DNA from: Deferrisomatales bacterium
Lineage (GTDB): Bacteria; Desulfobacterota; Deferrisomatia; Deferrisomatales; JARGFW01
NCBI GenBank assembly: GCA_029211085.1
Contig: JARGFW010000031.1
Location: forward strand, 1-34,377
DNA length: 34,377 nucleotides
Direction of reading: 5' to 3'
Part shown: piece by piece, positions 1 through 34,377 of the stretch
Layout: each line of letters begins with the position of its first letter
How positions within the stretch are numbered: the stretch's first letter is position 1
The notes under the pieces: generated by a model
The model's database searches: none
What the model saw: only the letters and a program-made list of their open reading frames with translations
What the model was told of the DNA's origin: nothing
Position numbers and translations under genes: made by a program

Positions 1-403
<403 letters not shown>

Positions 404-497
404 GGAAAACGCATGAAATCGCCGTTTTCGCGCCGCACCGGTTGTGTTAAGGTCGGCTGCGCAGGGCACAGTTCCGGGTCGGGGGATGGGAGGACAG

Positions 498-893
498 ATG
501 CATCTGTTCGAAGTCAAGACGGGGTCGCGGGAGTGCCTGGTGGACATCACGTCGCGCGTACAGCAGGCGGTGGCGGCGAGCGGCGTGGCAAGTGGGGTGT
601 GTACGGTCTATGTGCCCCACACCACCGCGGGCGTGACGATCAACGAAAACGCCGACCCCGACGTCTGCCGGGATCTCCTGGCGTTTCTGGGAGAGCTGGT
701 GCCGCGAAGCTGGCGATTCCTGCATGGGGAGGGGAACTCCGACGCCCACGTCAAGGCCAGCCTCCTGGGGGCCAGCGCCCAGATACCCGTGGAGGGCGGT
801 CGACTGACCCTGGGTACCTGGCAGGGAATCTTCTTCGCCGAGTTCGACGGTCCCCGCACCCGACGGGTGCAGGTAAGCATGGTACGGAGCTAG
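498..893 (+). CDS. yjbQ: YjbQ/UPF0047 family protein (secondary thiamine-phosphate synthase-like)
   Basis: The 131-residue product is a full-length member of the YjbQ (UPF0047) family, small trimeric beta-sandwich proteins. Two signature stretches are intact: HTTAGVTINEN (about residues 40-50) and HGEGNSDAHVKASLLG (about 77-92), which supply the conserved His/Asn/Asp residues. Some members show weak thiamine-phosphate synthase activity, but the physiological role is unsettled. The ATG at 498 is preferred over upstream in-frame starts because GGAGG lies at 489-493 and family homology begins at MHLFEVKTG. An endonuclease/phosphatase-family gene starts 8 nt downstream, so the two are probably co-transcribed. 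Confidence 0.9.
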   Translation: MHLFEVKTGSRECLVDITSRVQQAVAASGVASGVCTVYVPHTTAGVTINENADPDVCRDLLAFLGELVPRSWRFLHGEGNSDAHVKASLLGASAQIPVEGGRLTLGTWQGIFFAEFDGPRTRRVQVSMVRS

Positions 894-901
894 GGGCAGA
901 C

Positions 902-1834
902 ATGGACATACGACTCGCCACCTTCAACTTGGAGAACCTGGGCATCCGGGACGGCGAGGACAGCCCCGAGGCCCGGACCCGACTGTCGGGACACCTGTCA
1001 GCCCTGCGCCGGGTGCTCCGCGACTTGGACGCCGACGCCGTGGCGTTCCAGGAGTGCCTGCAGCCCGAACTGCTGGACCCCCTGCTGGACGGCCTGGGCT
1101 ACCCCCACCGGGTCGTCTCGAGCCCGGGCGGGAGCCCGCTGCGGGTGGGCGTGTGCAGCCGCCAGCCCCTGGGGCCGGCCCAGGAGGTTGCCCGAGCGAC
1201 CGACACGTCGGTGGCCGACCCTACGTCTGGGTTTTGTCTACAGATTTCCGGCGCGTTCAGTCGTCCGGTTCTGAAAGTGCCGTGGCAGCTCCCGGGGCTG
1301 GAGATCGTGTTGTTCGTGGTGCACGGCAAGTCCAAGATCCCCACCCCGACCCCGGCCCGGCCGGATCCCGGTGCGGGCCCGTGGCCGTCCCTGGGTGAGG
1401 TGTCTCTGGGCCGTCTGCTCACCGAGGTGAAACGCCTGGCCCAGGCGGTGGAACTGCGCCGCGCGGTGGACGCGGTGCTCGCGGCCGACCCGGAAACGGC
1501 AGTCGCCGTGTTGGGGGATTTCAACGACGTGCTGGAGTCGGAAGCGGTGCGCTGCGTGCTGGGGGATGCCGGTGCGGTGTACAGCCCCCATCTGGAGTCC
1601 GGAGGACTCTACCCCTGCGAGTTGGAGTTGCCCGCGGCGCGGCGCTTCACCCAGGTCTACCGGGGGCGCAGGGAGATGATTGACCACCTGCTGGTGTCCC
1701 GCCGACTGCGCCAGATGCTGGCCGGTGTCGAGATCCACAACGCCGGGCTGAGGGACTCCGGGGCAACCGCTCCCGGGGAAGGACAGTTCGTCGGTTCGGA
1801 TCACGCCCCCCTGCTGGCGGTGTTCCGGACCTGA
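902..1834 (+). CDS. Endonuclease/exonuclease/phosphatase (EEP) family protein
   Basis: The 310-residue product belongs to the EEP superfamily of metal-dependent phosphodiesterases (DNase I, AP endonuclease, sphingomyelinase-like). It begins with the family strand and metal-site residue (RLATFNLENLG), followed by AFQE (about residue 48) with the Mg2+-binding Glu, GDFNDV (about 205) with the catalytic Asp/Asn, and GSDHAPLLAVF at the C-terminus with the catalytic His. No signal peptide is visible. The ATG at 902 is chosen because homology starts there; an open frame extends upstream to 131 but overlaps yjbQ and is not protein-like. The substrate (DNA, lipid or inositol phosphate) cannot be assigned. 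Confidence 0.85.
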   Translation: MDIRLATFNLENLGIRDGEDSPEARTRLSGHLSALRRVLRDLDADAVAFQECLQPELLDPLLDGLGYPHRVVSSPGGSPLRVGVCSRQPLGPAQEVARATDTSVADPTSGFCLQISGAFSRPVLKVPWQLPGLEIVLFVVHGKSKIPTPTPARPDPGAGPWPSLGEVSLGRLLTEVKRLAQAVELRRAVDAVLAADPETAVAVLGDFNDVLESEAVRCVLGDAGAVYSPHLESGGLYPCELELPAARRFTQVYRGRREMIDHLLVSRRLRQMLAGVEIHNAGLRDSGATAPGEGQFVGSDHAPLLAVFRT

Positions 1835-1853
1835 CCCGCCCGCGCTCGACGCT

Positions 1854-2093
1854 TCAGTCCTTCTCTACGGCCTCGATCGCCCCCTTGGCGGCGCCTTCGA
1901 TGGCCTTCCCGGTGGACTCCAGGGCCTTACGGGAGTCATCGCCAATCTGCTTCCAAGTCGCTTGCGAACAACCGGCGAGGCCGATCAGCAACGCCATGCA
2001 GAGGGTGGCGGCCGCGGCTATTACCGGGTGCCGGGGCAACCGCGGTCGCGGGCGTCCCAAGGATCCGAACGACGTCTTCTTCATGCTGTTCAT
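1854..2093 (-). CDS. Small predicted lipoprotein
   Basis: This encodes a 79-residue protein with a basic N-terminus (several Arg up to residue 21), a hydrophobic segment (about 24-41) and a lipobox LAGC with Cys at 42, so it is probably a signal-peptidase-II lipoprotein. The mature part is only about 38 residues, Ala/Lys/Glu-rich and helical, with a repeating GKAIEGAAKGAIEA pattern. This resembles entericidin-type small lipoproteins in style, but I see no firm homology. The start at 2093 is favoured over a second ATG at 2084 by AAGGAAGG at 2096-2103. The gene converges with the EEP gene and lies 98 nt downstream of the U32 gene. Function is unknown. Confidence 0.65.
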   Translation of the reverse strand: MNSMKKTSFGSLGRPRPRLPRHPVIAAAATLCMALLIGLAGCSQATWKQIGDDSRKALESTGKAIEGAAKGAIEAVEKD

Positions 2094-2191
2094 GGCCTTC
2101 CTTGTGGAAACGGGGCTCCTGCGACCCCGGTGGCAAAGGCGCTTTACCATGGGTTTCACCCTGCTTGCTCCGATGCTGCAGGGCTGCGCCG

Positions 2192-3166
2192 TTAGGGGCG
2201 AACGGGTATGTCGTCTTCCCGGGCACCGTGGTCCGGATAGTAACAGACCAGCGGGTTGCAGTCCCGGCCGAACCGGGCCCGGTAGGCCTTTCGCGCCGTT
2301 TGCGGGCTGCCTCCCCGGATAAACCCGGCCACCAGTTCCACGTTGGCGATCTTGGCCGCGGTGGGCCCCCCCCGCCCCACGATCTTGAGGTGGCGGATCC
2401 TTCGCTGTACCAGTTCTGGTATGGCGCACAGGCCACACCCGTCGCGCCGGTCACAGCCCTGCCAGAGTCGCTGGCGCAGAGCCACCGGGTGATCCTCCGG
2501 CAAGGGGACTCCGCTAGACGTGTACAGGCGGTAGGGGATCTCGCAGGGCCAGCGCCGGTCGGCAGCCGTGTGTTGGAAGCTGCACAGGGCTTCGGCGTTG
2601 GGACACTTGCCGACCAGCACGAACGCTTCGAACTCTACGTCCGGATGGGCGGCCGCGATCTCCCCCATCTCCTCCAGGTGCAGGTGCCGAGGCAGCACCA
2701 CACGCGCCACCCCAAAGCGTCGAAAGAACGTCACCGCTTGCCGGTTCCATGCCCCTGCCAGGGTGGAGAGGGTCAGGGTGAGGGGCAGCTGCCGGGTCTG
2801 CAAGCGGGCCAGCAGCCCAAGGTCACCCGCGATCACCCCGGCCACCCCCCAATCGGCAGCCCGTTCCGCAAGGTCCACCAGAGCGTGGCAGCTGGCCGGA
2901 TCGTACAGAGGCGCGTTCAGGGTGAGGTGGACCGCCAGCCCGGCGTTCTGGGCCTCGGCCACGGCGGCCGCGAACGCGTCCTCCGAGGGAAAGTGAGCGG
3001 CGTCGAAGGTGCGCTGGGAAGCAGGAAGGTGTGTGCGCCCCCAGCAGTCGGGCTGTACCCCGCCGTACAGTTCGTTGGCTCCCGCGGCGCCCAGGAGGGC
3101 AGCTTCCCCGGGACGATCAAACGGGGCAAGGATCATCGGGCGGATGCTGTGTGTGTGCATATTCAT
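2192..3166 (-). CDS. U32-family Fe-S protein (UbiU/UbiV-like)
   Basis: The 324-residue protein has the U32 family TIM-barrel start (ILAPFDRPGEAALLGAAGANELYGGV) and the usual length of short U32 members. Four cysteines at 188, 195, 208 and 244/247 (CPNAEALC, WPC, CGLC) resemble the 4Fe-4S-binding set of UbiU/UbiV, which act in O2-independent ubiquinone hydroxylation. Other U32 proteins modify RNA (TrhP, RlhA). It is therefore probably an anaerobic hydroxylase/oxidoreductase component rather than a true protease. Its exact target is unknown. It is the last gene of the operon, 42 nt after a CobM-like methylase. The start is uncertain: ATGs at 3166 and 3160 are both possible and neither has a good Shine-Dalgarno sequence. 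Confidence 0.82.
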   Translation of the reverse strand: MNMHTHSIRPMILAPFDRPGEAALLGAAGANELYGGVQPDCWGRTHLPASQRTFDAAHFPSEDAFAAAVAEAQNAGLAVHLTLNAPLYDPASCHALVDLAERAADWGVAGVIAGDLGLLARLQTRQLPLTLTLSTLAGAWNRQAVTFFRRFGVARVVLPRHLHLEEMGEIAAAHPDVEFEAFVLVGKCPNAEALCSFQHTAADRRWPCEIPYRLYTSSGVPLPEDHPVALRQRLWQGCDRRDGCGLCAIPELVQRRIRHLKIVGRGGPTAAKIANVELVAGFIRGGSPQTARKAYRARFGRDCNPLVCYYPDHGAREDDIPVRP

Positions 3167-3208
3167 CGTCAGGTCATGTGCCTGCAGTCGACAAACGGAG
3201 ATCTCGCG

Positions 3209-3988
3209 TCAACGCATTCCCCGGGGTCGCCACAGCTTTCTGACCCGCTGGTCCCACCACTCCGGGGGCTCCTCCCCCTCCAAGGCGTCGCTGACCACCG
3301 TCAGCGCCAGGCGGGGCTCAGCGCCCTCTTGCGCGATATCGTAGGGATCCCGGTTGCCCACCACATCGACGATGGTGTCGAGGGTTCCCCGGGTGACCCG
3401 CTGGTCCGGACAGGCGAGACGTTCCAGTATCGCAATCGGAGTGTCGCGGCCGAACCCCCGGCGCAGTTCGGCCACGAGTTCGTCCAGGGGCCGGTCGTTC
3501 ATGAACAGAATCAAGGTGTTCCCAGGGCGAGCGTAGTCCCCCAACCGCAGCGGGGCGTCCGGGCGGGTGAACGCCCGGGGGCTGGCCAATACGGTGGTGT
3601 GGGCCACGTGGGGCAGGTCGAAGGCCCGGCCCAGCACCGCCGCCGCTGCCGCCTGGGAACCGACGCCGGGAGTGATCCGGCAACGGGTTCCGAAATGGGC
3701 GGCGAAGGACTGAAACGGGTTGAAAACGCTGAAGTCCCCGGGGATGAGGAATGCCACCGGGGCGGTGGTCAGATGCCGTTCCACCCACTCCACCACTTCG
3801 GCGTGGCACAGGGGAAACGGGCTCTCCAGTACCTTGCCGCGCAACAACGGGGCGAAGCTGGACTGGAACTGAGCGGGAGCGAGTACCGCACGGCAGTGGG
3901 CCAACCGCCGGGCGCCTGCCACCGTGAGCAGGTCGGGATCTCCTGGCCCGGCCGAGATGAACTCGACCCGGTACGGCTCAGCCACCAC
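3209..3988 (-). CDS. CobM-like SAM-dependent tetrapyrrole methylase family protein
   Basis: The 259-residue protein has the tetrapyrrole (corrin/porphyrin) methylase fold. The N-terminal SAM motif is AGPGDPDLLT (residues 13-22), then IPGDFSVFNPF and TPGVGSQAAAAAVLGR (about 90-125), and a C-terminal RGTLDTI element typical of CobM/CbiF (precorrin-4 C11-methyltransferase) relatives. The canonical GDP-S-Y segment reads GDFSVF, so it is divergent and may act on something other than precorrin-4. No other cobalamin gene is in the window. The start appears to be GTG at 3988 (a second GTG follows), overlapping the GTPase stop by 11 nt, so translation is likely coupled. It pairs with the downstream U32 gene. 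Confidence 0.78.
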   Translation of the reverse strand: MVAEPYRVEFISAGPGDPDLLTVAGARRLAHCRAVLAPAQFQSSFAPLLRGKVLESPFPLCHAEVVEWVERHLTTAPVAFLIPGDFSVFNPFQSFAAHFGTRCRITPGVGSQAAAAAVLGRAFDLPHVAHTTVLASPRAFTRPDAPLRLGDYARPGNTLILFMNDRPLDELVAELRRGFGRDTPIAILERLACPDQRVTRGTLDTIVDVVGNRDPYDIAQEGAEPRLALTVVSDALEGEEPPEWWDQRVRKLWRPRGMR

Positions 3989-5021
3989 CGAACAGGCGGC
4001 CGAAGAAACCCTTCTTTGGGGGTGATTCCACGGGCGCGTCCGGTTCCGGAGGTGCGCCCACCTCGGGGGCGAGATCCCGCACGGTCACCGCCCCAGCGCC
4101 GTTGGTGAGGTACTTCACCTCTACGCGTACCGAGATCTGGACTCCGTCCACCCCCTCCCCTACCGTTAGTGCCAGGGGGAGGGCCAAGGACACCGGGTGG
4201 TCCCCGGGGCCGTGCACCGGCAGCGTGTAGGAGCGGGTCACCTCTCCGCCCTCCACCCTGGCGGTGCGCTCCTGGCCGGCGGTGGCTCTGGGGGATGGTG
4301 CACTGGCAGGCGCCGCGGGGGGCGGGGATGCCGTCGCGGCGCCTGCCCCTTCCTTGGTTGGCGTGGGCGGCGTCGGCGGCGCGCCGACGGGAGCAGCAGG
4401 CGCCGCGCTGGGCTTGCTGCCCTTGGAGGCGCTCCGCTGTTTCTGTTGGATGTCCTCGAGCACCAGTTTGCAGATGCCCTTCATCGCCTCCATCACCCCC
4501 ATGCCGGAGGTGGCGGAGGTCTCGTAGTCCGGTACCCCGCGCACGTTGAGCACCCGCCGCATCTCCTCCAGGGGCATCACGGTGGGCAGGTCGCGCTTGT
4601 TGTGCTGGATCACGAACGGTACGGTTTCCCAATCGATGCCGTGGGCGGTGAGGTTGTCCTTCAGATTTGCCAGGCTCTCTTGGTTCTGCTCCATCATGCC
4701 GGGCTGGGAGTCGGCTACGAACACGACACCGTCGGCCCCCTTGAGGACCAGCTTGCGGGTGGTGTTGTAGAACACCTGGCCGGGCACGGTGTAGAAGTTG
4801 AATTTCACCTTGAAACCACCGATGGTGCCGAACTCCACGGGAAAGAAGTCGAAGAACAGGGTGCGGTCGGTCTCGGTGGCCAGGCTGACCAGCTTGCCCT
4901 TGCTCTTGGGACTGATCTTGGTGTGGATGTACTGGATGCTGGTGGTCTTGCCCGACAGACCCGGACCGTAGAATACGATCTTGGCGGTCATTTCTCGGGC
5001 TGCGTAGTTGAAAATGGCCAT
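3978..5021 (-). CDS. MglA-type small Ras-like GTPase with long C-terminal extension
   Basis: The first 195 or so residues are a complete MglA-family GTPase: P-loop GPGLSGKTT (19-27), TVPGQ in place of the usual DxxG (78-82), NKRD base-recognition motif (141-144) and SAT (169-171). MglA proteins set cell polarity and motility in myxobacteria, with MglB as GAP; no mglB is present here. Unlike the roughly 195-residue MglA, this protein has 347 residues: a Pro/Ala-rich linker (about 198-255), a small beta-rich domain (about 258-322) and a basic-aromatic tail KKGFFGRLFGGG that could touch the membrane. The ATG at 5021 is used because homology begins MAIFNYAARE; it lies 4 nt after the tlyA stop. 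The cellular role is inferred only from the family. Confidence 0.85.
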   Translation of the reverse strand: MAIFNYAAREMTAKIVFYGPGLSGKTTSIQYIHTKISPKSKGKLVSLATETDRTLFFDFFPVEFGTIGGFKVKFNFYTVPGQVFYNTTRKLVLKGADGVVFVADSQPGMMEQNQESLANLKDNLTAHGIDWETVPFVIQHNKRDLPTVMPLEEMRRVLNVRGVPDYETSATSGMGVMEAMKGICKLVLEDIQQKQRSASKGSKPSAAPAAPVGAPPTPPTPTKEGAGAATASPPPAAPASAPSPRATAGQERTARVEGGEVTRSYTLPVHGPGDHPVSLALPLALTVGEGVDGVQISVRVEVKYLTNGAGAVTVRDLAPEVGAPPEPDAPVESPPKKGFFGRLFGGG

Positions 5022-5025
5022 GCGG

Positions 5026-5784
5026 TCATTCCCTCTCTCTGCCCGCGCGATCACGGTGCAGGTGTACCAGGTACTCGACGTTTCCCTTCTTGGCGCCGGG
5101 CACGGGGGACTCCAGGGTCCCCACCACAGCGAAACCGATCCCTCTCGCGCTTTCGAGCACCGTCTCCAGGGCCCCGTGGCGCAGATCCGGATCCCTCACC
5201 AACCCGCCCTTCCCCACCTGTCCCCGCCCCACCTCGAACTGGGGCTTTACCAGGGTCACGGCGTCTCCGCCCCCGTCCAGCAGTTCCCAGACCTTGGGGA
5301 GCAGCAGTCGCAGGGAGATGAACGAGGCGTCCACGACCACCAAGTCCACCGCCTCGGGAATCCGCTCCCTGGGCATGCGGCGCACATTCTCCCGTTCCAC
5401 GGCGACCACCCGTGGGTCCTGCTGCAGCTTCCAGGCCAGTTGACCGTACCCCACGTCCACGGCGTACACGCGGCGGGCACCGGCCTGCAGCAAGCAATCG
5501 GTGAACCCCCCGGTGCTGGCCCCCACGTCTACGCAGGTGCGGCCCCCGGGGTCGAGGCCAAACCCTTTGAGCGCGGCGGCCAGCTTCAACCCTCCCCGGC
5601 TGACGTAGGGATTGAGATCCCCTTTCAGGCGGATCGACTGCCCGGGATCGACCCTTGCCCCGGGCTTGCTGGCGCGATGTTCCCCCACCACCACCTGACC
5701 CGCCAGCACCAGGGCCTTGGCCTTCTCCCGGCTGGGTGCAAACCCCCGCTCCACCAGCAACTGATCGAGACGCTCGCCCTTCAC
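5026..5784 (-). CDS. tlyA: TlyA-family rRNA 2'-O-methyltransferase / hemolysin A-like
   Basis: The 252-residue protein has an N-terminal S4 RNA-binding domain (ERLDQLLVERGFAPSREKAK, about residues 4-23) followed by an FtsJ-like Rossmann methyltransferase domain with the SAM motif VDVGASTGGFTDCLLQAGA (85-103), VVVDASFISLR and VTLVKPQFEVGR. This is the TlyA architecture; characterised members 2'-O-methylate 16S/23S rRNA. The GTG at 5782-5784 starts the gene and overlaps the dxs TGA in a GTGA (5781-5784), implying translational coupling. An open frame continuing upstream is an artefact of the overlap. tlyA directly after dxs is a common order in several bacterial groups. Confidence 0.9.
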   Translation of the reverse strand: MKGERLDQLLVERGFAPSREKAKALVLAGQVVVGEHRASKPGARVDPGQSIRLKGDLNPYVSRGGLKLAAALKGFGLDPGGRTCVDVGASTGGFTDCLLQAGARRVYAVDVGYGQLAWKLQQDPRVVAVERENVRRMPRERIPEAVDLVVVDASFISLRLLLPKVWELLDGGGDAVTLVKPQFEVGRGQVGKGGLVRDPDLRHGALETVLESARGIGFAVVGTLESPVPGAKKGNVEYLVHLHRDRAGRERE

Positions 5785-7691
5785 CCCCGTGCCTTGGCGT
5801 CCATCGCGAGGATCGCCTCGCGGATGCCCGGGGCATCGAGCCCCAGGGCGGAGCGGAGTTCGCCCTGGGTGCCGTGCTCCACGAACCGGTCGGGCAATCC
5901 CACCCGCCGGATGGGAGGGCACCCGCCTCCCGACTCGGCCAGGAGTTCCAGCACCGCGGAACCGAAGCCGCCGGCCAGCGCGTTCTCCTCCACGGTAACC
6001 ACCCCGCTGGCACGTCCGGCCAGCGACAGAATCGCTTCGCTGTCCAGTGGCTTTACATATCGGACGTCGAACACAGCGGCTTGAACACCTTTTTCGGATA
6101 CCTGTCGGACAGCTTCCAGGGCAGCTTCGAGCACCGTCCCGCAGGTCAGCACCAAGACCCCCGGATTTTCGGCCGAGCCACACACCAGGCGCCCCTTGCC
6201 CAGGGGCAGTTGTTCGGGGGGTCCTTCCAGGGAACAGCCGGTGCCGCAGCCCCGGGGGTAGCGCACGGCCACCGGCCGGCCGAGACTCACGGCGGTGGCC
6301 AGGGCGTGGCGCAGTTCGTTCTCGTCGGCAGGGGCCAGCAAGATCAGGTCGGGTACGTGGCGCAGCAGGGAGATATCGAAACTGCCGTGGTGGGTGGGCC
6401 CGTCGGCGCCCACCAGACCGGCGCGATCCAGGGCGAACACCACCGGCAGTCCCTGGAGCGCCACATCGTGCACCACCTGGTCGTAGGCCCGCTGCAGGAA
6501 CGTGGAGTACACCGCGACCACCGGCACCAGCCCCTCGGTCGCCATGCCTGCGGCGAACGTCACCGCGTGCTGCTCGGCGATCCCTACGTCGAAAAATCGC
6601 TCGGGGAAGCGCTCGCGGAAGCGGTCCAGTCCGGTGCCCTCGGGCATCGCAGCGGTGATCGCCACGATGCGCGCGTCGGCCTCCGCCAACTCCACCAGGG
6701 TATCGCTGAACACCCGTGTGTAGCTGGGCACCAGCGAGCCGGCCACACTGCACACCCCGTTGCACAGATCGAACGGCCCCACCCCGTGATACGCCGCGGG
6801 GCTCTCCTCCGCGGGGGTGAAACCGCGGCCTTTCTGGGTCACCACGTGGACCAGGACCGGCTTGTCGAACTTGCGCACGTTCTGGAACGCGGTCACCAAG
6901 TGCCCCAGGTTGTGTCCGTCGATCGGACCTACGTAGGTGAAGCCCAACTCCTCGAACAGCATCCCCGGGCTGAAGAACCCCTTGATGTGTTCCTCGACCC
7001 GTTTCGCCAGTTTCGCCATGGTTCCGCCGACGCTGGGGATCGCCTTGAGGATCTCCTCCACGTCGCGGCGGAAGCGAGAGTACAGGTTGCCGGTGAGGAT
7101 GCGCGACAGATACGACGACAGGGCCCCGACGTTGGGCGAGATGCTCATCTCGTTGTCGTTGAGCACCACCACCAGGCCCCGGTCCAGAGCCCCGGCATGG
7201 TTGAGACCCTCGAACGCCAGCCCTGCCGTCATGGAGCCGTCGCCGATCACCGCCACCACCCGCCGCTCGGCCCCCAGCAGATCACGGGCCGTGGCCATGC
7301 CCAGCCCAGCGGAGATGGAGGTGGAGGAGTGCCCGGTTCCGAACGCGTCGTGGGGACTCTCGGAACGCTTGGGGAATCCGGACAGGCCGTCCTTCTGGCG
7401 GATCGTGGCGAAGCGATCGCGGCGTCCGGTGAGGATCTTGTGGGGGTATGCCTGGTGGCCCACGTCCCAGATGATGCGGTCCTCGGGGGAGCGGAACACC
7501 GCATGCAGCGCCACGGTGAGTTCCACCACGCCGAGGCTGGAGGCCAGGTGCCCGCCTACCGGGGAGAGCTTCTCCAGGATGAACTGGCGCACCTCGCCGG
7601 CCAGTGCCTCCAGTTCCTCCCGGGACAGCCCCTGGAGGTCCCCAGGCCCGTCGATGCGGGGCAGGATCGGGTCACGAACGGTGTGGCTCAA
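5781..7691 (-). CDS. dxs: 1-deoxy-D-xylulose-5-phosphate synthase
   Basis: The 636-residue protein is full-length DXS, which condenses pyruvate and glyceraldehyde 3-phosphate with thiamine diphosphate in the first step of the MEP isoprenoid pathway. It shows GGHLASSLGVVELT with the conserved His 48, the ThDP/Mg motif GDGSMTAG (150-157) to NDNEMSIS (178-185), the middle-domain GIAEQHAVTFAAG with the catalytic Glu, and the C-terminal transketolase domain. The start codon appears to be TTG (7689-7691), overlapping the ispA TGA as TTGA, with GGAG about 8 nt upstream inside ispA. It lies between ispA and tlyA in a tightly coupled operon. Confidence 0.96.
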   Translation of the reverse strand: MSHTVRDPILPRIDGPGDLQGLSREELEALAGEVRQFILEKLSPVGGHLASSLGVVELTVALHAVFRSPEDRIIWDVGHQAYPHKILTGRRDRFATIRQKDGLSGFPKRSESPHDAFGTGHSSTSISAGLGMATARDLLGAERRVVAVIGDGSMTAGLAFEGLNHAGALDRGLVVVLNDNEMSISPNVGALSSYLSRILTGNLYSRFRRDVEEILKAIPSVGGTMAKLAKRVEEHIKGFFSPGMLFEELGFTYVGPIDGHNLGHLVTAFQNVRKFDKPVLVHVVTQKGRGFTPAEESPAAYHGVGPFDLCNGVCSVAGSLVPSYTRVFSDTLVELAEADARIVAITAAMPEGTGLDRFRERFPERFFDVGIAEQHAVTFAAGMATEGLVPVVAVYSTFLQRAYDQVVHDVALQGLPVVFALDRAGLVGADGPTHHGSFDISLLRHVPDLILLAPADENELRHALATAVSLGRPVAVRYPRGCGTGCSLEGPPEQLPLGKGRLVCGSAENPGVLVLTCGTVLEAALEAVRQVSEKGVQAAVFDVRYVKPLDSEAILSLAGRASGVVTVEENALAGGFGSAVLELLAESGGGCPPIRRVGLPDRFVEHGTQGELRSALGLDAPGIREAILAMDAKARG

Positions 7692-8584
7692 TGGGTACGC
7701 TCCACCACGAAGCGGGCCAAAGCGGCCAGCGGGATACCCGCCGGTCCGAACGGCTCCAGGGACCCCAGGGCCTCGTCCATCAGTTGCGTGGCCCGGCGCT
7801 TGGACTCCTCCATCCCCAGCAGCGCCGGGTAGGTGGCTTTTCCCAGCCCCTGATCACTGCCCACCGGTTTGCCCAGTTGCACGGTGCTGCCCTCCACATC
7901 CAGCACGTCGTCGGCGATCTGGAACGCCAGGCCCAGCCGGGCGGCGTAGTGGGTCAGTGCCTCCAGGGAGTCCGGCCCGGCCCCGGCAGCCAGCCCCCCC
8001 AACCGCACCGCGGCGCGGATCAGGGCGCCGGTCTTGTGGGTGTGCAGAAACTCCAGGGTGGCCACGTCCACGCTGCGCCCCGCTGCTTCCAGGTCCAGGG
8101 CCTGGCCGGACACCATGCCGCCGCTCCCCGCCGCCACTGCGAGTTCGTGGACGATGCGCGCCACCCTCTCGGCCGGATGGTCGACCAGCACCCCGGGGGC
8201 AGTGACCACCGCGAACGCGTCGGTGAGCAGTCCGTCGCCCGCGAGGATGGCCGTACCCTCGCCGAAAACCTTGTGGCAGGTGGGCTTGCCCCGGCGCAGG
8301 TCGTCGTCGTCCATCGCCGGCAGGTCGTCGTGGATCAGGCTGTAGGTGTGAATCATCTCCAGCCCGGCGGCAAACGGTAGCACCGCCTCCCCATCTCCCC
8401 CCACCGCCTCGGCGGCTGCGAACGCGAACGCAGGGCGGATGCGCTTGCCGCCGGCGAACAGGCTATAGCGCATCGCCTCGAACAGGGGCTGGGGGAAAGC
8501 GGTGGCCGCCGGCAGATGGCGATCCAGGTAGGTCTCCACCCGCCGGCAACAGTGTCCCAGATAGGACGGCAGATCAAATTCCAC
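7688..8584 (-). CDS. ispA: Farnesyl/geranyl diphosphate synthase (short-chain polyprenyl synthase)
   Basis: The 298-residue protein is a classic short-chain trans-prenyl synthase. The first Asp-rich motif is DDLPAMDDDD (86-95), preceded by GGKRIRPAF; the second is the ADDVLDVEG motif near residue 225. The two-residue insertion in the first motif is typical of bacterial type farnesyl diphosphate synthases, which add isopentenyl diphosphate to dimethylallyl and geranyl diphosphate. The start is GTG at 8582-8584, immediately after the xseB TAA, with GGAGAGG inside the xseB end serving as the ribosome-binding site. The 3' end overlaps dxs by 4 nt. Placement next to dxs puts precursor supply and chain elongation under shared control. 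Confidence 0.94.
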   Translation of the reverse strand: MEFDLPSYLGHCCRRVETYLDRHLPAATAFPQPLFEAMRYSLFAGGKRIRPAFAFAAAEAVGGDGEAVLPFAAGLEMIHTYSLIHDDLPAMDDDDLRRGKPTCHKVFGEGTAILAGDGLLTDAFAVVTAPGVLVDHPAERVARIVHELAVAAGSGGMVSGQALDLEAAGRSVDVATLEFLHTHKTGALIRAAVRLGGLAAGAGPDSLEALTHYAARLGLAFQIADDVLDVEGSTVQLGKPVGSDQGLGKATYPALLGMEESKRRATQLMDEALGSLEPFGPAGIPLAALARFVVERTH

Positions 8585-8839
8585 TTATGCGTCCTCTCCT
8601 GCCGGTGCCGACCCCAGAGGCCGGGTCGTCGGAGCCCCGTCGGCGTTGCGTTCCAAGAGTTCCACCTTGCGCTGGGCCGCGTCCAGGCGGCGCTGGCATT
8701 CGGCGGACAGGGCCATCCCTTCCTCAAACGCGGCGATGGACTCCTCCAGGGCCAGTTCTTCGGACTCCAGGGACCGCACCAGTCTTTCGAGACGGGCAAG
8801 CATGTCCTCAAACCGCTCGGTCTTGGTGGATTTCGACAC
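8585..8839 (-). CDS. xseB: Exodeoxyribonuclease VII small subunit
   Basis: The 84-residue protein matches XseB, the small helical subunit that joins XseA to form exonuclease VII, which degrades single-stranded DNA. The typical helices are present: FEDMLARLERLVRSLESEEL, then LEESIAAFEEGMAL and a C-terminal helix with LDAAQRKVELL. The start is GTG at 8837-8839, with GGAGAG about 5 nt upstream. xseA is not in the window. It is the first gene after the internal promoter at 8893-8921, and abuts ispA with no intergenic base, a common xseB-ispA-dxs order. Confidence 0.92.
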   Translation of the reverse strand: MSKSTKTERFEDMLARLERLVRSLESEELALEESIAAFEEGMALSAECQRRLDAAQRKVELLERNADGAPTTRPLGSAPAGEDA

Positions 8840-8892
8840 GATCTCTCCGTACGCCGGGGACAGGCCCCCAGGATTGAGCCCAAAAGCTGAAA

Positions 8893-8921
8893 ATTATTCG
8901 AGAATAGCGGTGTTCAGTCAA
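8893..8921 (-). promoter_or_regulatory. Strong sigma70-type promoter for xseB-ispA-dxs operon
   Basis: The minus strand has TTGACT (8916-8921), a 17-nt spacer and AATAAT (8893-8898), each 5/6 to consensus, in the only AT-rich patch of the neighbourhood. The -35 box overlaps the stop codon of the upstream M23 gene. Predicted transcription starts near 8886, about 46 nt before the xseB GTG. It would make xseB to the U32 gene a separately driven unit inside the longer minus-strand block. Confidence 0.7.
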
Positions 8922-9799
8922 GGGGTTTCCCCACCCCCGGCGGCCCCAAACGCGTGCAACAGACTCAGGGGATCGGCCTTTCGCCCGGAGAGATACACCC
9001 CCCAGTGCAGGTGAGGACCGGTAGAGCGGCCGGTGGAGCCCACCTGACCCAGTTCGCCGCCGGCCGCCACCTGCTGTTCCTCGCGCACGGCCACCGTGTC
9101 CAGGTGAAAGTACGCGGTGTACAGTCCCAGGCCGTGGTCCACGAACACGGTGTGGCCGGTGTAGAAGTAGTCTCCCACCAGCGCAACCGTGCCGGCCCCT
9201 GCGGCGTGCACCGGGGCACCCCGGGGGGCGGCGATGTCCAGCCCGGAGTGGTAGCTCTTGGGGGTGCCGTTGTACACCCTGCGCACCCCGAAGGCACTGG
9301 TGACCGGACCGCTCAACGGCATCGCAAACGGCGTCTGCCACAGCCGCTCAGCGGTGCGGCGGCCGAGCACCTTGCGGATGACGCGGTTTTCCCTGGCGGC
9401 GCGTTCCTGGTCCTCGGGTGACAGGTGGACCATTCCCTCCTGTACCCGCAGGTGCTGCTCCGGGTACTCCCGTGGCGCCACCGTCATCGTGAGCGCGGCC
9501 AAGGGTTGACGGTCCTGCTGCCGGAGCACGCTCAGTAGCAGTGACGCCTGCCCCGGGGCCTGCTCTCGATCGACTGCGGCGAGCCCTTCCCAGGTGGTGT
9601 CGGAAAGCTGCCACAGGGCGAACTCCCGGTCCCCGAACGTGGCCCGCACCGCGTCTCCGCCTTCGACACCGTGCACCGTCACCCGGAACACCTCCCCAGG
9701 CGCCGGCTGCGCAGGGGCCAACTCCACCTGCGGGAGGGACCCCGCCCCGGCGGCACCGCACAGCCCGAGCCAGCAGATCAACGATACTGTGAACCTCAA
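8918..9799 (-). CDS. M23-family (LytM-type) metallopeptidase, secreted
   Basis: The 293-residue protein has an N-terminal signal sequence (about 1-20), a beta-rich N-terminal region (about 22-110) and a C-terminal M23 peptidase domain. Zinc ligands are intact: His 184 and Asp 188 (HSGLD) and His 265 (HLHWG), with catalytic His 232 (YFHLD). It should therefore be an active peptidoglycan endopeptidase in the periplasm, not a degenerate LytM activator. The apparent start is TTG at 9797-9799, overlapping the glnD stop as TTGA, with AAGGGGAACAGGG just upstream. The pairing with an upstream amidase suggests a cell-wall remodelling set. Confidence 0.9.
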   Translation of the reverse strand: MRFTVSLICWLGLCGAAGAGSLPQVELAPAQPAPGEVFRVTVHGVEGGDAVRATFGDREFALWQLSDTTWEGLAAVDREQAPGQASLLLSVLRQQDRQPLAALTMTVAPREYPEQHLRVQEGMVHLSPEDQERAARENRVIRKVLGRRTAERLWQTPFAMPLSGPVTSAFGVRRVYNGTPKSYHSGLDIAAPRGAPVHAAGAGTVALVGDYFYTGHTVFVDHGLGLYTAYFHLDTVAVREEQQVAAGGELGQVGSTGRSTGPHLHWGVYLSGRKADPLSLLHAFGAAGGGETP

Positions 9800-12468
9800 C
9801 CCTGTTCCCCTTCCCGAGTAGCCCCGGCGATCACCGCTTCGAGTCTGTGCTGCAACTCGATGAGTCGGCCGGCATCGGTGAGTTTCCCGCCTTCTACGGT
9901 CTCCACGTAGAAGGCGTCGGACACCCGCCGGAGCATGGTAATGATCTTGGCCAAGCGAATGGTCAACCCCTGGTCCGTCAGGGCACGGGCCACATCGTAC
10001 AACAAACCCAGGCGGTCTGGCCCGGAGAGATCCACCACCGTGAACCGCGCCGAAGCGTTATTATCCACCGTAACCCGGGTCGGCACCGGGGGCAACGCCT
10101 GCTCCAGGGGCGAGACGACCCGCAGGCAGCGGTGTTTCAGAGGGGGCAGCGCACCGGAGCCGGACAACAGATGGACGAGTTCCTCACGCCATTGGTCCCA
10201 GCGGGGACCGCTTGCCAGAGGCTCGCCACGGGGCACGGTGACGTGGAACACGTCGACGGCCCAACCGTCGGTGCGCGTGTTGAGCACAGCCGAGAGAACG
10301 TTGACCTGGTGGGTCGCCAGCAACCCTGCCACGGTGGCGAACAACCCGGGTCGGTCGCGGGTGAGGAGCAGTAACTCGGTGTGGCCTTCGGCAGGTACCG
10401 CGCGCAGTTCCACCACCGGAACATCGCCCCGCCCCAGAAACGCGGCCAAGTGGCGCAGCAGCACCTCCACCGGCTGGGCAAGCAGGTAACGGGGGTCGTC
10501 GATGTGTGCCAGAAACCCCTCCACCTCGGCTTCCGGAGCCAGATCCCCTGCCGCAGCACGCAAGCGGTGGCCAACGGCCGCCACCCGTTCCGCCGTGATG
10601 TCGCGCCGGGGTGGTCCATGCTCGAGCACCGCCAGGGATTTCTCATACAGCTCGCGGAACAGCAGGTGCTTCCAGCGGGTCCAGGAAGTGGGCCCCACCG
10701 CCCGCGCGTCGGCGAAGGTGAGCAGGTGCAGCATGCGCAGGAGTTGGGGATCGCCGACGTGGCCGGCGAACTCGGCCACCAACTGTTCGTCGTGCAGATC
10801 GCGGCTCTGGGCGGTCAGGGCCAGGCTCAGGTGCTCGCGCACCAGAAACTCCAGATGCGCCCGCTCCCGGGGGAGCAGGTCCATGCGGTCGGCCACCTGG
10901 ATGGCCAACTCCGCACCGCGTTCCTCATGGCGGCTCCCGTGCCCCTTGCCCACGTCGTGCAGCAGCGCAGCCAGGTACACCAGATGGGGCCGCTCCACCT
11001 CCTCCATCGCCCGGGTGTACTGGGGAAACTCCTCCCGGTACTCGCCCCGGGCCAGGCGCCGCAGTTCCTGCACGGCGAACAGGCTGTGCACGTCCACGGG
11101 ATAGGCGTGGTAGGGGTCGCGCTGCACCCGATGGTAGATGGGCTCCAGTTCCGGGATGAAACGGTCCAGAAACCGCACGTCGTGCATGCAAAAAAGGGTG
11201 GAGGCGACGCGCCGGGGATACTGCAGCACCCGCAGGAACAACGCCACGGCGTCGGGGTCCCGGCGGTATCGATCGTCGATACAGTCCAGATGGTCGCGAA
11301 TGACTTGCGTTGCCTGGGCGGAGAGGTCCGCGTCGTGGACCTGCGCCGCCTCGAACGCGGCCAGCATCCGCAGGGGGTCCTCCGTGGTCGCCAGGGGGTC
11401 GAGGGTAATCTCTCCCCCCTGCAGGAGCACCCCGTGGCTCACCTCCTGCGGGGGCTCGCCACCGCTCGCACCACCGCGGTTGCCGCGAACCGAAAGGGCC
11501 TTACGCAGCAGGCGCTCCACCGCGTGGACCACCTGGTTGGCGCAGGCGTAATAGCCCTGGAGCAAGGCCTCGGCACCGGGCCCCTGGGGCGTGTCGGGGT
11601 GGCCGAAGTACTCCGCCACCTCGGCCTGCAGTTCGAAGCTCAGTCGGTCCTCCCTGCGTCCGCACAGGAAGTGGAGTTGGTTGCGCAACCGCAGGAGGAA
11701 CTCACGGCTCTCCTCCAAGGCGCGGATCTCGGCGGCTGGCACCAGCCCGTTCTGCAGCAACTCGTCCACGGTGCGCGCCCCGAAACGGCGCCGAACCGCC
11801 AACAGGGCGGTCTGGATGTCCCGCAGGCCGCCCTGCCCTTCCACCACCTGGGGCTCGAGCAGGTACACGGTGCCGCCGTATCGGGCGTGGCGCTCCTCCA
11901 TCTCCGCCAACAAACCAGCGGCGCTCTCCGTGCCGGAGGTGCCCGGCAAGGCCGCCCGATCCGCCGGGTCGCGCCGTTCGGTCAGTGTCGGGTCACCGCA
12001 AAGGAACCGCCCCTCCCCCAGACTTGCGGCGTCGATGGGGGAATCACCGTCCGCGACCCGGTGCGGTCCGAGAGCAAGCAAGACCCCCTGCACGTCCAGG
12101 TGGGCGTCGCGGAGGGGATGGAGCAGCCCCTCCCAGAGCGGCATAGGGTCGAACCCTTCGCGGTGCACCAGCAGCATCTCGAGGACGGAGTGCGGTGCCA
12201 GCGCGCGGTGGCCAAACTCTCCCAAGGCGAACAGGGCACTGCCGTGGGCCTCGTCCCTGCGCTCCTCCTGCAGCGACCGGAACAACGCGCAAACCAGGGT
12301 GTCGCAGCGATCCGTCCAGGTGGCCACCACGGCGTGGCCGGAGCCGCCGCCGTCGTGCAGTGTCCGGAGCTCGGACCGGCTGCACCTGAGATACTCCCGG
12401 ATCTCCTGCACCCTGGACCCCCGGGTCTGCAGGCGGGTCTGGAGGACCCCCGTTCGTTGACAGCTCAC
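9796..12468 (-). CDS. glnD: GlnD-type PII uridylyltransferase/uridylyl-removing protein with eroded transferase site
   Basis: The product is 890 residues, the same as E. coli GlnD as I recall it, starting at GTG 12466-12468 that overlaps the amidase TGA (GTGA). GlnD reads glutamine and adds or removes UMP on PII. Seen: linker motif GQGGLRDIQ (211-219), an intact HD domain (LLHDVGKG, His 504/Asp 505) for UMP removal, and two C-terminal ACT domains for glutamine sensing. The N-terminal nucleotidyltransferase signature, normally GGYGRGEL..SDID, reads GEFGHRAL..SVLE (83-97): the first catalytic Asp is Val 95 and the second is Glu 97. Later transferase motifs are also poorly kept. UMP transfer is probably lost; UMP removal or sensing may persist. 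Confidence 0.9.
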   Translation of the reverse strand: MSCQRTGVLQTRLQTRGSRVQEIREYLRCSRSELRTLHDGGGSGHAVVATWTDRCDTLVCALFRSLQEERRDEAHGSALFALGEFGHRALAPHSVLEMLLVHREGFDPMPLWEGLLHPLRDAHLDVQGVLLALGPHRVADGDSPIDAASLGEGRFLCGDPTLTERRDPADRAALPGTSGTESAAGLLAEMEERHARYGGTVYLLEPQVVEGQGGLRDIQTALLAVRRRFGARTVDELLQNGLVPAAEIRALEESREFLLRLRNQLHFLCGRREDRLSFELQAEVAEYFGHPDTPQGPGAEALLQGYYACANQVVHAVERLLRKALSVRGNRGGASGGEPPQEVSHGVLLQGGEITLDPLATTEDPLRMLAAFEAAQVHDADLSAQATQVIRDHLDCIDDRYRRDPDAVALFLRVLQYPRRVASTLFCMHDVRFLDRFIPELEPIYHRVQRDPYHAYPVDVHSLFAVQELRRLARGEYREEFPQYTRAMEEVERPHLVYLAALLHDVGKGHGSRHEERGAELAIQVADRMDLLPRERAHLEFLVREHLSLALTAQSRDLHDEQLVAEFAGHVGDPQLLRMLHLLTFADARAVGPTSWTRWKHLLFRELYEKSLAVLEHGPPRRDITAERVAAVGHRLRAAAGDLAPEAEVEGFLAHIDDPRYLLAQPVEVLLRHLAAFLGRGDVPVVELRAVPAEGHTELLLLTRDRPGLFATVAGLLATHQVNVLSAVLNTRTDGWAVDVFHVTVPRGEPLASGPRWDQWREELVHLLSGSGALPPLKHRCLRVVSPLEQALPPVPTRVTVDNNASARFTVVDLSGPDRLGLLYDVARALTDQGLTIRLAKIITMLRRVSDAFYVETVEGGKLTDAGRLIELQHRLEAVIAGATREGEQG

Positions 12469-14045
12469 CCGCCATCCAGGAAGTGTTCCACGCCCGCGGC
12501 CATCGCTGTGGCGGCCTGGCGGTGGAAGCGGGCACTGGCCAGGCGCTTGGCCTCCACGGGGTGGGTGATGAACGAGGCCTCGATGAGGATCGCCGGCATC
12601 ATGGCTCCGGTGAGTACGTAGAACGGCCCCCGCTTGACGCCCAGGTCGCGCACCGGACCGTAGGCGCGGGACACATCCCCCACCAGCGCCCGTTGCACTG
12701 CCTCGGCCAGGCGTCGTGAATCTTGGATCTTCGAGGCGAGGATCACGTCCGCCAGGATATGTTCCATCTCGGCCAGGTCCGACTCGGTGCCGGCGTTCTC
12801 CCGGGCAGCCATCTTGCGGGCGGCCCGGTCGGAGGTGCGATCCAGATAGTAGGTCTCGATGCCCTTGGCCCGGGAGGAGCGGGCGGCGTTGGCGTGCACC
12901 GAGATGAACAAATCGGCGCCGAAACCATTGGCGATCGCCGTGCGCTGTTCCAGGGGCAGGAAACGATCGTCGCTGCGGGTGAGTTTGACCGTGCAGGGCA
13001 GACGCCGGGGTAGCTCCTCGGCCAACTCCTGGGCCATGGCCAGCGCCACGTTCTTTTCCAGCAGCCCCCCGGGCCCCACGGCGCCCGGATCTTTGCCTCC
13101 GTGGCCGGGATCCACCACGATGCGCAGGGGGCGCGCCGGCGCGTCCGGGGGTTGGGGCACGGGTGGCGCCGGGCTGCGGGAGATCAGGTCTGCCACCACG
13201 TCTTGAGACTCTACGTCGCGGACCACGTCGACCACGATGCGGGGCGGTGAGTCCAGGGGGAAGGCACGGAAGTTCGAGGCCCCGGTGAGGTCCAGCACCA
13301 CCCGCACAGTGGTCGGGTCGTACTGGCCCATCCGCACCTGCCGCACCAGCCCATCGGCTACCTGAGCGCAGGACGGGCACTCTGGCCCCACTCGGGTGCG
13401 CGCCAGGTCAAGGAAGATGCGCGGCGGCTTGCCGGCTCCCGGGTTTGCGGGCAGGGTCTTGGCTTGAAACGGCGTCAGGTGATCCAGGTCGAGCACCACC
13501 CGGGTGTAGCTCTCCGTAGACCAGGTGCGCACTCCCCCCACCCGGGTGCTGCGGGTCAGCTCGACCAGGCGCTTGCGAGCCACCGCCGCCATGTCCCGCT
13601 GGGGGTACTCGGCGACCACCCGCCGGTAGAGTTGACGCGACGGCTCGGTCTGACCCTGCAGTTCCCGCACCCGTCCCGCCCGCAGCAGCGCGTCGTCCGC
13701 CAGGTTCGAGTCGGGGTAGTCTGCGGTGAGTTGCAGGAACGCGGCCACGGCGGCTTCCCGATCGCTCTCGTCACCGGAAGCGGCGAACGCCTTCTCCTGG
13801 CACATCCCCAGCGTATACAAGGCGTCGGCGGCGCGGGGGGAGCGGGGGGCGGCGCGGGGTACCGCTTCAAACTGCTGGGCCGCGCGCCGCCACGCCCCGG
13901 CGTCCGCTGCACCGGGCCCGGCTGCGGAGAGTTCGTAATAGGCGGCGCGGGCGATCTCGTAGAGTTCCGTACCGCGCTCCGCCCGGGCAGAGCCGTGGAT
14001 GGCCACGGCCAGCAGCAGGCAGACGGCGCCCAGGGGCTTCCTCAT
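12465..14045 (-). CDS. N-acetylmuramoyl-L-alanine amidase (TPR-AMIN-Amidase_3), periplasmic
   Basis: The 526-residue protein has a signal peptide (1-22), a helical TPR-like segment (about 25-165), an AMIN-type beta domain (about 172-275), a Pro-rich linker (291-306) and a C-terminal Amidase_3 domain. The zinc site is complete: His 315 (DPGHGG), Glu 330 (LLEKN) and His 384 (SVHAN), with catalytic Glu 489 (ILIEASF). Such amidases cleave the stem peptide from muramic acid during septum splitting, and AMIN domains target them to the division site. The N-terminal TPR addition is unlike E. coli AmiC and is something I associate with deltaproteobacterial relatives. The ATG overlaps the lptD stop as ATGA. 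Confidence 0.92.
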   Translation of the reverse strand: MRKPLGAVCLLLAVAIHGSARAERGTELYEIARAAYYELSAAGPGAADAGAWRRAAQQFEAVPRAAPRSPRAADALYTLGMCQEKAFAASGDESDREAAVAAFLQLTADYPDSNLADDALLRAGRVRELQGQTEPSRQLYRRVVAEYPQRDMAAVARKRLVELTRSTRVGGVRTWSTESYTRVVLDLDHLTPFQAKTLPANPGAGKPPRIFLDLARTRVGPECPSCAQVADGLVRQVRMGQYDPTTVRVVLDLTGASNFRAFPLDSPPRIVVDVVRDVESQDVVADLISRSPAPPVPQPPDAPARPLRIVVDPGHGGKDPGAVGPGGLLEKNVALAMAQELAEELPRRLPCTVKLTRSDDRFLPLEQRTAIANGFGADLFISVHANAARSSRAKGIETYYLDRTSDRAARKMAARENAGTESDLAEMEHILADVILASKIQDSRRLAEAVQRALVGDVSRAYGPVRDLGVKRGPFYVLTGAMMPAILIEASFITHPVEAKRLASARFHRQAATAMAAGVEHFLDGG

Positions 14046-16051
14046 GGCAGAAGGCCCTTCAACGCCCCCAGGCGGCCCAGGCCGGCGATCTCCAGTTGGG
14101 CGTAGTAGCGGTGGTCATAACGGTTCTCGTCCGCCTGCCAGTTGCGCGAGTAGGTCACCTGCACCGCCCAGCAGGGATGGTGTAACTGCGCACCATAGCT
14201 CTCCTCCAGAATCTGAGTTTCCCGGGCGCTGTAGCGGTTGCGGTACTGCAGGGTGAGCACCCGCCGCACGGCGATCTCCAGCCCCGCGTCCAGATACCCG
14301 GCTTCCTGTTTGAGATAACGGTAGCCGGCGAACAGGCGGTCGCCGCGGCGGTCTCGCAGGTCCCCCTGGGCCGACCAGCTCAGCCAGGGGTCTGCAACGC
14401 CGGGGTCGTACTCCCCGGCGGCCCCTAGGGAGACAGCGTCGCTCGGAAACCAGTCCAGCTCTCCCCGCAAGGGGAGCCAACGGGACGCCCCCAGTTCGTA
14501 GCGCGCGTCCAGATCCAGGGCAGCCAGGGTGCGCAGGCCGGTATCGGTCAGCAGGCGGTTCTCCAGCTGCAAGGAAGCCGTGGTGGTGTGCGCGAACTCG
14601 TCCTGGTGGTCGAACCCGGGCGGTGCCCCGCCCCGCCCTTCCTCCTCCCACTGCAGGCTCAGCCGAGGCTCTAAGGTGTGTAGCACCGCGCCGAACGGAC
14701 GGGCCAACGTGAGCTCTGCGTCCAGTTGCGCGTCGGCCCCACCCCGTGCGGTCCACTCGTCGTCCACCCGATAGATATTCTGCCGATAGCCGCTCCTCGC
14801 CGCCAGCCCGAGTGCGCCAAGGGAGCCCGAAGCCCCCAGGCCGGGAACTACCTCCAGGCGCTCCCCCCGGAGCCCCTGCCCTCTCCAGAACCGGGTTCCG
14901 CGCACGGTGGGGGACCAGACCAGGGGCCCGACCAGGGGCGTCTCGCGGCCCAACAGGCCAAACTGCGGCAGGGTCTGCAGTACCTCCCCCTGGGGGTCGG
15001 TAAGGGACTGGAAGTACTCGGCCAGGCCGAACAGAGAACCGGCGCCCACATCGTGGGTGCCCACGGCGAAGCTGCGGGTGCGCTGCACCCCACGGTCGTC
15101 GAGGGTATCTCCCAGGTCGCGCTGGTAATCGGTATCCCCCGCATAGTTCACCTGAACCCGCGCCCGGGAAGCGTCGTCAAAACGACTGACGTGGTCGGCT
15201 TCCACCGTGTAGCGATGGGCATCCCTGAGCCGGTCCCAGAGATGGGTACCGGCGATGCGCCCCGCATGCCCCTCGGCCAGCACGTAACGCACTTCCCCCC
15301 GCTCCTCCCAGCCGCGCTGGCTGCGGTACCTTCCCTCCAGGGTGGCGTCAGCGTTGTCGGAGATGACCCAGTAGTAGCGCAGTGCGCCGTACAGGCCGTC
15401 GGTGCTCGTGTAACCGAACTTGGGGAACAGAAATCCGGACTGGCGCTCCCGTTTCACCGGGAACAGGAGGTAGGGGGTGTAGAGCAGCGGTACCCCCTCC
15501 ACCCAGAACGCGGCTCCCCGCCCCACCAGGTAACCCTCCAGTTCCACTTCCAACTCGCGGGCCTGCACCCGCCAACTGGGCCAGGTGCCGTCGCAGGCGG
15601 TGAACCCTCCGTCCTGGACGGTATAGGAGTTGGCCCCGGTCTTGCGCAGGTGCTTCCCCCACACCCGGTAGCCCTCTCGCGCGATCCACAGGGATCCGTC
15701 CGTCACCTCCCCCTGTTCGGTGACGGTGTTGATCTCCAGGCGGCTGCACTCCAGCACGTTGCCGTCCCCGTCCTCGAGCACCACCTGGCCCTCCGCCCGG
15801 GCCACCCCGTCCCCTGGGCGAAACGTCACCCGCTCGGCGAGCAGGCGGAACTCCCGCCAGCGCAGCACCACGTGCCCCTCGGCGCGCACTTCTTCGCTGC
15901 CCTGCAGGGCCGACAGGGAGTCGGCCTGCAACGCCACGGCGTCTCCGCCGGTTTCGCGCCGCAGCGACCAGAACTCCTGGGCGCTGGCTGGTCCCGCCAC
16001 GAGCGTGATGAGGGAGATCAACAATATCGATCTAAGCAAACGCAATTCCAT
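14042..16051 (-). CDS. lptD: LPS-assembly protein LptD (short form)
   Basis: The 669-residue protein has a signal peptide (1-24), an N-terminal OstA/LptA-like beta-jellyroll (about 38-135: ADSLSALQGSEEVRAEGHVVLRW) and a long C-terminal beta-barrel rich in aromatic alternating strands. LptD with LptE inserts lipopolysaccharide into the outer membrane. The conserved PLLYTPYLLFP segment is present at about residues 188-198. Cysteines are at 102, 153 and 627; E. coli has two pairs, so the disulfide scheme here would be reduced. It is shorter than E. coli LptD (784), matching short LptD forms outside the gammaproteobacteria. It begins 24 nt after folC. Confidence 0.9.
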   Translation of the reverse strand: MELRLLRSILLISLITLVAGPASAQEFWSLRRETGGDAVALQADSLSALQGSEEVRAEGHVVLRWREFRLLAERVTFRPGDGVARAEGQVVLEDGDGNVLECSRLEINTVTEQGEVTDGSLWIAREGYRVWGKHLRKTGANSYTVQDGGFTACDGTWPSWRVQARELEVELEGYLVGRGAAFWVEGVPLLYTPYLLFPVKRERQSGFLFPKFGYTSTDGLYGALRYYWVISDNADATLEGRYRSQRGWEERGEVRYVLAEGHAGRIAGTHLWDRLRDAHRYTVEADHVSRFDDASRARVQVNYAGDTDYQRDLGDTLDDRGVQRTRSFAVGTHDVGAGSLFGLAEYFQSLTDPQGEVLQTLPQFGLLGRETPLVGPLVWSPTVRGTRFWRGQGLRGERLEVVPGLGASGSLGALGLAARSGYRQNIYRVDDEWTARGGADAQLDAELTLARPFGAVLHTLEPRLSLQWEEEGRGGAPPGFDHQDEFAHTTTASLQLENRLLTDTGLRTLAALDLDARYELGASRWLPLRGELDWFPSDAVSLGAAGEYDPGVADPWLSWSAQGDLRDRRGDRLFAGYRYLKQEAGYLDAGLEIAVRRVLTLQYRNRYSARETQILEESYGAQLHHPCWAVQVTYSRNWQADENRYDHRYYAQLEIAGLGRLGALKGLLP

Positions 16052-16075
16052 GTCTTGTTGTGAAATCAGATACGG

Positions 16076-17362
16076 CTACGGCACGCGTCCCAGGCGGCGC
16101 AGATGGCCGCGTGCCTCGCCCACGGTGGTGAGGGAACCGGTCACGCACACCAGATCGTCCGGGCCCGCTTCGGATAGAGCCAGGTCCAGGGCAGCACCCA
16201 CGTTGGGGGCCGTGATGGCGTCCGTCCCCGCGTATTGGCGGGCGGCGGCCGCTAGATCTGCGGGCGCCAGGGCCCGCCGGGAGGCAGAAGCTGTGAGCAC
16301 CAAACGGTTCGCCAGGGGAGCGAGGTCCGCGAGGATGGAGCGGGCGTCCTTGTCGCCGAGGATGCCCAGCACCAGCCACAGGCGGCGGTAGCGGAACTCG
16401 TCGCGCAGGGCTGTCGCCAGAACCCGAGAGGCGTGCGGGTTATGCGCGCCGTCGAGCAGCACCGTGGGGTGGCTGCCGCACTCCTCCAGGCGTCCTGGCC
16501 AGGTTGCGGTGGCGACGCCCTGGCGTATCCCCGCCTCCGGCAGGTTCCAGCCGCGGGCGGCGAGCACCTCCAGGGCGGCCAGGGCCACGGCCAGGTTGTC
16601 GGCCTGGTGGGCGCCGCGCAGGCGGTACGCCACGTGGTCCCAACGAACGTGCAAACCGTGGTAGTCCAACGCCCCCGGCCCGGCCGGTTCGCTCCGGAAC
16701 TCGCGGCCGAGTCTGTACACCGGCGAGCCGCGGCCGGCGGCCAGGCGTTCCAGGTTGCTCAGGGCCTCCCCCTGGGCGGCGGTGACCAGGGGTATCCCCG
16801 GCTTGACGATACCACCCTTCTCCGCGGCAATTTCCGCGATGGTCGCGCCCAGGTGCTCGCAGTGCTCCAACCCCACGTTGGTGATCACCGTCACATCGGG
16901 TTCCACCACATTGGTGCTGTCCAAACGGCCCCCCAGGCCCACTTCCACCACCGCCAGGTCCACACGGACCCGCGCGAAATGCAGTAGGGCCATGGCGGTG
17001 ATGATCTCGAACTGGGTCATGCCCGGGGGGGCGGCGTCCCGCACCGCCCGGTACAGGTCGGGCACCGCGGCGTCGGGCAGGAGTTCCCCATCGACCCGGA
17101 TGCGCTCACCGAAGAACTCCAGGGGGGGCGAGGTGAACAACCCGGTGCGCAGGCCGCAGGCCGTCAGGGCCGCGGAGAGCAGCATGGCTGTGGAGCCCTT
17201 GCCGTTGGTGCCGCCCACGTGCACACACGGCACCTGCCGGTGGGGGTGGCCCAGAGCGGCCAGGCAAACCTCCACGCGTTCCAGGCCCAGGTCGATGCCG
17301 AACTTCTCCAGGGCATCGATCTCGGCCAGGGCTTGGACGGGGCTCAACGGTGGGCTTGGCAT
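16076..17362 (-). CDS. folC: Folylpolyglutamate synthase / dihydrofolate synthase
   Basis: The 428-residue product is a Mur-ligase-family FolC. It shows HVGGTNGKGST (the P-loop), VVEVGLGGRLDSTN, ITNVGLEHCEHLG and LLDGAHNPHA, all diagnostic. FolC adds L-glutamate to dihydropteroate and extends the gamma-glutamyl tail of tetrahydrofolates, using ATP. The ATG at 17362 is chosen because homology begins at SPVQALAEIDALEKFGI; an open frame reaches further upstream but runs through the fusA promoter. No clear Shine-Dalgarno sequence is seen. It is the first gene of the minus-strand block and diverges from fusA. Confidence 0.93.
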   Translation of the reverse strand: MPSPPLSPVQALAEIDALEKFGIDLGLERVEVCLAALGHPHRQVPCVHVGGTNGKGSTAMLLSAALTACGLRTGLFTSPPLEFFGERIRVDGELLPDAAVPDLYRAVRDAAPPGMTQFEIITAMALLHFARVRVDLAVVEVGLGGRLDSTNVVEPDVTVITNVGLEHCEHLGATIAEIAAEKGGIVKPGIPLVTAAQGEALSNLERLAAGRGSPVYRLGREFRSEPAGPGALDYHGLHVRWDHVAYRLRGAHQADNLAVALAALEVLAARGWNLPEAGIRQGVATATWPGRLEECGSHPTVLLDGAHNPHASRVLATALRDEFRYRRLWLVLGILGDKDARSILADLAPLANRLVLTASASRRALAPADLAAAARQYAGTDAITAPNVGAALDLALSEAGPDDLVCVTGSLTTVGEARGHLRRLGRVP

Positions 17363-17415
17363 GGAGGCGGGGTCCGACCCGCAGAACATCGCAAGAGCAG
17401 AGATGGTGATTGGAT

Positions 17416-17444
17416 TTGACTCACTCCTCGGCCCCGAGTATAAA
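17416..17444 (+). promoter_or_regulatory. Strong sigma70-type promoter for fusA
   Basis: TTGACT (17416-17421), a 17-nt spacer and TATAAA (17439-17444) form a near-consensus promoter about 86 nt before the fusA ATG. The -10 region AGTATAAAG also reads TATACT on the minus strand (17437-17442), so it could fire towards folC, though the minus-strand -35 is poor. Confidence 0.75.
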
Positions 17445-17529
17445 GATCGACTTACCTTTTTCGGGAAAAGCTGATCTCGGTCCGCACGACCGCGCACCAC
17501 CTCGATCCTTTTACAAGCAGAGGAATACC

Positions 17530-19620
17530 ATGATCAAGGACATCTCACGCCTGCGCAACATTGGCATCTCCGCCCACATCGACTCGGGCAAGACCACCCT
17601 GACCGAGCGCATCCTGTTCTACACCGATCGCATCCACGCGATCCACGAGGTGAAGGGCAAGGATGGTGTCGGCGCGACCATGGACTCCATGGAACTGGAA
17701 AAGGAGCGCGGCATCACCATCTGCTCTGCCGCCACCTTCTGCGAGTGGAAGGACCACTTCATCAACATCATCGACACCCCCGGGCACGTGGACTTCACCA
17801 TCGAGGTGGAGCGCGCCTTGCGGGTGCTCGACGGCGCGGTACTGGTGCTGTGCTCGGTGGGTGGGGTGCAGTCCCAGTCCATCACCGTTGACCGCCAGAT
17901 GAACCGCTACAAGGTGCCGCGCATCGCCTTCATCAATAAATGCGACCGCACCGGCGCCAACCCGCTGCGGGTGGCCGCGCAGTTGCGCGAAAAGCTCAAT
18001 CACAACCCGGTGTTGATGGAGATTCCCATCGGCCTGGAAGCCGACCTGCAGGGCGTGGTCGACCTGGTGAAGATGCAGGCAGTGTACTTCGACGGCGACA
18101 ACGGCGAGAAGATCCGCTACGAGGAGATCCCGGCACACCTGCTGGAGGAGGCTCAGGCCCGTCGTGAGGAACTGCTGGACGCCGCAAGCATGTTCTCCGA
18201 CGAACTGATGGAGGCGGTGCTCGAGGAGCGCGCCACCGAGGAGATGATCCACGCCGGGATCCGCCAGGGCGTGCTGCAACGGGAGATCACCCCGGTGTTC
18301 CTGGGTTCGGCGTACAAGAACAAAGGCGTGCAGATCATGCTCGACGGGGTGACGCGCTACCTGCCCTGCCCTACCGATGTCACGAACATCGCCCTGGACA
18401 TGGAGGCCGACGAGGCGGAGGTATCTCTCGTCGCCGATCCGGGGAAAGACACGGTGGCGCTGGCGTTCAAGCTCGAGGACGGCCGCTACGGCCAGCTCAC
18501 CTACGTGCGTGTCTACCAGGGCAAGATCACCAAGGGTGACACCCTGGTCAACGTACGCACCGGCAAGAAATTCAAGGTGGGTCGACTGGTGCGCATGCAC
18601 TCCAACGACATGGAAGAAATCGACGCTTCCAACTGCGGAGACATCGTCGCCATGTTCGGCATCGACTGTGCCTCGGGAGACACCTTCTACTCCGGCAACC
18701 GGCACCTGTCGATGACCTCCATGTTCGTGCCCGAGCCGGTCATCAGCCTGTCGATCACCCCCAAGGACAACAAGGCGCAGGTGAACATGAGCAAGGCGCT
18801 CAACCGCTTCACCAAGGAAGACCCCACCTTCCGCACCTTCGTCGACCCGGAGAGCAGTGAAACCATCATCCAGGGCATGGGGGAACTGCACCTAGACGTG
18901 TACGTGGAGCGGATGAAGCGCGAGTACAGCGCCGAGGTTGTCACCGGCCAGCCCCAGGTGGCGTACCGGGAAACGGTTTCCCAGCATGCGGATTTCAACT
19001 ACACCCACCGCAAGCAGACCGGCGGCTCCGGCCAGTACGGCCGGGTGGCCGGCTTCATGGAGCCGTTGGAAGAGGGCGATTACGAGTTTGTAGACAAGAT
19101 CACCGGTGGCTCGATTCCCCGAGAGTACATCTCCTCCTGCGACAAGGGCTTTAAGGCCTGCCTCGCCAAGGGGTCCCTGATCGGTTCCCCGGTCACCGGC
19201 GTGCGCATGACCATCAACGACGGGGCCTCCCACACGGTGGACTCCTCGGACATGGCGTTTCAGCAGGCCGCCATCGGGGCGTTCAAGGAAGCCTATGGCA
19301 AGGCCAAACCGATCATCATGGAACCGATCATGAAGGTGGTGGTGGAGACCCCCACGGAGTTCCAGGGCGGGGTGCTCGGCACCCTCAACCAGCGCCGCGG
19401 CATGATCGTGGGCACCAGCGAGGACGGTCTGTACTCGGTGGTGGAGGCCGAGGTTCCCCTGGCCGAGATGTTCGGCTACTCCACCGCCCTGCGTTCCGGG
19501 ACCCAGGGCAAGGCGGAGTACACCATGGAGTTCGCCAAGTACCGCCCGGTGCCCCAGAGCGTGAGCGAGGAGCTGAAGAAAAAGCACCAGGACGAGCTGA
19601 AAAAGAAATCCGCCGCCTAG
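17530..19620 (+). CDS. fusA: Translation elongation factor G, spd/mitochondrial type
   Basis: The 696-residue GTPase has all EF-G domains and catalyses ribosomal translocation. Its G-domain signatures are those of mitochondrial EFG1 and the bacterial spdEFG group rather than standard bacterial [21 protein letters not shown] (Ser where canonical EF-G has Ala), [20 protein letters not shown], and [26 protein letters not shown] and NKCD motifs are intact. Another EF-G may exist elsewhere, because no rpsL, rpsG or tuf is adjacent. The ATG at 17530 follows AGAGGA at 17518-17523; a longer frame to 17410 would include the promoter. The downstream ATPase gene begins 58 nt later, probably in the same transcript. 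Confidence 0.95.
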
Positions 19621-19678
19621 TCCCCGGAGCCGAGAACCCGTGGGAATGATGGTACGTCTGAGCGACAGGAGCGCACAT

Positions 19679-20374
19679 ATGCTGAAGAACGAAATGGTGG
19701 CAAAGAACCCCCTGCGGGCCCTGGATCAGAGCAGCGACGGCGGACTGGTGCCCGGCCAGTTGGGCCTGGTCGCCGCGCGGGCCGGCACCGGCAAGACCGC
19801 ATTCCTCATCCAGGTGGCCCTGGACAGCCTGTTTCGCGGCAACCCGGTGCTGCACCTCAGCGTCGGCGAGACCGTCAGCCACGTGCAGGCCTGGTACCGC
19901 GAGATGTTCCGGGACCTGGCCGAGGGCTACGACTTGGAGAAGGCCAAGGAAGTGTGGGAGGAGGTGGAGCTCAACCGCTTCATCATGACCTTCCGGGTGG
20001 AGACCTTCAGCGTCGCCAAGCTGGAGGAGCGCCTGACCGATCTGGTGGAGCAAGACATCTTCCAGCCCCGCGTGGTGTTGGTGGACAAACTGGACCTCAG
20101 TGCCGCCAACGTGCGCGAGGACCTGGAGGCGCTGGCCGCGTTCGCCCGCGCGAAGGGCCTGAAGATCTGGGTCTCCGCGCGCACCCACCGCGGCGACGGT
20201 GAGGTGGCCAGCTTCGTAGACCCGGTGAAGGACTTGTTCCAGGTGGCGGTGGCTCTCGACCCCCAGCCCGACGCCACCATCGCCCTGCGGATGTTGAAGA
20301 ACCCCTCCGGCAACGCCGGCACCGCCTCCCTCACCCTGGACCCCCGAACCTTGCTGCTGCACACGCCGGCCTAG
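19679..20374 (+). CDS. RecA/DnaB-superfamily P-loop ATPase of unknown role
   Basis: The 231-residue protein has a P-loop ARAGTGKT (33-40) preceded by GLVPGQLGLVAA, typical of the DnaB/KaiC/RadA branch of RecA-like ATPases. The Walker B strand reads VVLVDKLDL (132-140), with the acidic residue present but unusual flanking residues. A Ser-Ala-Arg-Thr strand (about 162-166) sits where RecA-like proteins carry the sensor residue. It consists of the ATPase core alone, with no helicase or DNA-binding addition. The ATG at 19679 is fixed by AGGAG (19667-19671, 7-nt spacer); upstream ATGs lack this. It follows fusA and precedes an intrinsic terminator, so fusA and this gene likely form a bicistronic unit. 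Function is not assignable from sequence. Confidence 0.72.
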   Translation: MLKNEMVAKNPLRALDQSSDGGLVPGQLGLVAARAGTGKTAFLIQVALDSLFRGNPVLHLSVGETVSHVQAWYREMFRDLAEGYDLEKAKEVWEEVELNRFIMTFRVETFSVAKLEERLTDLVEQDIFQPRVVLVDKLDLSAANVREDLEALAAFARAKGLKIWVSARTHRGDGEVASFVDPVKDLFQVAVALDPQPDATIALRMLKNPSGNAGTASLTLDPRTLLLHTPA

Positions 20375-20407
20375 CATACCCGAGCACCTTCAGAACCACC
20401 CCACAGA

Positions 20408-20440
20408 CCCCGGAGCGGCGTGAGCCCTCCGGGGTTTTTT
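20408..20440 (+). terminator. Rho-independent terminator of the fusA operon
   Basis: A perfect 8-bp stem CCCCGGAG (20408-20415) / CTCCGGGG (20427-20434), with an 11-nt loop, is followed by TTTTTT (20435-20440). It lies 33 nt after the ATPase gene stop codon. Confidence 0.9.
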
Positions 20441-20732
20441 GGACTGCCAACTTCGGAAGCCTCCCATGGCCGCCGGATGCGCGATGCTTGTGCGCTTGTG
20501 TAGTAGCCGATGTCTCGGCCGTCGCCCCGACGACCCATAACCCGAATTCACGACGCCAGCCCTGCCACTGGTTGGTGGTCTCCATTGCGCTTGCATCCGG
20601 GAGGCCCGAGAACCCAATCCAAAGAACCGCCATAGGATCGCCATAGAACGGAGAGCCCCCCGCTGGCCCGCCAGGCAGACGATCGTCCGTCTCAGCAGTG
20701 AAGAGGCACCGCGGATCCGCCAATCTGGTGGA
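20441..20732. other. Unexplained intergenic stretch between fusA terminator and kinase gene
   Basis: About 290 nt lie between the terminator and the kinase stop codon on the other strand. A minus-strand frame (20331-20723) stays open through it, but it runs into the terminator and the end of the ATPase gene, lacks a convincing ribosome-binding site and its predicted protein has no family features I recognise. A 9-bp imperfect inverted repeat with a 3-nt loop (20712-20734) overlaps the kinase stop; it has no U-tract, so I do not call it a terminator. The stretch may hold a decayed gene or a dispersed repeat. Confidence 0.35.
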
Positions 20733-23700
20733 TCACACCGCCCTTGTGAGCGAGTCCGAGACCAAGCCCAGTTCCCTTTCAAATGCAAGAAGGGCTGCTT
20801 CAACCCCAGCGAGTTCCCCCCTCTCACCCATCTTCTCGATGCTCCTGGAAATTTCCATCAACTCGGTGGCCCCGAATATTCCCACCGATCCTCGGATGGC
20901 GTGGGCTGCGGCCGCGACGCCTTTTGAGTCGTCGGCTTTCACCGCGGCTCGAAGGTCCGCGACGGCTCGGGGGACAGTCTTCAGGAAGGTCGCGACGATT
21001 GACCCGAGAACCCGCTTGTCTCCACCGAGGTGCCCGAGCAACTTGGCGACGTTCGATGCGGTCTCCGTCTCCGTCTCCATCACCGGATCCGGGCTTGGGC
21101 GTAGGAACTTTCCGGCAATCGCCAGTAGTTTCTGCGGGTCGACCGGCTTGGCAAGGTGGGCATCCATGCCGGCTTCGAGGCAGCGCAGCCTGTCGCTGTT
21201 CAACCCGTGCGCCGTGATGCCTATGATCGGGGTGCGTCGATTCATCGAGCTCTCGAGCAGACGGATGGCCCGGGTCGCTTCTAGGCCGTCCATATCCGGC
21301 ATCTGGATATCCATCAACACGAGATCGAACTCCCCGGACTCCATTTCCCGGATCGCTGCGTTTCCCTGGCTGACCGCCGTCACGAGTAGATCCTGCTGCT
21401 CGAGCAAGGTCTGCATGTACATCCGACTCACCGCGTCATCCTCGACCAGAAGGACTCTGGGCGGTGCTGCGCCGTCTGCGAACGGCGCGGGCAGCGCCGA
21501 CTCAGCGGAGCCAGAAGGCGGCTTCTTTCCGTCCCGTGGTCGTTGGAGATCCTTCCCTGATGGGTTCAGCACAGCTCGCACGCACTGGATGAGTTGAGCG
21601 CGGGTGATAGGCTTGGTGATCCAGTCGGCGCTCGTCCACGGGTGTCGCGAAGCCGACACACCCGTTGCAAGGGACGGCGTCATCATCACCAACCGCCCCA
21701 TGGCCGGGGAAAACCGGCCCAGTTGCGTGGCCAGACGCGCGCCCCCGAGGGCCGCGAGTTCTGCGTCCACGAGTGTCATTTGGAACCGGCGGTCCGCCTT
21801 CTCGGCCGCTTCCAGTCTCTCTAGCGCCGCGTCGCCCGTGGACACGGGTACCGTCTCCGCGCCCAGGGAGCCGAGCAGATGCTGCAGCGACTCCGCGGCA
21901 CTGGCGCTGCCGTCCACCACGAGAACGCGCATTCCCCGGGCGCCGTCTTCCGCTTCAGCAACGGAAGCACCGTCCCCGAGTTTCACGGGAAGGGTGAACG
22001 TGAATCGACTGCCCTGCCCCACCTCACTGTCCACGTGAATCGAACCGCCCATCATCTCCACGATGTTCTTGGATATGGTCAGCCCCAACCCCGTGCCCTG
22101 GTGCCTGCGTGTGAGGGATCCATCCAGTTGACGAAAACTCTCGAAGAGCACACCCAACTTCTCGCGAGGAATGCCAATCCCCGTGTCACTGACAGATATC
22201 TCCAGTAGACACCTTCCGCCGTCGGACCCGGCAGGCAGATACGCTTGGACCCGCAGCACCACCTCCCCGGCCGCGGTGAACTTGACGGCGTTCCCCAACA
22301 TGTTCACCAGCACCTGCCGCAGGCGCCCGGCATCACCGACGAGGCTGCAGGGCACGGCGGGGAGGATATCGCAAACCAGTTCAAGGCCCTTTTCGTGGGC
22401 GGAAACCGACAGGTCTTCGACCGCATCCTCCGCTACCTGGCGAGGGTCGAAAACCGCTTCTTCGATCTCCAATTTCCCAGCTTCGATGCTCGAGAAATCC
22501 AGTATCTCGTTGATGATACGAAGCAGCGAACGGGCCGACCTCTGGGCCGCCAGCAGGTATCGGCTCTGCTGGGGCGGCGGAGAGTGGCCGAGTACCAGGT
22601 CGATCATTCCCAGTATCCCGTTCATGGGGGTGCGGACCTCGTGGCTCATATTGGCGAGGAACTCGCTCTTGGCCAGGTTTGCAGCTACGGCGGCCTCCTT
22701 CGCCTCGCGCAGATCGGCTTCGGCTCGCTTCATCGCCGTGATGTTCCGGCTCACGCCGACCAGACCCAGCAAGCCCCCTTGCCGATCCCGCACCGGGGCC
22801 TTCCTGGTTTCGAAAAACAACTGCCGCCCCTTGCCGGCAGCGGTCTCTTGTTCAAAGCGGAGAGACGTACCCATATTCAACACTTCACCATCCGTTTCCT
22901 GCGATGACTCGACCAGGTCAGGATGGAGGACCTGGGCGTCCGTCTTCCCGATGACCTCCGTCAGGTCTACCCCTGCGATATCGGCGAACGCGGGGTTGGC
23001 CAGTTGGTAGCGACGTTCCGGGTCCTTGAAGTACACGATGTCCGGCAAGGCCTGGATTAGCGCCTGAAGAAATGCGTTTTTCTGCTCCACGGCCTGTTCC
23101 GCCCGCTTCCTCTCCGCGACGGAAGACAGCACCCGGCGTACGGTGGAGAAGGCGACCAGCAGGGAAAAGAATGTCCCGGCCACCGCCAGGAGGACGGTGC
23201 CGGCGAGGACGCGTCGTTGGATCTCCTTCGCTTCTCCCAGGAAACCGTCGGCCTTCCGGCGCGCATAGGCCGTCATCGCGAGAAACCTGTCCTCGAGCAT
23301 GGCCACATGGGTCGCCCCCTTCCCCCGTGTGATCTCGGCCGCCGCGCTGCGATCCCCAACCTGGACCAGACCAATGACTTCCTCGCGAATCGGCTTCCAA
23401 TCGATGAACAACTGGCGGCTTTCCCGCTCCAGGGCCGCGCCCTCTTCGCCCAGGATCTGATCGCGAACCACATCGAGGTTCCGGTACACGGCGGATTCCT
23501 CAGCCGATACCACCTCCGCTGCGTCCTGCACGGTCTCCGCGGTACTGAAGAAGGCGATATCCTTCATGCTGCGGTGCATCTTGATCACACCCATGCTCGC
23601 CCGAAGTGACGCGTTGGAGACTTGCAGGGGATGGTCATAGAGTTCTGACGCCGCCTTGCCTAGGGCTGCGAAACCAGCGACGGAGACAACCGCCAGGGTT

Positions 23701-23774
23701 GCCAGGATGGCGATGATAAGGGCGAACCCCACGGATAATCGAAGTTTGATGTTCGAGCGGTCAGGGCTGGGCAT
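20733..23774 (-). CDS. Hybrid sensor histidine kinase (sensor-PAS-HisKA-HATPase-REC-REC-Hpt)
   Basis: The 1013-residue membrane kinase has TM1 (about 13-37), a helical four-helix-bundle-like periplasmic domain, TM2 (about 189-209), a PAS domain (about 230-350), HisKA with phospho-His 378 (SHEVRTPMNG), HATPase (DTGIGIP, GTGLGLTI), two receivers and a C-terminal Hpt domain (AHAIRGSVGIFGA). The second receiver is canonical (VLLVEDD, LMDIQMPDMDG, AKPVD). The first is altered: the acidic pair reads VVDGS, although the acceptor-like Asp (LVDAEL) and Lys (TKPI) remain. A multistep phosphorelay is implied; its output partner is not in the window. ATG 23774 (GGTGGGA about 9 nt upstream) is preferred over GTG 23789. 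Confidence 0.92.
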   Translation of the reverse strand: MPSPDRSNIKLRLSVGFALIIAILATLAVVSVAGFAALGKAASELYDHPLQVSNASLRASMGVIKMHRSMKDIAFFSTAETVQDAAEVVSAEESAVYRNLDVVRDQILGEEGAALERESRQLFIDWKPIREEVIGLVQVGDRSAAAEITRGKGATHVAMLEDRFLAMTAYARRKADGFLGEAKEIQRRVLAGTVLLAVAGTFFSLLVAFSTVRRVLSSVAERKRAEQAVEQKNAFLQALIQALPDIVYFKDPERRYQLANPAFADIAGVDLTEVIGKTDAQVLHPDLVESSQETDGEVLNMGTSLRFEQETAAGKGRQLFFETRKAPVRDRQGGLLGLVGVSRNITAMKRAEADLREAKEAAVAANLAKSEFLANMSHEVRTPMNGILGMIDLVLGHSPPPQQSRYLLAAQRSARSLLRIINEILDFSSIEAGKLEIEEAVFDPRQVAEDAVEDLSVSAHEKGLELVCDILPAVPCSLVGDAGRLRQVLVNMLGNAVKFTAAGEVVLRVQAYLPAGSDGGRCLLEISVSDTGIGIPREKLGVLFESFRQLDGSLTRRHQGTGLGLTISKNIVEMMGGSIHVDSEVGQGSRFTFTLPVKLGDGASVAEAEDGARGMRVLVVDGSASAAESLQHLLGSLGAETVPVSTGDAALERLEAAEKADRRFQMTLVDAELAALGGARLATQLGRFSPAMGRLVMMTPSLATGVSASRHPWTSADWITKPITRAQLIQCVRAVLNPSGKDLQRPRDGKKPPSGSAESALPAPFADGAAPPRVLLVEDDAVSRMYMQTLLEQQDLLVTAVSQGNAAIREMESGEFDLVLMDIQMPDMDGLEATRAIRLLESSMNRRTPIIGITAHGLNSDRLRCLEAGMDAHLAKPVDPQKLLAIAGKFLRPSPDPVMETETETASNVAKLLGHLGGDKRVLGSIVATFLKTVPRAVADLRAAVKADDSKGVAAAAHAIRGSVGIFGATELMEISRSIEKMGERGELAGVEAALLAFERELGLVSDSLTRAV

Positions 23775-23817
23775 GCAGTAGAATCCCACCGGCTGAAACG
23801 GTTTATTCTGGCAAGGT

Positions 23818-23862
23818 TCATCTCCAGATCGAACTCTGGCACATTCCCCTCATATCCAGATC
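23818..23862. repeat. Direct repeat upstream of the kinase gene, operator-like
   Basis: TCATCTCCAGATC (23818-23830) and TCATATCCAGATC (23850-23862) agree at 12 of 13 positions and start 32 nt apart, about three helical turns. They lie 44-88 nt upstream of the kinase ATG in the expected promoter region. A regulator bound to both copies on one DNA face would be consistent with this geometry; no binder can be named. Confidence 0.5.
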
Positions 23863-23923
23863 AACCACACCGGTCAAGCCTGCTGCGGCGTTTCAAGCCC
23901 TGGCCCAGACCGGATCAATAGAA

Positions 23924-23946
23924 GGCGGGCCCACCGGGGGCCCGCC
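23924..23946 (-). terminator. Candidate terminator downstream of the 23998-24432 gene
   Basis: A perfect 9-bp stem GGCGGGCCC (23924-23932) / GGGCCCGCC (23938-23946) has a 5-nt loop. On the minus strand it is followed by TTCTATT, a weak U-tract, and it lies about 50 nt past the stop codon at 23998. The stem is strong but the tail is poor, so termination efficiency is uncertain. Confidence 0.5.
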
Positions 23947-23997
23947 GTGTGTCGCTCCGGTACGGTGTTTATCTCCTCGGCGGGGCCAAGGGCGGGG

Positions 23998-24432
23998 CTA
24001 TTGTCGAGGGAGGCCGATACCCAGTGTGGCCACCATGGTAGCCTCTCCGGTCTGCGGCGCTTGGCCGAAGGTGTCGTCCGTTATCAGCCGGAAGGAGGCA
24101 CATCCGCTGGTTCCCTGGACCACCACCATGCCCGGCGTGGTGTCGGTGCCCACGAGATCGAACTCGATGCTCCACCTACCGGTCTCCGGGTACCTGGCCA
24201 CGATCAGTGTGTCGTTGGTTCCCCGGTCGTAGATGCGCAGAGTGATCGTCTCTGTTGAACGGCCGGTGATGCGGACCAATTTGCGGGAAGCATCATACTC
24301 GGCTGCCTCGATGACCGCGCAGGTCGGGTCGACGGCGGTCCGCAGCCACTGCCCCGCGAAGGCGCTCGTTACGCAGAGCAAGCCAGCCGTTACCAACAGG
24401 GGTACCCTCCTCCAGCGCCGTGTCTTGTTCAT
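23998..24432 (-). CDS. Small secreted protein of unknown function
   Basis: The 144-residue product has a twin-basic N-terminus and hydrophobic core ending SAFA (about 26), a clear signal peptide with cleavage before GQW. The mature part looks like an all-beta domain: VRITGRSTETITLRIYDRG, then RWSIEFDLVG. Two cysteines (DPTC and SGC) could pair. No family is recognised. The ATG at 24432 is well supported by AAGGAG (24441-24446, 8-nt spacer). A palindromic operator-like element lies about 90-125 nt upstream at 24523-24556, and a GC-rich hairpin follows the gene, so it appears to be a single-gene unit. Confidence 0.7.
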   Translation of the reverse strand: MNKTRRWRRVPLLVTAGLLCVTSAFAGQWLRTAVDPTCAVIEAAEYDASRKLVRITGRSTETITLRIYDRGTNDTLIVARYPETGRWSIEFDLVGTDTTPGMVVVQGTSGCASFRLITDDTFGQAPQTGEATMVATLGIGLPRQ

Positions 24433-24955
24433 GAACTTCTCTCCTTTTCGAACCGGGCCAACCCTGTCCAGGTACGTCGAGGCGGCCGTGTACGGGAACC
24501 ACCCACGGAGACAACCCGTGCGTGCAACATGTTGCAGGTGACTGCAACATGTGTTCCAGATGGAAGGCCGGTCTTGGCACCGGTTCTCGGGCGAAGACGA
24601 TCACCCCCTGCGGCGCGGGGAACCGGTATGTTACGGGAATACGAGGGGGTAACCGACGGTGGTTGAAGTTCTCGGCCGCGGTGGATGGGTTGCAGCTCGG
24701 TGAGGCAGGTCTCGCTTGATGATCTACAGGATCCCCCGGATCGACATCCAGAACCCGCATGGACGACGCAAGCCCCAAGACCGGTCGGCGCTGCAGCCCA
24801 CAGCCGCCGCGGCCCTGTTACCTTCTGACGGCCGCGAGGGGGACGTTCGCACCGCTTGATCCATGGTGGGGGAAGGCTGCGGTGGAATTTCTATCTACCG
24901 GAGAAACAAGAGAGATGTAGACGCACTCACGTACCTCCCCGGCGCAGTCCCCGGT
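24433..24955. other. 523-nt intergenic region upstream of the secreted-protein gene
   Basis: It contains the ribosome-binding site of the 24432 gene and the palindrome/half-site pair at 24523-24556. TTGTCT and TACACG (minus strand, 16-nt spacer) between the palindrome and the gene could be a weak promoter. No convincing coding frame, tRNA or intrinsic terminator is seen in the rest. Confidence 0.4.
24523..24556. promoter_or_regulatory. Operator-like palindrome TGCAACATGTTGCA with second half-site
   Basis: TGCAACATGTTGCA (24523-24536) is a perfect 14-bp palindrome. The half TGCAACATG recurs at 24543-24551, 20 bp from the first copy. Two sites two helical turns apart suggest cooperative binding of a dimeric regulator. 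They lie 90-125 bp upstream of the divergent-facing secreted-protein start at 24432. The regulator is unknown. Confidence 0.55.
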
Positions 24956-25432
24956 CTACGGGGCTTGCTGCAGTTCCCTGGGCACCAGGGAGATCTCGCC
25001 GGCCCGATCGAAGGCAAGCCGCCCAGCACCGCGCAGGCTCAGGTGGCCGCGCAGTTGGTAGCGAAAACTCTGGTTCTGGCTCGTTTCGAGCCCGGAGAAC
25101 TGACGGAAGATCCCGAACAGGGTGCCCGTTGCCTCGACCTGGGCCACACCGCTGCCGTAGCGGGGCACGGTCACCGGTCGGTTGCTGACCCCCGTGGCGA
25201 ACAGGTGATCGTTGAGGAGCAACTCGGCGGCCATCCCTTCGACGACCAGGTCGAAATCGTTGGGGTTCTGCAACTGCAGGTCGAGACGGTAGCGCTGGGA
25301 GAGAAGTGTCGCATCGACAAACCGGATGTCTGCCAGGACGACGTTCGGCGGTTCCGCTCGCGGGCCGAGAACTGCGCAGGAAGTCATGCAGAGGGCAGCT
25401 CCCAGGAGAGCGGCGCGGCTGAGGAATCTCAT
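24956..25432 (-). CDS. LEA14-like (WHy-domain) lipoprotein
   Basis: The 158-residue protein has a hydrophobic N-terminal segment followed by Cys 19, consistent with a lipobox. Its mature part resembles LEA type 2/WHy-domain proteins: VVLADIRFVDATLLSQ, then LDLQLQNPNDFDLVVEGMAAELLLND, with the characteristic NPN at the strand end. Bacterial members are linked to desiccation or stress tolerance, but the role here is inference. The ATG at 25432 lacks a good Shine-Dalgarno sequence; the reading frame is open further upstream to 25588, but homology and the signal sequence both start at MRFLSR. Confidence 0.75.
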   Translation of the reverse strand: MRFLSRAALLGAALCMTSCAVLGPRAEPPNVVLADIRFVDATLLSQRYRLDLQLQNPNDFDLVVEGMAAELLLNDHLFATGVSNRPVTVPRYGSGVAQVEATGTLFGIFRQFSGLETSQNQSFRYQLRGHLSLRGAGRLAFDRAGEISLVPRELQQAP

Positions 25433-25758
25433 GGTGCTAAGTGTGCCCAACGGGAGGACGGCCCGCAAGGCGGACCGCGCTTGCTCACCAACAGCCCCCG
25501 GCATTGCTGGGATGTGCGAAGGGGCCCGACCGACACGCGTGCCCCTTGCCACCCGGTCGAGCCAAGGAAGACCGTCACGGGAGACCACAACAGCTGGCGC
25601 ATGACGGAAGAGCCCGGTCTCCTCCCGTTCGGGCTTGTCAGTCGATGCGGAGACAGATTGCCCCTCCCACGCTCATGGGTCAGGTGACCCGTCTCTCCCC
25701 GGCCTCCCCGGGTCCCCCAGGATCGGTGTTCAGTCGGATCGACTGGGGGACCTCCGGA
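25433..25758. other. 326-nt intergenic region with two inverted repeats
   Basis: It contains a 6-bp inverted repeat GGGTCA-GG-TGACCC (25677-25690) and the larger hairpin at 25711-25752. No convincing coding frame is seen; the frame continuing from the LEA14-like gene lacks a supported start. Confidence 0.4.
25711..25752 (-). repeat. Perfect 10-bp inverted repeat just past a stop codon
   Basis: GGTCCCCCAG (25711-25720) and CTGGGGGACC (25743-25752) can form a 10-bp GC-rich stem with a 22-nt loop, 6 nt beyond the stop codon of the minus-strand gene ending at 25759. There is no U-run, so it is either a mRNA-stabilising or a weak terminating hairpin. Confidence 0.5.
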
Positions 25759-26220
25759 TCAGTTGATGATCTTCCACTGACCGTCGGGTTGGCGACACGC
25801 CGTCCCGTAGGCTTTCTCGGTCTGGCCTCCTATCGCAACCTCGGTCTGGTACTCCCGGCAGTACTGGCCCGACGGCGCCTGGTAGGTCTTGATCGGCGTG
25901 ACGGCGACCTGGGTTCCCTTGTCCGGGTTCTCCCAGGTGGAAGTCTGCCCGGTCTTGTTTTTCTCCAGAACGTGGGCAGCCCTCAATTCGTCGGCCTCGT
26001 CGAGGCTCCGGCCGATGTCCTGGCCCACGAGCGCGCCGAGCAAGGTGCCGATGATCACCCCCGCGGTCCTGCCGTGCCCCCCGCCAACGTGGGACCCCAG
26101 CACCCCGCCCAGGGCGCCGCCGAGGAGGGTTCCCGCGGTCTCCTTTCTGCCCCCTGCGCAGGCGGCGAGCGCGAGCATGAGAACACCGAGAAGACCCTTT
26201 ACCCACCATTTGGATTGCAT
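25759..26220 (-). CDS. Glycine-zipper surface-antigen lipoprotein (RT0821/Lpp0805-like)
   Basis: The 153-residue protein has a signal peptide with lipobox LAAC (Cys 21), a Gly-zipper segment (about 29-66, many Gly at 3-4 residue spacing: [19 protein letters not shown]) and a C-terminal conserved domain with [14 protein letters not shown] and [13 protein letters not shown]. This is the 17-kDa surface antigen/glycine zipper 2TM architecture, an outer-membrane lipoprotein. GAGGGAGA precedes the ATG at 26220. The C-terminal domain recurs in the next gene (26465-27256) with CREF and GTACRQEDGNWQI, so the two are probable paralogues. Confidence 0.88.
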
Positions 26221-26464
26221 GTCTGTCTCCCTCTTGGCCCTCTTGCGTTCGCGGGAAAAACACCACCACTCTTCCTTCGTCTGCCTTTCCCCGTGGGGCA
26301 GTCGTCCTCAAACCCTCGACCGGCAACAAAGACTAGCCTGGAAGCTTCTCAACTCACCTATGGACATCGTCCCCTGGGGGAGCCACGCTACAGCTAGATA
26401 CCGCGAGTTGTCGGTAGAACATCCCTCCGGCACGAATGCCGTTTCGAGACCCGAGAAAGACTGC
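26221..26464. other. 244-nt intergenic region between paralogous surface-protein genes
   Basis: Apart from the GAGGGAGA ribosome-binding site for the 26220 gene, it contains a small CGGCA-CGAA-TGCCG stem-loop near 26431-26444. No promoter stands out and no coding frame is credible. Confidence 0.4.
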
Positions 26465-27256
26465 TCACCGGTCGTCCGAACCCCGGCCCCGACCCCGGTG
26501 CTCGTCGCGCCCGCGTCGGTCGTCGCCACGGCCACGCTCATCGCCCCCCCGGTGGCCGCCACCGTCCTCGTAGTGGTTGCGAACCCGGTGGTTGTCCCCG
26601 CCCCTACGGTCGTCCCGTCCCCGATGCTCCCGAGAGTCGCGCCAGGGATAGTGGTCGTAGACCCGGGGCCCCACGAAAATGTGTTCATGGATCGTGAACG
26701 GGTAGCGGTGGCGGAACTCACCGCCGTCCAGAAAGTAGCGCCCCGAGTGGCGGTGGCCGCTGCGGTGCACGAAGGAGAAGCTCAGGAAGATACGCGCAGG
26801 CCCGTAGAACCCGTCGGGATAGGAGTAGTACTGCGCCGGCGGCGGGTAGGCACGGGCCTCCCGGGGCGCAGCAGGCGAAGTAACCGGAGGAGCCTGGAGG
26901 TCGTCGGCGACAATCTGCCAATTCCCGTCTTCCTGGCGGCACGCGGTGCCGTACCCCTGCTCCTCCCGTCCTCCGATGGTGATGGTGGTGACAAACTCCC
27001 GGCAAGGCTGGCCCTGGGCGCCATCGAAGGTCCGTAACGGCACCACGCCCCCCGCCCGTCCGGTGTCGGGGTTGACCCAGTCCGAGGACTCATTGGTGGG
27101 GTTGTATTCCAACGCGTGCTGCAAGGTGTCGGTCATCGCCTCCTGCTCTCGTCCGTCGAGCAGTCCCCCGTCCTGGGCCAGGACAGCCCGGGGTCCGGCC
27201 GGACCCAAAATCCCCAATATCCCGGAGAGAAGCACCATCCTCATCGCATGGCCCAT
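26465..27256 (-). CDS. Secreted surface-antigen-domain protein with His/Arg/Gly/Asp-rich tail
   Basis: The 263-residue protein has a signal peptide ending near residue 28 (AVLA|QDG). A surface-antigen-type domain follows (SSDWVNPDTGRAGGVVPLRTF, CREF, GTACRQEDGNWQIVADD), then a Pro/Tyr stretch, a His/Phe-rich part (FVHRSGHRHSGRYF) and a roughly 70-residue tail made almost wholly of Arg, Gly, Asp and His (RGRDDRRGGD). The start at 27256 follows an excellent GGGAGG (27263-27268, 6-nt spacer); the frame opens earlier at 27283. The low-complexity tail suggests metal or mineral binding, or nucleic-acid/polyanion contact, but this is inference. Confidence 0.75.
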   Translation of the reverse strand: MGHAMRMVLLSGILGILGPAGPRAVLAQDGGLLDGREQEAMTDTLQHALEYNPTNESSDWVNPDTGRAGGVVPLRTFDGAQGQPCREFVTTITIGGREEQGYGTACRQEDGNWQIVADDLQAPPVTSPAAPREARAYPPPAQYYSYPDGFYGPARIFLSFSFVHRSGHRHSGRYFLDGGEFRHRYPFTIHEHIFVGPRVYDHYPWRDSREHRGRDDRRGGDNHRVRNHYEDGGGHRGGDERGRGDDRRGRDEHRGRGRGSDDR

Positions 27257-27652
27257 GGGCTGCCTCCCTGGAAGGGCGTTCATTAAGTAGCCTTTCTGCT
27301 CCCAGCCACCCGGGCCGGTCGCTCACAGCCGCCTGTCGATTCCGACCTGGTGCCGTTCCGCCACCACTGGTAACACACCGCGGTGCGCGCCGCGAAGGCA
27401 AGATGAGAATGTCGTCTCGCGGCACAGGGACCGGGAGACCCAATGGGTATGGTGGGGCACAGGTATGAGATGCTGCAAGGGCCGGCCGGGTCACACCTTC
27501 CCCGGCCCTCCACGGCGGACGACCCCCTGGTGGGCGCCGCCTTGTTCCCCTTCACCACCCCGTTCGAGGATGTGGAGGCGTTCGCCGCGTTCGAGATCGT
27601 CCAGGACCTGTGGCCCGGCCGCCGGGGGGTGGGCGAAGACACGGCAGGCAGG
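27257..27652. other. 396-nt intergenic region with an 8-bp inverted repeat
   Basis: A plus-strand frame from 27443 is open and its first residues look protein-like, but it runs antisense through the whole ABM gene, so I do not call it. AGGGCCGG (27478-27485) pairs with CCGGCCCT (27502-27509) around a 16-nt loop. No promoter was recognised. Confidence 0.4.
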
Positions 27653-27946
27653 TCAGATGCTCAGCAGTTCCTCCATCACGGTGACCTGGGGCTTGCCCGC
27701 CAGAAAATCCGGCAGCCGGGCGAAGAACGACTGCAGGTACGGCGCCGAGGAGTGGGCATCCAGGGCCGCCTGGTCCCGGTAGCGTTCCATGACCACCAGG
27801 GTGTGCGGCTCGCCTGCGGCCCGGTTCACGGTGTAGAGTAGCGCCCCGGGCTCCTGGGCGACGCTCGCAGTCAGTTCCTCGAGGGCGGCGAGACACGCGG
27901 CCACCCGGTCTTCCTTGACGGGGATTCTGGCGATCACGGAAACCAT
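27653..27946 (-). CDS. ABM-family putative monooxygenase
   Basis: The 97-residue protein is an antibiotic-biosynthesis-monooxygenase (ABM/YgiN-like) ferredoxin-like dimeric barrel. It has VIARIPVKEDRVAACLAALEELTASVAQEPGALLY at the N-terminus and the TLVVMERYRDQAALDAH segment typical of the family. ABM members include small quinone/quinol oxidases and oxygenases; the substrate here is unknown. The ATG at 27946 is fixed by AAGGAG (27952-27957, 5-nt spacer). A 7-bp hairpin with a 4-nt loop (27967-27984) lies in the leader just above the ribosome-binding site. The gene diverges from the ferredoxin-domain gene at 28185. Confidence 0.87.
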   Translation of the reverse strand: MVSVIARIPVKEDRVAACLAALEELTASVAQEPGALLYTVNRAAGEPHTLVVMERYRDQAALDAHSSAPYLQSFFARLPDFLAGKPQVTVMEELLSI

Positions 27947-27966
27947 GGGTTCTCCTTCGGGTCTGG

Positions 27967-27984
27967 GGTCCCCTTCCGGGGACC
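27967..27984 (-). promoter_or_regulatory. Hairpin in the leader of the ABM gene
   Basis: GGTCCCC / GGGGACC with a TTCC (plus-strand) loop forms a perfect 7-bp stem about 21 nt upstream of the start codon, 10 nt from the Shine-Dalgarno sequence. It could influence translation, but alternatives such as chance in GC-rich DNA remain. Confidence 0.35.
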
Positions 27985-28184
27985 GTGGACAACGGTTCCG
28001 GGCGCGGTCGACCCGTACCCGCGAGTATATCCCGGCGGGGGCACAGGGGGCAGCGAAGACCTGCGACCCGGGTACGACGGCCCGCAGCCGGCGAAGATTC
28101 CCGGGCCTGGTCCCGGGCACCCCGCAGAAACACCCCTCGTGCGGCTTTTGCGATATGGAACCCGTTACCCGTGAGGCGACGACC

Positions 28185-29288
28185 ATGGAAGGCACCGTGT
28201 ACGACCGGCTGATGACCCATTTTTCCACCCTCGGCATGGGCTACCCACCGCGGGACGTCTTTCTGGATATCCTCAGGGAAAACTTCTCCCCCGAGGAGGC
28301 GGAGGTCCTCCTGCTGCTCCCCACCCGGGTCGCCCCCCTGCAGACCGTGAGCGCCGCGGAGGCGGCCCGCAGCGGGGGGCTCGACGCCGCGTCGGTGGCC
28401 GAGATGCTCGACCGGGTGGCCGACCGGAACCTCATCTACCGGGGCAAGACCGCCGCCGGCGAGGTGGGGTACGGCCTTCTGCAGGTGGGGTTCGGCTTTC
28501 CCCAGACCTTCTTCTGGAAGGGGGAAGACACCCCGCACGCACGCAAGATGAACCAGTTGATCGGCAAGTACTTCAGCCGTGAGGTGACCCAGGACTCCTA
28601 CGGCAGTTCCGAGACCAAACCCTACCGCTACGTTCCCGTGGAGCAGACGATCCAGAAGGACAAACAGGCCGTCTACCCCCTCCACGCCATGGAAACGGTC
28701 ATCGCAGGCGCCACGTCCTTCGCCGTCGCCCACTGCCCCTGCCGGGTGTCCATGCGGCTGCGGGATCGGCCCTGCGAACACCCCGAGGAGGTGTGCCTGA
28801 AGTTCGACGAAATGGCCGAGTACGCCATCGAACGGGAGCTGGCGCGCCGCATCACCCGGGACGAGGCCCGGGAGATCATCCGGCTCAGCGCCCGCGAGGG
28901 GCTGGTCCACTTCGTGGACAACGCCGGGTCGGGGGTCAAACACAACTGCAACTGCTGCGGCTGCGCCTGTTGGAGCGTGGGGACCATCCGGCGGCGCAAG
29001 GTCCCCCGCGACACCCTGATGGCCACCTATTTTCTCCGCGAGACCGACCCGGACCGCTGCACCGGCTGCGGCGACTGCGTGGAGATCTGCCCGGTGCAGG
29101 CCGTCACCGCGGAGCACGGCCGGGTCGCCGTGGATCTGGAGTGGTGTATCGGCTGCGGCGTCTGCGCAACCCGCTGCGGGTTCGACGCCTGTGCGATGAT
29201 CCACCGGGAAGACCGGGGCGAGGTGCCCGGCGAGTTCGGGGCGTTGCACCGGGACATCCTGCGGGAGAAGGCGACCGAACCGGAGTAG
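28185..29288 (+). CDS. Cys-rich iron-sulfur protein with C-terminal 2x[4Fe-4S] ferredoxin domain
   Basis: The 367-residue protein has an N-terminal helical/winged-helix-like part (about 1-90), a middle domain with CPC (184, 186), Cys 197 and 204 and a dense CNCCGCAC cluster (255-262), and a C-terminal bacterial ferredoxin domain with two CxxCxxCxxxC sets (Cys 292/295/298/302 and 321/324/327/331). It is therefore probably an electron carrier or a regulatory/redox subunit. The middle motif I recognise only as a recurrent feature of anaerobe ferredoxin-like proteins, not a named family. ATG 28185 (GAGG at about 10 nt) is preferred to ATG 28155, which has no ribosome-binding site. It converges with an OYE-type reductase gene. 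Confidence 0.8.
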   Translation: MEGTVYDRLMTHFSTLGMGYPPRDVFLDILRENFSPEEAEVLLLLPTRVAPLQTVSAAEAARSGGLDAASVAEMLDRVADRNLIYRGKTAAGEVGYGLLQVGFGFPQTFFWKGEDTPHARKMNQLIGKYFSREVTQDSYGSSETKPYRYVPVEQTIQKDKQAVYPLHAMETVIAGATSFAVAHCPCRVSMRLRDRPCEHPEEVCLKFDEMAEYAIERELARRITRDEAREIIRLSAREGLVHFVDNAGSGVKHNCNCCGCACWSVGTIRRRKVPRDTLMATYFLRETDPDRCTGCGDCVEICPVQAVTAEHGRVAVDLEWCIGCGVCATRCGFDACAMIHREDRGEVPGEFGALHRDILREKATEPE

Positions 29289-29324
29289 AACGGGCCACCC
29301 TGCCGGAGGCGCGGGCGGCCCGGC

Positions 29325-30464
29325 TCAGGCGCCCCCGAACACAGGCTCGCCGGCGGGGTTGCCGTTCACCGCGCACCCCATCGGCAAGCCGCGGTGGATC
29401 GTTGCGAAACACTGCCGGCACTCGGTACACGGCACGATCTCCTCGGCCCGGCCGGAGAGCAGCTTGCCGGCGGTATCCGGGTCGGCGATCAGCTGCCGGC
29501 CGATCGCCACCAGATCGGCGGAACCCGACCCCAGCGCGCGCGCCGCCTGCGGCTCGCCCAGCTTGCCCACCGCGACCACGGGCAGCCCGCTGCCCCGTTT
29601 GATCGCGGCGGCGTGGGGGACCCCGGCCCCCGCCGGGCGGTCCTTGCCCAAGGCAGAACTCGCCGCCAGCAGGCGCTGCCCGTCCACCTCGCTCCCGACA
29701 AACAGGGTGGACAGAGAGACGTCGATGGCATCGACCCCGGCCCGGGCCATCTCCCGGGCGATGATCACTGCGTCCTCCAGGGTCTGTCCGCCGGCGACCT
29801 CCTCCACCCCGTTCATCCGAAACAGCAGGGGTGCGTCCGCACCCAACCGTGCCCGCAGGGCCTGGGCGATCTCCACGGCGAAGGTGGCCCGGCCCGCCGC
29901 GTCGCCCCCGTAACGGTCCTCGCGGGTATTCGTGAGCGGCGAGAGGAACTGGCCGATCAGGTAGAGATGGGCCCCGTGGATCTCCACCGCGTCGAACCCC
30001 GCCGCACGGGCCCGTACCCCCGCCGCCACGAAGTCCTCCACCAGTTGGGCGATCTGGCCCGGGTCCAGGACGAACGGGACCACGTCGGGGCGGAACCGGA
30101 ACCCGGACGGAGAGGCGCCCTGGAACTCGCCCCCCAAGGGCGTGCACCGGGCCCCCCCGTGGTTGATCTGCAAGGTGGCCGCGGCGCCTCGCGCCTGGAT
30201 GGTCTCCGCCAGACGGGCCATGCCGGCCTGCTGCGCATCGTCCCAGATGCCGAGACTTCGGGTCACCAGGCGGCCGTCGCCGCGCACCGCAGTGGCCTCG
30301 ACCACCACCATCCCCACATCCCGCGCGCGCCGTTCGTAGAACCCCAGGATGTCGTCGGTCACCTGGCCGTCGGCCGTGCCGAAGTTGGTGGTCACCGGGG
30401 GCAGCACCAGGCGGTTCCGCAGCCGCAGCCCGTTCAAGACCAAAGGATCGTGCATGTCTGCCAT
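29325..30464 (-). CDS. Old-yellow-enzyme-family NADH:flavin oxidoreductase with 4Fe-4S motif, no FAD/NAD domain
   Basis: The 379-residue protein is an FMN-binding TIM barrel of the OYE/2,4-dienoyl-CoA reductase group: LRNRLVLPPVTTNF (start), LQINHGG, GFDAVEIHGAHLYLIGQFLSPLTNTREDRYGG, and ADLVAIGRQLIADPD. A CxxCxxC-x11-C set (Cys 346, 349, 352, 364) at the C-terminus is the 4Fe-4S ligand pattern of 2-enoate/dienoyl-CoA reductases. Those enzymes normally continue into a FAD/NAD(P)H domain, but this one ends 15 residues later, so electrons must come from another protein. The start at 30464 has GGAGGT about 8 nt upstream. The nearby ferredoxin-domain gene is a plausible donor, but that is inference. 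Confidence 0.88.
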   Translation of the reverse strand: MADMHDPLVLNGLRLRNRLVLPPVTTNFGTADGQVTDDILGFYERRARDVGMVVVEATAVRGDGRLVTRSLGIWDDAQQAGMARLAETIQARGAAATLQINHGGARCTPLGGEFQGASPSGFRFRPDVVPFVLDPGQIAQLVEDFVAAGVRARAAGFDAVEIHGAHLYLIGQFLSPLTNTREDRYGGDAAGRATFAVEIAQALRARLGADAPLLFRMNGVEEVAGGQTLEDAVIIAREMARAGVDAIDVSLSTLFVGSEVDGQRLLAASSALGKDRPAGAGVPHAAAIKRGSGLPVVAVGKLGEPQAARALGSGSADLVAIGRQLIADPDTAGKLLSGRAEEIVPCTECRQCFATIHRGLPMGCAVNGNPAGEPVFGGA

Positions 30465-30973
30465 GGGTGCGTACCTCCGTTGCAGCGGGTGACGTTTCGC
30501 CCTGGTCGACAACCCTCGTCGGGCAGTTTCCCGAGCGTCCGGCCGGGGCACGAGATCCAGGGGGCGGCCCCGGCTCTTGGCAATCATTCGCGTTGCGTGC
30601 CAGCCCCCAGCCGAAGCCGCTGGGAGCCTATCGTCGGGGCCAGGCATTGTGCACGGGAGAGTCCAAGGACTCCAGCACCAAGAGGCCCAGGGACAAGGTG
30701 CGTAACGCCTGACCCATCGCCGGGGTCCTGAGAACTCTCAAGGTGTCCAAGCTTCAGGTGACAGCGTGCCTGTCCTCTTCGCCCATGGGCCGGTTAGGCC
30801 GCCGCGGAAGCCGCGCCGCAAGTGAACCCGTGGGAGCTCCTAACCCAGACGCGTGCGATCTGGGGGAGGGATCGATCTCCGGAAAGCTTGATCCGCCGCC
30901 GGGATTCCCCCACCATATCCGGATTCCGTTCGGTGCCACTCCGTGCATCCTTCGTCGCCTGCTGGAAGATCCC
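30465..30973. other. 509-nt divergent intergenic region between OYE-family gene and yejA
   Basis: It contains a perfect 6-bp inverted repeat GAGTCC-AA-GGACTC (30659-30672). No consensus sigma70 promoter stands out. A plus frame is open from 30743 into yejA but lacks a ribosome-binding site and homology, so it is not called. Confidence 0.4.
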
Positions 30974-32809
30974 ATGCTCCCCTACCCCCGCTTTCTCATT
31001 CTGGTCGTCGCCGTCCTTCTCGCCGCCGCCGGGCCTGCGCTGGCCATCCAGCCTGTGCACGCAGTCGCCATGCACGGTTCCCCGAAGTACGGGCCGCAGT
31101 TCCCCCACTTCGACTACGTCAACCCCGACGCCCCCAAGGGCGGCGAGGTGCGGTTGGCGGACCTGGGCGGGTTCGACTCGCTGAACGGGTTCATCGTCAA
31201 GGGGGAGAAGGCCGCAGGGCTGGGGCTGATCTACGACACACTGCTCACCTCCTCGTCCGACGAGGCGTTCACCGCCTACGGGCTGCTGGCCGAGAGCGTG
31301 GAGTTGCCCGAGGACCGCTCCTGGGTGGCGTTCACCCTGCGCGACGGGGCCCGCTGGCACGACGGGAAACCGGTCACCGTGGCCGACGTGATCTTCAGCT
31401 TCGAGGTCATGCGCGAGAAGGGCTCGCCGAGCTTCCGCTTCTACTACGGCAATGTGGACAAGGTGGAGGCCCGCGGCGAGCGTACCGTGCGGTTCTCCTT
31501 CAAACCCGGGCAGAACCGGGAACTGCCGCTCATCCTCGGCCAGTTCGCGATCTTGCCGAAGCACTACTGGGAGGGCCGGGACTTTGCGGCCACCACCCTG
31601 GAACCGCCCCTGGGTAGTGGCCCGTACCGGATCGCGGAGGTGGACCCGGGCCGCTCCATCACCTACCAGCGGGTGGCGGACTACTGGGGTCGCGATCTGC
31701 CGGTGAACGTGGGCCACTACAACTTCGGGCGCATCCGCTACGACTACTACCGGGACGGCACCGTGGCCCTGGAGGCGTTCAAGGCCGGGGCGTACGACTT
31801 CCGCCCCGAGAACTCGTCGAAGGACTGGGCCACCAGCTACGACGTGCCGGCCCTGGCGGAGGGGTTGCTGCGCCGCGAGGAACTGCCCCACCAGCGCTCG
31901 GCGGGCATGCAGGGGTTTGTGTTCAACACCCGGCGTGCCCTGTTCGGCGATCCCCTGGTACGCCGGGCCCTGGGCTACGCCTTCGACTTCGAGTGGTCCA
32001 ACAAGAACCTCTTCTACGGCCAGTACACCCGCACCAAGAGCTACTTCGACAACTCCGAACTGGCCAGCAGCGGCGTTCCCCAGGGGCGCGAGCTGGCGCT
32101 GTTGGAGCCGTACCGCGGGCAGGTGCCGGACGCGGTGTTCTCCACCCCCTACCAGCCCCCCGCCACGGACGGCTTGGGCCGCATCCGGGACAACCTCCGC
32201 GAAGCCGACCGGCTGCTCAAGGAGGCCGGCTGGACCATCACCGACGGGCGGCGGGTGGACGCCGCGGGGCGGCACCTGGCCTTCGAGATCCTGCTGGTGA
32301 GCCCGCTCTTCGAGCGCATCGCCCTGCCGTTTGCCAAGAACCTGGAGCGCCTGGGGGTGGAGGCCCGGGTGCGGGTGGTGGACAGCGCCCAGTTCCAGAG
32401 CCGCCTCGACTCCTTCGACTTCGACATGGTGGTGGGGGTGTGGGGGCAGTCCCAGTCCCCGGGCAACGAGCAGCGCGACTACTGGGGCTCAGCCGCCGCC
32501 GCGGAGGAGGGCAGCCGCAACTGGGCCGGGGTGCGCGACCCGGTGGTGGACGCGCTGATCGAGAAGCTGATCGCGGCCCCGGACCGGGAGGAGTTGGTGG
32601 CCGCCACCCGCGCCCTGGACCGGGTGCTGCTGTGGGGGCACTACCTGATCCCCCACTGGCACCTGGACTACGACCGCCTCGCCTACTGGGACAGGTTCGG
32701 CCGCCCCGAGATCACCCCCATGCAGGGCTACGACTTCAACGCCTGGTGGGTCGACCCCCGGCGGGCCGCGGCCCTGGGCGAGCGCAAGGGCGCCACCCGG
32801 CGCCGCTGA
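30974..32809 (+). CDS. yejA: Peptide ABC transporter, periplasmic substrate-binding protein (YejA-like)
   Basis: The 611-residue protein has a signal peptide (about 1-24, PALA|IQP) and the solute-binding-protein family 5 fold, with AMHGSPKYG near the mature start and PDAPKGGEVRLA following, both typical of YejA. The body contains LRDGARWHDGKPVTVADVIFSF, the family-5 signature, and ends with GYDFNAWWVD. YejA delivers peptides to the YejBEF permease/ATPase, which imports peptides including microcin C in E. coli. ATG 30974 has GGAAG about 6 nt upstream; the frame opens earlier at 30743, but the signal peptide begins here. It is followed 18 nt later by yejB. Confidence 0.95.
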   Translation: MLPYPRFLILVVAVLLAAAGPALAIQPVHAVAMHGSPKYGPQFPHFDYVNPDAPKGGEVRLADLGGFDSLNGFIVKGEKAAGLGLIYDTLLTSSSDEAFTAYGLLAESVELPEDRSWVAFTLRDGARWHDGKPVTVADVIFSFEVMREKGSPSFRFYYGNVDKVEARGERTVRFSFKPGQNRELPLILGQFAILPKHYWEGRDFAATTLEPPLGSGPYRIAEVDPGRSITYQRVADYWGRDLPVNVGHYNFGRIRYDYYRDGTVALEAFKAGAYDFRPENSSKDWATSYDVPALAEGLLRREELPHQRSAGMQGFVFNTRRALFGDPLVRRALGYAFDFEWSNKNLFYGQYTRTKSYFDNSELASSGVPQGRELALLEPYRGQVPDAVFSTPYQPPATDGLGRIRDNLREADRLLKEAGWTITDGRRVDAAGRHLAFEILLVSPLFERIALPFAKNLERLGVEARVRVVDSAQFQSRLDSFDFDMVVGVWGQSQSPGNEQRDYWGSAAAAEEGSRNWAGVRDPVVDALIEKLIAAPDREELVAATRALDRVLLWGHYLIPHWHLDYDRLAYWDRFGRPEITPMQGYDFNAWWVDPRRAAALGERKGATRRR

Positions 32810-32827
32810 CCGCCCTCCCCCGCTGCC

Positions 32828-33940
32828 ATGGCCGCCTACATCCTCCGTCGCCTGCTGCTGGTGATCCCCACATTGCTGGGGATCCTGGCGGTGAACTTCG
32901 CCGTGATCCAGGCCGCCCCCGGCGGCCCGGTGGAGCAGATGATCGCCCAGATCAAGGGCACTGCGGTGGACGCCACGGCCCGGGTCAGCGGCGGGGGGGG
33001 GCAGTCCGAGGTCGGCGGTTCCGGCCCGATGCGTGGCGATCCGGGTGCGGCGACGAGCCGCTACCGCGGTTCCCGGGGCCTGCCCCCGGAGCTGATCGCC
33101 GAGATCGAGAAACAGTTCGGCTTCGACCAGCCGGCCCACGTGCGCTTCTGGCGCATGGTGAAGAGCTACCTGGTGTTCGACTTCGGGGAGAGCTTCTTCC
33201 GCAACCGCAGCGTGGTGGACCTGGTGCTGGACAAGATGCCGGTGTCCATCTCCCTGGGCCTGTGGACCACCCTGCTGGTGTACCTGATCTCGATCCCCCT
33301 GGGCGTCGCCAAGGCGGTGCGCGACGGCTCCCGCTTCGACCTCTGGTCGAGCACGGTGGTGGTGCTGGGCAACGCCATCCCCGGGTTCCTGTTCGCCATC
33401 CTGCTGATCGTGGTGTTCGCCGGGGGACGGTACCTGGATTGGTTCCCCCTGCGGGGCCTGGTCTCGGACCACTGGTCCGAGCTCGCCTGGCCGGCGCGCA
33501 TCGCCGACTACTTCTGGCACATCGCCCTACCGGTGCTGTCGATGGTCATCGGGGGGTTCGCCGGCCTCACCATGCTCACCAAGAACTCCTTTCTGGAGGA
33601 GATCCACAAGCAGTACGTGACCACCGCCCGGGCCAAGGGCCTGAGTGAACGCCGGGTGCTCTACGGCCACGTCTTCCGCAACGCCATGCTCATCGTCATC
33701 GCCGGTTTCCCCGGCGCGTTCATCGGCGCCCTGTTCACCGGGTCCCTGCTCACCGAGGTGATCTTCTCCCTGGACGGCCTGGGGCTGCTGGGCTTCCAGG
33801 CGGCGATCAACCGCGACTACCCGGTGATGTTCGGCACCCTGTACTTCTTCACCCTGCTGGGCCTGGTGATGAACCTGCTGGGCGACCTCACCTACCACGC
33901 AGTCGATCCACGCATCGACTTCGAGAGCCGGGGGGGCTAG
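32828..33940 (+). CDS. yejB: Peptide ABC transporter permease YejB
   Basis: The 370-residue protein is a complete YejB/DppB-type permease. TM1 (about 9-29, [21 protein letters not shown]) is followed by PGGPVEQ, a Gly-rich exterior loop (about 42-80) that E. coli YejB also has, and five more TM segments. The EAA-loop-like sequence [17 protein letters not shown] contacts the ATPase. The C-terminus ends DPRIDFES, as in E. coli YejB. A run of nine G at 32993-33001 lies in the Gly-rich loop. It is between yejA and yejE in the expected order. Confidence 0.96.
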
Positions 33941-33943
33941 GCG

Positions 33944-34377
33944 GTGGCCGACACCCTGCTGGGCATCCGGCTTTCCCCGCTCACCCGCCGCCGGCTGCAG
34001 AACTTCTGCCGCAACCGGCGCGGGTTCTGGTCCCTGTGGCTGTTCCTGGCCCTGTTCACGGTGAGCCTGGGCGCCGAACTGGTGGCCAACGACAAGCCCC
34101 TGCTGCTCCGCTACGACGGGGAGTTCTATCTGCCGGTGCTGCGCAGCTACCCCGAGACCGCCTTCGGCGGGTTCATGGAGACCGAAGCCGAGTACCGGGA
34201 CCCCGCGGTCAAGGAACTGATCGAGGAACGCGGCTGGATCGTGTGGCCGCCGATCCCGTACCACTACGACACCATCAACTACCAACTGCCGGTGCCCGCC
34301 CCGGCGCCGCCGTCGGCGGAGAACTGGCTGGGCACCGACGACCAGGGCCGCGACGTGACCGCGCGGCTGATCTACGG
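33944..34377 (+). CDS. yejE: Peptide ABC transporter permease YejE, N-terminal part (runs off right edge)
   Basis: From the GTG at 33944 (3 nt after the yejB stop) 144 codons are readable. They contain NRRGFWSLWLFLALFTVSLGAE (TM1), followed by KPLLLRYDGEFYLPVLRSYPET and GTDDQGRDV, all matching YejE. The large first periplasmic domain is present and most membrane segments are beyond the edge. yejF (ATPase) is expected further right. Confidence 0.93.
   Translation, partial: MADTLLGIRLSPLTRRRLQNFCRNRRGFWSLWLFLALFTVSLGAELVANDKPLLLRYDGEFYLPVLRSYPETAFGGFMETEAEYRDPAVKELIEERGWIVWPPIPYHYDTINYQLPVPAPAPPSAENWLGTDDQGRDVTARLIY

Follow-up and report, generated by a model that had tools for sequence, protein, structure and literature searches.

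GlnD is the textbook bifunctional enzyme, uniting UMP addition, UMP removal and glutamine sensing in one protein. A 34,377-nucleotide stretch from a Deferrisomatales bacterium (contig JARGFW010000031.1; hereafter the window, meaning the whole stretch analysed) encodes a GlnD, GlnD1, with a broken UMP-adding site, which raises the question of what such a protein might do. In proteobacterial GlnD, uridylyltransferase (UTase) activity resides in the N-terminal nucleotidyltransferase (NT) domain and uridylyl-removing (UR) activity in the HD domain; the two sites are distinct, and UTase is favoured when glutamine is low, UR stimulated when it is high (PMC4285133; PMC3480911). The gene and its domains are located as follows.

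9796 to 12468, minus strand: glnD1, 890 amino acids, GTG start, four-base overlap with the stop of the amidase gene; TIGR01693 and Pfam matches
11914 to 12378, minus strand: NT domain (residues 31-185), apparently catalytically degenerate, on a fast-evolving branch
12178 to 12222, minus strand: broken NT motif GEFGHRALAPHSVLE (residues 83-97), with V95 and E97 replacing two invariant Asp
12094 to 12096, minus strand: D125, probable third NT acid, kept; D or E in 75/90 intact homologues; heads the next core strand (126-133 in the model)
11509 to 11910, minus strand: GlnD_UR_UTase helical domain (PF08335), GQGGLRDIQ retained, K209V and W223L lost
10639 to 11118, minus strand: HD domain with the uridylyl-removing site (residues 451-610), H454/H461/H504-D505/D587 intact
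10144 to 10383, minus strand: ACT1 (residues 696-775), Pfam ACT
9829 to 10056, minus strand: ACT2 (residues 805-880), PF24931/ACT

GlnD1 resembles the bifunctional enzymes of E. coli and Rhodospirillum rubrum in its domain order (NT-GlnD_UR_UTase-HD-ACT-ACT), its length and its HD and ACT signature residues. Pfam recognises GlnD_UR_UTase, HD and ACT, and the two C-terminal ACT domains are also seen as strands and helices in the predicted structure. Against TIGR01693 ([protein-PII] uridylyltransferase) the protein scores 576 bits over residues 31-880, above the cut-off of 519, and an automatic pipeline would accordingly label it a uridylyltransferase. It differs from these enzymes in carrying V/E for the Asp pair and in having lost half of its near-invariant NT residues, and UTase activity would not be expected of it.

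The earlier note had placed V95 and E97 at the catalytic Asp positions and E84 at that of a conserved Gly, and the alignment with same-phylum homologues bears this out. The motif GG[YFL]GR..E....SD.D is absent from GlnD1, which reads G83-E-F-G-H-R-A-L-A-P-H-S-V95-L-E97 (V95 codon GTC at 12186-12184, E97 codon GAG), while both Asp residues are invariant in the intact copies (90/90). The downstream transferase motifs are weak, as had also been proposed: the usual residues are missing at positions 84, 87, 89, 120, 143, 209 and 223, including E, H, R, V and L in place of G84 (85/90 intact homologues), R87 (88/90), W120 (87/90), K209 (89/90) and W223 (88/90), respectively. Altogether 8/16 near-invariant NT residues are lost, as compared with 0/25 in the HD domain, 0/6 in ACT1 and 0/8 in ACT2 (8/16 versus 0/39, Fisher p ~1e-5). 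The linker motif GGLRD (213-217), the PF08335 domain and the HD set H, H, HD, D (HHHDD) are all present, and the note's view that linker, HD site and both ACT domains are kept is correct. D97E is the milder change and D95V the clear loss; since D125 is also kept, it is D95V, combined with the remaining losses, that carries the case for NT loss. The transferase site is, judging from these residues, almost certainly non-functional, although one metal could still be held by E97 and D125. The hydrophobic core of the NT domain retains 30 of 42 positions (the 5% quantile of intact homologues is 0.89), consistent with a core that is eroding and a domain in decay. The substitutions are dispersed, and across the NT domain neither the reading frame nor the codon-position GC pattern is interrupted, which makes a frameshift or sequencing error an unlikely cause of the loss.

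An AlphaFold prediction for GlnD1 (mean pLDDT 84, pTM 0.83) retains the NT strands at 96-103 and 126-133; confidence is low for residues 135-149 and 171-177. Built from an alignment of 11 sequences from the window and a homologue scan, mostly intact copies, the model neither proves nor excludes metal binding. Foldseek matched it to tRNA nucleotidyltransferases of the poly(A)/CCA kind, both archaeal-type and bacterial, and to E. coli GlnE (1v4a, TM 0.59), and a sequence search of the PDB found no GlnD structure.

The gene neighbourhood of glnD1 and its orthologues indicate in which lineage the NT site was lost. The neighbours are:

12465 to 14045, minus strand: N-acetylmuramoyl-L-alanine amidase (Amidase_3, AMIN), upstream of glnD1, conserved neighbour
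8918 to 9799, minus strand: M23 peptidase, downstream of glnD1, conserved neighbour
14042 to 17500, minus strand: lptD and folC, part of the conserved block

The block folC-lptD-amidase-glnD1-M23 is shared with the orthologues of the same order (G003, G004, G006, G007, G009 and G010; the G006 contig stops before the M23 gene), all of which read GGYGR.ELSP.SDLDL and form one clade with GlnD1 (SH-aLRT 100). This shared block and common clade with intact orthologues imply that glnD1 is vertically inherited and that the NT loss is specific to the window's lineage. NT core identity between GlnD1 and these orthologues is 28-33%, compared with 52-56% between families among the orthologues themselves, while for HD the nearest orthologues show ordinary identity (63-66% versus 66-67%). 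With the tree fixed, the branch of the window protein is 1.76 changes per site long for NT, 0.45 for HD and 0.58 for ACT, so that the NT domain has evolved at approximately four times the rate of the HD domain. The proposal that the protein is kept under selection stands for the HD and ACT domains; in the NT domain constraint looks relaxed (fast branch, core 30/42). The idea that GlnD1 acquired a foreign NT domain by recombination was discarded, since the NT sequences closest to its own are those of the order's GlnD1 proteins. A protein-only scan of named genomes found no relative, and an alignment scan returned the same-order record PKTU01000114.1 and otherwise distant sequences, with no congeneric copy. 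As separate observations, the G006 orthologue (L042 2-2467, minus strand) has an in-frame TAG, real or an error, that splits its NT and HD parts, and four genomes of the order (G001, G002, G005 and G011; 91-100% complete) have no GlnD match at all.

A search of the window's genome with PF08335, of the kind the earlier note had suggested, identified a second GlnD, GlnD2, at 2008-4464 of contig C4. Its NT site is intact (GGYGRGEMAPHSDVDLLF; 0/16 near-invariant residues lost) and its ACT domains are eroded, 6/6 ACT1 and 5/8 ACT2 near-invariant residues being lost, a combination also found in the GlnD2 clade among the order members examined. The HD domain keeps H/H/HD/D, with E at R556 (R in 87/90) and differences at several other HD positions, and GlnD2 may itself be bifunctional. 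The gene lies in an operon as follows.

512 to 4870 of contig C4 (locus L076): amtB-glnD2-PII; glnD2 starts four bases inside the end of amtB (TIGR00836) and the PII gene is next

This PII carries Tyr51 in RGAEY, as does a second PII on contig C315 that is divergent from another ammonium transporter gene, amt. There is also a third, divergent PII-like protein without the Tyr51 motif (C305, L078 6233-6574, minus strand). GlnD2 copies form their own clade, in which the copy from the window's genome has the G004 copy as its sister; G004 is likewise the source of the nearest full-length GlnD1. The window's genome is one draft bin, 96.9% complete and 8.5% contaminated, and the tetranucleotide correlation with the window is 0.85 for C4 and 0.92-0.93 for C315 and C341; C4 thus likely, although not provably, belongs to this genome, a contaminant being possible given these two values. 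One candidate origin of GlnD2 is actinobacterial; with respect to actinobacterial GlnDs, its clade is separate in a mixture-model tree and adjacent, with a support of only 87, in a larger and simpler tree.

Because the NT site of GlnD2 is intact, uridylylation of PII remains possible and it is the division of labour that changes. A role for GlnD1 in UMP removal and/or glutamine sensing, as suggested in the earlier note, is the natural reading of its conserved residues, but the accompanying idea that PII control would differ from the usual cycle is not supported in that form, since GlnD2 is present. A dead NT domain beside perfect HD and ACT domains makes GlnD1 best read as a glutamine-stimulated UMP-remover. 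We infer that GlnD1 is devoid of UTase activity, that its HD site works and that GlnD2 modifies the same PII. On this account GlnD1 would be the vertically inherited housekeeping GlnD, whose NT site was lost most likely because GlnD2 supplies the UMP-adding activity, leaving a hydrolase that senses glutamine and acts on PII-UMP in one direction. When glutamine is high it would bind the intact ACT domains of GlnD1, and the HD site would strip UMP from Tyr51 of PII; at low glutamine GlnD2, with its perfect NT site and eroded ACT domains, would add UMP. The cycle run by one enzyme in E. coli would then be split over two polypeptides, an account that we regard, taken as a whole, as probable.

To place this arrangement in the phylum we drew a sample of 395 genomes, of which 30 were examined closely; 28 of these had at least two GlnD matches, second copies being sought only where the search gave two matches. 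Thirteen genomes from three families (f40, f73 and f92) contain a second full-length GlnD in which the NT motif is gone (for example GAFGRGLVGPSQPIPVLLL and GNLGRGVLGPQDPVSLLWL) and HHHDD is intact. The members are:

family f73: L130, L133, L138, L140, L141
family f92: L121, L137, L142, L143
family f40: L120, L123, L144, L146

These 13 proteins group in a single clade (SH-aLRT 100) that also takes in one contig-end fragment and does not include the window's GlnD1, and on sequence grounds the NT loss is a separate event in the window's lineage and in this clade. They resemble GlnD1 in having lost the NT motif and kept the HD domain, and in always occurring beside an intact GlnD. Besides their separate origin and spread over three families, they differ from it in that the Asp pair, the third acid in most members and GGLRD are lost or altered, in that ACT1 is partly diverged (ACT2 is mostly kept), and in a better preserved NT core, 33-37 of 42 positions in the six checked as against 30/42 in GlnD1. 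Between 8 and 10 of the 16 NT residues are lost, and 2-5 of the 25 other near-invariant HD residues differ around a conserved catalytic set. The better-kept core is as expected if the NT domain persists as a stable pseudo-domain. Of 60 single-GlnD records, 59 have an intact copy and the remaining one is truncated by a contig end, so that within this set no dead NT domain was seen without an intact partner. The tested neighbours of the dead clade (SOD, rubrerythrin, UDP-glucose dehydrogenase, hisA-like, transglycosylase) include no nitrogen genes. A further genome, G036, encodes a 543-residue GlnD with HD and ACT domains and no NT domain (L149 4527-6155, plus strand) inside a 149-kb contig, also with an intact GlnD; copies that seem to lack the NT domain in G142, G351, G288 and part of G389 were disregarded, since the contigs end there and only the G036 copy lies within its contig. 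The same survey showed two divergent intact glnD genes ~1-3.5 kb apart in three genomes (L102 and L134 in G330, L103 and L135 in G189, L105 and L131 in G348), and GlnDs with GGYGE instead of GGYGR and both NT Asp retained in family f31 (L127, L128). Taken together, it is conceivable, at somewhat less than even chances, that GlnD duplication has repeatedly been followed by a division of the PII cycle between two antagonistic proteins, a UMP-adding GlnD and a dedicated, glutamine-sensing, NT-dead UMP-remover, with one clade's dead NT domain persisting across families as a pseudo-domain that is structural or binds PII.

Other readings of GlnD1 have to be weighed against the split cycle. The best of them, which we nevertheless consider unlikely, is that GlnD1 neither adds nor removes UMP and serves purely to sense glutamine or to regulate, for instance by tuning GlnD2 or by binding PII non-catalytically; the intact ACT domains would suit this, and binding of PII by a dead enzyme is plausible, but the HD domain, with all catalytic residues and 25/25 near-invariant positions kept, is the most strongly conserved part of the protein, which would be needless in a non-catalytic one. 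A little less likely still is early decay of the whole gene, without a role and redundant with GlnD2. GlnD1 does outpace its sister orthologue in every domain (focal/sister 1.3-3.2), yet no near-invariant HD or ACT residue has been lost, frame and codon-position GC are intact, and the parallel clade indicates that such proteins persist across families. We find it improbable that GlnD1 still weakly uridylylates PII with a metal held by E97 and D125: both residues are acidic, GGLRD is kept, and the modelled NT core strands match the GlnE NT fold, but the invariant D95 is gone along with G84, R87, E89, W120, K209 and W223, several independent catalytic features, and the hydrophobic core is eroding. 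An artefact of assembly or base calling, or a join of NT and HD parts from different organisms, might be suspected in a contaminated draft bin but is very improbable given dispersed in-frame substitutions, an NT part still closest to the order's GlnD1 NT and an intact syntenic block.

The split-cycle reading can be set beside other known systems. GlnD1 is not a glutamine synthetase adenylyltransferase (GlnE), as it lacks a match to the GlnE domain PF03710, which has no match anywhere in the window's genome. Plant ACR proteins are not known to contain domains other than ACT repeats, whereas GlnD1 keeps its HD domain. The ACT sensor modules of the plant proteins are related to those of GlnD, without catalysis (PMC3173338). 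Actinobacterial GlnD is encoded in amtB-glnK-glnD operons (PMC4285133), and GlnD2 is likewise found with amtB and a PII gene, although in a different order, amtB-glnD2-PII. We found no report of UTase-dead GlnD paralogues in the open-access literature searched.

'Uridylyltransferase' annotations of genomes based on TIGR01693 may include copies unable to uridylylate. If they are what they appear to be, the NT-dead GlnDs would be natural UR-only proteins for asking which ACT domain controls which activity. A repeated division between adder and remover, if true, would mean that the two activities can be set at independent levels and under independent glutamine control, with no built-in switch between them.
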